Source: Streptomyces sp. GS7
Lineage (GTDB): Bacteria; Actinomycetota; Actinomycetes; Streptomycetales; Streptomycetaceae
Length of the DNA: 64,000 bases
Reading direction: 5' to 3'
Assembly (NCBI RefSeq): GCF_009834125.1
Contig: NZ_CP047146.1
Location: 1,605,501-1,669,500, forward strand
The translations under genes and the position numbers were made by a program. A model generated the notes under the pieces. That model ran no database searches. It saw only the letters and a program-made list of their open reading frames with translations, and was not told the origin of the DNA. Shown here one piece after another: positions 1 through 64,000 of the stretch (position 1 is the first letter of the stretch; each line of letters begins with the position of its first letter).

Positions 1-464
1 ACAGCCGGTTCGACATCCTCGCCTACAACCGCACGTACGGGCAGCTGATGTGCGACCTCGACGCGCTGCCCGAGGAGGACCGCAACTGCATGTGGCTGGC
101 GTTCACCCACCCCGGGTGGCGGGCCGCGCTCGTCGACCGGGAGGCGACGATCCGGACGATGACCGCCAAGTTCCGCGCCTCGATGGCCGAGCACGTCGCG
201 GAGCCCGCGTGGAAGGCGCTGGTGACGAGGCTGACCGAGGCGTCGCCGGAGTTCCGGGAGATCTGGGCGCAGCACGAGGTCGAGCGCCAGGCGAGCGCCC
301 TCAAGGTCTTCCGGCACCCGGAGGTCGGCGTGCTCCAGCTGACCGGGACGAATCTGTGGACGGGGCCGAATCCCGGGCCGAAGGTGCTGGTGTACGCCCC
401 GGTCGACGAGGTGTCGCGGGAGCGGCTGGAGCGGTTGGAGAGGCTGGCGCTCGCCCAGGGGTGA
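1..464 (+). CDS. MmyB-type transcriptional regulator, C-terminal part (5' end outside window)
   Basis: The visible 153 residues are the ligand-binding half of a Streptomyces MmyB-like regulator; the N-terminal helix-turn-helix lies upstream of the window. The fragment begins in frame at base 3 with SRFDILAYN, the usual entry into this domain, and shows the family signatures DRNCMWLAF, REIWAQHEV and a late VYAPVDE strand. The complete regulator at 4128-5054 has the same layout (RYDVLAFND, RNVLWRLF, AEMWARHDV), so I assign the family by this internal comparison plus knowledge of it. Such proteins are cytoplasmic DNA-binding regulators whose C-terminal PAS-like fold is thought to bind a small hydrophobic ligand. 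It converges with the exporter that ends 18 nt downstream. Ligand and target are unknown. Confidence 0.8.
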   Translation, partial: SRFDILAYNRTYGQLMCDLDALPEEDRNCMWLAFTHPGWRAALVDREATIRTMTAKFRASMAEHVAEPAWKALVTRLTEASPEFREIWAQHEVERQASALKVFRHPEVGVLQLTGTNLWTGPNPGPKVLVYAPVDEVSRERLERLERLALAQG

Positions 465-481
465 GCGCGCCCGGCCGCGGG

Positions 482-1939
482 TCAGGACTCCGCGCCCGCC
501 CGGCTGTGCCCGCGGGCCGTCCCGTTCTCGAAGAGCGCCGCGGTGCGCCGGGCGGTGGCGCGTGCCCAGCGGCCGGTGGTCAGGGCGCCGAGGAGGAGGA
601 TCGCGGCGCCGCAGCCGGTGATGATCCACCAGACGGGGCGGCCGGCGGCGAGGAAGGCGGCGGGGGTGGCGCCGAGATGCGCCCCGCCGGCCAGGACGGC
701 GCCGATCACCGCGACGCCCAGCGACTGCCCGACCTGCCGGCTGGTGGAGGCCACCGCCGCCGCCACGCCGGCCTGCGCGCGCGGCATACCGGACACCGCG
801 GTGTTCGTGATCGGGGCGTTGACCAGGCCGAATCCGATGCCGAAGAGGACGTAGCCGGTGAGCAGCAGGGCGCTGGTCGACGGGGCGTCGAAGGCGGCGA
901 AGAGCAGGCCGCTGGCGGCCATCGCCGTACCGGCCAGCAGCAGCGGCAGCCGGGCGCCGCGGCCGGCGACCAGGCGTCCGGAGAGCGGGGCGAAGACCAG
1001 GGTCATCCCGGCCATGGGGAGCATGTAGAGGCCGGCTTCCAGGGCGGACAGGCCGCGGATGTTCTGGAGGTAGAGGGTGTTGACGAAGAGGAAGCCGCCG
1101 AGCGCGGCGAAGGCGCAGACGGCTGTGACGGTGGCGCCGGCGAACGGGACGCTGTGGAAGAACCGCAGGTCGATGAGGGGTTCGCGGCGGCGGCGCTCGT
1201 AGCCGACGAGGGCCGCGAGGGAGGCCGCGGCCACCAGCACGAACGAGAGGATCTCCGGGGAGGTCCAGCCGGTCTCCGGAGCCTGGATGATCGCGTACGT
1301 CAGGGAGCCGAGCAGCGCGATCACCAGCAGCTGGCCCACCGCGTCGACCCGGCGGGGCCTGGGGGCGCGGGACTCCGGGACGTACCGCAGGGTGAGGAAC
1401 AGCGCCAGGGCGCCGATCGGGACGTTGATCCAGAAGATCGACCGCCAGCCGACGTTCTGCACCAGCAGCCCGCCGATCACCGGCCCGGCCGCCATGCTGA
1501 TGCCGACCACGCCGCCCCACACCCCGATGGCGCGGGCCCGCTCCCGGGGGTCGGTGAAGGTGTTGGTGATGATCGACATGGCGACGGGGTTGAGCATCGA
1601 CCCGCCGACCGCCTGCACCATCCGGAAGACCACCAGCCATTCCAGTCCGGGCGCCAGGCTGCACAGCAGCGAGCCGATCGCGAAGACCACCAGCCCGACG
1701 GTGAAGATCCGGCGGCGGCCGAGGCGGTCCGCCGTCGAGCCGGACAGCATCAGCAGCGACGCCAGGACCAGGGTGTAGGCGTCGATCGTCCACTGCATCC
1801 CGGAGACCGAGGCACCCAGCTCGCGCTGCATCGTCGGCAGCGCGACGTTCAGGATGGTGCTGTCGAGGCTGACGATCAGCAGGCTCAGGCAGCAGATCGC
1901 CAGGACCAGCAGACGGCGACGGCGGCTGACGACAGGCAT
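482..1939 (-). CDS. MFS drug exporter, DHA2/EmrB-QacA type, 14 TM
   Basis: A 485-residue proton-driven drug/H+ antiporter of the inner membrane. The N terminus runs from a basic stretch (SRRRRLLVLA) into TM1, followed by the DHA2 signature LDSTILNVALP with its conserved Asp in TM1, then TM2 and the loop motif A form DRLGRRR near residues 70-76. Motif C appears as GPVIGGLLV around residues 155-165. Length and about 14 hydrophobic segments fit the DHA2 subfamily rather than the 12-TM DHA1 type. The ATG at 1939 precedes a short basic N terminus. It is a single gene between an MmyB regulator and dusB, which it faces divergently; the MarR gene at 3482 or the MmyB gene at 1 could control it, but no operator is evident. 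Substrate unknown. Confidence 0.9.
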   Translation of the reverse strand: MPVVSRRRRLLVLAICCLSLLIVSLDSTILNVALPTMQRELGASVSGMQWTIDAYTLVLASLLMLSGSTADRLGRRRIFTVGLVVFAIGSLLCSLAPGLEWLVVFRMVQAVGGSMLNPVAMSIITNTFTDPRERARAIGVWGGVVGISMAAGPVIGGLLVQNVGWRSIFWINVPIGALALFLTLRYVPESRAPRPRRVDAVGQLLVIALLGSLTYAIIQAPETGWTSPEILSFVLVAAASLAALVGYERRRREPLIDLRFFHSVPFAGATVTAVCAFAALGGFLFVNTLYLQNIRGLSALEAGLYMLPMAGMTLVFAPLSGRLVAGRGARLPLLLAGTAMAASGLLFAAFDAPSTSALLLTGYVLFGIGFGLVNAPITNTAVSGMPRAQAGVAAAVASTSRQVGQSLGVAVIGAVLAGGAHLGATPAAFLAAGRPVWWIITGCGAAILLLGALTTGRWARATARRTAALFENGTARGHSRAGAES

Positions 1940-2012
1940 GGTTGAACGCTACAACGATCCCGGCCGGACGTCCCCGGCGGGGCGGTTCGCCGGGTGCGGG
2001 ACAATGGGGTCC

Positions 2013-3140
2013 ATGACTTCGCTGCAGATCGGCCCCCATGCGGTGCAGCCCCCCGTGGTGCTCGCGCCCATGGCCGGGATCACCAACGCCCCGTTCCGGA
2101 CGCTGTGCCGGGAGTTCAGCGGCGGCAAGGGCCTCTTCGTCAGCGAGATGATCACCACCCGGGCGCTGGTCGAGCGCAACGAGAAGACCATGCAGCTGAT
2201 CCGCTTCGACGCGAGCGAGCAGCCGCGCTCGATCCAGCTGTACGGCGTCGACCCGGCCACCGTCGGCAAGGCCGTCCGCATGATCGCGGAGGAGGACCTG
2301 GCCGACCACATCGACCTGAATTTCGGCTGCCCGGTCCCGAAGGTGACCCGCAAGGGCGGCGGCTCCGCCCTCCCCTACAAGCGGAACCTGCTGCGCGCCA
2401 TCCTGCGCGAGGCGGTCAGCGGCGCCGGTGACCTGCCCGTCACGATGAAGATGCGCAAGGGCATCGACGACGACCACATCACCTTCCTCGACGCCGGCCG
2501 GATCGCCGTCGACGAGGGCGTGACCGCCATCGCGCTGCACGGCCGCACCGCCGCCCAGCACTACGGCGGCACCGCCGACTGGGACGCCATCGCACGCCTC
2601 AAGGAGCACGTCCCGGAGATCCCGGTGCTCGGCAACGGCGACATCTGGTCCGCGGACGACGCGGTGCGGATGATGCGGCGGACCGGCTGCGACGGCGTGG
2701 TCGTCGGCCGCGGCTGCCTGGGCCGCCCCTGGCTCTTCGGCGATCTGGTCGCCGCCTTCGAGGGCACCGGCGCGCCCGCCGCGCCGACCCTCCGCGAGGT
2801 CGCCGCGGTCATGGTCCGGCACGCCGCGCTGCTGGGCGAGTGGATCGGCGACGAGAACCGCGGCGTCATCGACTTCCGCAAGCACGTCGCCTGGTATCTG
2901 AAGGGCTTCGCGGTCGGCTCGGAGATGCGCAAGCGGATGGCGATCAGCTCGTCGCTCGCCGAACTGGAGGACGGGCTGGGTGAGTTGGACCTCGACCAGC
3001 CGTGGCCGGCGGGTGCCGACGGGCCGCGCGGCCGCACCTCCGGCAACAACCGCGTGGTGCTGCCCGACGGTTGGCTGCGCGACCCGTACGACTGCGCCGG
3101 CGTCAGCGAGGACGCGGAGCTGGACACCTCGGGAGGCTGA
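2013..3140 (+). CDS. dusB: tRNA-dihydrouridine synthase
   Basis: A 375-residue FMN- and NADPH-dependent enzyme that reduces uridine to dihydrouridine in tRNA D-loops. The TIM barrel opens with PPVVLAPMAGITNAPFR (FMN site). The catalytic Cys is residue 106 in NFGCPVPKVTRKGGGSAL. ALHGRTAAQHYGG and LGNGDIWSADDA contribute to phosphate binding, and VVGRGCLGRPWLF is the barrel end. The C-terminal helical domain carries FRKHVAWYLKGF. ATG 2013 gives the family-typical start TSLQIGPH; an in-frame ATG at 2004 is an alternative. It is monocistronic, divergent from the exporter, and followed by a hairpin. The exact Dus subclass in Actinobacteria is not certain, so the symbol follows common usage. Confidence 0.93.
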   Translation: MTSLQIGPHAVQPPVVLAPMAGITNAPFRTLCREFSGGKGLFVSEMITTRALVERNEKTMQLIRFDASEQPRSIQLYGVDPATVGKAVRMIAEEDLADHIDLNFGCPVPKVTRKGGGSALPYKRNLLRAILREAVSGAGDLPVTMKMRKGIDDDHITFLDAGRIAVDEGVTAIALHGRTAAQHYGGTADWDAIARLKEHVPEIPVLGNGDIWSADDAVRMMRRTGCDGVVVGRGCLGRPWLFGDLVAAFEGTGAPAAPTLREVAAVMVRHAALLGEWIGDENRGVIDFRKHVAWYLKGFAVGSEMRKRMAISSSLAELEDGLGELDLDQPWPAGADGPRGRTSGNNRVVLPDGWLRDPYDCAGVSEDAELDTSGG

Positions 3141-3173
3141 CCGGCGGACGGCCGGTGCGCTCCGCGGGCCGGG

Positions 3174-3190
3174 CCGCCTCGACGAGGCGG
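3174..3190 (+). terminator. Hairpin downstream of dusB
   Basis: A 7-bp perfect stem CCGCCTC/GAGGCGG with a GAC loop, 33 nt after the dusB stop and without a U-tract, as is usual in Streptomyces. The rest of the 341-bp gap 3141-3481 holds no gene that I can support, only GC-rich sequence leading to the MarR gene. Confidence 0.45.
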
Positions 3191-3481
3191 AGGCGGAACG
3201 GCGCGCCGTGCTCGCGGTGAGCGAGCGCGAACCGGGCGACGAGCACAAGTGCCCCTTCGACCCGGGCCCGGCCGGCGGAAGGTGGGGTCGGCCGGGACAC
3301 CGCCGGCGGCTGACCGCAGGCGGGATACCGGCCACGGGCGCCGGGCGGTGGCGCCGTCCGGGTGTACGGCGTGATGTCCCGGCGGCCGTCCGGTCGGGGC
3401 CCCGTTACCGTGTGCAGCCCACGTGCCGCCGTGCGGCGTGCGCGTCCGGCGGCCGGGTACGGGAGAGGCGAGGGAGATGCC

Positions 3482-4057
3482 GTGGTGAGTGGGCACCGCT
3501 CCGTGGCGGACACGGAGCAGGCGGTACGGGCCAGGCTCGGCGACACCCCCGTCCGGCAGGAGCGGATGGCCGCCGTCGCGGGCCTCTACCGCGCCGCGGC
3601 GTCCGTACGGCAGCACTTCGAGAACTCGGTGCTGCGCGGCGCCGAGCTGACCTGGACCTCGTTCGTGGTGCTGTGGGTGGTGTGGGTCCGCGGTGCGTGG
3701 GAGACCCGCCGGGTCGCCGAGGAGGCCGGCATCTCCAAGGGCACCCTCACCGGCGTCGCCCGCACCCTCCAGTCCCGCGGCCTGATGGCACGCACCCCCC
3801 ACCCCACGGACGGCCGGCTCGCGCTGCTCTCCCTCACGCCCGAGGGCGAGGCGCTGATGGCCCGGACCTTCCCGGAGTTCCACGCCGAGGAGGCCTTCGT
3901 CACCGAGGGGCTGACCGACGACGAGGCGCTGACCCTGGCGGAGCTGCTGCGGCGGATCGTCACCCAGGTGGAGACCCGGGGCGCGGAGCGGCGGCTGGAA
4001 CTGCTGGACGGGGCGGACCCGGCACCGCGCAGGAGCGGGCGCCGGGCGAAGGCGTAG
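3482..4057 (+). CDS. MarR-family transcriptional regulator
   Basis: A 191-residue dimeric winged-helix regulator. After an N-terminal dimerization helix (RMAAVAGLYRAAASVRQHFE) comes the wHTH: TRRVAEEAGISKGTLTGVARTLQSRGLM is the helix-turn-helix and ARTPHPTDGRLALLSLTPEGEAL is the wing with the Asp-Gly-Arg signature of MarR proteins. GTG 3482 is chosen because GAGGGAG ends 5 nt upstream; an in-frame GTG follows at 3485. It stands alone between dusB and a convergent MmyB regulator. Members usually bind phenolic or other small ligands and repress nearby transport or enzyme genes; no target is evident here beyond the exporter at 482-1939. Confidence 0.9.
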   Translation: MVSGHRSVADTEQAVRARLGDTPVRQERMAAVAGLYRAAASVRQHFENSVLRGAELTWTSFVVLWVVWVRGAWETRRVAEEAGISKGTLTGVARTLQSRGLMARTPHPTDGRLALLSLTPEGEALMARTFPEFHAEEAFVTEGLTDDEALTLAELLRRIVTQVETRGAERRLELLDGADPAPRRSGRRAKA

Positions 4058-4127
4058 CGCCCGTCCGGCGGGTCAGGGCCGGAAGGGCCCCGGCCGCCCC
4101 CGGCGAGGCGGGCGTACGGCCCGGTGC

Positions 4128-5054
4128 TCAGTCGGCCTCCCGGTCGGCCGTGCCCGCGGCCACCAGCCCGGCCGCCCCCAACTCCCGGTAGCGGGCGAGC
4201 AGTTCACCCAGCACCCGCTGTGCGTCCGGGCCGTCCGGCGTATAGACCCACAGAGTGGCGGTGGGCGCCTCGATCGTGGTGAAACCCGTCGCGATGATCG
4301 TCACCTCGCGGCCGTCGACCGTACGGAACGCCTTGCGGTGGCTGGCCGGCGGCAGGACGTCGTGCCGGGCCCACATCTCCGCGAACAGCGGGCTGGCCGC
4401 GGAGAGTTCACGGATATACGCCCGCCACCGCGGATCGTGCATGCGGCGGCCGAACGCGCCGCGCAACCGGCCCACCATGAAGGAGACCTCGCGCTCCCAG
4501 TCGACCAGCGGCTGGGATTCCTCGTCCGCGGTGAAAAGCCGCCACAGCACATTCCGTTCCGGCGGCGGCAGCAGCTCGATCCGGGGATCGAGCGCGGCAT
4601 AGGCGTCGTTGAAGGCCAATACGTCGTAGCGGGCGCCGACCAGGCCCGCCGGCAGCGGGTTCAGCGAATCCAGAATGGTCTGCACCGCCCGCGCCCCGGG
4701 CGGAACCGGAATCTCCTCGGCGGGGGATTCGGGGGCGGCGGCGCCGGGGACGTCCGCGAGCCGGTGCAGATGTGCGCGCTCCGCCGGGCCGAGCAGCAGC
4801 GCACCGGCGATGGCGTCCAGCACCTGGATGCTGGGGTTGATCGCCCGCCCCTGTTCCAGCCAGGTGTACCAGGCCACGCCGACGCCCGCACGCTCGGCGA
4901 CCTCCTCCCGGCGCAGGCCCGGCGTGCGCCGCCGCGGGCCGCCGGGCAGGCCCACGTCCTGGGGGGTGATGCGCTCCCGGCGGAGCCGCAGGAACGCGGC
5001 GAGTTCCCCGCGCCGGGCGGCAGCGGCGGATGCGGAACGGGTGATCGCTGACAC
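4128..5054 (-). CDS. XRE-family regulator with MmyB ligand-binding domain
   Basis: A 308-residue complete MmyB-type regulator. The N-terminal HTH spans about residues 10-80: an RRERI start, the family-typical RRTPGLRREEVAERAGVGVAW recognition region and YTWLEQGRAINPS. The C-terminal domain, about residues 125-290, contains RYDVLAFNDAY, ERNVLWRLF, FAEMWARHDV and LWVYTPDGPD. The reading frame is open upstream to 5273, but family proteins start just before the HTH, so I place the start at GTG 5054 (VSAITRS); no strong ribosome site is visible, so a leaderless transcript or another start is possible. It converges with the MarR gene. A relative of this protein ends at base 464. Target unknown. Confidence 0.85.
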   Translation of the reverse strand: MSAITRSASAAAARRGELAAFLRLRRERITPQDVGLPGGPRRRTPGLRREEVAERAGVGVAWYTWLEQGRAINPSIQVLDAIAGALLLGPAERAHLHRLADVPGAAAPESPAEEIPVPPGARAVQTILDSLNPLPAGLVGARYDVLAFNDAYAALDPRIELLPPPERNVLWRLFTADEESQPLVDWEREVSFMVGRLRGAFGRRMHDPRWRAYIRELSAASPLFAEMWARHDVLPPASHRKAFRTVDGREVTIIATGFTTIEAPTATLWVYTPDGPDAQRVLGELLARYRELGAAGLVAAGTADREAD

Positions 5055-5616
5055 CGGTTCATCATGCGGGACGCCCGCCGGACGGTGCCAGATACCGCCG
5101 CTACCAGGATCACGGGCTTCCCGGTACCGGAATGCGCCGGTCGCGACCACCGCCGCCACGAGCGAGACCGGCAATGAGCGCGACCACCGATGAACGGGAC
5201 CACCGATGAGCGGACTTCCCGCACCGAGCATTCCGCCCGGCAGGCGCGCCCGGTTCCCGGGATACGCCGCCACCTTGGGAGGGGAGTGACGGCAACGCGC
5301 TCCCGTGCAGCGGTATACGACCCGGGACGCCGAGGTGCGGTTCTCGCCACCCGGGAACTATGGCCTGATACCGGTGCCCACGCTTCTGGGCCGACGGCAC
5401 GCCGAAACGCCCGGACCGAGGCGGAACCGGCGCCGTCCGCGGCGCCCGCCGGGGACGGCGCGGCCCCGCGGTGGCGCGGGGCGGGGAGGCGGCGCGGTCA
5501 CGACCGGCACCGGGGCCGCCCCGGAGCGGCGGATGGCCGAATCGCGTGCGGATCTTCCGGCGGTACGGCAACGGGCGCGCATGCCGGTCGAGGCATTCCT
5601 TGATCAACGAGTCGAA

Positions 5617-5640
5617 GCGGGTCCAAATGATGGGACCCGC
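5617..5640. promoter_or_regulatory. 8-bp inverted repeat upstream of ppdK
   Basis: GCGGGTCC and GGACCCGC flank an 8-nt loop AAATGATG. It could be a terminator, an operator or a leader hairpin. It lies about 345 bp upstream of the ppdK start and 560 bp upstream of the divergent MmyB gene, so its target is unclear. Confidence 0.4.
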
Positions 5641-5682
5641 TCACACATGAGCGCGTGATTCTCGCCACCCCTGATAGGGGGT

Positions 5683-5698
5683 CCGCTCAGATGAGCGG
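5683..5698. promoter_or_regulatory. Inverted repeat CCGCTC-AGAT-GAGCGG
   Basis: A 6-bp perfect palindrome with a 4-nt centre, directly after a second small palindrome (ACCCCT-GAT-AGGGG at about 5667-5680). Together with the repeat at 5617 these make three palindromes in 82 bp, more like a regulator-binding region than a single terminator. Confidence 0.35.
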
Positions 5699-5984
5699 AA
5701 TCGGCCGGGCTCCATCTCTCGCAGTGGTGGCACCGGGTGCCATCCGCCGCCTGTTCAAGTAATCAACAACACCATTGCACTGCGTAGAAGTAGATCGCCC
5801 TGCCGACTACGTGGTGCAGTGATCCGTTCAGGAAATAAACGATGGTCATTGCCCATGATCACTTTCGATCTACTGGCGGACGCCGGGTTACGCACGTATG
5901 TCGACCAAGTGGACGTACCCATACGCCTTCGATCTGGGTATGTTCCTCGCCGTCAGGGCAGCCCGTCGGCGAGGAGTCAGACCC

Positions 5985-8720
<2,736 letters not shown>

Positions 8721-8807
8721 CCCGACGGGGCACCCGCCCCACACACCACCGGAGACGGCGGCCGGGCACCTTCACCCTCACGCCCGCCCGCCGGCTCCGG
8801 CACCGCA

Positions 8808-8842
8808 ACGAGGGCGGCACCTGTGCGGAGGTGCCGCCCTCG
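8808..8842 (+). repeat. 35-bp hairpin repeat, left copy (also ppdK terminator candidate)
   Basis: A perfect 13-bp stem GAGGGCGGCACCT/AGGTGCCGCCCTC around a GTGCGG loop, 88 nt after the ppdK stop, with no real U-tract. The same 35 bases, including the asymmetric loop in the same orientation, recur at 15909-15943. Function as an intrinsic terminator is plausible; the exact duplication also marks the edges of the accessory block. Confidence 0.75.
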
Positions 8843-8979
8843 GTCTTGTGGGCTGCGGGGATACTCAGATGTGGGTTCTGACCTGGGAAAACTACGCGTA
8901 GTGATTGCCGTCGTTTTTCGGGATCTTCCGGGTCCTTGTGCCCTCGTTGCGCCCTGTGCTGCATAGGCAGGGCACACGA

Positions 8980-9018
8980 CGCCCCCGGCTCGTCGCGGTG
9001 AGCGGCGGGCCGGGGGCG
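8980..9018 (-). terminator. Hairpin downstream of the GNAT gene
   Basis: A perfect 10-bp stem CGCCCCCGGC/GCCGGGGGCG with a 19-nt loop, 36 nt beyond the GNAT stop on the minus strand. A smaller hairpin (GCCCTG/CAGGGC, 8951-8973) follows. The 8721-9053 gap also holds a 10-bp palindrome CTACGCGTAG at 8891-8900. I see no gene in it. Confidence 0.45.
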
Positions 9019-9053
9019 TATCTGCTGCGGGTGCTGTGTGGTGCGGCACCGGC

Positions 9054-9620
9054 CTACGCCGGCGGGTGGGGCAAGACGAGGACCATGACGTCGTGGAGAT
9101 CGGCACCGGCCCACGGGCGAGCGTCACCGACTTTGCGGTAGCCCCACGATCGGTATGCCGCTTGTGCTGCCTCATTCACCGGATGGACGTTGAGTACCAC
9201 TCGCTCGGCTTCGATGCCGTGGAGGAGCGTCTCGTGCAGTCGGCGGGCGATGCCGTGTCCGCGCCATGGCAGGCGCACGGCCAGCTCCATCAGGCCGAAG
9301 GTGCGGTGGCCGTCCTCGCGACGCATCTCGTCGGGCACGGGCTCGGTGAGCGAGTCCCACCAGCCTGTCTTCGGCCCGAGGGGGCAGCCGTAGGCCATGC
9401 CGACGGGTGTGCCGTCGGGTGTGCGGGCCAGGGCAGCCCGGAAGGCGCGTCTCCGTGTCCGGGAGCGGAAACGCCGGAAGGTGGCCACGACGTCGTCGTC
9501 AGTCTCGCAGTAGGGCGGCTCGGCGAATACCTCGGCGTAGACGACCGTGAAGTCACCTTCGGCCTTCTCCGCAGCCGGGCCGTCCATGCATGCGACGGTG
9601 GTGCCTTCGGGTTGGGTCAT
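9054..9620 (-). CDS. GNAT-family N-acetyltransferase
   Basis: A 188-residue acetyl-CoA-dependent acyltransferase. The family core is visible in the second half: a substrate strand FGLMELAVRLPWRGHGIARRLHETLL is motif A, with the R/Q-x-x-G-x-G/A acetyl-CoA loop as RGHGIA, followed by NVHPVNEAAQAAYRSWGYRKVG, the C-terminal motif with the conserved Tyr. The start is ATG 9620, preceded by GAGGGG, rather than the upstream in-frame ATG 9659 that would run into the regulator gene. It begins 10 nt after the stop of the XRE/TPR regulator and is surely co-transcribed with it. Substrate unknown; it could modify a protein or small molecule of the same cassette. Confidence 0.85.
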   Translation of the reverse strand: MTQPEGTTVACMDGPAAEKAEGDFTVVYAEVFAEPPYCETDDDVVATFRRFRSRTRRRAFRAALARTPDGTPVGMAYGCPLGPKTGWWDSLTEPVPDEMRREDGHRTFGLMELAVRLPWRGHGIARRLHETLLHGIEAERVVLNVHPVNEAAQAAYRSWGYRKVGDARPWAGADLHDVMVLVLPHPPA

Positions 9621-9630
9621 ATGGCGCCCC

Positions 9631-10893
9631 TCAGACGGTCTCGCGGATGCGGTCGCCACACTCGCGGGCGACCGCCGTGTCGATTGCGGCGACGGCGCGC
9701 TGGAACTTCCGGATCTTGTCCAGCAAACGCGGCGACGAGATCCCTCCGCACGCCTGAAGTGCGGTGGTCATCTCGGCACATGCCTCCTCGGCTTCCCCCG
9801 CCTCAAGGAGTACACCCGCGAGTTTCACGCGGTACGAGGCGCTGTTGCGGAGCAGGTCACCACCGATACCGGTCACCGCAGCACGCAGAAAGGGAACGGC
9901 GCGCTTGGGCTGCTCCGCTCGTACATACATGTCTGCCGTGGCGTAGTCCACCTCGAACGGTCCGACGAACTGGGCCCAGTTGGGTACCGCGGTGTCCGCA
10001 TCGACTCGGCCCTGGTGACTGACGGCGCGGCTCAAGGCCCGACGCGCTCCGGACAGGTCTCCCACATGGGTGGCCACGTTGGCGGCACGCAGTGCGATCA
10101 CGAGGTGCACGGTGTGCCCGGCGCCGGCGCGTTGGGCGAGGCGGTAGGCATTCTCGACCGCGCTCGCGGCTTCCCATGCCCGGTCGGCCCTGATGGCGAG
10201 CAGCACGAGCGTTTCCAGGACGGAGACTTGAAGGAGAGGGCTGTCGACGAGCTGGGCCGTTGCCAGTGCTTCCATGCATGCCGCTCGCCCCTCGGCGATG
10301 CGCCCACCGTCGTAGCCGTACCAAGCTCGGTGCCCGTGCAGCTCGGCCAGCATCGTCTGAAGCTCGCGACCGACGCGGCTGGTGTACGAAGCCGCGCTGA
10401 GCGCTCCCGTGATCTCGTTCTCGATCCGGCGCGCTGCGGTCATGGCCGGCACGCTGCCCTCGCTGTGGTCCGTCTGGTACAGACCGTCGAGTCGTTCGCG
10501 CAGCCGGCCGAGGTCACCGACGCCGATCCGAGGTCCTGACCGAGCAGACACCAGAGCCGTTGCGGCAAGCACACCGGCGTCGGCGACGAACGTCCTCCGA
10601 TTCACCCCTTCAGGATCGCCGATCGGCGCGGACACGGACAGGCGATGGTCTGGAACATCGAACCCCATCTCGTAGAGGGGGACCCCGAACATTGCTTCCA
10701 GGACGGTCTGTTGACTCGGGTGGGGCAGAGGCGGAGGGGTCTCGCATTCCCAGCGGCGCAGCTGCCGAACGCTCAACGATGCATCAGTGTCGAGACGCAG
10801 GGCTTCGTGTCTGAACGCTTTGACGAACGCCTGCTGCGTGTACCCCGCGGACTGCCGTAACTGCGCCGGCCTGTTGCCACCGATGCCCACCAT
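9631..10893 (-). CDS. XRE-type regulator with TPR-like C-terminal region, TTA codon 12
   Basis: A 420-residue regulator. Residues about 10-85 resemble a helix-turn-helix (LRQSAGYTQQAFVKAF, then RQLRRWECE), and the rest is an all-helical, Ala-rich region of degenerate tetratricopeptide-like repeats, as in many Streptomyces XRE/TPR proteins that sense a peptide or partner. ATG 10893 follows GGGGAAG at 6 nt. Codon 12 (10858-10860) is TTA, the rare leucine codon read only by the bldA tRNA, so its translation should be delayed until development. It is divergent from a small-protein operon across 167 bp and co-directional with the GNAT gene. It is likely the local regulator of the cassette; the target is inferred, not shown. 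Confidence 0.8.
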   Translation of the reverse strand: MVGIGGNRPAQLRQSAGYTQQAFVKAFRHEALRLDTDASLSVRQLRRWECETPPPLPHPSQQTVLEAMFGVPLYEMGFDVPDHRLSVSAPIGDPEGVNRRTFVADAGVLAATALVSARSGPRIGVGDLGRLRERLDGLYQTDHSEGSVPAMTAARRIENEITGALSAASYTSRVGRELQTMLAELHGHRAWYGYDGGRIAEGRAACMEALATAQLVDSPLLQVSVLETLVLLAIRADRAWEAASAVENAYRLAQRAGAGHTVHLVIALRAANVATHVGDLSGARRALSRAVSHQGRVDADTAVPNWAQFVGPFEVDYATADMYVRAEQPKRAVPFLRAAVTGIGGDLLRNSASYRVKLAGVLLEAGEAEEACAEMTTALQACGGISSPRLLDKIRKFQRAVAAIDTAVARECGDRIRETV

Positions 10894-11060
10894 GCGCTTC
10901 CCCTTGCGGCTGCGGTTGGTCCTCCCACCGTAACGAGCGGGCCGTGGTGGCGGACGAAAACGTCCGCCCAAACGTCCGCCTCCGCGGCACCGGAAACGCC
11001 CCAACTAGCAGTGGACTAGAGGCTCACCGCTTCATCGGCCAGGCATCGAGGAGGCAAGGC

Positions 11061-11384
11061 GTGAGCAGATGCACCCCCACGTACGTCGAGCAGAAGAACC
11101 TGCAACGGGATGACCCGGATGAAGGGACCGCAGGTCGTGAAACGTCCGGTGAGCACCCCGTGGCCATGCCGAAATGGGTCTTCATCGGGGCTCGCGTGCT
11201 TGACACCGTCAAGGAGTGCGAGGCCGTCGTCCACGGGATCGGACAGCCCTACGTGCTCCACCACGAGCAGCCGTCCTGCGTGTGGCTGCGCCCGCCGGGC
11301 GGCGGGTTGGAGTGGTGCGTGGAGGTCAGTGCCATGAGACCGCTTGAGGAGGAGCCGTGCCCCGTCGTTCCCGAGAAGAGCTGA
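11061..11384 (+). CDS. Small hypothetical protein of the CYTH/radical SAM cassette
   Basis: A 107-residue protein I do not recognise. GTG 11061 has a near-ideal GAGGAGG 6 nt upstream. Composition is balanced, with four cysteines, a central hydrophobic stretch KWVFIGARVLDTV, and a C-terminal sequence VWLRPPGGGLEWCVEVSAM that looks like beta strands; no signal peptide or membrane helix. It is the first gene of the plus-strand operon, overlapping the next start by 28 nt, so translational coupling is likely. It may be a partner or substrate protein of the enzymes downstream; that is only a positional guess. Confidence 0.6.
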   Translation: MSRCTPTYVEQKNLQRDDPDEGTAGRETSGEHPVAMPKWVFIGARVLDTVKECEAVVHGIGQPYVLHHEQPSCVWLRPPGGGLEWCVEVSAMRPLEEEPCPVVPEKS

Positions 11385-12304
11385 CCGAAGCTCGCCACAA
11401 GTTCATCGCCAACCGAGAAAACGTGATCGCCCGGTGCAACGAGGGCGAGTCCGTCGCCTCGCTGGCCCGCTCGTACGGCTACGTAGGGGACGGCTGGGTG
11501 GCCAAACAGTTGGACTCTTGGGCTGTGCCTCGCCGGGACCGGTCCGCAGCCCCGGTCGCCCGCGGGTCCGGAGTCCCGCCGATCGATGCCCCGCTGACGA
11601 CGCATCACACCACACCAGAGAGCCCTCGCCCGTCCGCCGTCAAGGCTGTCAAAGCCGACGCTCGCCGGATCGGGTTCGGTGGCCAAGAAGTTCCCCTGCG
11701 CAAGGGCCTCATGCATGAGGTTGGAGGTGTCGAACGCAGAAAGATCCGCCGGGACGCAACTCAGCGAGACGGACGCGCCCGCGACACGGTTACGCCCCCG
11801 GCAGGCTCACGCTCTCACGCACAGTACGCGGCATGCGAAAAGGAGATACATGCACACCATCGAGTACGAAGCGAAAGCGCTGGGCATCGATCCGGATGCC
11901 ATGGCCGAGCGCATCAAGGTGGCCGGGGGAGGTTTCCAGGGCGAGCGTCTGATGCGCCGCTACGTCTACGACACCGTCCCTCCGGTGGAGGGCCGTTGGG
12001 TCCGGCTGCGGGACTCCGGCGGCGCGGTGACCCTGTGTGTGAAGACGATCAGCTCGGACGAGATCGACGGCACTCGGGAGACCGAAACGACCGTCGGATC
12101 GTTCGAGGACACGCACGTGTTGCTCGGCCTCATGGGGCTCACGCACCGCGGCTACCAGGAGAACCGGCGGTCGTCGTGGCTGCTGGACGGTGTGCGGCTG
12201 GAGATCGACGAATGGCCGCGCATCCCGCCCTATCTGGAGATCGAAGGCGACACCGAAGAACAGGTGTGGGCCGCCGCCGAGCGCCTTTCCATTCCGCGAA
12301 CTGA
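11357..12304 (+). CDS. Small HTH-like protein; true 3' end uncertain (frame conflict with CYTH gene)
   Basis: GTG 11357 has GAGGAGGA 5 nt upstream and opens a convincing N-terminal segment of about 60-115 residues: RSREELTEARHKFIANRENV, then ESVASLARSYG and GWVAKQLDSW, which read as a short helix-turn-helix similar to resolvase-type HTHs. This frame stays open to 12304, overlapping the well-supported CYTH gene by 455 nt, and its sequence after about 11720 is Arg/Gly-rich and unlike real protein. So either the real product ends by a frameshift or sequencing error near 11650-11850, or the gene is decayed. The coordinates give the literal open frame; only 11357 to about 11720 looks coding. Confidence 0.4.
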   Translation: MPRRSREELTEARHKFIANRENVIARCNEGESVASLARSYGYVGDGWVAKQLDSWAVPRRDRSAAPVARGSGVPPIDAPLTTHHTTPESPRPSAVKAVKADARRIGFGGQEVPLRKGLMHEVGGVERRKIRRDATQRDGRARDTVTPPAGSRSHAQYAACEKEIHAHHRVRSESAGHRSGCHGRAHQGGRGRFPGRASDAPLRLRHRPSGGGPLGPAAGLRRRGDPVCEDDQLGRDRRHSGDRNDRRIVRGHARVARPHGAHAPRLPGEPAVVVAAGRCAAGDRRMAAHPALSGDRRRHRRTGVGRRRAPFHSAN

Positions 12305-12386
12305 CCTGACCAGCGAGAACACGACGAAGGTGTTCGCTCGGTACGGGATTGACCTCGACTCGATCAGCGAACTCCGGTTCACGTAG
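11850..12386 (+). CDS. CYTH-domain protein (triphosphatase / class IV cyclase fold)
   Basis: A 178-residue CYTH (triphosphate tunnel metalloenzyme) protein. The diagnostic ExExK motif is at the extreme N terminus (E5-Y-E7-A-K9). It is followed by alternating basic and acidic beta strands: RRYVYDTVPP, RWVRLRDSGG, TLCVKTISS, ENRRSSWLLDG, LEIDEWPRIPPYLEIEG with the metal-binding acidic pairs, and a C-terminal helix (EEQVWAAAERL). The family hydrolyses triphosphates (thiamine-PPP, PPPi) or cyclizes ATP. ATG 11850 has AAAGGAG 5 nt upstream. It is 55 nt ahead of the radical SAM gene in the same direction. The pairing with a radical SAM enzyme suggests a nucleotide-derived substrate or product; this is inference. 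Confidence 0.85.
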   Translation: MHTIEYEAKALGIDPDAMAERIKVAGGGFQGERLMRRYVYDTVPPVEGRWVRLRDSGGAVTLCVKTISSDEIDGTRETETTVGSFEDTHVLLGLMGLTHRGYQENRRSSWLLDGVRLEIDEWPRIPPYLEIEGDTEEQVWAAAERLSIPRTDLTSENTTKVFARYGIDLDSISELRFT

Positions 12387-12441
12387 ACCTCTCCACCGCG
12401 CGCTGGCGGGGTCACCAGGCCCCGCCGGCTAGGAGGCAACA

Positions 12442-13551
12442 ATGACCGACACCGACACGAACCACTTACCGGTCACGGTAGTGCCGGACCGGACCTTGCG
12501 CGTCAAGATCATTGACGCGTGTGGACTCGCCTGCAGCTTCTGCCACAACGAAGGCACACCCGTCACGACCGACAACCTCGGCCGCGAAGCCGGGCAGTTC
12601 ACGGGAACACCCGGTCGCTCCGGTCGGGTCTCGATCTACCTCTCAACGAACAGCGCAAGCTTCCTGCCGGAGCGGATCAAGGCCGATTCCGACTTCGCCT
12701 TGGCCCTGGCGGCAGTGCGCGGCAGCCTCCCGACGACCGAGGTTCACTTCACGGGCGGGGAGCCGACTCTGCACCCGGAGTTGCCGGCGCTCGTCAGCAT
12801 CGCGCGCCGCCTCGGCCTGACGGTGGGACTCACCAGCAACGGCGAGAACGGAGCGGCCGTTCTGCCCGACTGTGCGGCGGCCGGGCTCGACCGAATCAAC
12901 CTGTCCGTTTTCGGAACGACGCCCGAGGAACTTGCCGCCGTCCAGGCGCCGCGCCTCGCTTCACCGAAGCTGGCGGCGCGGAAGCTGGACGCTCTCGCCG
13001 CCACGATCGACACCGCTTCCCGGCACGGGGTGAAGGTGTCGGCGAACATCGTGATCCCGGACCATGACCACGTGGCGCGGGTGCTCCGCATTATCGAGGA
13101 GCACGGGCGGGACGTCACCGTACGGATGCTTGTGAACCTTGAGGACGACGGGGCGTCACTCGCTGCCATGCACCATGTGGTGGATCATCTCGGGGCGGTT
13201 CCGGTCCGCCGGATCGTCACCGCCGGCGCCTCCGACCAGCGCACCCGCTACCGGCTCCCCGACGGCCGGACCCTCTACGCGAAGAGCATCCGACCCGTCC
13301 GGCTGCCGGACACCTGCAAAGGGTGCCGGTTCAACAACGACCGGGACTGTCAGGAGGGGTACTACGGCGTGCGCATGTACCGGGCGCAGAACGGCCCGTT
13401 CATGGTCGGCGTGTGCATTCAGCGTATGGACCTGTGCCTGACATTGGGCGAGTTCGTGATGAGCCAGCGGTGCGCCGAAGTCCGAGACTTCCGCGAGGAG
13501 GAAGCGGCCCGGCTCACTGCCCTCTACGCGCCTACATGGGTCGCGCGCTGA
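12442..13551 (+). CDS. MoaA-like radical SAM enzyme, TTA codon 9
   Basis: A 369-residue radical S-adenosylmethionine enzyme. The CX3CX2C cluster motif is C27/C31/C34 in CGLACSFCHNEG, the SAM-binding GGEP is residues 105-108 (HFTGGEPTLHPEL), and TSNGENG continues the barrel. The C-terminal region has a second cysteine set (C292, C295, C303, C325, C332, C344), suggesting an auxiliary iron-sulfur cluster as in MoaA or SPASM enzymes. ATG 12442 has AGGAGG about 6 nt upstream. Codon 9 (12466-12468) is TTA, so translation should need bldA. Substrate unknown; its neighbours are a CYTH protein and small ORFs, not molybdopterin genes. Tandem hairpins follow immediately. Confidence 0.9.
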   Translation: MTDTDTNHLPVTVVPDRTLRVKIIDACGLACSFCHNEGTPVTTDNLGREAGQFTGTPGRSGRVSIYLSTNSASFLPERIKADSDFALALAAVRGSLPTTEVHFTGGEPTLHPELPALVSIARRLGLTVGLTSNGENGAAVLPDCAAAGLDRINLSVFGTTPEELAAVQAPRLASPKLAARKLDALAATIDTASRHGVKVSANIVIPDHDHVARVLRIIEEHGRDVTVRMLVNLEDDGASLAAMHHVVDHLGAVPVRRIVTAGASDQRTRYRLPDGRTLYAKSIRPVRLPDTCKGCRFNNDRDCQEGYYGVRMYRAQNGPFMVGVCIQRMDLCLTLGEFVMSQRCAEVRDFREEEAARLTALYAPTWVAR

Positions 13552-13604
13552 CCCTCGTGTTCGCGCTGGTCAGCGCGTGGGTTCCCGGCATGGGGAACCC
13601 ACGC
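13544..13604 (+). terminator. Double hairpin at the end of the radical SAM operon
   Basis: Two adjacent perfect stems. CGCGCTGACC/GGTCAGCGCG (13544-13553 and 13568-13577) spans the stop codon. GCGTGGGTTCCC/GGGAACCCACGC (13575-13586 and 13593-13604) has a 6-nt loop. Their arms share bases 13575-13577, so the two cannot both form fully. Strong termination without a U-tract is the simplest reading. Confidence 0.65.
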
Positions 13605-13831
13605 AACGTCGAGAAGGATTCCCGAGGCGTACGGAGTGAATAGTCCCCGTACGGCCTGGCGCAGACGGACGGGAACGGAACGGCGGGCAGGAGGGTTGCG
13701 CGTGCGCCGCGGCCGTTTCCGTTACGAATCGGCATTGCTTCCCCGCTTGTTCGAACGCTCCCAGGCGACCTCGATCAGGATCAGGAGGCATTCATGCCAT
13801 CCCCCATGCACATGGAAGGCCTCGCTGCCTC

Positions 13832-15664
13832 ATGGCCAATGACCACGATGCCCCGCCCTCCGATGCCGAACTCGCCGCGGCTTTACGGAATCCGGATTCC
13901 GATGCCGCGTTGGACGAGCTGTATCGGCGGCACCGTTCGGCGGTCCTCTCGTATGCATCCGCCTGCTGCCGGGATCCGCACACCGCCGAGGACCTCACCG
14001 CGGAGGCCTTCGCCCGCACCCTGCAGGCCGTACGATCCGGCAAGGGCCCCGAGTCCGCGTGGCGCCCGTACCTGCTCACCATCGTCCGCCGCACCGCCGC
14101 CGACTGGGCCGCCAGGGCCCGTCGCACCGAGCTGTCGCCCGACTTCGAGCAGTGGCTCGCCAACGCCCACGACGCGCCCGGCGCGGAGAGCAGCGAGGAG
14201 CGGATGCTCCGCCTGGAGGACAACAGCCTCGTGCTGCGGGCCTTCCGTTCGCTGCCCGAGCGCTGGCAGACCGTCCTGTGGCACACCGCCGTGGAACGGG
14301 ATTCGGCCCAGACGGTGGGTTCCCTGCTCGGCATGAGCCCGGCCGGTGTCAGCTCCCTGGCCTACCGGGCCCGGGAAGGACTGCGGGAGGCGTACCTGGC
14401 CGCGCATGCCGTCAGCGACTCCGCCACCGACGAGTGCCGCCGCCACAGCTCCCGGCTCGGCGCCGTGGTGCGACGCCCCGGACGCCGCAGGACCAAGGAC
14501 TTCGACCGACACCTGACCCAGTGCGAGTACTGCCGCCGCGCGCTGATCGAACTCACCGACCTCAACGAACGACTGGGTTCGGTACTGCCCGTCGCGGTGC
14601 TGCTCTTCGGAGGCTCCGCCTATGTGGCGGCACGGCTCACCGACACCGCAGTAGGAACCGGCGCGGGGGCGCTGGGCTCCGCAAGCCCGAACGGCGCCCT
14701 CCACGGAAGTACCGGACTGTGGGCGAAGCCCGGGGTCGCCACCGCCATAGCCACCGCCGTCGGGGTCGCCGTCGTCCTCCTGCCCATGCCGTTCGGCGAC
14801 CACGACGAGAGTCCGCAGAGCGCACCGCTACCTCCTCCGGTCACGCGGAAGGACACTTCGCCCAGGACACTCGGGACGCCGCCCCCGCACCTGCCCCCCT
14901 CTGCGGCCCGGCCCCCGTCCTCTTCCTCGACCCCGACGCCCACCCGGACGCCGACGCCGACTCCGACCTTGCCCCCGCCTACCGCCGCGGCCACGCCCCT
15001 GCCCTTGCCCAGGCGTGCGGCCCCCTTGTCGCCCACACCTGCGACCACGGACAAGGGCCCGGTCACAGCCCGGCATTCGCCGGCCGCCGAGCGCGAGGCC
15101 GCGCCGTCGTCCGCTCCTACGTCCACCCCTGCGGACACGCCTACGCCTGCGGGCATGCCTAAGCCCGCACCGGCCCCGACGCCTCCGCCCGCGTCGACGC
15201 CGGCCCCCAAGCCTTCGCCGCCACCCGTGCGTACGGCGCCGACGCCGACCAATCCCACGCCCACGCCCACGCCTACGCCTACGCCCACGCCCACGCCCGC
15301 CCCGGCGCCGGCGCGTCCCGCCGCGCCTCCGCCCCCGCCGCCCGCGGCACCGCCGCCCCCGCCGCCTGCCGCACCGCCGCAGGCGCCGCCTGGCAGCGAT
15401 TTCAGCGCCTGCTATCACGACACGTGTCAGGTCGAGGTGACAGGCGGGGACACGATCCCGCTCGACGGTCAGGCGGGTGTCGACGTGTTGAAGATCGTCA
15501 GCGTCGCCGGCAACATCCTGAGCTACGCCGCGACTTCGGGCAACGGCGCGCAGACTGCCAGCGGCAGCCAGTCCAGTCCCGGTACCTCGACGGTCAACCA
15601 ACTCGTCATGGACATCCTCCGTGTCGACGGGAGTCGAGCGCTCATCCGTCTCCGCAAAGGTTGA
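13832..15664 (+). CDS. ECF sigma factor fused to zinc-finger anti-sigma domain, membrane anchor and extracellular tail; TTA codon 18
   Basis: A 610-residue fusion. Residues about 25-95 are sigma region 2 (LDELYRRHRSAVLSYA, DLTAEAFARTLQAV). About 125-190 are region 4 (RSLPERWQTVLWHTAVE, GSLLGMSPAGVSSLAYRAREGL). About 221-236 hold an H-x3-C-x2-C zinc finger (H227, C231, C234) as in anti-sigma factors. Hydrophobic segments near 250-268 and 303-322 should cross the membrane. A Pro/Thr-rich tail of nearly 200 residues then leads to an 85-residue terminal domain with two Cys. Sensing outside and self-inhibition inside are therefore built into one chain. Codon 18 (13883-13885) is TTA. The ATG has no strong ribosome site. 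Confidence 0.88.
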   Translation: MANDHDAPPSDAELAAALRNPDSDAALDELYRRHRSAVLSYASACCRDPHTAEDLTAEAFARTLQAVRSGKGPESAWRPYLLTIVRRTAADWAARARRTELSPDFEQWLANAHDAPGAESSEERMLRLEDNSLVLRAFRSLPERWQTVLWHTAVERDSAQTVGSLLGMSPAGVSSLAYRAREGLREAYLAAHAVSDSATDECRRHSSRLGAVVRRPGRRRTKDFDRHLTQCEYCRRALIELTDLNERLGSVLPVAVLLFGGSAYVAARLTDTAVGTGAGALGSASPNGALHGSTGLWAKPGVATAIATAVGVAVVLLPMPFGDHDESPQSAPLPPPVTRKDTSPRTLGTPPPHLPPSAARPPSSSSTPTPTRTPTPTPTLPPPTAAATPLPLPRRAAPLSPTPATTDKGPVTARHSPAAEREAAPSSAPTSTPADTPTPAGMPKPAPAPTPPPASTPAPKPSPPPVRTAPTPTNPTPTPTPTPTPTPTPAPAPARPAAPPPPPPAAPPPPPPAAPPQAPPGSDFSACYHDTCQVEVTGGDTIPLDGQAGVDVLKIVSVAGNILSYAATSGNGAQTASGSQSSPGTSTVNQLVMDILRVDGSRALIRLRKG

Positions 15665-15740
15665 CGCGCTCCGCTGCGGGATCGGGGCGCGCGGACGGCC
15701 GGCGGGAACCGAACTGTTCCGGACCAGCCGTCCGTCGCGT

Positions 15741-15758
15741 CCCGCACGCGGGTGCGGG
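15741..15758 (+). terminator. Hairpin downstream of the ECF sigma gene
   Basis: A perfect 7-bp stem CCCGCAC/GTGCGGG with a GCGG loop, 76 nt after the stop codon; no U-tract. Weak candidate terminator. Confidence 0.35.
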
Positions 15759-15908
15759 TCATTGGGCCAAGACCTGGGCCCGGATCGTGCGGCGGCCGAA
15801 CAAGCTGCTGGAGGAGGGGGAGGAGTGGGGTTCGACGCGGTTGTGGCCTGATGTGCCCCCAGCGTGCCCTGTCGGACCGTCAGTTCGGCATCTGCCCAGG
15901 TCAACCCT

Positions 15909-15943
15909 ACGAGGGCGGCACCTGTGCGGAGGTGCCGCCCTCG
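15909..15943 (+). repeat. 35-bp hairpin repeat, right copy
   Basis: Identical over 35 bases to 8808-8842, including the GTGCGG loop, in the same orientation and 7.1 kb away. It may act as a terminator, but the exact identity of loop and flanks exceeds what convergent terminators need. Confidence 0.75.
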
Positions 15944-16226
15944 CTTTCTCCGGACTCCCCCCTCGGGAGCTGCCGCCCTCCCAGTCGGCGTGGGAGGCGG
16001 CCTTCAACGGGCCCGCGGCCGGGCCGGTTGGTTGCCCATCACCCCCCACGGGATCGAGCAATCCGGGCCGTTCGCACCGCCGTTGAATTGAGTACAGCAT
16101 TCCCGGCGGGCCCCCGCCGGCGCGACCCTTTTCAACTCTGGCCAAAAGGGCATGGTGACCGCACGTGTTGGCGTGCATACTCAGGCGTGCCGGGGGCCGA
16201 CTTCGGAAACCAAGGGTGGGGGTTCG

Positions 16227-17255
16227 GTGTTACGCGTCCATTTCAGTGGACTCGATCTGGCCCGCGTGCGGATAGCCGCACGCCCCGACGCACTGTGGGA
16301 GACAGTCCTCAGCTTTCATCGACTACGTGACAGGCGCGACGATTCGGCGTTCGGGAAATGGCGATCGGAAACGCGCGGAAAGTTGAATGGCGAAACGCGC
16401 CTGCTGGCGCCGCTGGTGCCCACCCGCGGCTATTTCCCCGATTTCCTGACGCCGGCCGAGGGCCTGCTCGGCATGGACGAGGCGCTTGCCGCGCTGCGGG
16501 AGACCCCCGCCGCCCGCCTGCACGACGAGCTCTCCCGGCTGGCTCCCGCCGCCGGCCGCCCGCTCCCCGCGTGGATACGGGACATGGCGGACGGCGAGAC
16601 CCGCGCGCTGGGCCGGCTCGCCGGGATACTCCGGCGCTACTACGAGGCGGCGGTGGCTCCGTACTGGCCTCGCGTCCAGGGCCGAATAGAGGCCGACCGC
16701 GCCGCCCGCGGCCGGGCGCTCCTGGACGGCGGCGCCGACCGCCTGCTGGCGTCCCTCCCGCCGATGATGCGCTGGCGCCCGCCCGTCCTGGAGGCGGACT
16801 ACCCGGTCGAACGCGAACTCCACCTGGGGGGCCGCGGGCTGCTCCTGCTCCCCTCCTACTTCTGCCGCCGCACCCCGGTGACCTTCTACAACCCGGACCT
16901 GACGCCGGTCCTCGTCTACCCGGTCGAGCACCAGGTCCCGCGCCTGACCCCGACGGTGCCGCCGGACCGCTCCCTGGGCCGTCTCGTGGGCCAGACCCGC
17001 TCGGCGATACTGCACGGCATAGGTGTCGGCTGCACCACCAGCGAACTGGCCCGCCGCGTCGACGTCTCCCTGGCATCCGCCAGCCAGCACGCCACCGTGC
17101 TGCGGGACGCCGGCCTCCTCTTCACCCTGCGCCAGGGGAACGCGGTGCTGCACACCCTGACGCCGCTCGGTGCGGCCCTCCTCCGCGGGGCCAGAGCGAC
17201 CGAGCAGGCGGCGGGGGGACCGGCGCCCGGGGGGACGGCGGCGGTGGAGGCGTAA
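16227..17255 (+). CDS. ArsR-type winged-helix regulator with large N-terminal domain, TTA codon 2
   Basis: A 342-residue regulator of a type common in Streptomyces. It starts LRVHFSGLDLARVRIAARPD, followed by a helical domain of about 230 residues of unknown role. The C-terminal wHTH has SAILHGIGVGCTTSELARRV, then DVSLASASQHATVLRDAGLL and the wing TLRQGNAVLHTLTPLGAALL. GTG 16227 has GGGTGGGGG about 5 nt upstream and reproduces the usual family N terminus. The second codon (16230-16232) is TTA, so its translation should depend on bldA tRNA from the outset. It is monocistronic, just outside the right 35-bp repeat. Often such genes sit near transporters; the targets are unknown. Confidence 0.85.
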   Translation: MLRVHFSGLDLARVRIAARPDALWETVLSFHRLRDRRDDSAFGKWRSETRGKLNGETRLLAPLVPTRGYFPDFLTPAEGLLGMDEALAALRETPAARLHDELSRLAPAAGRPLPAWIRDMADGETRALGRLAGILRRYYEAAVAPYWPRVQGRIEADRAARGRALLDGGADRLLASLPPMMRWRPPVLEADYPVERELHLGGRGLLLLPSYFCRRTPVTFYNPDLTPVLVYPVEHQVPRLTPTVPPDRSLGRLVGQTRSAILHGIGVGCTTSELARRVDVSLASASQHATVLRDAGLLFTLRQGNAVLHTLTPLGAALLRGARATEQAAGGPAPGGTAAVEA

Positions 17256-17385
17256 GGGGAGGCGTGGGCAACCCGTACCGGAGCGGCTGTCCGGTGCCGG
17301 CGCACGGGTGGCGGCGCCATGGGTGGGAACTACGCCTGAGACAGGGCGAGTTGGGTGGTAGGGGGAAACGGGAGAAGCCTGGGAG

Positions 17386-17640
17386 ATAGTCGTGCAGCGC
17401 TCTTGCGTCATCGATCCGCCCCCGGATTTTCACTGGCAAATTGTCGTACGCGGTGGTCCTATCGGCGCACACCGTGTCCCCGGCCCGCGCCGGCGCCTTG
17501 CGCGGCGGCAACACCGCTGCTATTGCGGGGCGTTCGCGGAAGGTTACGTCCGTGTGCCATACGTTCTTGAACGTAGGCGCGTCGACGGCCGTCTTGTCAA
17601 ACCGCACCGCCTCCTTCGAGTCGCCGAGGGCAGGGACGGA
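17386..17640 (-). pseudogene. TauD/TfdA dioxygenase fragment
   Basis: The minus-strand translation contains FKNVWHTDVTFRERPAIAAV followed by GDTVCADRTTAYDNLP and IRGRIDDARALHDY, a clear match to the central part of alpha-ketoglutarate-dependent taurine dioxygenase-type enzymes, with the iron-binding His-x-Asp (HTD) kept. The family is about 280-300 residues long; only about 85 remain. The N-terminal beta strands and the C-terminal half with the second His and Arg are missing, and the flanking translation is not protein-like. It is therefore a decayed remnant. GC is lower than in the neighbours. The remainder of 17256-17842 shows no gene. Confidence 0.8.
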
Positions 17641-17842
17641 TGGTCTCCAACTCCCGTCAAATGACGGGGAATTGGTGTGGTGTGTGGGGAGCGGGCGGGG
17701 CTGTCCCCGGTGGAGCGGCACGTTCCACTCCGTTAGCGCCTGTGGGGCGGGAGAGGTGCCGATGAGGGGTGTCCGGTGAGGGGTGCGGTGTGGGGCGGCG
17801 GGCCATGGGGCGCGTGCCGGCTGCGGGGGCCGGGCCCGTGCC

Positions 17843-18679
17843 TCAGTCGTCGATTCCGCTGCGTTCGACGCCCGCCACGATGTACCGCTGGAGCAGCAGG
17901 AACACGACGAGCAGCGGAACGATCGAGATGCCGGCCGCCACGAACAGTTCGTGCAGGTTGAGGTTCTGGGCGGTGGTGAAGGTGGAGAGCGCGACCTGCA
18001 CCGTCCACGCGGACTGGTCCTGGCCGATCACCAGCGGCCACAGGAAGGCGTTCCAGGCCCCGATGAAGACGATCGTGCCGACCGCCGCGAAGACCGGCCG
18101 GGCGTTGGGCACCACGATGCGCCAGTACGTCCGCCAGTAGCCGAGGCCGTCCACCCGTGCCGCGTCCTCCAACTCCTGCGGGAAGCCGAGGAAGTACTGC
18201 CGGAAGACGAAGCAGGCGAAGGCGCTGAAGAGCGTGGGGATGACAAGGCCCCGGAGCGTCGAAATCCAGCCGAGCGTCGATACCAGGACGAAGCTGGGGA
18301 CGAAGGTCACGGCCGCCGGGACCATCAGCGTGCCCAGGATCGCGTAGAAGACCACGGAGGCGTGGCGGTACGGAATGCGGGCCAGGCCGTAGCCGGCGAG
18401 TGAGGCCAGGACGACCGTGCCGACCGTCGTCGACACCGCGATCAGCGAGGAGTTGAGCAGGGCCCGCGCCATCGGGAGATTCGGGTCGGTGAACACCTCG
18501 GTCAGGTTCGACCAGTGGAGGCGGGAGGGGAAGAACGTCCAGCTGGGGGCGGTGATGTCGGATTCGCTCGCGAGTCCGTTGCGTAGGAGGAGGTAGAACG
18601 GGATGAGAAAGAGGAGGGCCAGGGCCACCAGGAGTACGGCGCGCAGGGCTCGTCCGGCTCTGGTCAGTGCGTCCTGCAT
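17843..18679 (-). CDS. Carbohydrate ABC transporter permease, MalG type
   Basis: A 278-residue inner-membrane permease with about six helices. TM1 follows a short basic N terminus (LLVALALLFLIPFYLLLRNG), and the EAA loop that contacts the ATPase is present as ELEDAARVDGLGYWRTYWRIVVP, matching the EAA-x3-G-x9-I-x-LP consensus. ATG 18679 lies 5 nt after the upstream permease stop, with AAGGAGG just ahead. It is the last gene of a binding protein - permease - permease operon. No ATPase gene is next to it, so it probably uses the shared MsiK-type ATPase common in Streptomyces (inference). Substrate is probably a sugar. Confidence 0.9.
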   Translation of the reverse strand: MQDALTRAGRALRAVLLVALALLFLIPFYLLLRNGLASESDITAPSWTFFPSRLHWSNLTEVFTDPNLPMARALLNSSLIAVSTTVGTVVLASLAGYGLARIPYRHASVVFYAILGTLMVPAAVTFVPSFVLVSTLGWISTLRGLVIPTLFSAFACFVFRQYFLGFPQELEDAARVDGLGYWRTYWRIVVPNARPVFAAVGTIVFIGAWNAFLWPLVIGQDQSAWTVQVALSTFTTAQNLNLHELFVAAGISIVPLLVVFLLLQRYIVAGVERSGIDD

Positions 18680-18684
18680 TCCGC

Positions 18685-19665
18685 TCAGTCCTCCTTGCGG
18701 CCGAGGCCGAACCAGCGTGCCTGGACGACGGTCGCCAGCGCGATGATCAGCGCCAGGATCACCGCGCCCGCACTGCCCAGTCCCAGGTTCTGGTCGCGGC
18801 CGAGTGCCGTGTAGTAGAGGTAGACCAGGGGCGGACGGGCGTACGGCGGATATCCCCGGGCGTCGCTCAGCAGGTTGTAGAACTCGTCGAACGCCTGGAA
18901 CGCGTTGATGACCAGGAGCAGCACGACCGCGACCGAGGTGGCGCGCAGCTGCGGGAAGGTGATGTGCCGGAACACCTGCCAGCCGGGCCGGGCACCGTCC
19001 ATGGCCGCTGCCTCGTACAACTGCGGGGAGATGCGCTGGAGTCCGGCGAGGAAGAGAATCATGTAGAAGCCGGCTTGCAGCCACAGCCGGACGGTCACGA
19101 TGACCAGCCAGTACCACGGCGGGCTGGTGGTGGACAGCCAGGCCGTCTGGTCCGCCCCGAACCATCCGAGTACGGTGTTCGCCAGTCCGAACCGCACCCC
19201 GCTGAAGAGCGACAGCTTCCAGATCAGCGACGCCACGACATACGAGCAGGCGGTGGGCAGGAAGAACACCGAGCGGAAGAAGGCGCGCGCGAAACGCAGC
19301 CGGTTGACCATCAGGGCGAGGGAGAGCGAGAGCGCGTAGGTGGCCGGCACGATGAACGCGGTGAAGAGCAGGAACGTGCCCAGGCTGCCGAGGAAGGCGT
19401 TGTCGCTCAGCATCGCGGTGTAGTTCCCCAGGCCGACGAAGTCGGTCGGATTCACCGTGTTGTGTGCGTTGAAGAAGCTGAGGTAGAGGCTCCACAGCAG
19501 CGGTACGTAGGTGAACAGCGCGAGCCCGATGGCGAACGGGCCGACGAACACCCAGAACCACAGGTTCCGCCGCTGCGGGCCGAGCAGCCGGGCCGGCCGG
19601 GTCGGCGACGCGCCGCCGTTGCTCGTCGGGCTGGGGCTCGTCGGGCTGTTGCTTGTCGTCGTCAC
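18685..19665 (-). CDS. Carbohydrate ABC transporter permease, MalF/UgpA type
   Basis: A 326-residue inner-membrane permease. It has a Ser/Thr/Pro-rich cytoplasmic lead (residues 1-25), then TM1 (NLWFWVFVGPFAIGLALF), with later helices such as VPLLWSLYLSFFNA and GTFLLFTAFIVPATYALSLSLAL. The EAA loop is LYEAAAMDGARPGWQVFRHI with the conserved Gly. GTG 19665 overlaps the binding-protein stop by 4 nt (GTGA), showing translational coupling. The two permeases form the heterodimeric channel of one importer. Confidence 0.92.
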   Translation of the reverse strand: MTTTSNSPTSPSPTSNGGASPTRPARLLGPQRRNLWFWVFVGPFAIGLALFTYVPLLWSLYLSFFNAHNTVNPTDFVGLGNYTAMLSDNAFLGSLGTFLLFTAFIVPATYALSLSLALMVNRLRFARAFFRSVFFLPTACSYVVASLIWKLSLFSGVRFGLANTVLGWFGADQTAWLSTTSPPWYWLVIVTVRLWLQAGFYMILFLAGLQRISPQLYEAAAMDGARPGWQVFRHITFPQLRATSVAVVLLLVINAFQAFDEFYNLLSDARGYPPYARPPLVYLYYTALGRDQNLGLGSAGAVILALIIALATVVQARWFGLGRKED

Positions 19666-20921
19666 GTCTTCTTGACCCGCTGGAGTTCGGCGTTGACCTT
19701 GCGCACCACGGCCTTCAGCTCGCTCTCCGGATTCGCCCCGTCCTTGATGATCCTGCTCAGCGCGTCCTGGTACGCGTTGCGGTCCGGGGTGGTCCACAGG
19801 AGCGGTTCGGCGTAGCCGTGCTCCGTCGCGAAACGTACCGCGTCCGCCGCCGCACCGTCCCGCAACTGCCTGGCCCCTTTCGCGAGCGAGCGCCGGGCCG
19901 GGATGTGGAGGCCGTACGACAGCGCGAAGTCCTGCTGGAAGTCGGTGCGGTCCACCCACAGCCACTTCGCGAACGCGGTGGCCGCCGCCCGGTGCCTGCT
20001 CCGCGCGCTCACCGCCGACGCGTAGGCGCCCACCGGCACCGCCGGCTTGCCGCCCGCCCCGTCCTTCGGGAACGGCAGCACCCCGAAGTCGTCCCCCAGC
20101 GCCTTCCTGATCTGCGGCAGCGCCCACAGCCCCGACCACTGCATCGCGGTCAGCCCCTGCACGAACGCCGCCGGATCGGACCAGTCCGTGGGCGCGCCCA
20201 GCAGCAGCGACCCGTCGGCGTACAGCTGCCGGATCTTCGCCAGCACCCGGGCGGCGGCCGGGTCGTCGAAGCCGACCTTGCCGTCGTCGCCGATCAGGCT
20301 GAGCCCGGCGGCGAACAGCGGTGTCCCGCCGAGCACCCCCGCGCCGCCGTCGTTGCCGAGGAAGAGCCCCTTGACCTTGCCGGTGGTGAGCTTCTTCGCC
20401 GCGTCCACCAACGCGTCGACCGTCTGCGGCGGTTGTACCCCGGCGTCCCTGAGCAGGCTCTTGCGGTAGTAGAGCAGCTGGGTGTCGACGGTCTGCGGGA
20501 TGCCCCAGATCCTGTCCTGCCAGATCTTCGGGGCCAGTACCGCCGGGTGGAAGTCGTCCCTGACCGGTGCGACGGCATCGGTGAGATCGGCCACCTGGCC
20601 GCCCTGGATCTGTTCCAGCGTCGGGCCGTTGACCTCGAAGACGTCCGGACCGGCGTCGGTCAGCAGCGCCGCCGCGGTCTGCCGGTCGTAGTCCCCCGGG
20701 CGCCACTGCACGGTGACGTCCGCCTTCTTGTACGCCGCGGCGTACCGCTTCACCGCCTGCCGCGTCCCCGGCTCCCCGTACTGGTGGTACCACTGGCTGA
20801 GCGCCGGCCCCGAACCGCCCCCGCCCCGGCCGGTGTTGGATCCGCACCCCGCCGCCAGCGCCCCGGCGAGCGCCACACCACCTCCGGCGGCGAGCAGCCG
20901 CCGTCTGCCGATATCCGTCAT
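19662..20921 (-). CDS. Sugar-binding lipoprotein of the ABC importer (Tat lipoprotein)
   Basis: A 419-residue extracellular solute-binding protein, family 1. The N terminus DIGRRRLLAAGGGVALAGAL combines a twin-arginine motif with a lipobox ending at LAAGC, so export as a Tat lipoprotein anchored on the outer face is expected. The mature protein shows the family features: YHQYGEPGTRQAVKRYAAAY, GPDVFEVNGPTLEQI, GIPQTVDTQLLYYRKSLL and a C-terminal DALSRIIKDG helix. ATG 20921 follows a weak ribosome site. It is the first gene of the operon with both permeases; no sugar-regulator gene is adjacent. Confidence 0.93.
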   Translation of the reverse strand: MTDIGRRRLLAAGGGVALAGALAAGCGSNTGRGGGGSGPALSQWYHQYGEPGTRQAVKRYAAAYKKADVTVQWRPGDYDRQTAAALLTDAGPDVFEVNGPTLEQIQGGQVADLTDAVAPVRDDFHPAVLAPKIWQDRIWGIPQTVDTQLLYYRKSLLRDAGVQPPQTVDALVDAAKKLTTGKVKGLFLGNDGGAGVLGGTPLFAAGLSLIGDDGKVGFDDPAAARVLAKIRQLYADGSLLLGAPTDWSDPAAFVQGLTAMQWSGLWALPQIRKALGDDFGVLPFPKDGAGGKPAVPVGAYASAVSARSRHRAAATAFAKWLWVDRTDFQQDFALSYGLHIPARRSLAKGARQLRDGAAADAVRFATEHGYAEPLLWTTPDRNAYQDALSRIIKDGANPESELKAVVRKVNAELQRVKKT

Positions 20922-21101
20922 GGCAGGTACTTTGCCGCACCGGCGTGACGCGCGCATTGCCTCCGTACGAACCCGTCCCCCGGGCGTGGCCGACACTCCC
21001 TCGTCCGGCGGGCTTCCACGGTCCGTAGCGGACCGGTGGCACAGCGGCGCGGAAGTGCTTGAATGGCCTGTGCGTGCCGTCCTGACCGGAGGTGGTCGAC
21101 C

Positions 21102-21524
21102 ATGCTCGCCCCGCACAACACGGCAGAAGCGGTCCTCCATGAGGACGTCCACACCTATCCGCCGCGCCCCGAGAGCATCGCCCTGGCCCGGAACCGCGCG
21201 GCCCGGCTGGCGGGCGACTGGGGGCAGCGCGAACTGGCCGAGGACGTCCGGCTGTTGGTGTCCGAGCTGGTGACCAACGCGCTGGTGCACGGCCGGGTGC
21301 GCGGCCGGCACGTCCGGGTGCGGCTGACGCTGACCGCGGCGGTGCTCCGGATCGCGGTGACGGACGCGCGGGGCGAGCGGCTGCCGAGTGTGGGGGATCC
21401 CGGGCCCCGGGTCCCGCACGGGCGCGGGCTGCGGCTGGTCGGGGCGTTCTCGGACCGCTGGGGCGTGCGCGTGCTGGGGGTCGGCAAGACGGTGTGGTGC
21501 GAACTGGCGGCGCGGGGGACCTGA
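21102..21524 (+). CDS. Anti-sigma-type ATP-binding protein (RsbW-like HATPase)
   Basis: A 140-residue single-domain GHKL/HATPase_c protein. The N box is LLVSELVTNALVHG with the Mg-binding Asn, the G1 region is AVTDARGERLPS, and G2 is HGRGLRLVGAFSDRWG. The length and lack of other domains match the many Streptomyces RsbW/SpoIIAB-like kinases that regulate sigma factors or anti-sigma antagonists. ATG 21102 follows GGAGGTGG at 7 nt. It is divergent from the sugar transporter and ends 55 nt before the convergent permease. The partner is not encoded next door. Confidence 0.88.
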   Translation: MLAPHNTAEAVLHEDVHTYPPRPESIALARNRAARLAGDWGQRELAEDVRLLVSELVTNALVHGRVRGRHVRVRLTLTAAVLRIAVTDARGERLPSVGDPGPRVPHGRGLRLVGAFSDRWGVRVLGVGKTVWCELAARGT

Positions 21525-21579
21525 TTGGTCCGGGCGGCGGCACCTGCCGGTCCGGCCGCCGCCCGGAGCGGTTCTCCCG

Positions 21580-23463
21580 TTACGCGGTCGCCAGGCGGAA
21601 CCGCAGTCGGCAGATCACCGCGTCGGTGTCGCGCCGGACCGCGTGGGCGACCACCGCGCCGCGCTGGTTCTGCAGGAGGCGCTGCCACAGGTGGGCGGGT
21701 TCGACCTCGGGGATGAGGACGGTGACCCGGGTCCCGGGGTGATGCTCCGTCAGATGACGTACGTAGTCGGCGATCGGGCGGCCGATGGAGCGGGTCTCGG
21801 AGGGCAGTTCGAGGAGGTCCACGCCGGGGTTCCAGAGTTCCCAGTCGCGGCGCAGGGCCTCGGTGGCGGGGCGATCCTCGGGGGTGGCGTAGGTGACGGT
21901 GACGGCCACCACCTCGTCGCCCAGGGAGACCGCCGCGGTGAGGGCCTCGCTGGTCAGGCGGGAGAGGTGGGAGACCGGGACGATGACCAGGGAGCGGGCG
22001 CGGCGCGGGGTTTCGGGGACGCGGCCCAGGCCGAGGCGGGCGCCGATCCGGTCGTAGGCGCGGTGGACGGCTTCGAAGGCGGCGACCAGCACGGGCAGCG
22101 CGATGACGATCAGCCAGGCGCCCTCGGTGAACTTGGTGGCGGTGACGACGATCGCCGCCGCGGCGGTGAGCACCGCACCGAAGCCGTTGAGGAGGGCCTT
22201 GCCGCGCCAGCCGGCGGAACGTTCCAGCAGCCAGTGGCGGACCATGCCGACCTGGCAGATGGTGAAGCCGACGAACACGCCGATGGAGAAGAGAGGGACG
22301 AGGGTGTTGACGTCGCCGCCGGAGAAGACGAGCAGCGCCGCGGAGACCGCCGCCAGGACCAGGACGCCGTGGCGGTGGACCTGGCGGTCGGCCTTGAGGC
22401 CGAAGACGTGCGGCAGGTAGTTGTCGCGGGCGAGCAGGCCCATCAGGACCGGCAGGCCGCCGAAGGAGGTGTTCGCGGCGAGGGCGAGCAGCACCATGGT
22501 GGCGAACTGGACCACGTAGAAGGCCCAGTTGTGGCCGAGCGAGGCGTCCGCGAGCTGGGCGAGGACGGTGACGCCGTCGACGGGCTGGAGGTGGAAGCGG
22601 CCGATGAGCACGGAGAGGCCGATCAGCATCACGCCGAGCAGGGCGCCGAGGGCGACTTCGGTGCGCTGGGCGCGCCGGGCGCGCGGGGCGCGGAAGGACG
22701 GTACGGCGTTGGCGACCGCCTCGACACCGGTCAGCGCCGAGCAGCCGGACGCGAACGCCTTCAGGAGCAGCAGCGCGCCGACCGCGGTGGCGTTGTGGGC
22801 GAGGACCGAGGCGTGGCCCTGGGCGCTGAGGGTGGAGGCCGGGGCGTCCCGGAACAGGCCGACCACCACCATGGCCAGGATGGCGGCGATGAAGACGGCG
22901 GTGGGGAGCAGGAACGCCTTCGCCGAGTCGACGATGCCGCGCAGGTTGATGCCGGTGACCAGGACCAGCACGGCGAGGCAGATCCACACGCGGTCGGCGT
23001 AGAGGGCGGGGAAGGCGGAGGTGAGCGCCGCGACGCCCGCGGTCACCGAGACGGCTACGTTGAGGATGTAGTCGAGGATGAGGGAGGCGGCGGCCACCAG
23101 GGCGGTGCGTCGGCCCAGGTGGGTGCGGGCGACCGCGTACGATCCGCCGCCGTTGGGGAAGGCGGCGATGACCTGGCGGTAGGAGGCCACGAGGACGGCG
23201 AGCAGGGCGGCGATGGCGAGGGTGACCGGGAGGGTGAAGCCCAGTCCGTGGGCGCCGGCGGCGGCCAGCACCAGCACGATCGACTCGGGCCCGTACGCGA
23301 CGGAGGCCATCGCGTCGAGGGAGAGGGCGGCCACGCCCTGGAGGGCGGTGAGGCGGTGGCGGTCGGCTGCCGGGTCGGGGCCGTCGGTGGACCGCGGGGC
23401 GGTGCCGGTCGCCGGATCCGGCGGTTGTTCGGGCCGGTTTGCGGGCTGGGACACCGTCGACAT
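21580..23463 (-). CDS. APC-superfamily amino acid permease
   Basis: A 627-residue membrane transporter of the amino acid-polyamine-organocation superfamily. TM1 contains the APC helix break LSLDAMASVAYGPESI, and the following helices include FPNGGGSYAVARTHLG, the conserved GG motif near TM3. About 12 helices span residues 45-490. A soluble C-terminal tail of about 120 residues (SLVIVPVSHLSRLTSEAL to AVICRLRFRL) resembles the tail of Streptomyces homologues and may be regulatory. ATG 23463 has GGAGG about 10 nt upstream. A 294-bp divergent region separates it from the next gene; I saw no riboswitch consensus there. Substrate uncertain. Confidence 0.88.
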   Translation of the reverse strand: MSTVSQPANRPEQPPDPATGTAPRSTDGPDPAADRHRLTALQGVAALSLDAMASVAYGPESIVLVLAAAGAHGLGFTLPVTLAIAALLAVLVASYRQVIAAFPNGGGSYAVARTHLGRRTALVAAASLILDYILNVAVSVTAGVAALTSAFPALYADRVWICLAVLVLVTGINLRGIVDSAKAFLLPTAVFIAAILAMVVVGLFRDAPASTLSAQGHASVLAHNATAVGALLLLKAFASGCSALTGVEAVANAVPSFRAPRARRAQRTEVALGALLGVMLIGLSVLIGRFHLQPVDGVTVLAQLADASLGHNWAFYVVQFATMVLLALAANTSFGGLPVLMGLLARDNYLPHVFGLKADRQVHRHGVLVLAAVSAALLVFSGGDVNTLVPLFSIGVFVGFTICQVGMVRHWLLERSAGWRGKALLNGFGAVLTAAAAIVVTATKFTEGAWLIVIALPVLVAAFEAVHRAYDRIGARLGLGRVPETPRRARSLVIVPVSHLSRLTSEALTAAVSLGDEVVAVTVTYATPEDRPATEALRRDWELWNPGVDLLELPSETRSIGRPIADYVRHLTEHHPGTRVTVLIPEVEPAHLWQRLLQNQRGAVVAHAVRRDTDAVICRLRFRLATA

Positions 23464-23757
23464 GGTTCGTCGTACCTCCGTGCGGCATGGCGGGACCCGC
23501 TCAGCGTGTGCGGCACTTCGGCGGGAGGCGAGCGGCCTTGGCGGGGCCTTGGCGGGCGGTGCCGGGATCTTCACGGGTTCTTGACGGGGGCGAGGGTGAA
23601 ATGTGACCGGCGTCATGGCAGTCTGCGGTCCGCGTATGACGTCCGTACGGCCTCCGCGTCAATGGTGCGTCAGCGCGGCGTCAAGGTTCGCGTATGTGGT
23701 GTCAGTGCCGTGTCAACCCCGCTACCGGGCCGGGGCGGCCGCCCTAGCTTCTGGCCC

Positions 23758-24390
23758 ATGGGACGGCGACCGGGCCCGGGGCCCGACTCCGCGAAGGACA
23801 GGGACGGCGGCGACGATGAGGGAGGACGAGCCGGTGGGTCACGGAGCGAACGACCGGCGGTTCCACCACCCGCGCTGCGCCCTGGGGCGGCGGTCGCCGA
23901 CGACCGCACCTGGCGTCCGGAGCTGCGGGCGGCACTCGGCTGGGCGGCGGGACTCCTTGCCGTCATGCAGCTGGTCGACCTCGCCAACGGGACGCTCACT
24001 CCCGGTCGGGGAGTGTGCTGGACGTCCGTCGCGCTGGTGCTGTTCGCGGTCCTCTACCCGCCACACGTGACGGCCGGCCCGCACTGGCTGGCCTCCCGGG
24101 GGCTGCTGCGCACCCGGCGGGTGGACACCGATCTGCTGGTGCTGGTGCGCCGCGGCGACGGGGTGGCCCCGCGGCTGGTGCTGCGGGACGCGCTGGGCGG
24201 CCGGGTCGAGATCGACCCCCGGACGCTGACCGCGAACCCCTTGCTGTGGCATCTGCTCGACCAGGGCGTGTGCCGGTCCCGCGAGCGCGGGCTGCTGCGG
24301 TGCGGTGCCGGTCCGCTCCAGGAGCTGGCGGACCGGATCGACGGCGCGGGCGCGCGGGCGGTGTTCGAGGCGTCGGGCCTGCTGCCGTAG
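23758..24390 (+). CDS. Conserved hypothetical membrane protein
   Basis: A 210-residue protein. Residues 1-50 are a Gly/Pro/Arg-rich, charged lead; two hydrophobic segments follow (LGWAAGLLAVMQLVDLANGT and CWTSVALVLFAVLYPPHV). The C-terminal half (residues 105-205) looks soluble: RRGDGVAPRLVLRDALGGR, DPRTLTANPLLWHLLDQG, then AVFEASGLLP. I do not recognise the family, though this architecture occurs often in Streptomyces. ATG 23758 is the first start; a shorter product is possible because the first 50 residues are low in complexity. It ends 21 nt before the convergent SDR gene. Confidence 0.65.
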   Translation: MGRRPGPGPDSAKDRDGGDDEGGRAGGSRSERPAVPPPALRPGAAVADDRTWRPELRAALGWAAGLLAVMQLVDLANGTLTPGRGVCWTSVALVLFAVLYPPHVTAGPHWLASRGLLRTRRVDTDLLVLVRRGDGVAPRLVLRDALGGRVEIDPRTLTANPLLWHLLDQGVCRSRERGLLRCGAGPLQELADRIDGAGARAVFEASGLLP

Positions 24391-24411
24391 CGCGCGCCCT
24401 GCCCGGGACTG

Positions 24412-25356
24412 TCAGCGCGCCGCGGCCGGCACCGCGAAGTCGTGGCGCACGCCGGTGAGTTGCTCCGACGCCGCCCACAGCGCCTCGGCGGTGCGGTCGT
24501 TCGTCGTCCACGGGGCGCGGAAGGAGCGGGCCGGGGCGCCGCGCAGGCCGCTGCGCGGGCCGATGAAGGAGTCCGGCCGCATGTGCGGGGCGGTGGCCGC
24601 GCAGAGGGTGCCCAGCGCCCCGCCGTCCGCGGACTGTGCGATGAGGCGGGTGCCCAGGTCGATGGCGCGCTCGGCGGACCTGCGGCCTTCCATCCTGACG
24701 CCCGCGGTCTGGAGGTTGGTGGCGGCGTAGCCGGGGTGCGCGGCGGCGGCGACGACCCCCGAGCCGGCCGCGGCCAGCCGCCGGGCCAGCTCGTGGGTGA
24801 AGAGCAGGTTGGCGCTCTTGGAGCGCGCGTAGGCGGTCCAACGGCCGTAGGAGCGCTCGCTGTTGAGGTCGCCGAGGTCAACGTTCGCCAGGGCGTGCAG
24901 CATGCTGGAGACGGTGACGACCCGGGCGCCGGGCGTGGCCAGCAGCCGGGGCAGCAGCAGCCCGGTCAGCGCGAAGTGGCCGAGGTGGTTGGTGCCGAAC
25001 TGCATCTCGAAGCCGTCGGCGGTGGTGCGCTGCGGCAGCGCCATCACGCCGGCGTTGTTGACGAGCAGCCCGAGCCGGTCGCCGTCGAAGTCGTCCAGTC
25101 CGGCGGCGAAGTCCCGTATGGAGGACAGGTCGGCCAGGTCGAGCCGCCGGAACTCCGCCTCGGCGGTGGGCACTTCGGAACGCAGCCGGTCCAGGGCGGC
25201 GGCGCCGCGCTCGGTGCTGCGGCAGGCCAGCACGACCCGGGCGCCGCGCCGGGCCAGTTCGCGGGCGGTGACATAGCCGATACCGCTGTTGGCGCCCGTG
25301 ACGACCGCCGAGCGGCCCGTCTGGTCGGGGATGTGGCTGGTGTTCCACCGGGTCAC
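24412..25356 (-). CDS. Short-chain dehydrogenase/reductase
   Basis: A 314-residue NAD(P)-dependent oxidoreductase of the WWOX/retinol dehydrogenase-like SDR group. The Rossmann motif TGxxxGIG is TGANSGIG near residues 20-27, NNAG is at about 98-101, the catalytic Ser is in VVTVSSM, and Tyr and Lys are in YARSKSAN (YxxxK). GTG 25356 follows GAGGAG. It is a single gene, 51 nt from the end of the ArsR gene but in the same orientation, so read-through is possible. Substrate not predictable. Confidence 0.92.
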   Translation of the reverse strand: MTRWNTSHIPDQTGRSAVVTGANSGIGYVTARELARRGARVVLACRSTERGAAALDRLRSEVPTAEAEFRRLDLADLSSIRDFAAGLDDFDGDRLGLLVNNAGVMALPQRTTADGFEMQFGTNHLGHFALTGLLLPRLLATPGARVVTVSSMLHALANVDLGDLNSERSYGRWTAYARSKSANLLFTHELARRLAAAGSGVVAAAAHPGYAATNLQTAGVRMEGRRSAERAIDLGTRLIAQSADGGALGTLCAATAPHMRPDSFIGPRSGLRGAPARSFRAPWTTNDRTAEALWAASEQLTGVRHDFAVPAAAR

Positions 25357-25407
25357 GCCGTACTCCTCGGTAGGGGGGGCACCAGCGTACGCCCCGGGGC
25401 TCGCCCG

Positions 25408-25806
25408 TCAGGGGCCGCTCCCCGGGTCGCCGCCGCCCGCCTCGGCCAGCCGCTTGATCGCCGCGAGGCGGCTGTCCCAGTCGGCGGCGATCCGGTCCAT
25501 CCACCGGGCGGTGATCCCCAGTTGCTCGGGTACGACCCGGTAGCGCGCTTCCCGGCCCGCCCGGCGGCCGGCGACCAGTCCGGCCCGGTCCAGCACCCCC
25601 AGGTGCTTGACGACGGCCTGCCGGCTGACCGGCAGCTCCGCCGCCAGGACCGTGGCGGTCGCCTCGCCGTGCGCGGCGAGGGCGTCGAGGATCCGGCGCC
25701 GGGTGGGATCCGCGAGCGCGGCGAACACCTCCGTCGCGGTGTCGGCGCCGGCGTCCGGCCCGCCCGCGGATCCCACCGCGCGCCCCCGCCCCCTGTCGTC
25801 GGTCAT
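25408..25806 (-). CDS. ArsR-family winged-helix repressor
   Basis: A 132-residue regulator. After a 20-residue flexible N terminus it starts EVFAALADPTRRRILDALA, the classic ArsR opening, then ATVLAAELPVSRQAVVKHLGVLDRAGLV as the HTH and RRAGREARYRVVPE as the wing. The ATG overlaps the AHSA1 stop (ATGA), so the two are translationally coupled. No metal-binding Cys pair is present. Such ArsR/AHSA1 pairs are usually self-regulated, and a matching palindromic operator lies at 26344-26382. Confidence 0.92.
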   Translation of the reverse strand: MTDDRGRGRAVGSAGGPDAGADTATEVFAALADPTRRRILDALAAHGEATATVLAAELPVSRQAVVKHLGVLDRAGLVAGRRAGREARYRVVPEQLGITARWMDRIAADWDSRLAAIKRLAEAGGGDPGSGP

Positions 25807-26297
25807 GCCGCGAGCCGCTCCGCGTACTGCTTGATGTCCTTCGCCTTGCCGGTCCAGCCCTCGCTGTGGCTCTCGTACGAGGCGAACGGCACCCGCTCCT
25901 CGGGGATGACGAGGGAGGCGAAGCCGGTCTCGGTCACCCGCAGCCGGGTGCCGCCGCCCTCGGGGGTGAGGGTGAATTCGACGAGGGTGGAGTTGTCCTC
26001 GGTCGCCACCTGGCCGGGGTAGCCGCTGGCCCAGCGGTAGGAGAAGCGGTGCGGCGGTTCGACCGTCACGATCGTGGTGTCGAACTGCCCGTACTGGCCG
26101 TGGTCGAGGTGCATGATCCCGCCGGGCCGCAGGTCGACCGGGGTCGGCGCGCCCTGGCCGAACCACGAGCCGACGTGCTCGGGCTCGGTGAGCACCGCCC
26201 AGACGCGCTCCACGGGGGCGTCGATGGTGATCTCCCGCTCGATGCGGTTCCGCTCGGGGTCGTCGGGGTGTCCGGTGGGTTCGCTGTGCATGGTCAT
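25803..26297 (-). CDS. SRPBCC (AHSA1-like) domain protein
   Basis: A 164-residue START/Bet v1-fold protein with a large hydrophobic cavity. The hallmark opening is REITIDAPVERVWAVLTEPEHVGSWFG; further strands are GGIMHLDHGQYGQFD, PHRFSYRWAS, STLVEFTLTPEGGGTRLRV, and the final helix is GWTGKAKDIKQYAERL. ATG 26297 has GGGAGG about 6 nt upstream; ATG 26291 is also possible. It is first in a two-gene operon with the ArsR repressor. The ligand is unknown. Confidence 0.92.
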   Translation of the reverse strand: MTMHSEPTGHPDDPERNRIEREITIDAPVERVWAVLTEPEHVGSWFGQGAPTPVDLRPGGIMHLDHGQYGQFDTTIVTVEPPHRFSYRWASGYPGQVATEDNSTLVEFTLTPEGGGTRLRVTETGFASLVIPEERVPFASYESHSEGWTGKAKDIKQYAERLAA

Positions 26298-26343
26298 GGG
26301 GTGGCCTCCCGCCCGCTCTGGTGTGCCTTACGTGCTACTCGAT

Positions 26344-26382
26344 GGTTGCACGTGGCGACGGGAGGTGCAACCCAAGGGTTGC
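26344..26382 (-). promoter_or_regulatory. Operator candidate with three GGTTGC half-sites
   Basis: The perfect palindrome GCAACCC-AA-GGGTTGC (26367-26382) and a further GGTTGCA (26344-26350) that pairs with TGCAACC (26366-26372) across 15 nt. The cluster lies 47-85 nt upstream of the AHSA1 start, where a repressor would block initiation. The ArsR protein of the same operon is the natural binder. Confidence 0.65.
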
Positions 26383-26434
26383 GCATTGGTTCTCCGGGGC
26401 AGGGCGGTCCGGCCGCCCTGCCCCGGAGCGGTCA

Positions 26435-26833
26435 TCAGCCGTCCAGGCCGCCGGCCGCCGCGCCGTCCATCCGGACGCGGTAGACGGGGACCGAGGCCGC
26501 CGGGTCGTCCAGGCACTCCCCGGTCTCCAGGTCGAAGCGCTGCTTGAGCAGCGGCGACGCCACGAACGGCCGGTCCGCGGCGGAGCCGGTCAGACCGCGG
26601 GAGAGGACCTGCGCGCCGGTGAACGGGTCCTGGTTGCCGATCGCGTACGTCCGGCCGCCGCGGTCCACGAACACGGCCGCCTGGGACCCGTCCGGGAGCA
26701 GGGCGGCGACGCCGCGCCCGGGGGTGAGGTCGCCGAGGGCGCAGACGGCGAGCCAGCCCTCGGGGCCGAGGATCTCGACGGTCGGGGAAGGTGTGGCGAG
26801 GGCCGCCGGGGAAGGGGCGGTGGCGGTGGTCAT
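26435..26833 (-). CDS. nirD: Nitrite reductase small subunit
   Basis: A 132-residue Rieske-fold partner of NirB. It shows LAVCALGDLTPGRGVAALLPDG, the strand AVFVDRGGRTYAIGNQDPFTGAQVLSRG, and the GECLDDPAASVPVYRVRM end. As in most NirD proteins the Rieske Cys-His ligands are not both present (NQDPFTG replaces the first pair), so it is probably a structural subunit without its own cluster. It overlaps the nirB stop by 4 nt (ATGA). Confidence 0.93.
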   Translation of the reverse strand: MTTATAPSPAALATPSPTVEILGPEGWLAVCALGDLTPGRGVAALLPDGSQAAVFVDRGGRTYAIGNQDPFTGAQVLSRGLTGSAADRPFVASPLLKQRFDLETGECLDDPAASVPVYRVRMDGAAAGGLDG

Positions 26834-29457
26834 CGGGCGGAGGTCCCTTCGAGGGTGCGAACGGGCAGGGTCGGGCCGGCCAGCAGCGCCGGGTCCGGCT
26901 TCATCTGGTCGCGCTCCGGTACGAAGCGGACGGACGGATCGGGGGTGCCGGGCGCGTTGACGAAGGAGACGAAGCGGCCCAGCCGCTCCGGGTCGGCGAG
27001 GGTCTCGGCCCATTCGTCGCGGTAGTGGGCGACATGGGCGGCCATCAGCGCCTCCAGCTCGTCGCACAGCCCCAGCGAGTCGTGGACGACGACGTCCCGT
27101 ACGTGGTCCAGGCCGCCCTCGATCCGCTCCAGCCACGCCGAGGTGCGCTCCAGGCGGTCCGCGGTGCGGATGTAGAACATCAGGAACCGGTCGATGAGCC
27201 GGATCAGTTCGGCGTCGGACAGGTCCTGGGCGAGCAGGTCGGCGTGGCGCGGGTCGGCGCCGCCGTTGCCGCCGACGTAGAGGTTCCAGCCGTTGGAGGT
27301 GGCGATGACGCCGAAGTCCTTGCCGCGGGCCTCCGCGCACTCCCGGGCGCATCCGGAGACCGCGGACTTCAGCTTGTGCGGGGAGCGCAGGCCCCGGTAG
27401 CGCAGCTCCAGGTCGATCGCCATCCGGACCGAGTCCTGTACGCCGTAGCGGCACCAGGTCTGCCCGACACAGGACTTCACGGTCCGCAGCGCCTTCCCGT
27501 AGGCGTGCCCGGACTCGAAGCCGGCGTCCACCAACCGGGCCCAGATCACCGGGAGCTGGTCGACCCGGGCGCCGAAGAGGTCGATCCGCTGACCGCCGGT
27601 GATCTTCGTGTAGAGGCCGAAGTCGCGGGCCACCTCCCCGATGACGATCAGCTTCTCCGGGGTGATCTCGCCGCCGGGGATGCGCGGCACGATCGAGTAC
27701 GAGCCGTTGCGCTGGAGGTTGGCGAGGAAGTGGTCGTTGGTGTCCTGGAGGGCGGCCTGCTCGCCGTGCAGCACGTATCCGTCGGCGCCGACCGCGGGGG
27801 CCAGCGACGCGATGATCGAGCCGACGGCGGGTTTGCAGATCTCGCAGCCGTCGCCGGACCGGGCCTCCGGGCGGCCGTGCGAGTCGAGGAGTTCGGCGTA
27901 GCTGTTCAGCCGCAGGGTGCGGACGATCTCGTACAGCTCGGCGCGGGTGTGCGGGAAGCAGCCGCACAGGCCGGTGTCGACGGCGACGCCGCCGGCCGCC
28001 AGCTCGTCGTTGACGAGGGTGGTGAGCGCCTTGACGCAGGAGCCGCAGCCGGTGCCGGCCTTGGTGCACTTCTTGACCTGCGGGACGGTGGTGCACTCGT
28101 GCTCGGTGACCGCCGAACGGATCGCGCCCTTGGTGACGTTGTGGCAGTTGCAGACCACCGCGTCGTCGGGGAGCGCGGACGGGCCGAGCGCGGCGGGCGC
28201 ACCGGCCCCGGCGGGCAGCACCAGCTGCTCCGGCGCCACCGGCGGCACGCTCCCGGTCAGCGGACGCAGCATCCCGTACGACTCGGCGTCGCCGACCAGC
28301 ACGCCGCCCAGCAGCGTGCCGTCCGCGCCGATCACCAGCTTCTTGTAGACGCCGCTGCGGGAGTCCGCGTAGACGACGTCCAGGCAGCCCTCCGTGGTGC
28401 CGTGCGCGTCGCCGAAGGACGCCACGTCGACGCCGAGCAGCTTGAGCTTGGTGGACAGGTCGGCGCCGGTGAAGCCGCCGTCCTTCCCGGCGATGGCGTC
28501 GGCGGTGGTCCGGGCCATGTCGTAACCGGGCGCCACCAGGCCGTAGACCCGGCCGTCGGCGGCCAGCGCGCACTCGCCGATCGCGTGCACCGCCGGGTCG
28601 CTGGTGCGGCACTGCTCGTCGACGACGATGCCGCCGCGCTCGCCGACCGCCAGCCCGCAGTCCCGGGCGAGCTGGTCACGGGGCCGGACCCCGGCCGAGA
28701 AGATCACCAGGTCCGTCGCTATCCGCGACCCGTCGGACAGCTCCATGCCGGTCACCGCGCCGCTCTCGTCCGCGGTGATCTCCTTGCCGCCGACGCCGGT
28801 GTGCACCTCCAGACCCATCTCCTCGACGGTGCGGCGCAGCGCGCTGCCGCCGCCCTCGTCGACCTGGAGCGCCATCAGCCGCGGGTTGAACTCCACGATG
28901 TGGGTGCGCAGTCCGAGCCCCTTGAGGGCGCCGGCCGCCTCCAGGCCGAGCAGCCCGCCGCCCACGACGACACCGGACCCGGCGGTCCTGGCGTAGTCCT
29001 CGATGGCGAGCAGGTCCTCGATGGTGCGGTAGACGAAGCACCCGGCGCTGTCCTTGCCCGGCACCGGCGGCACGAACGGGTACGAGCCGGTGGCGAGCAC
29101 CAGGGTGTCGTAGCGGACGGTCAGCCCGGAGCGGGCGGTGACGGTGCGGGACTCCCGGTCGATCGTCTCGGCCGGGTCGCCGATGTGCAGCTCGATGCCG
29201 TGCCGTGCCATGAAGTCCGGGGCGGTCAGGCTCAGTTCGTCGGGGGTGCGCCCGGCGAAGTACGAGGTCAGCTGGACGCGGTCGTACGCGGGGCGGGGCT
29301 CCTCGCACAACACGACCACCCGCGCCCGCTCGGTGACCCCGCGCTCGGCCAGCTCCTCCAGGAAGCGCTGGCCGACCATGCCGTGTCCGACGAGGACGAT
29401 GGCGGGGCGGGCGGTGTCGTGGGTGCCGGGCGTTGCCGGGGTGGCGGGTGCGGCCAT
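26830..29457 (-). CDS. nirB: Assimilatory NAD(P)H nitrite reductase large subunit
   Basis: An 875-residue cytoplasmic siroheme enzyme reducing nitrite to ammonium. Domains in order: pyridine-nucleotide/FAD reductase (IVLVGHGMVGQRFLEELA, and a second dinucleotide site GSGVVVGGGLLGLEAAGALKG); BFD-like [2Fe-2S] region (VCNCHNVTKGAIR and TGCGSC); nitrite/sulfite reductase ferredoxin half (GSYSIVPRIPGG); and the siroheme/[4Fe-4S] ligands in SCVGQTWC and GCARECAEA. ATG 29457 has GGAGG 9 nt upstream and lies 2 nt beyond the stop of the upstream flavoprotein. It is the second gene of a three-gene operon ending in nirD. Confidence 0.96.
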   Translation of the reverse strand: MAAPATPATPGTHDTARPAIVLVGHGMVGQRFLEELAERGVTERARVVVLCEEPRPAYDRVQLTSYFAGRTPDELSLTAPDFMARHGIELHIGDPAETIDRESRTVTARSGLTVRYDTLVLATGSYPFVPPVPGKDSAGCFVYRTIEDLLAIEDYARTAGSGVVVGGGLLGLEAAGALKGLGLRTHIVEFNPRLMALQVDEGGGSALRRTVEEMGLEVHTGVGGKEITADESGAVTGMELSDGSRIATDLVIFSAGVRPRDQLARDCGLAVGERGGIVVDEQCRTSDPAVHAIGECALAADGRVYGLVAPGYDMARTTADAIAGKDGGFTGADLSTKLKLLGVDVASFGDAHGTTEGCLDVVYADSRSGVYKKLVIGADGTLLGGVLVGDAESYGMLRPLTGSVPPVAPEQLVLPAGAGAPAALGPSALPDDAVVCNCHNVTKGAIRSAVTEHECTTVPQVKKCTKAGTGCGSCVKALTTLVNDELAAGGVAVDTGLCGCFPHTRAELYEIVRTLRLNSYAELLDSHGRPEARSGDGCEICKPAVGSIIASLAPAVGADGYVLHGEQAALQDTNDHFLANLQRNGSYSIVPRIPGGEITPEKLIVIGEVARDFGLYTKITGGQRIDLFGARVDQLPVIWARLVDAGFESGHAYGKALRTVKSCVGQTWCRYGVQDSVRMAIDLELRYRGLRSPHKLKSAVSGCARECAEARGKDFGVIATSNGWNLYVGGNGGADPRHADLLAQDLSDAELIRLIDRFLMFYIRTADRLERTSAWLERIEGGLDHVRDVVVHDSLGLCDELEALMAAHVAHYRDEWAETLADPERLGRFVSFVNAPGTPDPSVRFVPERDQMKPDPALLAGPTLPVRTLEGTSAR

Positions 29458-29459
29458 GA

Positions 29460-30824
29460 TCAGAAGCCTCCGTCGGTGGTGAGCAGGTGGAGCAGCGGAG
29501 CTGCGGGGAGCTGTTCGTCGCCCTCCCAGGTACGGGCGAGCGCGCCGACAGTGCCGAGATCGCCGAGGAGGATGCCGCCGACCAGCCGGTCGCCGCGGAC
29601 GACGACCTTCCGGTAGGCGGTGCGGGTGGCGTCCGCGAGGCGTATGACGTCGTCGCCGGGGAGCGGGGTGGTCCGGCCGAACGCGGCCAGGTCGAAGGGG
29701 GCGGACCCGGTGGAGGCGGATCCGGTGGCGGGGGCGCCCTCGGCCGCGAGGGTCAGCCGGGTCAGCAGGCGGGTGCCGGTGTAGACCGGGGCGGCGGGTT
29801 CCGGTGCGGGTGCCGCGCCGGCCGGTACGGGAGCGGGGGACACAGGGGTGGTCAGCACGCGGGCGAGCACATCGGCCTGCTCCTGGGCGGCGCCCGCCAG
29901 ACCGTAGACCGTCCCGCGGTGCTCGGCGCAGTCGCCGACGGCGTGGATCCGGGGGTCGGAGGTACGCAGCGCGTCGTCGACGCGGATACCCCGGCCGACG
30001 TCCAGCCCGGCGGCGTCGGCGAGCCCGGTGCGCGGGCGCACCCCGCAGGCCAGCACGACGAGTTCGGCGTCGAGCCGGAAGCCGTCCGCCAGCTCCACCG
30101 CCCGGACCCGGCGTGCGCCGGGCTCCGCCGCGTCCGGCACCGCGGTCTCGATCCCGCGGACCCGGCACTCCGTGTGCACCTCGATACCGAGCGCGGCGAG
30201 GTGGTCGCGGAGCAGCGCCGCGGCCCCCGCATCGAGCTGATGCTCCATCAAGTGCTCGCCCTGGTGGGCCAGTACGACCTGCGCGCCGCGCGCGGCCAGC
30301 GCCCGCGCCGCCGACACCCCGAGGAGCCCGCCGCCGATCACCACGGCCGGTCCGCCGGGCCGCACCGCCGCGGCCAGCGCCCGGCAGTCGTCCAGCGTCC
30401 GGAACGGATGCACCCCGTCCGGCAGATCGTGCCGCCCCGGGGTGAACAGCCCGCGCAGCGGCGGCAGTACCGGGTTGGCGCCGGTGGCCAGCACCAGCAC
30501 GTCGTACCCGACCTCCCGGCCGTCGTCGCACCGCACCCGGCGCGCCTCCCGGTCGATCGCCTCGGCCCGTACGCCGCCGCGCCAGTCCACCCCGGCACCG
30601 GGCGCGGGCAGTTCGATGACCTGCGGCGCATAGCGGCCGGCGAGCACCTCGGCGAGCAGCACGCGGTTGTACGGCGCGGACGGCTCCTCGCCGATGACGG
30701 TGAGGGCGCCGGGAGCCGCGCCGGCCCGCGCGGCGGTCAGCTGCCGTACGAGCCGGGCTCCGGCCATACCGCCGCCGATCACCACCACTCGTGGCGCCGT
30801 GCGCTCCCGCGTTGTCGAGGTCAT
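29460..30824 (-). CDS. FAD-dependent NAD(P)H oxidoreductase, NasB-like, first gene of the nir operon
   Basis: A 454-residue flavoprotein related to the N-terminal half of NirB: VVVIGGGMAGARLVRQL is the FAD motif, VVIGGGLLGVSAARAL the NAD(P) motif, and IHAVGDCAEHRG the second FAD motif. It lacks the [2Fe-2S] and siroheme regions. A Pro/Ala-rich insert (about residues 330-360) and a C-terminal domain with YRKVVVRGDRLVGGILLGD complete it. It probably feeds electrons to nitrate or nitrite reductase (NasB role); the partner could be NasA at 47725-49920. A GlnR-like site lies 24 nt upstream of its ATG. Confidence 0.85.
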   Translation of the reverse strand: MTSTTRERTAPRVVVIGGGMAGARLVRQLTAARAGAAPGALTVIGEEPSAPYNRVLLAEVLAGRYAPQVIELPAPGAGVDWRGGVRAEAIDREARRVRCDDGREVGYDVLVLATGANPVLPPLRGLFTPGRHDLPDGVHPFRTLDDCRALAAAVRPGGPAVVIGGGLLGVSAARALAARGAQVVLAHQGEHLMEHQLDAGAAALLRDHLAALGIEVHTECRVRGIETAVPDAAEPGARRVRAVELADGFRLDAELVVLACGVRPRTGLADAAGLDVGRGIRVDDALRTSDPRIHAVGDCAEHRGTVYGLAGAAQEQADVLARVLTTPVSPAPVPAGAAPAPEPAAPVYTGTRLLTRLTLAAEGAPATGSASTGSAPFDLAAFGRTTPLPGDDVIRLADATRTAYRKVVVRGDRLVGGILLGDLGTVGALARTWEGDEQLPAAPLLHLLTTDGGF

Positions 30825-30847
30825 GCCGGTCAGCCTGCGGCGCGCCT

Positions 30848-30885
30848 GTTACCCGCCCGCATCCCCTCTGTTTCCCCGGCGGAAC
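30848..30885 (-). promoter_or_regulatory. GlnR-type box upstream of the nir operon
   Basis: GTTAC-N6-GCATC-N6-GTTTC-N6-GGAAC on the plus strand. The actinobacterial GlnR consensus is an alternating series of GTnAC and GAAAC half-sites separated by 6 nt; the four boxes here have the right phase and match 5, 3, 4 and 4 of 5 positions. The site starts 24 nt upstream of the operon start codon, exactly as the related box upstream of nasA does. Confidence 0.7.
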
Positions 30886-31077
30886 GCTGCGCTCAGCGGG
30901 CGGCCGGCGCCGGTGTGAGGCCCAGGGGCCACTCGAAAGCCCTGGTCACGGGCCCCGGGGCGGCGGCCGGGCGGTCACGGCGGCCGCCGCAAGGGCGGCT
31001 GTGACGGCCACCACGATGCCGTCCGGCGCTCGCGCTCCGCCCTCCTCCGCGGTGATCCGGGTGACTACGTTGACCCC

Positions 31078-32394
31078 ATGCCCCGCACCCGCCCGCGGCC
31101 CCCGATCCGCACGGTCCTCCTCGCACCCTTCACCCCGCGCGCCCTCGCCGCGGCGCTGTGCGCACTGCTGGGGCCGGCGCTCGCACTGCCCGGGGCGGTA
31201 CTGGTGGCGACCGGGCTGGCGCTGGGGGCGGTGCTGTCGTGGACGGCGCTCGGGCCGTGGCTGATCGCACTGAGCGTACGGGGCGCGCTGGCCCTGGGCG
31301 ACACCCAGCGGGGACTGCTGCGCAGGCTCCTGGGGGAGTCGATCGAGCCGGCCGGGCGCCGGCGGGAGTCCGGGGTGTTCGGCTGGCGGCGGGCGGTGCT
31401 CGGCGACCCGGCCGGCTGGCGGGCGGTGGGCTGTGCGCTGCTCGCACCGCTGACGGCGCTGCTCCCGCTGCTCGCCGTCGTCCTCGGCTATGTATACGGG
31501 CTGCTGGCCGTCGCCCACCCCGTGCTGCGGCGGTGGAACTACTTCACCCTGCGCGGCGCGGACGGTTCCGTGCGGAAGGTGGGGCTCCAGATCCACGGTG
31601 TGGAATTCGACAGCTGGCCCAGGTGGCTTCTGGTGGTCGCCGTCGGGGCGCTGCTGGTGCTCGGCGCACCCTGGCTGGTGCGCCGGGCGGGCGCACCGCA
31701 CCGGACGCTGCTGCGGGCGCTCCTCGGGCCGAGCGCCGCGGACGCCCGGATCCGCACGCTGGAGGAGACCCGGGCGCAGGCCGTCGACGACGCCGCGGAA
31801 ACCCTCCGCCGCATCGAACGGGATCTGCACGACGGCACCCAGGCCCGCCTCGTCGGCCTCGGCATGCACCTCACCCTGATCCGCGAACTGCTCACCAAGG
31901 ACGCCGACCGGGACCGGCTGCTGACCGTCGTGGCGCGCGCCCAGGACAACGCCACCCAGGCCATCGCAGATCTGCGACACCTCGTCCGCGGCATCCACCC
32001 GCCGGTCCTGGACGAGGGGTTGGCCAGCGCGCTGGCCACCCTCGCCGCCGACGCCCCGCTGCCGGTGGCGCTCCACACCCGGATCGAGCAGCGGCCCAGC
32101 CCCGCGCTGGAGTCCATCGCCTACTTCTGCGCGGCCGAACTGCTCGCCAACACCGTCAAGCACAGCGGGGCGGCGGAGGCGGCGATCGAGGTGCACGGCG
32201 ACGCGGACGGACTGCGGCTGTCCGTACGGGACGACGGGCGCGGCGGGGCGGTGGTGGGCGCGGGCAGCGGGCTGACCGGGCTGCTCGGCCGGATCCGCAC
32301 CGTCGACGGCACGCTGACCTGCGACAGCCCGCCGGGAGGGCCTAGCGTGGTCGCGGTCCGGCTCCCGTACCAGGCCCACCGCCCCGATCACTGA
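31078..32394 (+). CDS. Two-component sensor histidine kinase, NarL-associated type
   Basis: A 438-residue membrane kinase. About four to five hydrophobic segments occupy residues 20-215 (LAAALCALLGPALALPGAVL, ALLPLLAVVLGYVYGLLAVA, WLLVVAVGALLVLGAPWLV). The HisKA_3 dimerization box carries the phospho-accepting His in RRIERDLHDGTQARL, followed by LRHLVRGIHPPVL. The HATPase has AELLANTVKHSG (N box) and VRDDGRGGAVVGAGSGLTGL (G boxes). It is 72 nt upstream of its response regulator, with a short repeat between them. The signal is unknown; it is divergent from the nir operon, but no direct link to nitrogen is visible. Confidence 0.93.
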   Translation: MPRTRPRPPIRTVLLAPFTPRALAAALCALLGPALALPGAVLVATGLALGAVLSWTALGPWLIALSVRGALALGDTQRGLLRRLLGESIEPAGRRRESGVFGWRRAVLGDPAGWRAVGCALLAPLTALLPLLAVVLGYVYGLLAVAHPVLRRWNYFTLRGADGSVRKVGLQIHGVEFDSWPRWLLVVAVGALLVLGAPWLVRRAGAPHRTLLRALLGPSAADARIRTLEETRAQAVDDAAETLRRIERDLHDGTQARLVGLGMHLTLIRELLTKDADRDRLLTVVARAQDNATQAIADLRHLVRGIHPPVLDEGLASALATLAADAPLPVALHTRIEQRPSPALESIAYFCAAELLANTVKHSGAAEAAIEVHGDADGLRLSVRDDGRGGAVVGAGSGLTGLLGRIRTVDGTLTCDSPPGGPSVVAVRLPYQAHRPDH

Positions 32395-32396
32395 GC

Positions 32397-32458
32397 GGCC
32401 CGACCGCCAAGAGGCCCGACCACCAAGAAGCCCGACCACCACCCCGACCACCAAAAGG
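32397..32458 (+). repeat. Four imperfect 14-16-bp tandem units between the two-component genes
   Basis: The unit GGCCCGACCACCAAGA and variants occur four times in a row between the kinase stop and the response regulator start. They lie outside the coding regions and probably form the spacer of the dicistronic mRNA; copy number may vary between strains. Confidence 0.6.
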
Positions 32459-32466
32459 CAGGAACC

Positions 32467-33123
32467 ATGCGCGTCGTCATCGCCGAGGATTCCGCGATCC
32501 TGCGCGACGGACTCGTGCAGCTGCTGGAGCTGCGCGACGTGCAGGTCGCGGCGGCCGTCGGCGACGCCGAGGCGCTGCTCGCCGCGATCGCCGAACACCG
32601 GCCGGACGCCGCGGTGATCGACATCCGGCTGCCGCCCGGCCACCGCGACGAGGGCCTGCGAGCCGCCGTCACGATCCGCCGGGACCACCCCGACACCGGC
32701 GTGCTGATCTTCTCCCAGTACGTGGAGACCGCCTACGCCGACCGGCTGTTCGGCGCGGGCTTCGCCGGGGTCGGCTATCTGCTCAAGGAACGGGTGGTGG
32801 ACATCGGTGAGTTCGTGGACGCCCTGGAGCGGGTGGCGAACGGCGGCACCGCGCTGGACCCGGACGTCGTCGGCCACCTCTTCGGCGCGAGCCGCCGGGC
32901 CCGGTCCCTGGACGCCCTCACCCCGCGCGAGCGCGAGGTGCTGTCGCTGATGGCCCAGGGCCGCACCAACCACTCGATCGCCACGGCGCTGACCGTCACC
33001 GGGCGGGCGGTCGAGAAGCACATCGCCAACATCTTCGGCAAACTCGACCTCCCGCCCTCGGAGACGGACCACCGCCGGGTGATGGCGGTGCTCCGCTATC
33101 TGGAGGCGGCCCGCCGACCGTAG
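32467..33123 (+). CDS. LuxR/NarL-type response regulator
   Basis: A 218-residue regulator. The receiver has the acidic pair in VVIAEDSAIL, phospho-acceptor Asp in AVIDIRLPPG, and the Lys of GYLLKERV. The C-terminal LuxR HTH is LTPREREVLSLMAQGRTNHSIATAL with the recognition helix TGRAVEKHIANIFGKL. It starts at ATG 32467 after AAAAGGCAGG and pairs with the kinase just upstream. Confidence 0.95.
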   Translation: MRVVIAEDSAILRDGLVQLLELRDVQVAAAVGDAEALLAAIAEHRPDAAVIDIRLPPGHRDEGLRAAVTIRRDHPDTGVLIFSQYVETAYADRLFGAGFAGVGYLLKERVVDIGEFVDALERVANGGTALDPDVVGHLFGASRRARSLDALTPREREVLSLMAQGRTNHSIATALTVTGRAVEKHIANIFGKLDLPPSETDHRRVMAVLRYLEAARRP

Positions 33124-33182
33124 CCACGGCAGGACCGACCGACCCGCTTCAACGCCCCTGCTGAAGCCCAACTGTTGATCTC

Positions 33183-33246
33183 ATGCGGGAATGCGGGAAT
33201 GCGGGAATGCGGGAATGCGGGAGTGCGGGAGTGCGGGAGTGCGGGA
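33183..33246. repeat. Eight tandem copies of an 8-bp unit
   Basis: Five copies of ATGCGGGA followed by three of GTGCGGGA, without interruption, ending 2 bp before the stop codon of the convergent lipoprotein gene. The array fills the space between the response regulator and that gene; a slippage-prone microsatellite, intergenic. Confidence 0.95.
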
Positions 33247-33248
33247 AC

Positions 33249-35204
33249 TCAGCTGGTGACCTCCGCCGGGCACAGCCGCCGCGGCTGCGTGTCACCCCGC
33301 AGCCGGGCGTCCACACAGCCGCCCGGCAGCCCGTCGTGCGCCGCGCTGCCGAAGTTCGCGGTGACGGTCAGCGCCCCGTCCCCGAACACCGTCCGCTGCA
33401 CGGTGCGGTCGCCGCTCAGCCACCGGAAGGATGTCATCCTCTCGGTCCCCGCCGCGCGGTGCAGCGGTCCGAAGTACTTCTGGAGGGCGGCGAGTTCCTT
33501 CCCGTCCTTCTCCAGCGACGGCCCGCTGAGCGCGAAGTTCAGCGGGGTGTTGTTCAGCATCGCCAGCAGCGCCCGGGTGGTCTTCTGCTCCGGCAGCTTG
33601 TCGTACGACAGCTCCCACCGCTCCACGTTGACCAGCGACTCGTGCAGCGCCGTCTCGTACAGCGGCACCCGGTACTTCGGGTCGTACATCGCGGTGGCCA
33701 GGTCCGCCGGCAGCGACACCGGCATGAAGGCGTTCTTCGGGGCGTTCTGCGGGAAGTAGCCGCCCCACTTCTCCCTGTCCCGCTCCAGCTTCCACAGCCC
33801 GTCGGCGACGGGCGTCCCCGAGCCGTGGTCGAAGGCCAGCACCGGGTTCGCCCATGGCTGCGCCGACTCCGACCCCAGGACGAGGCCCTTGGCGATCCGC
33901 CGCATCCGGGCGAGCCGGTTCTCCCGGTCACCCGCCCTGGTCATCTCATGGCCCGCGCCGTGGTCGCGGAACACCTCACCGGTCGCGTCCACGTCCAGGA
34001 AGTAGCTGTCCGCCCCGTTGGCGGTCATCGCCCGCGTACGGTCGGCCAGATAGTGCTTGGCCGGCTCGGCCTTCTCGAAGGCGCGCGAGCTGAGATAGCA
34101 GCCGCGGCCCCCGAAACCGGTCTGTGCCGTCCCGTCCGCCTTCCGCACGCAGAAGTCCGGGTAGACCCTGTCCGGCCACGCCGACGTGGGGCTGTCCGCC
34201 GTCTTCGGATCCTGCCCGTTGGCGAACGTGTCGTACGGCCCGACGAGATACCCCGCCTTCTTCGCGGCCCGGACGGCGTCCGCCGTCATCGGGTCCGGCC
34301 CGGAGTCGTACCCGAGCCACATCCGGTCCACGCCCAGCTTCCTCAGCTTCTCGACACCGGACGCGGTCCGCGCCTCGCCCCACAGGTAGGCGTGGAACGC
34401 GCCCAGCAGCTTCGCCCCGGCCGGGTTCTTCCTGATCTTCTCGTGCAGGCTGCCGAGCTGCCCGTGCTGGGAGAGGTAGGAGCGGTAGTCGGCGGCCGGG
34501 GCCACCGGATTCCCGTCCGTGAGCGAGAACGAGACGTCGTAGTCTCCCGTCCCCTCACCGGAGTTGAAGTCGTGTGCCGCCGTGGCGCGCAGCCGCCCCC
34601 CGGTGGAGGCGAACCGCAGCGTCGTCCCGATGTCGGTGGGCGTGAGATAGCTGACGCCGTGCCGCCCGCCGGACCAGCCCCACAGCGGCAGCGACAGATC
34701 CCCGCCCACATCGACGGTGTTCCCGGCCAGCCCGCCCTTCGGCCCGTTCCAGAACGCGTCCCGTACGGGGATGTCCAGCCCCTCGCCGCGCGGCAGCTGC
34801 ACATCGGACGCGGCCCGGTCGGTACCGGTCACCGGCCAGCTCACCGACCCGTCCCGCTCCGACCGGATCCGGATGTGCAGTCGCCCCCGCTCCGAACTCG
34901 CCGTGACCCGGAGCCCCTTGGCCGGATAGCTCCAGCGTGCCATCCCGGCCGTACGGGTCACCGGGCCGGGCTTGCCGAGGCCGCTCGCCGCCGCCTCGGA
35001 CAGCACCAGCCGCGTCCCGTCCTTGGTGCGGGCGGTGACCGCCAGCGACCCGGTGTCGACGACGGCGGTCCCGCCGGCGACGGGGAGTTCGACACGACTG
35101 CCCTGGACCGTACCGGCCGTGGCGCTGCCGCAACCGGAAAGCGCGAACGCGGAGGCGGTCAGCGCCAGCGAGGCGGCGACCGCTCGGGTGAGTGTGGATG
35201 CCAT
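33249..35204 (-). CDS. Secreted lipoprotein, glycoside hydrolase-like (GH101/GH129-related)
   Basis: A 651-residue exported protein. The signal peptide (LTRAVAASLALTASAFALSG) ends at a lipobox LSGC. The mature chain has a beta-rich N-terminal part (residues 30-230) and a barrel-like region with motifs VDRMWLGYDSGPDPMTADAV, KKAGYLVGPYDTFA and YFLDVDATGEVFRDHG, where Asp and Glu could be catalytic as in GH101/GH129-related families. Then come YDPKYRVPLYETALHES and a C-terminal beta domain with a Cys pair (GGCVD and RRLCP). I infer carbohydrate hydrolysis on the cell surface. The ATG is close to an AAAGGA. It is a single gene flanked by a microsatellite. Confidence 0.6.
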   Translation of the reverse strand: MASTLTRAVAASLALTASAFALSGCGSATAGTVQGSRVELPVAGGTAVVDTGSLAVTARTKDGTRLVLSEAAASGLGKPGPVTRTAGMARWSYPAKGLRVTASSERGRLHIRIRSERDGSVSWPVTGTDRAASDVQLPRGEGLDIPVRDAFWNGPKGGLAGNTVDVGGDLSLPLWGWSGGRHGVSYLTPTDIGTTLRFASTGGRLRATAAHDFNSGEGTGDYDVSFSLTDGNPVAPAADYRSYLSQHGQLGSLHEKIRKNPAGAKLLGAFHAYLWGEARTASGVEKLRKLGVDRMWLGYDSGPDPMTADAVRAAKKAGYLVGPYDTFANGQDPKTADSPTSAWPDRVYPDFCVRKADGTAQTGFGGRGCYLSSRAFEKAEPAKHYLADRTRAMTANGADSYFLDVDATGEVFRDHGAGHEMTRAGDRENRLARMRRIAKGLVLGSESAQPWANPVLAFDHGSGTPVADGLWKLERDREKWGGYFPQNAPKNAFMPVSLPADLATAMYDPKYRVPLYETALHESLVNVERWELSYDKLPEQKTTRALLAMLNNTPLNFALSGPSLEKDGKELAALQKYFGPLHRAAGTERMTSFRWLSGDRTVQRTVFGDGALTVTANFGSAAHDGLPGGCVDARLRGDTQPRRLCPAEVTS

Positions 35205-35284
35205 GTCCTTTGAATAGCGACCGGCTTTAAGAACCTTCTAAGAGGCCGCCGGACCGTCCCAGGGGGCACCGGGCGGCAGCCTCC

Positions 35285-36472
35285 TCACACGGCCAGGCGC
35301 CGCGCCGCCAGCTCCGCGTACACCGCCGCCCCGTCCGCCAGCACCGCATCGTCGAACTCGGCCAGCGGCGAATGGTTGTTGGCGCTCCGCTCCGGGTCCG
35401 CACCGGCCGGCGGAGCACCCAGGAACACCATCGCGCCGGGCACCTCCGCCAGCACCCGGGAGAAGTCCTCCGACCCCTGGAGCGGCTGCCGCATCGGCGC
35501 GTACCGCTCCTCGCCGAGCACCTCGCGCACCGTGGCCGCCACGAAGTCCGCCGCCGCGTCGTCGTTGACGGTCATCGGATACACCTCGCTGAACTCCGCG
35601 TCCACACCCACCCCGTAGGCCGCCGCGATGCCCCGGCACACCTCCACCGTGCCGTCCTTGACCCGCGCCTGCGCCCGCTCCGAGAAGCTGCGCACCGTCG
35701 CCTCGAAGACCGCCGTGTCCGGAATGACGTTCTGCTTCGTCCCCGCGTGGAAGGTGCCCACGGTCAGGATCACCGGGTCGAACACGTCGAAGCTACGGGT
35801 GATCCACGCCTGCAACGCGGTCACCATCGCGCACCCGGCCTGCACCGGGTCCTTGGCGCGGTGGGGCATCGACCCGTGTCCGCCCTCGCCCCGTACGGTC
35901 ACCCGCAGCACGTTCGACGCCGACATCGCCGGCCCGCCCCGGGTCCCGAACACGCCGCTCGGCACCCCCGCGGACAGCACGTGGATCGCGTACGCCGCCA
36001 CCGGCCGCTGCCCGGCCGCGTCCAGCAGCCCCTCGGCCAGCATGTGCCGGGCGCCGTCGTAACCCTCCTCGCCGGGCTGGAACATGAACAGCACCTCACC
36101 CGCGAGCCGGTCGCGGTGCGCGGCGAGCAGCCTGGCCGCACCGGTCAGCATGGTGGTGTGCAGATCGTGGCCGCAGGCGTGCATCCGGCCGTTGCCGGCG
36201 GCGAAGTCGAGCCCGGTGCGCTCGGCCACCGGCAGCGCGTCCATGTCGCCGCGCAGCAGCACGGTCGGCCCCGGCGCCGCCCCGCGCAGCACCGCCGTCA
36301 CCGAGGTGAGTCCGTCCCCCGTACTCAACTCCAACGGCAACCCGTCCAGTTCAGCCAGTACGGCTTCCTGCGTACGGGGCAGATCCAGCCCGGTCTCGGG
36401 GATCCGGTGCAGCGAACGGCGCAGCTGTACGAGGTCGTCGGAGAGCGCGCGGGCGTCGTCACGAAGGTTCAT
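35285..36472 (-). CDS. M20-family amidohydrolase (N-acyl-amino acid / hippurate hydrolase type)
   Basis: A 395-residue metallohydrolase. Metal and catalytic motifs occur in order: LLRGDMDALPV, GRMHACGHDLHTTMLTGAA (Cys-Gly-His-Asp), FMFQPGEEGYDGA (the Glu-Glu pair), YAIHVLS and the final NNHSP near residue 365. The dimerization domain sits in the middle (VRGEGGHGSMPHRAKDPV). This pattern is that of M20D amidohydrolases cleaving N-acyl or benzoyl amino acids. ATG 36472 follows GAGGAG; the stop of the DUF397 gene is only 9 nt upstream, so it could be read as part of that operon. Confidence 0.92.
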   Translation of the reverse strand: MNLRDDARALSDDLVQLRRSLHRIPETGLDLPRTQEAVLAELDGLPLELSTGDGLTSVTAVLRGAAPGPTVLLRGDMDALPVAERTGLDFAAGNGRMHACGHDLHTTMLTGAARLLAAHRDRLAGEVLFMFQPGEEGYDGARHMLAEGLLDAAGQRPVAAYAIHVLSAGVPSGVFGTRGGPAMSASNVLRVTVRGEGGHGSMPHRAKDPVQAGCAMVTALQAWITRSFDVFDPVILTVGTFHAGTKQNVIPDTAVFEATVRSFSERAQARVKDGTVEVCRGIAAAYGVGVDAEFSEVYPMTVNDDAAADFVAATVREVLGEERYAPMRQPLQGSEDFSRVLAEVPGAMVFLGAPPAGADPERSANNHSPLAEFDDAVLADGAAVYAELAARRLAV

Positions 36473-36481
36473 ACGGGCTCC

Positions 36482-36769
36482 TCAGCTGGGGAACCCCCCA
36501 TTCTTGACCGCGGCGACGAACGAGGACCACCCCGCAGCGGAAGCCACGATCGCGGGCCCGTCCGGAACCTTGCTGTCGCGGACGGGGACGACGCCGTGGG
36601 TGGCGGAGTGGGCGGGGGAGAACTCTATGCAGTCTCCGCCGTTGGCATCGCTGTAGGAGGACTTGACCCAGGTGAAGTCGCGGGTGAACTCGACACACGC
36701 CCCGCCGTTGCCCTCGCTGTAGGACGACTTGATCCACGTGGCGGCGGCGAGATCCAAGTCGGGGCTCAT
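36482..36769 (-). CDS. DUF397 protein with two tandem repeats
   Basis: A 95-residue small Streptomyces protein. The family motif W-x-K-S-S-Y-S occurs twice: WIKSSYSEGNGGACVEF at about residues 12-28 and WVKSSYSDANGGDCIEF at 34-50, followed by VPVRDSKVPDGPAI and the C-terminal WSSFVAAVKNGGF. The usual protein has one copy, so this is an internal duplication. It overlaps the XRE gene by 4 nt (ATGA). Such proteins are paired antagonists or partners of the XRE/DUF5753 regulator. Confidence 0.95.
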   Translation of the reverse strand: MSPDLDLAAATWIKSSYSEGNGGACVEFTRDFTWVKSSYSDANGGDCIEFSPAHSATHGVVPVRDSKVPDGPAIVASAAGWSSFVAAVKNGGFPS

Positions 36770-37590
36770 GCTCGGTACTCCTTCAGCAGGTTCTTGATCA
36801 GGGCCAGTGATTGATCCGGGGCCAACGCATGCGCCCGGAGCAGATCGTAGTCATCCAGGGCGGCGTCGACCGTTTGTGCGGAATCATGCATCCTGCCTCC
36901 TACCCGGGTCTCCGTGTACAACACGGTGGGGGAGTCCGAGAAGCGCAACACGATGAAGGGCATCGTGGACGTGGCCGGAATGCCCGCCGAGAACGGCATG
37001 ACCTGAAGCGCCACGTGTGGGGACGTGGCTACCGCGAGCAGGTAGTCGAGCTGCCCTGCCATGACCTCGGCACTGCCGACGACGGTCCGCAGACACGCCT
37101 CGTGGAGGATGGCCCACAGACGCGGGGGAGCGTCCTGTTCGAACACCTCACGTCGCCGTAGCCGCGCGGCAACCTTGTCCTCGATCCCCTCGGCGCTTGC
37201 CCCGGGGTTGGCTACGCGGAAGACGGCCCTCGCGTAGTCCTCTGTCTGGACGATGCCTGTTACGAGGTTCGTCTCGTAGGTCAGGATTCGCGATGCCTTC
37301 CGTTCCAGGTTCAGATACGGAAGGAACCACGACGGGTGATCCCCTTCGTCGATCCTCCGCAGCATGCCCGCGAAGAGCCCGTTCGTCCCGAACGCGAGAT
37401 CGCAGCCGTCGGCGAACTTCTCGCTGGCCTTCACCTTCCCGGACTCCACCATGCTGACGTATGCGTAGGAGTAGCCCGCAGCTTGGCCCAAGTGCTTCTG
37501 CGTGAGATTGCGGCCCAGGCGTACCCGTTTGACGTCACGCCCGAAGCTCTGGAGCGGATTGAAGTGCTCGGGTGGGGTCGTCTCGTCCAA
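36766..37590 (-). CDS. XRE regulator with DUF5753 domain
   Basis: A 274-residue regulator counted from TTG 37590, chosen because GAGAGG lies 8 nt upstream and homologues start DETTPPEHFNPLQ. ATG 37626 and ATG 37671 are in frame but weaker. The HTH spans about residues 15-70 (GRDVKRVRLGRNLTQKHLGQ, AAGYSYAYVSMVESGKVK). The DUF5753 part has SRILTYETNLVTGIVQTEDYARAV, RLWAILHEACLRTVVGS, and VALQVMPFSAGIPATST with FIVLRFSD. It is the upstream partner of the DUF397 gene. A small palindrome-like CACTTAAACGGCAGTG (about 37648-37663) lies in the promoter region. Confidence 0.9.
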   Translation of the reverse strand: MDETTPPEHFNPLQSFGRDVKRVRLGRNLTQKHLGQAAGYSYAYVSMVESGKVKASEKFADGCDLAFGTNGLFAGMLRRIDEGDHPSWFLPYLNLERKASRILTYETNLVTGIVQTEDYARAVFRVANPGASAEGIEDKVAARLRRREVFEQDAPPRLWAILHEACLRTVVGSAEVMAGQLDYLLAVATSPHVALQVMPFSAGIPATSTMPFIVLRFSDSPTVLYTETRVGGRMHDSAQTVDAALDDYDLLRAHALAPDQSLALIKNLLKEYRA

Positions 37591-37792
37591 TGCTGTGACC
37601 TCTCGTTCTGTGGTCGCGGTCAGCATCGCCGCAGGCAGTTGCTGTAAGCACTGCCGTTTAAGTGACCCCATTCTATTGCCCGTTGCGTTGTCAGCGTGAC
37701 CGAATGGCTACACCCCGTACGCAAAGCCAGGACCCCCGCGACCGCGTGACCGGTCCGGGGGCGTGGCCACCAACCCCCTGGAGGTTGACGAC

Positions 37793-38158
37793 ATGACCGA
37801 CGCTACCGCGCGGCTTCTGCCGTGGTCGAGTACGGACGGCAAGCCCTGCTTCGTCGTGGGCGACGGCACCGGCCCCGTGTCCCGTATTGCCGACAGCGTC
37901 GAGGTGGCGCAACTCGACTCGGCCGCCGACCTCATCGACGAGTCGCGGCGCGTGCTCGCCGGGCGCGCCTGGACGTCCGGGGAACTCCAGCTGCTCACCG
38001 TCGAGTTGACGGACTCGCTCGCCGAGGTCCACCGGGTCGCCAAGAGCCGCGGCGCCCGGCTGCCGAAGCCCTCGCCCGCCGTGGTCCATGTACCGGCGGG
38101 GGAGGCGGTGAAGCCGTGCCCGTTCCCGTGCGAGGTCTGCCGCCGTAAGGGGCGGTAG
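37793..38158 (+). CDS. Small hypothetical protein divergent from the XRE/DUF397 pair
   Basis: A 121-residue protein I do not recognise by name, although small proteins of this kind often sit beside XRE/DUF397 pairs in Streptomyces. ATG 37793 follows GGAGG at 8 nt; the GTG at 37763 is less likely. Features: CFVVGDGTGPVSRIADSVE, a helical middle (AADLIDESRRVLAGRAW, ELTDSLAEVHRVAKSRG), and a C-terminal CPFPCEVCRRKGR with three closely spaced Cys that may bind metal. It is divergent from the XRE gene across about 200 bp. Confidence 0.7.
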   Translation: MTDATARLLPWSSTDGKPCFVVGDGTGPVSRIADSVEVAQLDSAADLIDESRRVLAGRAWTSGELQLLTVELTDSLAEVHRVAKSRGARLPKPSPAVVHVPAGEAVKPCPFPCEVCRRKGR

Positions 38159-38176
38159 GGGGGTGGCGGGCGCGGG

Positions 38177-38623
38177 TCAGCCCGCCTCGTCGCCCTTCCG
38201 GTCCCCGACCAGGGCCGCCTCGATCGCGTCGAGGCGGCGCGCGAAGGCGTCCGGCGCGGAGGCGAGGGTGCCCTTGCTGATCGCGTTCCCTCCCTCGTGC
38301 TGCACCTGGGCGACATTGACGACGGTGTACGACACCGTGGCGCCGCCGTTCGCCGCCTCGGTCACCCGGTACTCGCCCCGGTACCACCAGTCCCCCTGCA
38401 GCACGGCCGTGCGGGCGTCCGCGTACACGGCATACTTGGTGTGGCCGTCCGTGGGAGCCAACTCGGCGGCCAGGAACTCGAAGACGTCCGCCGGGGGCGC
38501 GGTGACCTCGCGTTCGAGTTCCAGCAACACGGTGTGCAGCGCAGGGCGCACCAGCGGCGCCCCTTCGTCCTGAGCCAGATTCCCCGTCTGCTTCCCCGTC
38601 TGCTTCCCCGTCTGATCCGTCAT
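38177..38623 (-). CDS. SRPBCC-fold hypothetical protein
   Basis: A 148-residue protein. After a Gln/Gly/Lys repeat at the N terminus (GKQTGKQTG) comes a Bet v1-like chain: ELEREVTAPPADVFEFLAAEL, WWYRGEYRVTEAANGGATVSYTV and the terminal helix DAFARRLDAIEAAL. No catalytic residues can be named. It converges with the gene at 37793 and lies 57 nt downstream of the aldo/keto reductase in the same direction. Confidence 0.7.
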   Translation of the reverse strand: MTDQTGKQTGKQTGNLAQDEGAPLVRPALHTVLLELEREVTAPPADVFEFLAAELAPTDGHTKYAVYADARTAVLQGDWWYRGEYRVTEAANGGATVSYTVVNVAQVQHEGGNAISKGTLASAPDAFARRLDAIEAALVGDRKGDEAG

Positions 38624-38680
38624 ACCGGAACCGTAGCCCCAACGCCCCGCAGGCGACGCCTATTTCGCGGGCGGCGCCCG

Positions 38681-39598
38681 TCACCGTTCCCGCACGCCCG
38701 AGCCCTCCGCCACCGCATCCAGCCGCGCCAACTCCCCTTCCGTGAGTGCGATCCGTACCGCGTCCAGGTTCTCGTCCAGATGGGCGGGTGAGCCCGTACC
38801 GGGCGTCGGTAGCAGGACGGGGGAGCGGTGCAGCAGCCAGGTCAGCGCGATCTGCCCCGTGGTCGCGCCGTGCCCGGCGGCGACCGCGGCGACCACCTCG
38901 CCCGCTTCCCCCGTCAGCGCCCCGTTCCCCAGCGGGAACCACGGCAGAAACGCCGTCCCTCCCTTCTCGCACAGCTCCAGTACGTCCTCCGAGGTGCGGT
39001 CCAGGAGGTTGTAGCGGTTCTGCACCGACGCGATCGGGGCCAGCTCCTGCGCCCGTGCGAGATCCGCCGCCCCGACGCTGTCCAGCCCGATGTGCCGGAT
39101 CTTCCCGGCCTGTTGGAGTTCCAGCAGGGCGCCCAACTGGTCGGCCATCGGCACTTCGGGGTCCAGTCGGTGCAGCTGGTACAGGTCGATGGTGTCCGTA
39201 CGCAGCCGCCGCAGGCTCGCCTCGCACATGGCGCGCAGCTCCTCCGGCCGCCCGGCGATATGCCAGATGTCCGGCCCCGTGCGCACCACCCCGCCCTTGG
39301 TCGCGATCACCAGGTCGTCCGGATACGGGTGCAGCGCCTGGGCCACCAACTCCTCGGCGATGTCCGGACCGTAGTTGTCGGCGGTGTCGATCAACGTCAC
39401 CCCGCGCTCGACGGCCCGGCGCAGCAGCGCGACGGGCTGCCGCGGGTCCGCGTGCCGCGGCCCCCAGTACCCGGCCCCGACGAGCCCGCCGGTCCCCAGC
39501 CCCAGCCGCCGCACCGCCAGGCTCCCGCCGATCGCGAACTCCGGTGCCGGAGATTCAGGTCCCGGAGATCCCGGAGATACATTCGCTTCCGTATCCAC
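38681..39598 (-). CDS. Aldo/keto reductase
   Basis: A 305-residue NADPH-dependent oxidoreductase with a TIM barrel. The catalytic tetrad is visible as Asp/Tyr in LIDTADNYGPDIAEEL, Lys in LVIATKGG and His in LYQLHRLDP. The NADPH loop is in LLPTPGTGSPAHLDEN. GTG 39598 is preferred because a -10 element TAGGCT lies 7 nt upstream, as in leaderless Streptomyces genes; the frame is open upstream to 39631. It is divergent from the TSUP gene. Confidence 0.92.
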   Translation of the reverse strand: MDTEANVSPGSPGPESPAPEFAIGGSLAVRRLGLGTGGLVGAGYWGPRHADPRQPVALLRRAVERGVTLIDTADNYGPDIAEELVAQALHPYPDDLVIATKGGVVRTGPDIWHIAGRPEELRAMCEASLRRLRTDTIDLYQLHRLDPEVPMADQLGALLELQQAGKIRHIGLDSVGAADLARAQELAPIASVQNRYNLLDRTSEDVLELCEKGGTAFLPWFPLGNGALTGEAGEVVAAVAAGHGATTGQIALTWLLHRSPVLLPTPGTGSPAHLDENLDAVRIALTEGELARLDAVAEGSGVRER

Positions 39599-39605
39599 GG
39601 GCTGG

Positions 39606-39611
39606 AGCCTA
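39606..39611 (-). promoter_or_regulatory. -10 element of a leaderless promoter (aldo/keto reductase)
   Basis: TAGGCT on the minus strand, 7 nt before GTG 39598, which would make the transcription and translation starts coincide. No good -35 is seen. Confidence 0.5.
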
Positions 39612-39661
39612 GACGGCAGTCCGGCCGGCAATAATCCGGCGTCCCGGGTCGCGCCCCTTCA

Positions 39662-39667
39662 TAAGAT
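39662..39667 (+). promoter_or_regulatory. -10 element of a leaderless promoter (TSUP gene)
   Basis: TAAGAT lies 6 nt before GTG 39674 with no ribosome-binding sequence between them, the typical leaderless layout. Confidence 0.55.
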
Positions 39668-39673
39668 CACCTG

Positions 39674-40462
39674 GTGCCTCCTGACATATCGCTGTTCACG
39701 CTGACTCTGCTCTGCCTGGCGGCCCTGGCAGCCGGCTGGATCGACGCGGTGGTGGGCGGCGGCGGGCTGCTGCTGCTCCCGGCGCTGCTGGTCGGCCTTC
39801 CGCACACGCCCGCCGCGTTCGTGCTCGGCACCAACAAGTCCACCGCCATCGTCGGCACCACCGCGGCCGCCGTGACCTACGTCCGCAAGACCCCGATCGA
39901 CATCGGCACCGCCCTGCGGATCGGCGCCGCGGCGCTCGCCGGATCGCTCACCGGGGCGTTCTTCGCGGCCGGTATCAACAGTGCGGTGCTCCGCCCGCTG
40001 ATCATGGCCGTGCTCCTGGGTGTCCTCGCCTTCATCCTCTTCCGCCCGGCGTTCGGCACCGCCCCCGCGCCCTCGGGACCGGTGACCCGGCGGCGCGTGC
40101 TGGTGGCGATCCTCGTCGCGGGCCTGGGAATCGGCTTCTACGACGGGCTGATCGGCCCCGGCACCGGTGCCTTCCTCGTTATCGCACTGGCCGCCCTCCT
40201 CCACATGGACCTGGTCACCTCCTCCGCCACCGCCAAGGTCATCAACGTCTGCACCAACGTCGGCGCGCTGACGATGTTCGCCATCCAGGGCACTGTGCTG
40301 TGGCAACTGGGGGCGCTGCTAGCCCTGTTCAACCTCGTCGGCGGCACGGTCGGTGCCAGGATGGCCCTCAAGCGCGGCGCCGGTTTCGTGCGCGGTGTGC
40401 TCGTCATCGTCGTCATCACCCTCCTGTGCAAGCTGGTCTACGACCAGTGGCTGGCGGCCTGA
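39674..40462 (+). CDS. TSUP-family (TauE/SafE) membrane transporter
   Basis: A 262-residue inner-membrane protein with about eight helices in two similar halves. The family motif GWIDAVVGGGGLLLLPAL is near residue 20 and GTNKSTAIVGTTAA near 51; the second half repeats it as GFYDGLIGPGTGAFLVIAL and TSSATAKVINVCTNVG. Members export sulfite, sulfoacetate or other organosulfur anions. GTG 39674 appears leaderless. It is divergent from the aldo/keto reductase and is followed by a 9-bp repeat array. Confidence 0.92.
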   Translation: MPPDISLFTLTLLCLAALAAGWIDAVVGGGGLLLLPALLVGLPHTPAAFVLGTNKSTAIVGTTAAAVTYVRKTPIDIGTALRIGAAALAGSLTGAFFAAGINSAVLRPLIMAVLLGVLAFILFRPAFGTAPAPSGPVTRRRVLVAILVAGLGIGFYDGLIGPGTGAFLVIALAALLHMDLVTSSATAKVINVCTNVGALTMFAIQGTVLWQLGALLALFNLVGGTVGARMALKRGAGFVRGVLVIVVITLLCKLVYDQWLAA

Positions 40463-40560
40463 CGCCCCCCTCCACCGTCCGGGCGCAGGCCCGCCGATGC
40501 CCCCGCGGTGACGCGGCGTCGCTCCCGTATGCGGCGGCGGACCCGGATCCGACGGCCCTG

Positions 40561-40650
40561 CAACAGCGCCAACAGCGCCAACAGCGCCAACAGCGCCAAC
40601 AGCGCCAACAGCGCCAACAGCGGCAACAGCGGCAACAGCGCCAACAGCGC
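40561..40650. repeat. Ten tandem copies of a 9-bp unit (CAACAGCGC)
   Basis: Eight copies of CAACAGCGC and two of CAACAGCGG in a row, 90 bp, between the convergent TSUP and methyltransferase genes. Not part of any credible gene. A minisatellite, probably variable in copy number. Confidence 0.95.
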
Positions 40651-40670
40651 CAACGGCCGCAGCGGCGGTT

Positions 40671-41492
40671 TCAGAAACGGCAGTTGTAGAGCCGCGACAT
40701 GTCCCGTAGGCCCCCGGGTATCCGCGCCGCGATCCGGGCCGCCGCGCGGTAGGCCACGGGCAGCTTCTCGATCCCCGGCAGGTCCAGGGCGCTGATGTTC
40801 TCGACGATCTCCAGGCGGGGGCTCAGCCGGGATATGCCGGCCGGGTCCGTGCCCCAGTGCAGCGTCGAACCGGTCCTGACGATGACGGTGTTGAGGCGCG
40901 CCGCGCGCAGGGCGAACCTGCTGAAGGCGTCGAAGGCCAGCTCCCCGCTGGGGGTGTGGGCGATCAGGCGGCGGAGGAGCGTGGTGACGTCCTCCTCGGT
41001 GAGGTACATCAGCAGGCCCTCGGCGACGATCATCGTCGGCCGGTCGGACGGGAGTCCGTCCACCCAGTCCGGGGCCGTGACGGACGTCGGTATCTCGGCG
41101 TATCCGGGGCGCTCCGGATAGAGCTGCCGGCGCAGGTCTATGACGTCCGGGAAGTCGACGTCGTACCAGCGCACCCGGGGGCCGGGGTCGAGGCGGTAGA
41201 CGCGGGTGTCGAGGCCGCAGCCCAGATGCGCCACCGTCGCCTCCTCGTGCAGGGTCAGGAAGCGGGCCGTCCAGACGTCCAACTGCCGGGCGCGGAGGGC
41301 GACTCCGGCTGCGTCGCCGCCGCGCATCCGGAGCTTGCGGAAGTCGTAGTCGAGGCGGCGCACGGTGTCGACGGCCATGGTGTCGCCGAGTATCGGCTTC
41401 TTCGCGCGGCTGTCGACCGCGCGGCCGTAGAGCGTGGCGAGGAGGGTCTCCTTCGCCCCGGTCAACTGCACCTTCGATTTCGCGCTGGTCAT
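40671..41492 (-). CDS. Class I SAM-dependent methyltransferase, leucine carboxyl methyltransferase family
   Basis: A 273-residue methyltransferase of the PPM1/LCMT-like group abundant in Actinobacteria. The N terminus has the typical KSKVQLTGAKETLLATLYGRA; the SAM motif is VAHLGCGLDTRVYRLD, followed by WYDVDFPDVIDLRRQL and MIVAEGLLMYLTEEDV, all family signatures. The C terminus ends DMSRLYNCRF. The substrate is unknown; family members often modify secondary metabolites. It stands alone, 3' end near the 9-bp repeat array. Confidence 0.92.
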   Translation of the reverse strand: MTSAKSKVQLTGAKETLLATLYGRAVDSRAKKPILGDTMAVDTVRRLDYDFRKLRMRGGDAAGVALRARQLDVWTARFLTLHEEATVAHLGCGLDTRVYRLDPGPRVRWYDVDFPDVIDLRRQLYPERPGYAEIPTSVTAPDWVDGLPSDRPTMIVAEGLLMYLTEEDVTTLLRRLIAHTPSGELAFDAFSRFALRAARLNTVIVRTGSTLHWGTDPAGISRLSPRLEIVENISALDLPGIEKLPVAYRAAARIAARIPGGLRDMSRLYNCRF

Positions 41493-41568
41493 GGTTCGAT
41501 GGTACGGAACATTCAGAAAAATGTGAAGAGTGAAAACGTGCGGTCCTACGCCGTGGCGGTGGCCGGCG

Positions 41569-41934
41569 TCAGCCCCGGGCCGCCGCGCCCGCGGGCACGC
41601 CCCGCGCCCGTTCGCGCACCGCCGTGACGGCGGTCAGCAGCACCACCGAGTCGTCGAGGGCCGTCAGGCCGTGCCGGGCGTGCGGAATCGCCGTGATCTG
41701 CCCCGCGGTCAGCACCTGGCCGCCGCCGGCCCAGGTCAGCCGGACGCGGCCGCGCAGCACGTGGAGGCTGGCCGCCGGGGGCGCGTTGTGCTCGTCCAGC
41801 GACGTGCCGGCCAGCAGCGCGATCACGGTTTGGCGCAGCGGGCCGTCGTGCAGGAAGAGGTGGGCGCTGCGTCCGTGCGCGGAGGCGCGGGCGTCGTCGA
41901 GTCGGTCGCGGATGAGGGTTTCGAGATTCTCCAT
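41569..41934 (-). CDS. Cupin-domain protein
   Basis: A 121-residue single-cupin protein. Motif 1 residues are seen in LDEHNAPPAASLHVLRGRVRLTW, and motif 2 in GQITAIPHARHGLTALDDSVVLL, with conserved His positions that could hold a metal. The N terminus (ENLETLIRDRLDDA) is helical. ATG 41934 is followed by a normal frame. It lies 76 nt downstream of the methyltransferase start in opposite sense of reading order, so both may be read from separate promoters. Function unknown. Confidence 0.85.
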   Translation of the reverse strand: MENLETLIRDRLDDARASAHGRSAHLFLHDGPLRQTVIALLAGTSLDEHNAPPAASLHVLRGRVRLTWAGGGQVLTAGQITAIPHARHGLTALDDSVVLLTAVTAVRERARGVPAGAAARG

Positions 41935-42460
41935 GGCGCTCGCCTTTCGAGTGCGGCCCGGCGGCGGGACGTCCCTGCGGCGGGACTCCCCTCTCCATCG
42001 TTGTCCCTGCGCAGGAGGGCGCAACCGGGGCGTACGGGCGCGCGGCCGGCGGATACGAAGGCGGACGCGAACGGGAGGGGTCGGAAAGGGAGCGGTCGAC
42101 GGATAGGAATGGGAATGGGGCGTCCGGGTGCTTGGGCGCGGGCAGCGGCCCGCCGCGCGCCAGTTGATCATCAAGATCCGTACGATGCGAGGCGATCCTT
42201 GACCGAAGGATTGCAAGATCGATGGCGGAAGATCGATGGCCGGAGAGCGATGCCTGGAGCTCGGAAGCCCGGAGTTCGGAGCCCGGCTACGGACGGGCGC
42301 GACCGACGACCGATGACCGGAGACCCCGGAGATCAATGACTCGCGACCGGAGATCGGTGACCGAGGACCGAGCAATGGACACAGGACGCCGAGGAATGAG
42401 CGTCGAAGATCGAATGTGCTGGGCAGTGGCACTACCCCCCACCCCCACCGCGAAGGGTGC
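41935..42460. other. 526-bp gap before cutA with small palindromes and degenerate repeats
   Basis: No gene is supported. It contains palindrome TTGAT-C-ATCAA (42164-42174), hairpin ATCCTT-GACCG-AAGGAT (42195-42211), and from about 42212 to 42380 a stretch built from drifting versions of GATCGATGGCGGAA / GACCGGAGATCGGTGA, suggestive of an old tandem expansion. The two palindromes resemble Lrp/AsnC-type or similar operator sequences, but the assignment is open. Confidence 0.45.
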
Positions 42461-42841
42461 GTGACCGTGGCCGACCCGACCGCCCTGAACGAACCGCCTG
42501 CCGTGCCGGCCCCGGCCGCGCAGCCGGCGCGATTTCTGACCGTGATGACGACCACCGACAGCGAGCAGAAGGCCGAACGGCTGGCGCGCGGCGCGATCGA
42601 GGCGAGACTCGCCGCCTGTGCGCAGATCAGCGCACCGGTGACCTCGGTCTTCCGCTGGGACGGCGCCGTGGAGACCAACCAGGAGTGGCAGGTGCTGTTC
42701 AAGACGGCGAGCACGCGGTACGCGGCGCTGGAGAGCTATCTCCTCGCCGCACACGACTACGAGACCCCGGAGATCATCGCCACTCCGGTCACGCACGGTG
42801 GCGCCGGGTATCTCGCCTGGGTCGCAGAGGAGACGAGCTGA
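42461..42841 (+). CDS. cutA: Divalent-cation tolerance protein CutA
   Basis: A 126-residue trimeric cytoplasmic protein linked to copper and other cation tolerance. After an Ala/Pro lead the family core runs FLTVMTTTDSEQKAERLARGAIEARLAACAQIS, then SVFRWDGAVETNQEWQVLFKTA, and HDYETPEIIATPVTHGGAGYLAWV with the conserved Tyr and Trp. GTG 42461 follows GAAGG; GTG 42467 is also possible. Its stop is 1 nt before the protease start. Confidence 0.93.
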   Translation: MTVADPTALNEPPAVPAPAAQPARFLTVMTTTDSEQKAERLARGAIEARLAACAQISAPVTSVFRWDGAVETNQEWQVLFKTASTRYAALESYLLAAHDYETPEIIATPVTHGGAGYLAWVAEETS

Positions 42842-42842
42842 C

Positions 42843-44144
42843 GTGGCACTACCACCCCCTATGTCGAAGGCCGTTGCGGCGGGTACCGCCGTTGTGCACC
42901 GCCGGCGGCTGCGCTGCCGGTGGGGGAGGGCGGCGACACTCGCCCTGGGCACGACCCTGTGTCTCGCCGTTTCCCCCGTGAGCCACGCGGCCGACGGCCC
43001 CCCTGGCGACCAGGTGTCCTACGGCCACCAGACCCACCCGCACGGCTCCTGGACCAGCAAGGACGCCGCCGCCTACTGGACGCCGCAGCGGATGGCCGGC
43101 GCCGCGGGCACCGACGACCGCGGCGACGAGCAGGCCGCCCCCGCACCGCAACTCGCCCCGACCGCACGGCACTTCGACGGCATCCCGTCCGTCGGCGTGC
43201 TGTTCTCCGTCGACGGGGAGGCGCGCGAGCACCACTGCACCGCCAGTGTGGTGCACAGCCCGCACGGCAACCTGCTGCTGACCGCCGGGCACTGCAACCC
43301 GGGCGCGCGCGCCGCGTTCGTCCCGCAGTACCAGTCGGGTGCGGACTCCCAGCCCTTCGGGGTGTGGGCCATCGACGACACGTTCGCGTACTCGGACCGC
43401 GCCACCACCGGAGCCGGTGCCGACCTCGACTTCGCGTTCGCCACCGTCGCCCCGGACGACCGCGGCCGGATGATCGAGTCCGTCACCGGCGGCAACGTCC
43501 TGTCCGACACGCCCGGTTACCGCAACCAGGTCAGCGTCATCGGCTACCCCAGCGCGCAGAGCGACCCGGCGGACCGCGCGGTACGCTGCGACGCCCGCAC
43601 CAGCCGCCTGGCCGGCACCCGTGAACTCCGCCTGGACTGCGGTGGGTTCTTCGGCGGCACCTCCGGCAGCCCCTGGCTGACCAACTTCGACGAGCACACG
43701 CAGACCGGCCGGATCATCGGCGTCATCGGCGGCGTCAACGGCGGCGGCCCCAGCGGTCCGCACAGCGACCGGGTCTCCTACAGCCCGTACTTCGGGAAGG
43801 AGATCCGCAGCCTCTACAACCGCGCGGTCAAGGAGAGCGCGCAGAGCGCCGAGAGCACACAGAAGGCGCAGAGCGCCCAGAACGGCCAGACCGCGCAGAG
43901 CAAGCCGAGCAAGCCGAGCCAACAGGCCCAGCAGAGCCTGCAGAACCAGGAGCCCCAGCAGGACCCGCAGGACCAGCAGGACCCGCAGAGCGCTCCGAGC
44001 GGGCAGGGCACGGACAGCTCGCAGGGCTCGCCGGGCACGGACAACGCGCAGGACACGCAGGACGCGCAGAACAGTCCGGACACGCAGAACACGCAGAACG
44101 CGCAGAGCACGCCGAGTTCGGGAGGTGGCGGGGGACTCCTCTAG
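42843..44144 (+). CDS. Secreted trypsin-like serine protease with Gln/Ser-rich tail
   Basis: A 433-residue exported protease. The long basic n-region (HRRRLRCRWGR) precedes the hydrophobic ATLALGTTLCLAVS and an Ala-x-Ala-like site near SHAAD. The triad of the chymotrypsin fold is His in LLTAGHCNPG, Asp in GADLDFAF and Ser in GGTSGSPWL; a disulfide pair flanks the His (HHCTAS...GHC). The last 110 residues are low-complexity Gln/Asn/Ser/Pro (AQSAESTQKAQSAQN and so on), perhaps a cell-wall spacer. GTG 42843 has GAGGAG 9 nt upstream and is preferred over ATG 42861. It is co-directional with cutA. A hairpin overlaps the stop. Confidence 0.9.
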   Translation: MALPPPMSKAVAAGTAVVHRRRLRCRWGRAATLALGTTLCLAVSPVSHAADGPPGDQVSYGHQTHPHGSWTSKDAAAYWTPQRMAGAAGTDDRGDEQAAPAPQLAPTARHFDGIPSVGVLFSVDGEAREHHCTASVVHSPHGNLLLTAGHCNPGARAAFVPQYQSGADSQPFGVWAIDDTFAYSDRATTGAGADLDFAFATVAPDDRGRMIESVTGGNVLSDTPGYRNQVSVIGYPSAQSDPADRAVRCDARTSRLAGTRELRLDCGGFFGGTSGSPWLTNFDEHTQTGRIIGVIGGVNGGGPSGPHSDRVSYSPYFGKEIRSLYNRAVKESAQSAESTQKAQSAQNGQTAQSKPSKPSQQAQQSLQNQEPQQDPQDQQDPQSAPSGQGTDSSQGSPGTDNAQDTQDAQNSPDTQNTQNAQSTPSSGGGGGLL

Positions 44145-44152
44145 GAGTCCCC
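44131..44152 (+). terminator. Terminator hairpin at the protease stop codon
   Basis: A perfect 10-bp stem GGGGACTCCT/AGGAGTCCCC with a 2-base centre; the stop codon TAG lies inside the hairpin. No U-tract. Confidence 0.7.
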
Positions 44153-44190
44153 CGGCCCGGGACAAGGGTCTGACCGGAGGCGCGTACCGT

Positions 44191-44305
44191 CAGTGCAGCG
44201 CCTCCGTCAGGCCCTTCTCCTTCGGGCCGAGGAACTGCGGATCGGGCCGCAGCACCGCGTCCGCCGCCGCCCTCCCCGCCGCGAAGATCTCCCGCACGCC
44301 GCCGT
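44191..44305 (-). pseudogene. 3' fragment of a SanA/YdcF-type gene
   Basis: Read on the minus strand this stretch gives GYGGVREIFAAGRAAADAVL followed by RPDPQFLGPKEKGLTEALH and a TGA stop at 44191. This is the normal C terminus of Streptomyces SanA-type (vancomycin-sensitivity, DUF218) proteins, but no start precedes it. The matching 5' part lies at 45535-46041 in the same orientation. About 55 central residues of the family are missing, so the fragment is a leftover of a gene broken by the segment 44306-45534. Confidence 0.8.
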
Positions 44306-44431
44306 ACCCATGCCCTCTACTGGGCGCTGTCCTTACTTCCCCGGGTTCGCCGACGGCCTGGACGCCACACCGCCGAACACCTCACCGCACAGCCGACGCC
44401 CACCCCCGAGCCGGTTCTCGCGCCTATCACC

Positions 44432-44677
44432 GTGAACCCATGGTCCCGCCCGTGGGCCACCCCCACGCCACAGCACGTCATCGAACGGCACACGCCCATC
44501 CCCGGCGAGGAATCGCACCCCATCCGGCCGTACGTGCTCGCAGAAACCACGCTCACGCTGCGGAAGGTGTGCGAACGCCGTAAGGCTCTCGCGGCTGCCG
44601 TGCTCTTCGGCGAGGACTACCCATACGCGTTCGAGGGGTCGCATTCGGCCGCTAGCACGGAGGGGAGCGCCGCGTGA
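44432..44677 (+). CDS. Small hypothetical protein of the insert
   Basis: An 81-residue protein, GTG start. Central sequence HVIERHTPIPGEESHPIRPY, then LAETTLTLRKVCERRKALAA and a C-terminal FGEDYPYAFEGSHSA. It overlaps the next gene by 4 nt (GTGA), evidence that both are real. I do not recognise a function; no signal peptide or membrane segment. Confidence 0.65.
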   Translation: MNPWSRPWATPTPQHVIERHTPIPGEESHPIRPYVLAETTLTLRKVCERRKALAAAVLFGEDYPYAFEGSHSAASTEGSAA

Positions 44678-44871
44678 CCCGGGAAGGCATAATCGGCCCG
44701 GTGCCGGACGTGCGCGTCGCACTCCGCATCCGATGCCACAAGCTCACCGACACCCCGGTTGCAGTCCGCTGGATTCAGAGCGCCAGCAGGCCGGGGACCA
44801 CGCTCTACGCCTGCCCGGACTGCGCCACCTCGCTCGGTGCGGGACCAACCCCGGATGACGTGATCCGGTAG
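44674..44871 (+). CDS. Small hypothetical protein with CxxC
   Basis: A 65-residue protein, GTG start, coupled to the preceding gene. It has one Cys in ALRIRCHKLTDTP and a pair in LYACPDCATS, which could make a small zinc site; the charged, beta-like middle (VAVRWIQSASRPGTTLY) fits. Function unknown. It is followed by the first copy of the duplicated terminator. Confidence 0.65.
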   Translation: MTREGIIGPVPDVRVALRIRCHKLTDTPVAVRWIQSASRPGTTLYACPDCATSLGAGPTPDDVIR

Positions 44872-44887
44872 AACAGACACACGCAAT

Positions 44888-44918
44888 GAGCCCCGTTCGG
44901 CCATGAGTCGGGCGGGGC
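44888..44918 (+). terminator. Duplicated terminator, copy 1
   Basis: AGCCCCG and CGGGGCT form a 7-bp stem around a GC-rich loop, 17 nt after the stop of the CxxC protein. The 31 bases GAGCCCCGTTCGGCCATGAG and the following 11 recur at 45439-45469 with one mismatch. Confidence 0.6.
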
Positions 44919-44991
44919 TTCGCTTATCTGCCTGTGGACCGGCGTGGTAGGCACTGTTGATCACGAACGCGCTCACGTATTAGGGGAGAAC

Positions 44992-45429
44992 ATGAAGCGC
45001 ACAACCACGGCCGTACTCGCTGCGGCAATGGTCATCGCGGCACTGTCCGCATGCGACGCCGACGGCCCGAACGCGAAGACGCCCAAGAGCGCGCCGGCAA
45101 CCGCGGCACCTACCGCAGAAAGCACCACAAGCGGCAAGGATGCGACCGGGCCAAAGGATGGCGCCGCGCTGTCCCCGAACGCTGAACAGACCCCAAAGCT
45201 CATGTCTGCGCTCAAGGCTGTGAACTCAGCTTTTGGGGACAACGAGAAGTGGGCGCTCACTGCGTCAAGGACCATCTGTGCGGATATCCGGGCGGGGCAG
45301 GCTGACTCTGACGTGCAGGAGGACGCGAAGATCCGGTTCACGGGCAACACGCCTGGCGCCGTGCCGACCGTGACGGACAACCAGGCGGCGCGCATCGTCA
45401 CGGCTGTCAAGTCGTCGTTCTGCAAGTAA
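44992..45429 (+). CDS. Small secreted lipoprotein of the insert
   Basis: A 145-residue lipoprotein. The signal peptide KRTTTAVLAAAMVIAALSAC ends in a lipobox (L-S-A-C). A Ser/Thr/Ala/Pro/Lys linker (residues 25-65) leads to a compact C-terminal domain (about residues 70-145) with VNSAFGDNEKWALTASRTIC and a final FC, a Cys pair likely disulfide-bonded, which resembles DUF732-type domains of Actinobacteria. ATG 44992 follows GGGGAG. Codon use is less GC-extreme than in neighbours. It is flanked by the two terminator copies. Confidence 0.75.
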   Translation: MKRTTTAVLAAAMVIAALSACDADGPNAKTPKSAPATAAPTAESTTSGKDATGPKDGAALSPNAEQTPKLMSALKAVNSAFGDNEKWALTASRTICADIRAGQADSDVQEDAKIRFTGNTPGAVPTVTDNQAARIVTAVKSSFCK

Positions 45430-45438
45430 GCATGCGGC

Positions 45439-45469
45439 GAGCCCCGTTCGGCCATGAGCCGGGCGGGGC
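45439..45469 (+). terminator. Duplicated terminator, copy 2
   Basis: The same 31-bp hairpin as at 44888-44918 (one mismatch, T to C), 9 nt after the lipoprotein stop. Each copy ends one transcription unit of the insert. Confidence 0.6.
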
Positions 45470-45504
45470 GCTTTGCGTCCTTGAGCGCCCGGACGCTGAC
45501 GGCT

Positions 45505-46041
45505 CTAGACAGACTCTGTATAGAGGGGGTTGGCGGTGTCGAAGCCCGCGTAGTCGCTGACGATCTTGTGGGCCGGGATGCCGTGCCGCACCAGATAGCC
45601 GCGCATCGCGTCCGGTTCGTCGTAGTCGTGCCGGCTGTTGTCTCCGGTGACCAGGATCGCGTGGACGGTGCCGCGGTCGTAGAGCCGCACGGCGGCGTCC
45701 AGCCGGTGGGCGAGATACGGGGACGGCCCGCCGTTCCACAGGCCGACGCCGAAGACCACGGCAACGGGGGCGGCGGGCGCCGCCGCTACCGTGCGGACGC
45801 GCGGTCCCGCGGTGGCGTCGAGCCAGGTCGCGGGCGCCAGGGCGAGCACCGTCAGCACCACGACCGCCTGGAACGCGCGGCGCTGCCCGCGCCGGGTCCG
45901 CGGTATCCGGGGGCGCCGCGGCCACCGCGGAACCCGCACGCCCCGCACCGCCCGGATGCCCAGCATCCGTATGCGCCGTATACAGCCCGGCAGTCCGGCC
46001 CGCCGCGGTTGCGGTCGGGGGACGATGGCGTCACAGGTCAC
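45505..46041 (-). pseudogene. 5' part of a SanA/YdcF-type gene, truncated
   Basis: The N-terminal 169 residues of a SanA/ElyC/YdcF (DUF218) membrane protein are intact: a basic start (RTRRGQRRAFQAVVVLTVLA) with one TM helix, AVVFGVGLWNGGPSPYLAHR, then ILVTGDNSRHDYDEPDAM and VSDYAGFDT. At 45535 the family similarity ends abruptly and 9 unrelated residues lead to a stop. Family proteins are about 220 residues; the lost C terminus is still visible at 44191-44305. Family members affect envelope integrity and vancomycin sensitivity, so the break may be phenotypic. Confidence 0.82.
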
Positions 46042-46105
46042 AGGTCACAGGCCATGGGGATGTGGCCGGGACGCCGTTCGCCGACAGGGGAGAGGACCGC
46101 CGCCG

Positions 46106-46567
46106 ATGACCATCGAGGACGAGCGCCTGCCGTTCTTCGTCTACGGGACGCTGCGCCCCGGCGAGGCCAACCACGCCCGGTTCCTGCGCGGCCGGACCGC
46201 CGCCGAGGAACCGGCCCGCATCGGCGGCGCGCTGCTCTACGAGGGCCCCGGGTACCCGTACGCCGTCGCCGGGCCCGCCGACGCGGTGGTGCACGGTGCG
46301 CTGGTGTGGCCGCGCGCCGCCGACTACGAGGACGTGCGCACCGCGCTCGACCGGCTGGAGGGCTACATCCCCGGCGCCGAGGGGAGCGGCCGCAACCTCT
46401 ACGAGCGGGTGGCCACCGAGGCGGTCCGCGCGGACGGCGGGACCGTACGGGCCTGGGTCTACCTGGTGGCCGGGCCGCAGGCCGCCCGGCTGCGGGCCAC
46501 CGGGACGCCGGTCGCGGGCGGCGACTGGACCGGGCGCCGCGGACACCGCGCGGGAAACCCCGGATAA
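46106..46567 (+). CDS. Gamma-glutamylcyclotransferase-like (GGCT/AIG2) protein
   Basis: A 153-residue protein with the YGTL-x2-G hallmark in LPFFVYGTLRPGEANHARFL, then GALLYEGPGYPYAV, a helix RTALDRLEGYIPG and RVATEAVRADGGTVRAWVYLVA. The family releases 5-oxoproline from gamma-glutamyl amines or peptides, but many members are uncharacterised. ATG 46106 is preceded by GGGGAGAGG about 11 nt away. It is 88 nt upstream of the deaminase in the same direction. Confidence 0.85.
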   Translation: MTIEDERLPFFVYGTLRPGEANHARFLRGRTAAEEPARIGGALLYEGPGYPYAVAGPADAVVHGALVWPRAADYEDVRTALDRLEGYIPGAEGSGRNLYERVATEAVRADGGTVRAWVYLVAGPQAARLRATGTPVAGGDWTGRRGHRAGNPG

Positions 46568-46655
46568 CCTGGACGACTCCTCCCGTACCGCGGAACCGGT
46601 GCTTCCGGTACCCCGGAACGGGCCTCCCGCAGAGCAGGACCAGAGCAGAACAGGT

Positions 46656-47675
46656 GTGACCCGAGTGCCTTCCAACTCCCCGAGTGCCCCCGCCCACCGC
46701 CCCCTTCCCAAGGCCGAACTGCATCTCCACATCGAGGGCACCCTGGAGCCCGGACTGGCCTTCGCGCTCGCCGAGCGCAACGGCGTCACGCTGCCGTACG
46801 CCACCGAGGACGACCTCCGCAGCGCCTACTCCTTCACCGACCTCCAGTCCTTCCTGAACCTCTACTACGCGCTGATGGCGGTCCTGCGCACCGAGGACGA
46901 CTTCGCCGACCTGGCCGACGCCTACCTGGCGCGCGCCAAGGAGCAGGGCGTCCGGCACGCCGAGATCTTCTTCGACCCGCAGGCGCACACCGCCCGCGGC
47001 GTCCCCATCGGGACGGTCGTCCGCGGGCTGTCCCGCGCCCTGGACGCCGCGCCGCGGAACCACGGCATCACCACCCGGCTGATCATGTGCTTCCTGCGCG
47101 ACGAGAGCGCCGACTCGGCCCTGGAGACCTTCGAGGCGGCCCGCCCGTACTTCGACCGGATCACCGCCGTCGGTCTGGACTCGGCCGAGGTCGGCCACCC
47201 GCCGTCGAAGTTCCGGGAGGTCTACGAGCTGGCGCGGCAGGCCGGGCTCAAGTGCGTGGCCCACGCGGGGGAGGAGGGGCCGGCCTCGTACGTGTGGGAA
47301 GCGCTGGACGTCCTCGGCGTGGACCGGATCGACCACGGGGTGCGCTCCCTTGAGGACGAGCGGCTGGTGGCCCGGCTGGTGGCCGACCGCGTCCCGCTGA
47401 CCGTCTGCCCGCTCTCCAACGTCCGGCTGCGGGTCATCGACGACCTCGCCGACCACCCGCTGCCCGCCATGCTGGACGCCGGGCTCCTGGTGACCGTCAA
47501 CTCCGACGACCCGGCCTACTTCGGCGGCTACGCGGACGACAACTTCACCGCCGTACGGGACGCCCTGGGGCTGGACGACGCGACGCTGCGGACGCTGGCC
47601 CGCAACTCCTTCCTGGCCTCCTTCCTGGACGACGAGACGCGGGCGGCGTACCTGAAGGAACTCGACGCGTTCTGA
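46656..47675 (+). CDS. Adenosine/adenine deaminase
   Basis: A 339-residue zinc amidohydrolase. Zinc ligands are in PKAELHLHIEGTLEP (HxH); the rest follow as VAHAGEEGPASY, the catalytic IDHGVRSLED and VNSDDPAYF. The motif EIFFDPQAHTARG is more typical of the adenine deaminase branch than of true adenosine deaminase, so I leave the symbol open. GTG 46656 is chosen as the most upstream start preceding PSNSPSAPAHRPLPKAEL; GTG 46665 is also in frame. It works in purine salvage. Three short direct repeats of TTCAGGGCTG follow the stop (about 47680-47712). Confidence 0.9.
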   Translation: MTRVPSNSPSAPAHRPLPKAELHLHIEGTLEPGLAFALAERNGVTLPYATEDDLRSAYSFTDLQSFLNLYYALMAVLRTEDDFADLADAYLARAKEQGVRHAEIFFDPQAHTARGVPIGTVVRGLSRALDAAPRNHGITTRLIMCFLRDESADSALETFEAARPYFDRITAVGLDSAEVGHPPSKFREVYELARQAGLKCVAHAGEEGPASYVWEALDVLGVDRIDHGVRSLEDERLVARLVADRVPLTVCPLSNVRLRVIDDLADHPLPAMLDAGLLVTVNSDDPAYFGGYADDNFTAVRDALGLDDATLRTLARNSFLASFLDDETRAAYLKELDAF

Positions 47676-47724
47676 CGGATCTTCAGGGCTGTTTCAGGGC
47701 TGCTTCAGGGTTGCCGGGGCGGGG

Positions 47725-49920
47725 TCATGCCGGCTGCACCCGCTCTATCCGCACCGCGCACACCTTGAACTCCGGCATCCGGGACACCGGGTCGAGGGCC
47801 GGATTGGTCAGGGAGTTGGCCCGGCCCTCGCCCGCCCAGTGGAACGGCATGAACACCGTGTCCGGGCGGATCGCCCCGCTCACCCGGGCCGGCGCGACCG
47901 CCCGGCCGCGCCGGGAGACCACCGCCACCGGCTCGCCGTCCGCGACGCCGAGCCGCTCCGCCAGCTGCGGATGGAGCTGGACGTAGGGGCCGGGCTCGGC
48001 GGCGTTCAGCTCGGCCACCCGGCGGGTCTGCGCACCCGACTGGTACTGGGCCAGCACCCGCCCCGTGGTCAGCACCACCGGGTACGCCGCGTCGGTCTCC
48101 TCGGCCGCCGGGCGGTGCGCCACGGGGACGAACCGGGCCCGGCCGTCGGGCGTCGCGAACCGGTCGAGGAAGAGGCGCGGGGTCCCGGGGTGCGGGAACC
48201 GCGGCGCCGCCGCCGCAGAGTCTGCCGCCGAGGAGACCGACGGCTCCCCGCCGCCGGGCGCCCCGTCGGCCGCCGGTCCGCCGTCACCTGCCGACTCCGG
48301 CCCGGCCGGGCACGGCCAGAACACCCCGTCCTCCGCCGCGATCCGCTCGTAGGTGATCCCCGAGTAGTCCGCCGGACCGCCCGCCGACGCGCGCCGCAGC
48401 TCGTCGAAGACCTCCTCCGGGTCGCTCGGAAAGCCCTTGGCGTGCCCCAGCCGCGCCGCGAGCCCGCCGAGCACCTCCAGGTCCGTACGCACCCCGGGCG
48501 GCGGGGCCACGGCGCGGCGGCGCAGCAGCACCCGGCCCTCCAGGTTGGTCGTGGTGCCGGTCTCCTCCGCCCACTGGGCCACCGGCAGCACCACATCGGC
48601 CAGTTGGGCCGTCTCGGACAGCACCACGTCCGCCACCGCCAGGAAGTCCAGCGACCGGATCCGCCCCTCCACATGGGCGGCGCGCGGCGCGGAGACGACC
48701 GGGTTGGAGCCCATCAGGAGCAGCGCCCGGATGTCCCCGCCCAGCGCCTCCAGCAGCTCGTACGCGCTGCGGCCGGGGCCCGGGAGCGACGCCGCCTCGA
48801 CGCCCCACACCTGCGCCACATGGCGGCGCGCCGCCGGGTCGTCCAGCTTGCGGTAGCCGGGCAACTGGTCGGCCTTCTGGCCGTGTTCGCGGCCCCCCTG
48901 GCCATTGCCCTGGCCGGTCAGGCAGCCGTATCCGGACAGCTCCCGGCCCGCCCGCCCGGTCGCCAGGCACAGGTTGATCCACGCGCCCACGGTGTCGGTG
49001 CCCTTCGACTGCTGCTCGGGGCCGCGCGCCGTCAGCACCATCGAGGACGGGGCCTCGCAGAACATCCGGACCGCCTCGCGGAGTCGGGGCACCGGTATGC
49101 CCGTGATCCGTTCCACCATCTCGGGCCAGTGCGCCATCGCGGCGGCCCGCGCCTCCGGCCAGCCGCTGGTGCGCTCCGCGATGAACTCCTCGTCCGTACG
49201 GCCCTGGGCCACCACCAGGTGCAGCAGCCCCAGCGCCAGCGCCAGATCCGTGCCCGGCCGGGGCGCGAGATGCAGATCGGCCTGCTCGGCGGTGCGGGTG
49301 CGGCGCGGGTCGACGACGATCAGCCGGCCGCCGTTCTCCTTCAGCTCGGTCAGATAGCGCAGCGCCGGCGGCATCGTCTCGGCCAGGTTGGAACCGACCA
49401 GGATGACGCACCCGGTGCGCGCCACATCGGCCAGCGGGAACGGCAGCCCGCGGTCCAGCCCGAACGCCCGGCCGTGCGCCGCCGCGGCCGACGACATGCA
49501 GAACCGGCCGTTGTAGTCGATCTGCGACGTGCCGAGCACCACCCGCGCGAACTTGCCCAGCGTGTACGCCTTCTCGTTCGTCAGCCCGCCGCCGCCGAAC
49601 ACCCCGACCGCGTCCCTCCCGTAGGCCGCGCCGGCCCGCCGCAGCCCGTCCGCGACCCGGTCCAGCGCCTCGTCCCAGCCGGCCGGCACCAGCTCCCCGG
49701 TGGCGGCGTCCCGCACCAGGGGAGACGACAGCCGCGCGCCCGGCGTGAGGAGTTCGGGGGCGGTACGGCCCTTGCCACACAGGGCGCCCCGGTTCACCGG
49801 GAAGGCGGTCCGCTCGACGACCTCCACGGCGGGCCCGGCCGGCCGGCCGACCGGCCGCAGACCCATGCCGCATTGGAGAGCGCAGTACGGGCAGTGGGTC
49901 TCAACGGTCGCGGCGTCCAT
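47725..49920 (-). CDS. nasA: Assimilatory nitrate reductase catalytic subunit
   Basis: A 731-residue molybdopterin oxidoreductase of the cytoplasmic NasA type. The N-terminal [4Fe-4S] motif is CPYCALQC with a fourth Cys in GALCGKG; the molybdenum region has [18 protein letters not shown] with the likely Mo ligand Cys. MGD-binding segments include [16 protein letters not shown] and [12 protein letters not shown], and the C-terminal domain ends [16 protein letters not shown] and [20 protein letters not shown]. There is no Tat signal, so it acts in the cytosol. A low-complexity Gly/Ala/Ser insert lies near residues 555-585. A GlnR-like site precedes the ATG. Electrons likely come from the flavoprotein at 29460. 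Confidence 0.94.
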
Positions 49921-49943
49921 GCCGTACAGCGTGGTACGGGCCT

Positions 49944-49970
49944 GTTACGGACACGGATCGGCTCTGTTTC
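49944..49970 (-). promoter_or_regulatory. GlnR-type box upstream of nasA
   Basis: GTTAC-N6-GGATC-N6-GTTTC on the plus strand, three boxes with the 6-nt spacing of GlnR sites, beginning 24 nt before the nasA ATG. It matches the site at 30848-30885 in order, spacing and distance; the fourth box is lost here. It may also influence the divergent chelatase gene. Confidence 0.7.
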
Positions 49971-50081
49971 GGGCGGGCGGCGGAGACCTCCTACAGGGCG
50001 GGCGGGTGGCTGAGAACCGACGGAACACGGAGTTCCCACCCGGGAAACGGAACCGCAACGAGCGGTTGCCAGGCTCGGCCC

Positions 50082-51014
50082 ATGATGGCGCCGACACCCC
50101 ACCACCCCGTTCCGGATCCGTACGACCCCGCCACCCCGCCCGCCGCCCCCGTGGGCGCGGCCGAACTCGCGTCCGCGATCACCGACCAGCTCAGCAGCCG
50201 GCTCGGCACCGTCCGCCTGCACGGCTACCGGCGCCCCACCGGGACCCGCCCCGCGTCCGAGGCCGCCGCGCCCACCCTCGTGGCCGTGGCCCACGGCAGC
50301 CGCCACCCCCAGGCCGCCCCCACCGTCCGGGCCCTCCTCGCCCGCGTCCGCGCCCTCCGCCCCGGCCTGCCCGTACGCCTCGGCCACATCGAACTGGACC
50401 GGCCGCTGCTCGCCGACACCCTCGCCGGGCTGCGCGGCGAGGTCGTTCTCGTGCCGCTGCTCCTGGCCCGCGGCCACCACGTCACCCACGACCTGCCGGC
50501 CGCACTCGCCGCCGCCGACCACCTCACCGGCCGGATCGCCGCACCCCTGGGCCCGCACCCCCTCCTCGCCGAGGCGCTGCACGGCCGCCTCCTCGAAGCC
50601 GGCCTGCCCGCCCGCCCCCGGGCCCGCAGCGCGGTCGTCCTGGCCGCCGCCGGTTCCCGCGCACCCCGCTCCGCCGAGGACACCGCCCGCACCGCCGAGC
50701 TGCTCTCCGCCCGCCTCGGCGGCCTCCCCGTCCTCCCCGCCTTCGCCTCCGCCGCCGCCCCCACCGTCCCCGAGGCGATACGGACGCTCACCGCCCGCGG
50801 CCACGACCCCCGCCGGATAGCCGTCGCCGCCTGCTTCACCGCCCCCGGCCGGTTCGCCGACCAGTGCGCGGCGGCCGCCCCCGGGCCCGCCGCCGCCCCC
50901 CTGGGCGACCACACCGCGCTGGCCCGGCTCGTCCTGCACCGCTACGACCAGGCGCTCAGCGCGCGTACCGGATCCGGCACCGAGGGCATCAGGGCGGCTA
51001 CCGTCGCTGTATGA
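50082..51014 (+). CDS. Sirohydrochlorin chelatase-like (CbiX) protein
   Basis: A 310-residue two-domain chelatase. The first active-site His is in [18 protein letters not shown], and a second region in [19 protein letters not shown] carries His residues for metal binding. The second half repeats the fold with [18 protein letters not shown] and [17 protein letters not shown], where the first His is replaced, as in the two-domain CbiX-like proteins. It inserts iron (or cobalt) in sirohydrochlorin, making siroheme for nitrite and sulfite reductases, which fits its divergent position to nasA. It overlaps dgt by 4 nt. Confidence 0.9.
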
Positions 51015-52411
51015 CGGGCACATCACCGGCCACCCCGCCGCCCCCGGAAGCGGGCCCGGCTCCGCACACGACACCGCACTCGGCAACACCCGGCTACACC
51101 GCGGCCGACACCGAACGCTGGGTCCCCGAACCGGACAAACGCCCCGGGCGCACCGCCTTCCAGCGCGACCGGGCCCGGGTCCTGCACTCCGCCGCGCTGC
51201 GCCGGCTCGCCGGCAAGACCCAGGTCGTCACCCCGGGCACCCACACCCACGCCTGGGACGCCAGCCCCCGCACCCGGCTGACGCACTCCCTGGAGTGCGC
51301 CCAGGTCGGCCGCGAACTGGGCGCCGCCCTCGGCTGCGACCCGGACCTGGTCGAGACCGCCTGCCTGGCGCACGACCTCGGCCACCCGCCCTTCGGCCAC
51401 AACGGCGAACAGGCCCTGAACGAGGTCGCCGCGCCCTGCGGCGGCTTCGAGGGCAACGCCCAGTCGCTGCGGCTGCTGGCCCGCCTGGAGCCCAAGCGGT
51501 TCGTGCCCGCCGCGGACGGCCACCCGGTCAGCGTCGGCCTCAACCTCACCCGCGCCGCCCTCGACGCCGCCACCAAGTACCCCTGGCCGCGCGGCGGGCA
51601 CCCCGAAGGACCCGACTCCCCGAAGTTCGGCGTCTACGAGGACGACCTGCCGGTCTACGCATGGTTCCGCGCGGGCGCCCCGCCCGCCGCGCGCAGCTTC
51701 GAGGCGCAGGTCATGGACTGGTCCGACGACGTCGCGTACTCGGTGCACGACGTCGAGGACGGGCTGCACGCCGGGCACCTCGACCCCAACGTGCTGCTCG
51801 CCGACGCCGAACGCGCCGAGATCTTCGCGGTGGCCGCCGAGCGCTACGCCCCCGGCGCCGGCGAGGCGGAACTGGCCGCCGCCCTGGACCGCCTCCTCGA
51901 CCAGGAGTGGTGGCCGCACGGCTACGACGGCACGGCGCTCGCCCAGGCCCGCCTCAAGGACGCCACCAGCCAGCTGATCGGCCGGTTCTGCCAGGCCGCC
52001 GAGGGCGCGACCCGCGAGCGATGGGGGTACCCCCGGAGCCGTCCGGGCTCTGGGGGAGGAACCGGGCGGCTCACCCGCTACGCGGCGGAGCTGGTGGTTC
52101 CGGCCGAAACCCGGCTGGAATGCGCCGTTCTCAAAGCGGTCGCCGACCGGTACGTCATACAGCGTCCCGACCAGGAAGCCCTCCGTGCCGACCAGCGCGT
52201 GGTCATCGCCGAACTCGCCGAGGCACTGCTGGCCCGCGCCCCGGACGGCCTTGATCCGCAGTTCCGTTCGCTGTTCGCCGCGGCGGCCGACGACACCGCC
52301 CGGATGCGCGCCGTCATCGACCAGATCGCCGCCCTCACGGACGCCTCCGCGCGCTCTCTTCACGCCCGCCTCACGCGTCCCCCTGGTAACGGTTGGGGCA
52401 ACCCAGGGTGA
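51011..52411 (+). CDS. dgt: Deoxyguanosinetriphosphate triphosphohydrolase
   Basis: A 466-residue HD-domain enzyme releasing PPPi from dGTP and other dNTPs. The metal site is built by [14 protein letters not shown], the HD pair in [19 protein letters not shown] and [18 protein letters not shown]. The start ATGA overlaps the chelatase stop. Residues near 335-352 ([14 protein letters not shown]) come from an inserted palindromic sequence (52021-52057) that keeps the frame; homologues, as I recall them, pass from RERWG directly to [11 protein letters not shown]. The N terminus (residues 1-30) is Pro/Thr-rich. Confidence 0.93.
52021..52057 (+). repeat. Palindromic insertion inside dgt
   Basis: GGGGGTACCCCC (52023-52034) is a perfect palindrome whose right part also pairs in CCCCCGGAGCC (52030-52040) with GGCTCTGGGGG (52046-52056), one G-T wobble, loop GTCCG. 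It is inside the gene and in frame, adding about a dozen Gly/Pro/Arg/Ser residues. It resembles the REP-like mobile palindromes that I recall in other Streptomyces genes. Confidence 0.65.
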
Positions 52412-52606
52412 CCCTAGGGGGGCAGCCCCTCTTCCCCCCTCACGCTCCGTGCGGGACGCTCGTCCACGACGATTCGCACGGGGCAGCGCACACGCACGAA
52501 CGGAACAACGGGGGCACGCACCACAGGGAGCACCAACGGGGGGCACCAACGGGGGCGTTTACGGACGCGGACGCGGACGTACGGCACCGCAACGAGGAGG
52601 AAGCAA

Positions 52607-53869
52607 GTGGTCGACGCACACCAGACGTTCGTCATCGTCGGGGGTGGCCTGGCCGGAGCGAAGGCCGCGGAGACTCTCCGCACAGAGGGGTTCACCGGCC
52701 GCGTGATCCTCATCTGCGACGAGCGCGACCACCCCTACGAGCGGCCCCCGCTCTCCAAGGGGTACCTGCTCGGCAAGGACGAGCGGGACAGCGTGTTCAT
52801 CCATGAACCCGCCTTCTACGCACAGGCCGACATCGAACTCCACCTGGGCCAGCCCGCCGTCCACCTGGACCCCGCGGCCAAGACCGTACGCCTGGGCGAC
52901 GGCACCCTCATCGCCTACGACAAACTGCTGCTGGCCACCGGCGCCGAACCGCGCCGCCTCGACATCCCCGGCACCGGACTCGCCGGCGTGCACCACCTGC
53001 GGCGCCTCGCGCACGCCGAACGGCTGCGCGGCGTACTGGCCTCCCTGGGCCGCGACAACGGCCACCTGGTCATCGCCGGCGCCGGCTGGATCGGCCTCGA
53101 AGTCGCCGCCGCCGCCCGCTCCTACGGCGCCGAGGTCACCATCGTCGCGCCCCATCCGACCCCGCTGCACGGCATCCTCGGGCCCGAACTCGGCGCGCTC
53201 TTCGCCGACCTGCACCGCGACCACGGCGTCCGCTTCCACTTCGGCGCCCGCCTCACCGAAATCGTCGGCCACGACGGCATGGTGCTGGCCGTCCGCACCG
53301 ACGACGGCGAGGAACACCCCGCCCACGACGTGCTCGCCGCCATCGGCGCCGCCCCGCGCACCGCCCTCGCCGAACAGGCCGGCCTCGACGTCGTCGACCG
53401 CGCCGACGGCGGCGGCATCGCCGTCGACGCCGCGCTGCGCACCTCCGACCCGTACATCTACGCCGCCGGCGACGTCGCCGCCGCCGACCACCCGCTGCTC
53501 GACACCCGGCTGCGCGTCGAGCACTGGGCCAACGCCCTCAACGGCGGCCCCGCCGCGGCCCGCGCCATGCTCGGCCAGGACGTCAGCTACGACCGCATCC
53601 CGTACTTCTTCTCCGACCAGTACGACGTCGGCATGGAGTACTCCGGCTACGCCCCGCCCGGCTCGTACGACCAGGTCGTGTGCCGCGGCGACGTCGGCAA
53701 GCGGGAGTTCATCGCCTTCTGGCTCAGCGAGGGACGCCTGCTGGCCGGCATGAACGTCAACGTGTGGGACGTCACCGGCACCGTCCAGCAACTGATCCGC
53801 TCCGGCGCCGAGTTGGACCCCGACAAGCTGCAGGACCCGTCCGTTCCCCTGGAGTCGCTCCTCCCGTAG
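52607..53869 (+). CDS. FAD/NAD(P)-dependent ferredoxin reductase-like oxidoreductase
   Basis: A 420-residue flavoprotein of the ferredoxin/rubredoxin reductase family. The FAD motif is FVIVGGGLAGAKAAETLR, the NAD(P) motif HLVIAGAGWIGLEVAAAA, and the third motif PYIYAAGDVAAADHPLLD. The C-terminal dimer/reductase domain has RVEHWANALNGGPAAARAML and IPYFFSDQYDVGMEYSG, typical for partners of [2Fe-2S] ferredoxins and P450s. GTG 52607 has GAGGAGG 8 nt upstream. It is monocistronic; the 195-bp gap before it has short imperfect repeats of GCACCAACGGGGG. Confidence 0.92.
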   Translation: MVDAHQTFVIVGGGLAGAKAAETLRTEGFTGRVILICDERDHPYERPPLSKGYLLGKDERDSVFIHEPAFYAQADIELHLGQPAVHLDPAAKTVRLGDGTLIAYDKLLLATGAEPRRLDIPGTGLAGVHHLRRLAHAERLRGVLASLGRDNGHLVIAGAGWIGLEVAAAARSYGAEVTIVAPHPTPLHGILGPELGALFADLHRDHGVRFHFGARLTEIVGHDGMVLAVRTDDGEEHPAHDVLAAIGAAPRTALAEQAGLDVVDRADGGGIAVDAALRTSDPYIYAAGDVAAADHPLLDTRLRVEHWANALNGGPAAARAMLGQDVSYDRIPYFFSDQYDVGMEYSGYAPPGSYDQVVCRGDVGKREFIAFWLSEGRLLAGMNVNVWDVTGTVQQLIRSGAELDPDKLQDPSVPLESLLP

Positions 53870-54129
53870 CGCGCCGGGCCGCCCCATGGGCCCACGTGGC
53901 CCGTATGCCCGTGGGCCCGCCGGCGGCGCCCGTCCCGGCGGACGCGGCACCGGCGCCCCGGCCGTCGCCCCCGACGACGTCCGGGACGCCGCCCGGCGGC
54001 CGGCGGGCGTGACGCACCCCACACCCGCGCCGCGCTCCCGCACCCCGTGCCCCCGCGCCCCGGCGCCCCTGGCGCCGGGGGCGCCCCGGCCCCCCACCCG
54101 GCCCGCCCGGCGCTGTCCGACCTCCACCG

Positions 54130-54135
54130 TAGAAT
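54130..54135 (+). promoter_or_regulatory. -10 element of a leaderless promoter (dnaG)
   Basis: TAGAAT lies 6 nt before GTG 54142 with no Shine-Dalgarno between them, so translation probably starts at the mRNA 5' end. Confidence 0.6.
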
Positions 54136-54141
54136 TCACGC

Positions 54142-56058
54142 GTGGCAGGCAGGATCAACGATGACGATGTGAAGGCGGTGCGGGACGCGGTCCCGATCGA
54201 CGCCGTCGTGTCCGAGTACCTCCAGCTCCGCAACGCCGGCGGCGGCAATCTCAAGGGCCTGTGCCCCTTCCACGATGAGAAGTCCCCGTCGTTCCACGTG
54301 AGCCCGGCCAAGGGGCTCTACCACTGCTTCGGCTGCCAGGAGGGCGGCGACACCGTCGACTTCGTCATGAAGATCGACCACCTCTCCTTCGCCGAGACCA
54401 TCGAGCGCCTCGCCTCCCAGGCCGGAATCACCCTCCGATACGAGGAGGGCGGCTACACCCCCGGCCGCCAGCAGGGCGAGCGCACCCGCCTCGTGGAGGC
54501 CCACAAGGCCGCCGCCCAGTTCTACGGGGAGCAGCTGGACTCCCCCGAAGCCGAGATCGCCCGGAAGTTCCTCGCCGAGCGCGGCTTCGACCAGGCCGCC
54601 GCCCAGCACTTCGGCGTCGGTTACAGCCCCGCCGGCTGGGACCACCTCACCCGCTTCCTGCGCGGGCGCGGCTTCAGCGACCAGGAGCTGGTCCTCTCCG
54701 GCATCTCCCAGGAGGGCCGCCGCGGCCCCATCGACCGCTTCCGCGGCCGTCTGATGTGGCCCATCCGCGACATCGCCGGCGAGGTCGTCGGCTTCGGCGC
54801 CCGCAAGCTCCGCGAGGACGACAACGGCCCGAAGTACCTGAACACCCCCGAGACCCCGATCTACCGCAAGTCCCAGGTCCTGTACGGCATCGACCTCGCC
54901 AAGAAGGAGATCGCCAAGACCAGCCGCGCGGTGGTCGTCGAGGGCTACACCGACGTCATGGCCTGCCATCTGGCCGGGATCACCACCGCCATCGCCACCT
55001 GCGGCACCGCCTTCGGCGAGGGCCACATCAAGATCCTCCGCCGCCTGCTGATGGACAACTCCGGCTCCGAGGTCGTCTTCACCTTCGACGGCGACGCCGC
55101 CGGCCAGAAGGCCGCCCTGCGCGCCTTCGAGGACGACCAGAAGTTCGCCGCCGAGACCTCCATCGCGATCACCCCCGGCGGCATGGACCCCTGCGACCTG
55201 CGGCTCGCCAAGGGCGACCAGGCGGTCGCCGACCTCGTCGAGTCCCGCACCCCGCTCTTCGAGTTCGCGCTGCGCCACGTCGTCTCCCGGCACAACCTGG
55301 ACACCACCGTGGGCCGGGCCGCCGCGCTGGACGAGGCGGCCCCCATCGTGGCCAACATCAAGAACAGCTCCATCCAGCACGAATCCGCCGTCCAGCTGGC
55401 CGGCATGCTCGGCATCCTGGACACCCAGTTCGTCGTCCGCCGGGTCGGCCAGCTCGCCCGCTGGGCCCGCGAGCGCGGGCGCGACGGCGGCCCCGGCCAG
55501 GGCCGCCCGCAGCGCCCCGGCACGGCCCCGGCCGCCGCCCCGCAGCGCCCCGCGCCCGGCACCGGCGGCCCCGCCCTCAACCTCCGCAGCCCCGCCCACC
55601 GCGTCGAGCGGGAACTGCTCAAGCTCGCCCTACAGCGCCCCGACCTGGTCTCCCCGGCCTTCGACGCCTACGGCGCCGACGAGTTCACCGCGCCGCCGTA
55701 CGCCGTGGTCCGCCAGTGCATCGAGGACGCCGGCGGAGCCTCGGCCGGCGCCGCCGACAGCGGCTATGTCCCCCGCGTCCGCGAGGCGGCGCCCGACGAC
55801 ACCGTCCGCGCCATGGTCACCGAGCTGGCCGTGGAGCCGCTGCACACCCGCCGCGAGCCCGACGAGGCGTACGCCGGCGTCCAGTTGGTCGCCGTCCGCC
55901 TCGCCGCGGTCAACCAGCGGGTCACCGAGATCCGCGGCACCCTCCAGCGCCTGGGCCCGCGCGCCGACCCCGAGCACCTGGCCGCCGTCCAGAACGAGCT
56001 GTGGGTCCTCCAGCAGTACGGCCAGGCCCTCCGCGAGCGCGGCTACGGAGCCCTGTAG
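54142..56058 (+). CDS. dnaG: DNA primase
   Basis: A 638-residue replication primase. The CHC2 zinc finger is CPFHDEKSPSFH and YHCFGCQEGG near residues 40-65. The RNA polymerase core follows (GRLMWPIRDIAGEVVGFGAR), with Toprim motifs VVVEGYTDVMACHLAG and FTFDGDAAGQKAA. The C-terminal helicase-binding helical domain spans about 480-638, after a Gly/Pro/Arg-rich linker (GRPQRPGTAPAAAPQRP). Length is normal for Actinobacteria. It appears leaderless. Confidence 0.97.
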   Translation: MAGRINDDDVKAVRDAVPIDAVVSEYLQLRNAGGGNLKGLCPFHDEKSPSFHVSPAKGLYHCFGCQEGGDTVDFVMKIDHLSFAETIERLASQAGITLRYEEGGYTPGRQQGERTRLVEAHKAAAQFYGEQLDSPEAEIARKFLAERGFDQAAAQHFGVGYSPAGWDHLTRFLRGRGFSDQELVLSGISQEGRRGPIDRFRGRLMWPIRDIAGEVVGFGARKLREDDNGPKYLNTPETPIYRKSQVLYGIDLAKKEIAKTSRAVVVEGYTDVMACHLAGITTAIATCGTAFGEGHIKILRRLLMDNSGSEVVFTFDGDAAGQKAALRAFEDDQKFAAETSIAITPGGMDPCDLRLAKGDQAVADLVESRTPLFEFALRHVVSRHNLDTTVGRAAALDEAAPIVANIKNSSIQHESAVQLAGMLGILDTQFVVRRVGQLARWARERGRDGGPGQGRPQRPGTAPAAAPQRPAPGTGGPALNLRSPAHRVERELLKLALQRPDLVSPAFDAYGADEFTAPPYAVVRQCIEDAGGASAGAADSGYVPRVREAAPDDTVRAMVTELAVEPLHTRREPDEAYAGVQLVAVRLAAVNQRVTEIRGTLQRLGPRADPEHLAAVQNELWVLQQYGQALRERGYGAL

Positions 56059-56176
56059 CACCGCCTCCCGGGCCACCCCCAGCACCTCCCGGTAGCCATC
56101 CGGTCACGGACCGGACTCAAAAAGTGCCCGCACGCCCCTCGTGGCGGGAGTGTGTCGTACTCCACACTGAGGAACG

Positions 56177-57424
56177 GTGCCTGAGTCCTCGGAGCGCGGC
56201 ACACCCGGTCGTACGCACCCCGGTACGGGCCGCGAGTACGCCGCGCAGCCGTTCGTGACGTACGGGACGGACGGCGGCTCGGCCGCGACCGTTCCCGGGC
56301 TTTCTGCCGCCCCAGACGCGATCACCCTGGAGGTCGCCCCCGTGCAGACCCAGACCCTCCCCGACGCACCGCCCGCCGGCACACCGGCCGCCCCCGCCCT
56401 CGCCGACCTGCCGACCGGGCAGGTCACGGTCCCGCAGCAGCCCGAACCCCCCGCCGCCGAGATGGTCCTGGAGGAGATCACCCCCGAGCCGCCGCCCCGC
56501 CCCGGGACCGTCAGCCCGTCCTCCGACCTGTTCCGCCAGTACCTCCGCGAGATCGGCCGGATCCCGCTGCTCACCGCCGCCGAGGAGGTCGAGCTCGCCC
56601 GCCGCGTCGAGGCCGGCCTGTTCGCCGAGGAGAAGCTCACCGGCACCCCCGACCTGGACTCCCAACTCGCCTACGACCTCGACAAGTTGGTGGTCCTGGG
56701 CCGGATGGCCAAGCGCCGCCTCATCGAGGCCAACCTGCGCCTCGTGGTCTCCGTCGCCAAGCGCTACGTCGGCCGCGGGCTGACCATGCTCGACCTCGTC
56801 CAGGAGGGAAACCTCGGACTGATCCGCGCCGTCGAGAAGTTCGACTACGCCCGCGGCTACAAGTTCTCCACCTACGCGACCTGGTGGATCCGCCAGGCCA
56901 TGTCCCGCGCCCTCGCCGACCAGGCCCGCACCATCCGCGTCCCCGTCCATGTCGTCGAGCTGATCAACCGCGTCGTACGGGTCCAGCGCCGGATGCTCCA
57001 GGAGCACGGCTGCGAACCGACCCCCGAGGAGGTCGCGGCCAGCCTCGACCTCACCGAGGAACGCGTCAGCGAGGTGCTGCGGCTCGCCCAGGAACCGGTC
57101 TCCCTGCACGCCCCCGTGGGCGAGGAGGAGGACGTCGCCCTCGGCGACCTCATCGAGGACGGCGACGCCGCCTCCCCCGTCGAGTCCGCCGCGTTCCTGC
57201 TGCTTCGCGAGCACCTCGACGCGGTCCTCTCCACCCTCGGCGAACGCGAGCGCAAGGTCGTCCAGCTCCGCTACGGCCTGGCCGACGGCCGTCCCCGCAC
57301 CCTGGAGGAGATCGGCCGGATCTTCGGCGTCACCCGCGAGCGGATACGGCAGATCGAGTCCAAGACCCTCAACAAACTCCGCGACCACGCCTTCGCCGAC
57401 CAGCTCCGCGGCTATCTCGACTGA
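56177..57424 (+). CDS. hrdA: Principal-like sigma factor HrdA (group 2)
   Basis: A 415-residue sigma-70 protein. The N-terminal 110 residues are Pro/Ala-rich and unconserved. Region 1.2 is [20 protein letters not shown]; regions 2.1-2.4 include [40 protein letters not shown], and [20 protein letters not shown]; region 3 has [17 protein letters not shown]; region 4.2 is [18 protein letters not shown]. It is shorter than HrdB and lacks its acidic N terminus. I assign hrdA by recalled gene order behind dnaG. GTG 56342 with GGAGG 8 nt upstream is a strong alternative start, giving 360 residues. Confidence 0.85.
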
Positions 57425-57457
57425 GCCGCGGAGTGCCCGTGCGGCGGCGCGGCCCGG

Positions 57458-58927
57458 TCAGCCCTCCCGCTGGAACGCCCCCGGGTGGGCCTCGTCGCGC
57501 ACCGCCGCGTACTGCTGGCGTACCGCCTGCCAGACCGGCAGCTCCTCGCCCGGCTCGAAGACCTGGCTCGCCGCCGCCGGCCACTGCGGAGGCTCCGGGT
57601 ACCCCGATCCGCCGTCCCCACCGGCGGCCGGGGTGCCCGTACGGTGCGCCGCGTTCCACGCCCAGGCCGCCTGCCGGGCCGCACCCAGCGCCGCGTAGTC
57701 GGCCGGCTGCGGCACCACGACCTGCGCCCCGAACAGCCCGGGCGCCGCCGTCTGCACCGCGCCCAGCTCGGCCGCCGCGCCCAGCAGGAACACCCGGTGC
57801 ACCGCCACGCCCCGACCGCGCAGCACGTCCAGCGCGTCCGCGAGCCCGCACAGCATGCCCTCCACGGCCGCCCGCGCCAGGTGCTCCGGCTTCATGCTCT
57901 CCCGGCGCATCCCGTGCAACGACCCTGCGGTGTGCGGCAGATGAGGCGTCCGCTCGCCCTCCAGATAAGGCAGCAGCACCATCCCGTACGCGCCGGGCGA
58001 CGACTTCAGCGCCAGGTCGGACAGCCCCGCCAGATCCGTGCCGAGCAGCTCCGCCGCACCGCGCAGTACCCGCACCGCGTTGGTGGTGTGCACCACCGGC
58101 AGATGCCGCCCCGTCGCGTCCGCGAACGAGGTGATCGTCCCGGACGGATCGACCAGCGCCTCGTGGTGGATGCCGAAGACCGACCCCGAGGCGCCCAGCG
58201 ACACCACCGCGTCGCCCGCGCCGACCCCCAGCCCGAAGGCCGCGGCCATCGTCTCGCCGGTACCGGCCGAGATCAGCAGCCCCTCCGGCGTGAAACCGGC
58301 CGTGCCCGACGGGCCCAGCACCTCCGGAAGCCGCACCTGATGCCCCAGCGCCAACTCCACCAGGTCCGGCCGGTACGTGCCGGTCGCCGCCGACCAGAAA
58401 CCGGTCGCCGAGGCCCCGCCCCGGTCCGTGGTCCGCCGCGCCGGCCGGCCCAGCAGCTGCCAGGCCAGCCAGTCGTGCGGCTGCATGACCTCCGCGATCC
58501 GGGCCGCGTTCGCCGGCTCGGCACGCGCCAGCCAGCGCAGCTTGGTCACCGGGTGCGCCGCCTGCGGCACCGACCCGACGGCCTGCGCCCACGCGGACCG
58601 GCCGCCCAGCGAATCCACCAGGTCCGCCGCCGCGCCCTGCGCCCGCTTGTCGTTGCCCACCAGCGCCGGCCGGACGAGGTTCCCGTCGGCGTCCAGCGGC
58701 ACCAGCCCGTGCTGCTGCGCGGAGACACCGATGGCCTGCACGCCCTCCAGCAGCCCGTTCCCCGCGGCCTCGCCGAGTGACATCAGCCACGCCTGAGGAT
58801 CGACATCAGGCCCCTTCTCGACGGGGTGCGGTGCGTACCCCTGCCTGACGACGGCACCCGTGTCCGCATCGCAGACCACGATCCGTGTGCTCTCGGACGA
58901 ACTGTCCAACCCGGCGACTATCCCCAT
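57458..58927 (-). CDS. xylB: Xylulokinase (FGGY family)
   Basis: A 489-residue sugar kinase phosphorylating xylulose. The N-terminal ATPase fold opens VAGLDSSSESTRIVVCDAD, the substrate loop is IGVSAQQHGLVPLD, and the second domain contains VVSLGASGSVFGI and LPYLEGERTPHLPHTAGS (FGGY signature region), then MLCGLADALDVLRGRG and VFLLGAAAELGAV. The C terminus has QPADYAALGAARQAAWAW. It converges with hrdA (33 nt gap); no xylA is present here. Confidence 0.9.
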   Translation of the reverse strand: MGIVAGLDSSSESTRIVVCDADTGAVVRQGYAPHPVEKGPDVDPQAWLMSLGEAAGNGLLEGVQAIGVSAQQHGLVPLDADGNLVRPALVGNDKRAQGAAADLVDSLGGRSAWAQAVGSVPQAAHPVTKLRWLARAEPANAARIAEVMQPHDWLAWQLLGRPARRTTDRGGASATGFWSAATGTYRPDLVELALGHQVRLPEVLGPSGTAGFTPEGLLISAGTGETMAAAFGLGVGAGDAVVSLGASGSVFGIHHEALVDPSGTITSFADATGRHLPVVHTTNAVRVLRGAAELLGTDLAGLSDLALKSSPGAYGMVLLPYLEGERTPHLPHTAGSLHGMRRESMKPEHLARAAVEGMLCGLADALDVLRGRGVAVHRVFLLGAAAELGAVQTAAPGLFGAQVVVPQPADYAALGAARQAAWAWNAAHRTGTPAAGGDGGSGYPEPPQWPAAASQVFEPGEELPVWQAVRQQYAAVRDEAHPGAFQREG

Positions 58928-59005
58928 GGCCCCAGATGATGCCCCATGGATCGCATGGGGAGAGAGTCAGGGTTTGCCCGGCAGGGCCCGGGCGCGTGCG
59001 GAGCC

Positions 59006-59305
59006 TCAGGTGTTGCTGGTGCCCCAGTCGTCCTCGTCGTTCGCGCGCTGCTCGCGCAGCGACCGCACCCGCTCGGCGACCGGCGCGGGCAGCCGCCCCT
59101 CGACCTTCGCGGAAACCGTCCCGAACACCCTGGTCGCGGTCTGCCGCCCGGTCAGCGCGGCGGACTCGGCGGTGTTGCGGACCGCGGGGTTCCGCGCGAT
59201 CCGCTGCGCGCCCTTCCGCAGCTGCTCGTACCGCTCCCGGCCGGCCCGGGTCCCGAGCACATATCCCACCGCCAGTCCCGCGATGAACGTGAGCCGGTAG
59301 CGCAT
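59006..59305 (-). CDS. YtxH-like small membrane-associated protein
   Basis: A 99-residue protein: one N-terminal helix RLTFIAGLAVGYVLGTRAGR, the common YtxH-type start, then a long amphipathic helical part (RYEQLRKGAQRIARNP, ESAALTGRQTATRVFG) and an acidic tail NDEDDWG. No enzymatic motif; function unknown, probably anchored in the membrane. Confidence 0.8.
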   Translation of the reverse strand: MRYRLTFIAGLAVGYVLGTRAGRERYEQLRKGAQRIARNPAVRNTAESAALTGRQTATRVFGTVSAKVEGRLPAPVAERVRSLREQRANDEDDWGTSNT

Positions 59306-59523
59306 CGCTCCACCTTTCCCATGCCGCTCGATCCGCGTCCGGTGCCGGGCGGCAGCGGACCACCGGGCTGCGCACCTGCCCTCCGGCGCCGGAGATCACC
59401 TGCGGCGACCTGAGGCCATACCGATTGGCGGAGCACCCCCCTGCTTGCGCTAATGTATGTGTCGCAGCGAGCGCCCGCCGTCCGGAAGCCCGGACAGCGA
59501 TGCATTCGAGGCACACAGAGCAA

Positions 59524-59596
59524 TCCCCTGTAGCTCAATTGGCAGAGCAGCCGGCTGTTAACCGGCAGGTTACTGGTTCGAGTCCAGTCGGGGGAG
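59524..59596 (+). tRNA. tRNA-Asn (GTT), copy 1
   Basis: A 73-nt cloverleaf: acceptor TCCCCTG/CGGGGGA with a T-G pair, D arm GCTC/GAGC, anticodon loop CTGTTAA, T arm ACTGG-TTCGAGT-CCAGT. No CCA is encoded. A second copy follows after 5 nt. Confidence 0.95.
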
Positions 59597-59601
59597 CTCG
59601 G

Positions 59602-59674
59602 TCCCCTGTAGCTCAATTGGCAGAGCATTCGGCTGTTAACCGGAGGGTTACTGGTTCGAGTCCAGTCGGGGGAG
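59602..59674 (+). tRNA. tRNA-Asn (GTT), copy 2
   Basis: Identical in length to copy 1 and differing only at positions 27, 28, 43 and 44 at the base of the anticodon stem; the changes keep pairing (G-C to T-A, C-G to T-G). No CCA encoded. Confidence 0.95.
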
Positions 59675-59685
59675 CAGAAAGAACG

Positions 59686-59710
59686 AGGACCCCGGAAGGG
59701 GTCCTTTTTC
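59686..59710 (+). terminator. Intrinsic terminator after the tRNA-Asn pair
   Basis: A perfect 8-bp stem AGGACCCC/GGGGTCCT with a GGAA loop followed by TTTTC, a classic Rho-independent terminator. Confidence 0.9.
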
Positions 59711-59854
59711 TTGTGCCCGGGAACCGAACGACCGGTGATCGAAGTCCTTTTGGGCAGGCAAGGTCGCCCGACGGCAGCCCGCACGGGCAGCAGATCGTAT
59801 GAGCGGCTATGCTGCGGCAGACGGCGCGCACAAATGTGCGCGACGCGCCGTGAG

Positions 59855-59928
59855 GGGGCGGTAGCTCAGCCGGTTAGAGCAGCGGACTCATAATCCGTCG
59901 GCCGTGGGTTCGAGTCCCACCCGCCCCA
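59855..59928 (+). tRNA. tRNA with CAT anticodon, probably Ile2 (lysidine) rather than Met
   Basis: A 74-nt cloverleaf: acceptor GGGGCGG/CCGCCCC, D arm GCTC/GAGC, anticodon loop CTCATAA, T arm GTGGG/CCCAC, discriminator A. The anticodon stem has a G27-T43 pair as in E. coli tRNA-Ile2, and it lacks initiator features, so I favour Ile2; elongator Met is not excluded. A long interrupted palindrome (59821-59851) and a TATGCT -10-like box (59806-59811) lie upstream. Confidence 0.85.
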
Positions 59929-59980
59929 CCGCAGCCTGGTAGCGCAGAAACGATCAGACCCGGTGAGAACACGGCAGGAA

Positions 59981-60010
59981 GGGCCCTCGCGGACACGCGA
60001 GGGCCCTTTT
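59981..60010 (+). terminator. Intrinsic terminator after the CAT tRNA
   Basis: An 11-bp perfect stem GGGCCCTCGCG/CGCGAGGGCCC, loop GACA, followed by TTTT. Strong. Confidence 0.9.
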
Positions 60011-60488
60011 CCATGCGGCTTCACGGGGCTTCGTGCGGCTTCACGGGGGCTCTTCCTGCGGTCGTGGTGCCGCGTCCGGTTCGGCGGCGCGGTCTCCCGG
60101 TCCGCGGGTGGTGGGATCCGGGCGGTGTGCGCCATGGCGGGCGCTGCTCTGCCGCGGGTGGGTGCCGGAGGAACGGGACCGGCTGCCGTACGGCGGTGCG
60201 GGGAGGGGGCGTACAGCGGGCCGGCCGGGCACGGGCACGGGCGGGACGCGGATCCGCGGCGCCGGGTGCGGTGGCCGGAGGCGCTGGTGCGGACCGGCCG
60301 AGGACGCCGCGCGCCGGCACGCGCCGCACCGCGCCGGGATCCGGCCGGCGGGGTGCCGGCGCGCGGGTCCGGGCCGCGGCGCTGCTGCCCGAGCGCCGCC
60401 CCGGGGTCACCTCGGAGCACACCGCGCTGCTGGCGGCGTACGCGGAGAGCGCTGTGGGGCACAGCGGGCTGCTGCTGGGGGAGCGGAG
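60011..60488. other. 480-bp region without a supported gene
   Basis: Extremely GC-rich. Near 60370-60480 the plus-strand frame gives AALLPERRPGVTSEHTALLAAYAE, which looks protein-like, but no start or stop fits it and I cannot name a family; it may be a gene fragment. Nothing else is seen. Confidence 0.35.
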
Positions 60489-61253
60489 TCAGGGGGCGGG
60501 TGCGGGCCTGCGGACGTCGTGGGTGATCCAGACGCAGGGTTCCCAGTACGCGCCCCGGTCGCGGGCGTGGTCGATGTGGAGGGTGTCCAGGCCGCCAGGG
60601 AAGACGTAGGTGCCGTCGTCGGGGAAGGCCATGCCGGTCCAGGTCTCCCATTCGGCGACCGTGCCGGTGATGCGGGAGGACTGCGCCACCGCGGCGGCGA
60701 TGGTGCCGCCCTGGCGTACCTGGGTGCGGATCCATGGGTCGAAGGGGGCGCCGTCGGGGCGGGTCCAGGACGCGTAGCGCTCGATGGGGACGAGGGGATA
60801 GCGGTCCTTCCAGGTGGGGCGGACCGGGACGACGACGTGGGAGAGGCCGGCGGCGCGGGCCATGTCGGCCATGTGCCCGAGGAGGCGGGTGGAGTGGCCC
60901 CTGCCCTGGTGGGCGCGCGGGATCTCGATGCCCAGGGCGCACAGGGCGTCCGGTGCGGCCCCCGCGTCGTGGTCGCGGAACGCCGCCTCGATGGACGCGT
61001 CGAGGCCGGTGCCGAGGCCCTCGGGAGTGCCGTCCCAGGTGCGCGGAAGGGTGCGGCCGGCGCCCAGGACGGTGTCGGTGTCCGGGTCGTGGAGGAGGAA
61101 CTGGTGGTCGGCGAAGTCGCTGAAGAGGCGGTCCCAGAAGCCGGCGTTGATATCGCCGTGGAGGTTGTATTCGGGGACGATACCGGCGAATTCGTCGCTG
61201 ACGCGGTCCCAGAGTTCGGGGCGTTCGGAGTGGTGCACGAAGGCGGGGGTCAT
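60489..61253 (-). CDS. GNAT-family N-acetyltransferase
   Basis: A 254-residue acetyltransferase. The acetyl-CoA motif is in LGIEIPRAHQGRGHSTRLLGHM (Q-G-R-G-x-S), with VVVPVRPTWKDRYPLVPIERYASW as the following strand and substrate region; the C-terminal VAEWETWTGMAFPDDGTYVF and DRGAYWEPCVWI are typical of a larger Streptomyces GNAT subgroup. The ATG overlaps the upstream methyltransferase stop (ATGA), so the two are coupled. Substrate unknown. Confidence 0.85.
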   Translation of the reverse strand: MTPAFVHHSERPELWDRVSDEFAGIVPEYNLHGDINAGFWDRLFSDFADHQFLLHDPDTDTVLGAGRTLPRTWDGTPEGLGTGLDASIEAAFRDHDAGAAPDALCALGIEIPRAHQGRGHSTRLLGHMADMARAAGLSHVVVPVRPTWKDRYPLVPIERYASWTRPDGAPFDPWIRTQVRQGGTIAAAVAQSSRITGTVAEWETWTGMAFPDDGTYVFPGGLDTLHIDHARDRGAYWEPCVWITHDVRRPAPAP

Positions 61254-62110
61254 GCGGCGCTCGTTTCGGGCTTCTCGGCGGCCCAGATGACGACCAGGGG
61301 GATTCCCTCCCAGGCGGCGCGGGCGGCGTCGGCGATGGACTCCTCGTAACCGCCCGGTGCCAGCCGCCCGTTGAAGACCGGTTCGTGGCATTCCCGTACG
61401 GTCAGCCCGGCGTCGGCGAAGGCGGAGAGATAACTGCTGTGGAGATGGCGGTGGTTGCGGACGAATGCCAGCCGGTCGTTGTCGTGGACGAAAATGCACT
61501 GGCCCTGGAGCGTGGTGACGAACGGATGCAGGTCGGAGACGATGACCCGGCCGCCGGGGCGGACCACCCGGGCCAGTTCGCCGATACCGGAGGAAAGGTC
61601 CGGGAGATGGGTCAGGGCGAGGGAGCAGACGGCGAGGTCGACGCTGTCGTCATCCAGCGGGAGTTTTTCCAGATGGCCCTCGCGGAATTCCGCGCCGGGT
61701 GCTTTCCGGTGGGCGTGCGCGAGCATTTCGGGTGACTGGTCGACGCCGATGGTGCGGTAGCCGCGGGCGGCCAGGGCGGCGGTCTGGCGGCCGGTGCCGC
61801 AGGCCGCGTCCAGGGCGGTGCCGGCCGGGCCGCGGTCCAGCAGGCCGTGCAGAATCGGCTCCTCGACCTCCAGGTAGGCGCTCGGCAGCGAGTCGTAGCG
61901 GCTGGACCAGGACGCGTAGCCGTCCGCGGCGTCGAGTTCGCTGACCGGCTTACGGCGGTCCGGGCGGGTGGCGGCGCTGTCGTCGGCGTAGCTGCGGATC
62001 TCGGCCAGGCGCGCCGCGATGAATTCCTCGTCGGCGTCCATCGCATGCCGTAGCAGGGCCAGTCCCTCAATGCCCAGTACCAGTTCCCTTACCCGGAATT
62101 CACTGCCCAT
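61250..62110 (-). CDS. Class I SAM-dependent methyltransferase
   Basis: A 286-residue UbiE/MenG-like methyltransferase. The SAM motif I is ALDAACGTGRQTAALAARGY, motif II is in TIGVDQSPEMLAHAHRKAP, and SVDLAVCSLALTHLPDL plus LARVVRPGGRVIVSDLHPF complete the fold. The N-terminal 90 residues are helical with VRELVLGIEGLALLRHAMDA. ATG 62110 has GGAGG 7 nt upstream. It is first in an operon with the GNAT gene, divergent from the DMFase-like gene. Substrate unknown. Confidence 0.9.
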   Translation of the reverse strand: MGSEFRVRELVLGIEGLALLRHAMDADEEFIAARLAEIRSYADDSAATRPDRRKPVSELDAADGYASWSSRYDSLPSAYLEVEEPILHGLLDRGPAGTALDAACGTGRQTAALAARGYRTIGVDQSPEMLAHAHRKAPGAEFREGHLEKLPLDDDSVDLAVCSLALTHLPDLSSGIGELARVVRPGGRVIVSDLHPFVTTLQGQCIFVHDNDRLAFVRNHRHLHSSYLSAFADAGLTVRECHEPVFNGRLAPGGYEESIADAARAAWEGIPLVVIWAAEKPETSAA

Positions 62111-62165
62111 TTTCTGCCTCCGTTGGCCGGAATTTTCGTTGTTGCGGACCGGTGCCGCACCTAGC

Positions 62166-63662
62166 ATGGCGCGGGTGATCGAGGGATATATGGATCGTGA
62201 GAGTGTGATAGCCGGACGGCGTCTCGGATTTCATGTGTCGACGGATGCCGGGGAATTCCGGGTCCGTTTCTACCGGCTGGGACGGGAACTCGCCTTCATG
62301 GCGGAGACCGGCCCGTATCCGGGTGTCCCGGCCGCCGCGCCGCCGCATCCGGACGGCGTCCGGGAGCATGCCTCGCCGGCCGTGGACTGGGACTGGCCGC
62401 CGTACGACCACCGCATCCCCGACGACTGGCCGCCGGGGATCTATCTCGCCCACTTCGTCGAGGAGGAGGGGAGGGGAGAGGGGGAGGAGAGGCGCGCCCG
62501 GGACGTTGCGCTGTTGGACGACACGGGGATCGCCGGTTTCGGCCGGGAGTTCTTCGTGGTCCGGCCGCGGCATCCCGGCGCGGGCGGGGCCCGCATCCTC
62601 TACAAGAAGTCGACCTACACCCGACACGCCTACAACCGCGCGGACCGCGCGGACGTCCAGCGGGCCGCCAGCCTCTACGACCACCCCGTCTATCAGGAGG
62701 GCGGCGCCGACCGGCCCCGCGGCCATCAGCTCAGCCTGCACCGGCCCGGCGGCGTCGACGACCTCGCCTACTGGGACGCGCCGTTCATCGCCTGGCTGGA
62801 ACGCAGCGGTTACGAGGTCGAGTACTGCACCGACCTCGACCTCCACGAGGACCCGGGGCTGCTCGCCCCGTACCGGCTGCTGCTGAGCGTCGGGCACGAC
62901 GAGTACTGGAGCGCGGCGATGCGCGCCCAGGTCGCGGAGTTCGTGCGCGGGGGCGGCAACGTGGCGTTCCTCAGCGCCAACACCTGCTGGTGGCGGGTGC
63001 ATCCGGTGGACGGCAACAGCGCGTTCGTCTCCGACACCGACCACCACGTGGGCACCGAGTACCCGCATCTCCCGGCGACCGACCTGTGGTGGCCGGCGCC
63101 GCCGGACGGGGTCGGGGAGCCGGAGAACGCGCTCACCGGCGTCAGCTTCCGCAACGGCGGGATGTGGCCGGGGGACTGGCCCGGCGACCGGCCCCGCGAG
63201 GGGTACCGGGTCCAGCACGCCGACCACTGGGTCTACGAGGGCACCGGCCTGCGGGACGGCACGGACGGCGGCGCCCAGGACGCCCTGGGCGCCGGGACCG
63301 CGCTGATCGGCTACGAGTGCGACGGCGCGGCCTTCGCGACGGACGCGGACGGGGTGGCCCGCGCCACCGGGGCGGACGGCACTCCCGAGTCCTTCCTCAT
63401 CCTGGGGATCTACCTCCTGGATCCGGTGCACGACGACTTTCACCACCTGAGATGGGGGCACTGGAACTGCCCGGAGCGCGAGGCGGCGATCACCTCCCCG
63501 CGCGCCGCCACGATGGGGCTCTACACCGCCGGGGGCACGGTGTTCACGGCCGGAACCACCGACTGGCCGGTGGTCTGCGGCCGCGAACTGGACCCCGGGG
63601 TCGTCCGGGTGACCCGGAACGTACTGAACCGGCTGGCCGGCCCGGCTACAGCAGACCGCTGA
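62166..63662 (+). CDS. N,N-dimethylformamidase-like protein (large-subunit C-terminal domain)
   Basis: A 498-residue protein. Family signatures: N-terminal IEGYMDRESVIAGRRLGFHV, a Trp/Pro-rich region DWDWPPYDHRIPDDWPPGIY, then the conserved SVGHDEYWSAAMRAQVAEFV and GGGNVAFLSANTCWWRVHP, which match the C-terminal domain of the DMFase large subunit with its glutamine-amidotransferase-like fold, and GHWNCPEREAAITSP near the end. ATG 62166 is preferred because the family N terminus needs IEGYMD; a leaderless start is likely. No small-subunit gene is adjacent, so true DMF hydrolysis is unproven. Its 3' end overlaps the convergent HAD gene by 17 nt. Confidence 0.75.
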   Translation: MARVIEGYMDRESVIAGRRLGFHVSTDAGEFRVRFYRLGRELAFMAETGPYPGVPAAAPPHPDGVREHASPAVDWDWPPYDHRIPDDWPPGIYLAHFVEEEGRGEGEERRARDVALLDDTGIAGFGREFFVVRPRHPGAGGARILYKKSTYTRHAYNRADRADVQRAASLYDHPVYQEGGADRPRGHQLSLHRPGGVDDLAYWDAPFIAWLERSGYEVEYCTDLDLHEDPGLLAPYRLLLSVGHDEYWSAAMRAQVAEFVRGGGNVAFLSANTCWWRVHPVDGNSAFVSDTDHHVGTEYPHLPATDLWWPAPPDGVGEPENALTGVSFRNGGMWPGDWPGDRPREGYRVQHADHWVYEGTGLRDGTDGGAQDALGAGTALIGYECDGAAFATDADGVARATGADGTPESFLILGIYLLDPVHDDFHHLRWGHWNCPEREAAITSPRAATMGLYTAGGTVFTAGTTDWPVVCGRELDPGVVRVTRNVLNRLAGPATADR

Positions 63663-64000
63663 GCGCGGCCAGCGAGGAGATCCGCACGGCCCCGTCCGGC
63701 AGCGGCGGGGCCACCCCCTCGACGACGCGGTCGGCCCGCCACAGATGCGCGGCCCGCATCCCGCAGGCCAGCGGGCCCGCGACGTCCGGCTCCCACATGT
63801 CCCCGACGAACAGCGCCTGCCCGGCGGGCACTTGGCACCGTTCCAGCACCGCCCGGTAGATCAGCGGGTGCGGTTTGCGGGCGCCGGCGCGGGCCGAGGT
63901 GACCGCGGTGTCCACCAGCCCGGCCAGGCCGACGTCCTCGATGGCGCGGTCCAGGTCCCAGTACCAGTTGGAGCAGACCGCCACGCGCACGCCCCGGGCG
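63646..64000 (-). CDS. HAD-superfamily hydrolase, C-terminal part (continues beyond window)
   Basis: The last 117 residues of a haloacid dehalogenase-like hydrolase. Motif II Ser/Asn is in VRVAVCSNWYWDLD, motif III Lys in SARAGARKPHPLIYRAVLE, and motif IV in ALFVGDMWEPDVAGPLACGMRAAHLW. Motif I (DxD) lies beyond base 64000. The ATG at 63990 is probably internal. It converges with the DMFase-like gene. Substrate unknown, phosphatase activity likely. Confidence 0.88.
   Translation of the reverse strand, partial: ARGVRVAVCSNWYWDLDRAIEDVGLAGLVDTAVTSARAGARKPHPLIYRAVLERCQVPAGQALFVGDMWEPDVAGPLACGMRAAHLWRADRVVEGVAPPLPDGAVRISSLAALSGLL

Follow-up and report, generated by a model that had tools for sequence, protein, structure and literature searches.

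Early TTA codons recur in the radical SAM gene, and not in the CYTH partner gene, of an apparently undescribed Streptomyces module

Do four TTA codons that lie close together in a Streptomyces genome mark one regulatory unit? The window analysed here, a stretch of 64,000 nucleotides from Streptomyces sp. GS7, has an in-frame TTA in three regulator genes and one enzyme gene within a single block, and a preliminary description took the four genes to be one developmentally gated unit. The block contains the following features.

9054..9620, minus strand: GNAT acetyltransferase (Pfam PF00583, 33.2 bits)
9631..10893, minus strand: NsdA-family HTH/TPR regulator (NCBIfam NF053720), TTA codon 12 at 10858-10860
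11163..11384, plus strand: small ORF of 73 aa between the divergent cassettes, conserved in relatives
11850..12386, plus strand: CYTH-domain protein of the triphosphate tunnel metalloenzyme type (Pfam PF01928), no TTA
12442..13551, plus strand: MoaA-like radical SAM enzyme (rSAM; above the Pfam cut-off, with CxxxCxxC), TTA codon 9 at 12466-12468
13545..13602, plus strand: double hairpin at the rSAM end, probable terminator without a T run (-42.9 kcal/mol, z -6.1, 200 shuffles)
13832..15664, plus strand: ECF sigma factor with a long Pro-rich C-terminal part (Pfam PF04542, 48 bits), TTA codon 18 at 13883-13885, a separate gene
16227..17255, plus strand: DUF5937/ArsR-like winged-helix regulator (Pfam PF12840, PF19361), GTG start at 16227, TTA codon 2 at 16230-16232, a separate gene

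All four codons were confirmed in frame at these positions, each near the start codon, and we found no convincing TTA in the window beyond the four genes, as had been claimed. In the window scan, 30 ORFs of 50 codons or more contained TTA in frame; those beyond the four genes were in the wrong frame, intergenic, or carried the codon upstream of where translation probably starts. The long frame of the CYTH gene, for example, has a TTA at 11790, upstream of its likely start ATG11850. The nearest case was a DUF5753 gene (36766-37671, minus strand), where the TTA at 37645 is codon 9 of the longest frame; it was rejected because it lies upstream of the likely start TTG37590.

The possibility that the true starts of the four genes lie downstream of the TTA codons was not borne out, as the starts are backed by homologues. 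The rSAM gene has a strong Shine-Dalgarno sequence at its ATG, and the other three starts were checked against the 30 best-scoring homologous loci each. The winged-helix alignments begin at residue 1 in 30/30 loci, those of the ECF protein include residue 18 in 26/30, and an N-terminus covering residue 12 was found for the NsdA-type protein in 22 of 30, the remaining eight being fragments, frame-broken or repeats. The ECF gene was missed by our gene finder, and the NsdA-type and winged-helix genes lost their N-termini in its calls; a penalty on TTA may be the cause.

The clustering of the TTA codons is unusual for a single window, but not for the whole genome. The probability that at least four of seven neighbouring genes carry TTA in the 56-gene window was 0.0006, 0.0034 and 0.0092 when the overall frequency of TTA-carrying genes was set to 2.5, 4.4 and 5.8%, respectively, and that of the same cluster somewhere among 7,900 genes was 0.04, 0.40 and 0.75, where the gene numbers and the 2.5% frequency are assumptions. 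A count over a 400-kb sample found TTA in 13 of 335 called genes, showing that the block is not the sole TTA site of the genome. A 5' bias of TTA codons in Streptomyces is already known. The scan of tRNA anticodons, which covered 11 matches of at least 82 bases (six of them Leu) out of 68 tRNA matches, identified a tRNA-Leu gene with the anticodon taa at G000:C1:943622-943703. With in-frame TTA inside supported coding sequence and a tRNA-Leu(UAA) gene in the genome, the four genes belong to the class of TTA genes; TTA alone is no proof of bldA dependence.

Several observations speak for a single unit. The four genes are close together and have TTA in common, with window probabilities of 0.0006-0.009, and the winged-helix gene is found near the module at three other loci (L032, L083 and L296); in genome G036 (L294), which is without the rSAM, it lies at a distance of 1.5 kb from an NsdA-type gene. 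The idea of developmental gating gained from the tRNA-Leu(TAA) gene and from the TTA codons being conserved in the NsdA-type and winged-helix regulators and recurrent in the rSAM. The unity of the four genes did not survive: they are on both strands, the double hairpin lies downstream of the rSAM stop, and the ECF gene had no match at the equivalent loci L032 (G311) and L083 (S. noursei A-2-1). The close relative G191 has it on contig C18, and a remnant of the rSAM together with the winged-helix gene on C6. On the strands, the hairpin and the location of the ECF gene in relatives we rejected the single four-gene unit; the four TTA genes are probably not one unit, and that they form one developmentally gated regulatory unit is extremely unlikely. 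The double hairpin was not listed by the consensus terminator scan because that scan requires a T run, and the numbers of promoters and terminators from the consensus scan were inside the shuffle range.

The ECF and winged-helix genes are instead read as neighbours, each with its own TTA codon. TTA occurs within codons 18-32 of the ECF gene in 3/30 best loci, the window gene included, and in a fourth case (L169) it lies upstream of the query's start. A match to the ECF protein at 1e-40 was found in 260 of 295 genomes. We rejected the view that this gene is common across the genus, since most of the matches listed are only 48-55% identical, a relative of this kind being present elsewhere in the GS7 genome as well, and only 14 among those listed, its own included, reach at least 60%. 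The winged-helix gene has TTA at codon 2 in nine and at codon 2 or 28 in 19 of the 30 best loci, itself included, and its relatives are present in 217/295 genomes of the genus, versus 35/392 genomes for the rSAM and 27/384 for the NsdA-type gene. It is a stable neighbour, as the locus is shared in L032, L083 and L296.

What coheres is a divergent pair of cassettes, the NsdA-type regulator with GNAT and the CYTH protein with the rSAM. The regulator scored 221 bits against the subfamily cut-off of 75 for NsdA family TPR-like regulators (NF053720); NsdA proper (NF050130) was rejected at 25.4 bits against an equivalog cut-off of 830. Its TTA12 is present in 13/22 loci with an intact N-terminus, the window gene included, and still present at 60% identity. 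The GNAT gene lies directly downstream, adjoins the regulator gene in 12 of 13 further loci and is probably co-transcribed with it. The 73-aa ORF between the cassettes is 92% identical in G311 (L032) and G191 (L296) and 48-51% identical in L286 and L294.

The CYTH-rSAM pair apparently constitutes an undescribed module. The CYTH protein scored 29.6 bits against the Pfam gathering cut-off of 23.2 and gave a profile match to the triphosphate tunnel metalloenzyme Saci_0718. ExExK is the motif of CYTH proteins and triphosphate tunnel metalloenzymes, and it is present here along with further acidic and basic tunnel residues: E5, E7, E77, E79, D120, E130 and E132 are invariant in 16 sequences, and K9 is found in at least 90% of them. 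The rSAM scored 57.5 bits against the superfamily Pfam cut-off of 29.5, and its CxxxCxxC motif is intact (across 52 sequences C27 and C34 are invariant and C31 is kept in 90% or more), with extra conserved cysteines in the C-terminal part. The CYTH gene is located less than 200 bases from the rSAM gene in 78/80 loci, upstream in 39 and downstream in 39, and an HTH/TPR or DUF5753 regulator often adjoins the pair. The two genes overlap in Laceyella and are fused in Thermoactinomyces daqus, where a protein of 551 aa with both Pfam domains was confirmed; open frames of 543-563 codons are four more candidate fusions. In the full-text literature that we searched, a scope with few subscription papers, radical SAM enzymes came up alongside CYTH in one unrelated phage paper and alongside triphosphate tunnel metalloenzymes in none.

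We then compared TTA usage across the rSAM family, starting from 101 sequences, one from the window and 100 from other loci. We dropped 13 identical copies and six further sequences in which the N-terminus was not intact, most of the gene was missing or no start fell within the permitted range. One of these six, L106, has an early TTA. An early TTA (codons 1-25) was found in 23/52 unique Streptomyces rSAM genes and in 0/26 from other Actinobacteria. In the Streptomyces genes, TTA accounted for 23/106 early Leu codons versus 14/1710 later ones, and for 23/1,248 early versus 14/17,616 later codons overall. The partner CYTH gene in Streptomyces had TTA in 0/52 genes and 0/944 Leu codons. As controls, depending on whether called or longest starts were used, early TTA was present in 6-10/293 genes of the same genome and, at the same loci, in 1-4/396 genes more than 3 kb away and 1-3/124 genes 1.1-3 kb away. 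The early TTA codons occupy four aligned sites (q2, q6, q9 and q19) with 14 label changes on the tree; simple tests overstate independence here, because the genes are related by descent. These data suggest that the rSAM gained TTA several times in Streptomyces and that the CYTH gene, never seen with TTA, is the ungated safeguard to an enzyme made late. The gating is not essential, because 29/52 Streptomyces rSAM genes are without early TTA. A search for compensation at these 29 loci turned up one divergent gene with early TTA (L091, 102 aa); the test is weak, as it counts over the first 25 called codons, some starts were cut by the gene finder (the TTA12 of the window was missed) and some loci had no called divergent gene.

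For bldA-controlled TTA genes, the review PMC4255298 gives 147 TTA genes in S. coelicolor and already lists gene clusters in which some member carries TTA. The window codons resemble these in being early, in Streptomyces only, and in regulators and one enzyme, but differ in that one enzyme gained TTA recurrently at different sites while its operon partner stayed TTA-free.

The TTA codons could also be passive marks of newly acquired accessory DNA whose codon use is unadapted, with no gating at all. The patchy distribution of the rSAM and NsdA-type genes, a GC3 of only 0.85 and the relaxase and MobC genes near some rSAM copies fit this explanation, which PMC10327506 offers for many TTA genes. 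However, the TTA codons are concentrated in the first 25 codons of the rSAM, the co-transferred CYTH gene has none in all 52 cases, relatives outside Streptomyces lack the early TTA and TTA12 of the NsdA-type gene persists at 60% identity, making passive marking somewhat unlikely. A search of 72,556 plasmid and 50,697 phage records for the rSAM gave no match at 1e-40 or 1e-20.

If early TTA aided translation initiation through weak mRNA structure or a slow ramp, it would be expected where it is found, within codons 5-24, where ramps presumably act. Other all-A/T codons are also raised about twofold early (25/1,248 versus 187/17,616), so that composition may account for a minor share of the signal. 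However, TTA is raised about 23-fold, genes with and without TTA have almost the same GC3 in the stretch once TTA is left out (0.805 and 0.823), and other Actinobacteria lack early TTA. The excess is mostly not general A/T richness, and initiation without developmental control is a very unlikely account.

What might the module make? The predicted fold of the rSAM is MoaA-like, a match at the fold level only, with viperin, AbmM and several non-nucleotide rSAM enzymes tied behind MoaA. MoaA ends in a C-terminal Gly-Gly, which is absent from the window rSAM, and GTP 3',8-cyclase was rejected at 68.4, 54.8 and 49.8 bits against NCBIfam equivalog cut-offs of 325, 284 and 231. A link to nucleotides comes from the best PDB profile match of the rSAM, AbmM of albomycin biosynthesis (PDB 8wm2), with the CHNEG-P motif in common. 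The identity is ~20%, AbmM is not known to have a CYTH partner, sulfur insertion is not implied, and a search for literature naming 8WM2 found nothing relevant. According to PMC12691670, AbmM is a rSAM of a nucleoside pathway, and the thmA-thmB-thmC genes of Photorhabdus form a minimal cassette for 4'-thiothymidine, made up of a rSAM with a nucleoside triphosphatase as well as a nucleoside kinase, in which ThmC alone confers self-resistance. Our module is similar in pairing a rSAM with an enzyme of phosphate chemistry, ThmA and ThmC being likened by description, and differs in that the partner is a CYTH protein and no kinase adjoins the pair. NUDIX, HAD and thymidylate-kinase-like genes close to some family members also favour the nucleotide link. 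Against it, NUDIX, HAD, TauD-like and kinase-like neighbours each occur in only 4-6/81 loci, the kinase-like protein scores below the Pfam cut-off, and all four are absent beside the pair in the window.

An anti-phage module is unlikely. Here the rSAM, like a prokaryotic viperin, would make a chain-terminating nucleotide that the CYTH protein recycles. The rSAM scored only 35.8 bits against the NCBIfam viperin equivalog cut-off of 180, and membership was rejected; it also differs from viperins in its CYTH partner and extra C-terminal cysteines, and bldA gating would seem odd for a defence required in young hyphae. PADLOC gave no match for the CYTH, NsdA-type or GNAT proteins.

In the explanation that we prefer, which has about equal chances of being right and wrong as a whole, the core of the block would be the CYTH-rSAM module, accompanied by the divergently oriented NsdA-type regulator and GNAT. 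The rSAM may turn a nucleotide into an analogue or signal, and the CYTH protein may hydrolyse the (tri)phosphate of the substrate or product, releasing the product, protecting the cell or both. UUA near the 5' end would make translation of the rSAM, alone in the module, wait for the bldA tRNA, and the CYTH phosphatase would thereby be in place ahead of the reactive enzyme; in the window lineage the NsdA-type regulator would also be gated.

Tentatively, the pair may be a minimal cassette for a nucleotide analogue, so far undescribed, of which Streptomyces repeatedly and independently brought only the product-forming enzyme under translational control by bldA and left the clean-up enzyme free, a "safeguard first, synthesis later" arrangement made by codon choice inside a two-gene operon. 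The rSAM family offers a natural experiment, replicated by several origins at different sites within one enzyme family, for asking whether selection keeps TTA for regulation, with the partner CYTH gene as internal control and relatives outside Streptomyces as external control. Beyond codon use, the rSAM-CYTH pair of Actinobacteria and Thermoactinomycetaceae stands for a so far unstudied chemistry, with nucleotide analogues or signals as possible products.

The four TTA codons that the preliminary description had placed near gene starts in one block of the window (codons 12, 9, 18 and 2 of four neighbouring genes) were confirmed in the sequence of the window, which spans G000:C1:1605501-1669500. 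The genes concerned and their partners are:

9054-9620, minus strand: GNAT gene
9631-10893, minus strand: NsdA-type HTH/TPR regulator gene, with TTA
11850-12386, plus strand: CYTH gene, triphosphate-tunnel-type partner of the next gene
12442-13551, plus strand: MoaA-like radical SAM (rSAM) gene, with TTA
13832-15664, plus strand: ECF sigma gene, with TTA
16227-17255, plus strand: DUF5937/ArsR-like winged-helix regulator gene, with TTA

Because the gene finder truncated two of the four TTA genes and missed one, starts were settled through homologues, using the top 30 loci per gene for three of the genes. Alignments started at residue 1 in 30/30 loci for the winged-helix gene and included residue 18 in 26/30 for the ECF gene, and residue 12 of the NsdA-type gene was covered in 22 of its 30. 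As had been claimed, no other TTA genes were found; we examined 30 ORFs with in-frame TTA in the window and none was convincing beyond the four. In a DUF5753 (WhiJ-like) regulator gene (36766-37671, minus strand), TTA is codon 9 of the longest frame and the likely start lies downstream. A tRNA-Leu(TAA) gene was found in the genome (9.07 Mb, single contig), and three tRNA matches lie close together at about 59524-59928 of the window (plus strand; G000:C1:1665024-1665428 in genome coordinates).

TTA occurred in 13/335 called genes across 400 kb sampled from this genome, and PMC10327506 reports a mean of 177 TTA-bearing ORFs across 213 species. With per-gene base rates of 2.5, 4.4 and 5.8%, the probability of at least four TTA genes among seven consecutive genes was 0.0006, 0.0034 and 0.0092 for a window of 56 genes, and 0.04, 0.40 and 0.75 anywhere among 7,900 genes, both gene numbers being assumed. 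The TTA cluster by itself is a modest signal.

The cluster had been read as one developmentally gated unit, but the four genes are probably not a single unit: they lie on two strands, a double hairpin (-42.9 kcal/mol, z -6.1) closes CYTH and rSAM, and the ECF gene is missing or elsewhere in relatives. The NsdA-type gene and GNAT run leftward, CYTH and rSAM rightward, and the ECF and winged-helix genes come after. The ECF gene had no match in the corresponding loci of Streptomyces noursei A-2-1 (L083) and the relative G311 (L032), the genomes holding the closest relatives of the window's rSAM protein. In the close relative G191, a 93% identical ECF piece is on contig C18, and an rSAM remnant and the winged-helix gene are on C6. 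The ECF gene thus appears to have entered the space between rSAM and the winged-helix gene only recently. Its N-terminal part has matches in 260/295 genomes at 1e-40, with only 14 of the matches listed, its own included, reaching at least 60% identity. The winged-helix gene lies near the module in L032, L083 and the G191 locus (L296); its relatives occur in 217/295 genomes at 1e-60, paralogues counted, with two in its own genome. NsdA-type genes were found in 27/384 genomes and rSAM in 35/392.

Loci from named genomes were surveyed, the best 80 of 156. CYTH lay within 200 bases of rSAM in 78 of them, upstream in 39 and downstream in 39; the exceptions were L098, an rSAM remnant, and L149, with CYTH 8.4 kb away. 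The two genes overlap in Laceyella and are fused in Thermoactinomyces daqus (L105:9980-11635), where the fusion adjoins a divergent HTH/TPR regulator gene. S. noursei A-2-1 carries two CYTH-rSAM copies (L083, L102), one with TTA at codon 9 and the other without. Within 10 kb of the module in 81 loci, recurrent families were two NUDIX (5 loci each), HAD (6), TauD-like (5) and a thymidylate-kinase-like family (4; score below Pfam's cut-off). Relaxase (PF03432; L100:12237-13958) and MobC/NikA-like (L114:6215-6583) genes near some copies suggest that the module is carried on mobilisable elements. It decays in several genomes: rSAM is broken or a remnant in L296, L098 and L033, the last also having a second CYTH with rSAM fragments.

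TTA was counted in 82 unique intact rSAM genes, from 52 Streptomyces, 26 other Actinobacteria and four Bacillota, the last A+T-rich and uninformative. TTA fell within codons 1-25 (early) in 23/52 Streptomyces genes and later in 11/52, and in 0/26 and 9/26 for other Actinobacteria; more than half of the Streptomyces genes are therefore without early TTA. Per Leu codon, the frequencies were 23/106 early versus 14/1710 later in Streptomyces and 0/39 versus 15/825 in the others, and simple tests on these counts are too strong because the copies are related by descent. A gene-start bias of TTA in streptomycetes, absent outside Streptomycineae, is described in PMC4255298. As controls, called versus longest starts gave early TTA in 1-4/396 genes more than 3 kb from rSAM and 1-3/124 genes 1.1-3 kb away (45 of the same loci), and in 6-10/293 genes of the same genome. 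The partner CYTH had TTA in 0/52 genes and 0/944 Leu codons. Relative to the rest of rSAM, other all-A/T codons were raised about 2-fold in the early stretch and TTA about 23-fold; composition accounts for little of the excess.

Regulator candidates beside the module were scanned in 43 loci and in the window, and nearly all were genes lying divergently upstream; of the 46, the NsdA family was matched by 25 and DUF5753/Sco1979 by 10 at E 0.001. GNAT directly follows the NsdA-type gene in 12/13 further loci (L284-L296), forming a two-gene cassette, and 12/13 of these stretches (8-17 kb each) had no rSAM match. Many of the NsdA-type regulators from GNAT cassettes retain TTA at codon 12; no TTA appeared in the NsdA-type genes that accompany rSAM in the other Streptomyces clade (L110, L112, L114, L127, L130, L137, L139, L142).

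Early TTA in rSAM occurred at aligned sites 2, 6, 9 and 19 (numbering of the window's protein). The rSAM tree required 14 TTA label changes, and site-19 TTA was seen in Streptomyces genes on either side of the midpoint root split. Early TTA in rSAM occupies at least four sites and probably had five or more origins; we keep the claim to these numbers, since a single gain with two losses would also count as three changes. The winged-helix regulator is a further example of early TTA at one or other of two sites: among its 30 best loci (L182-L211), 19 have it as codon 2 or 28.
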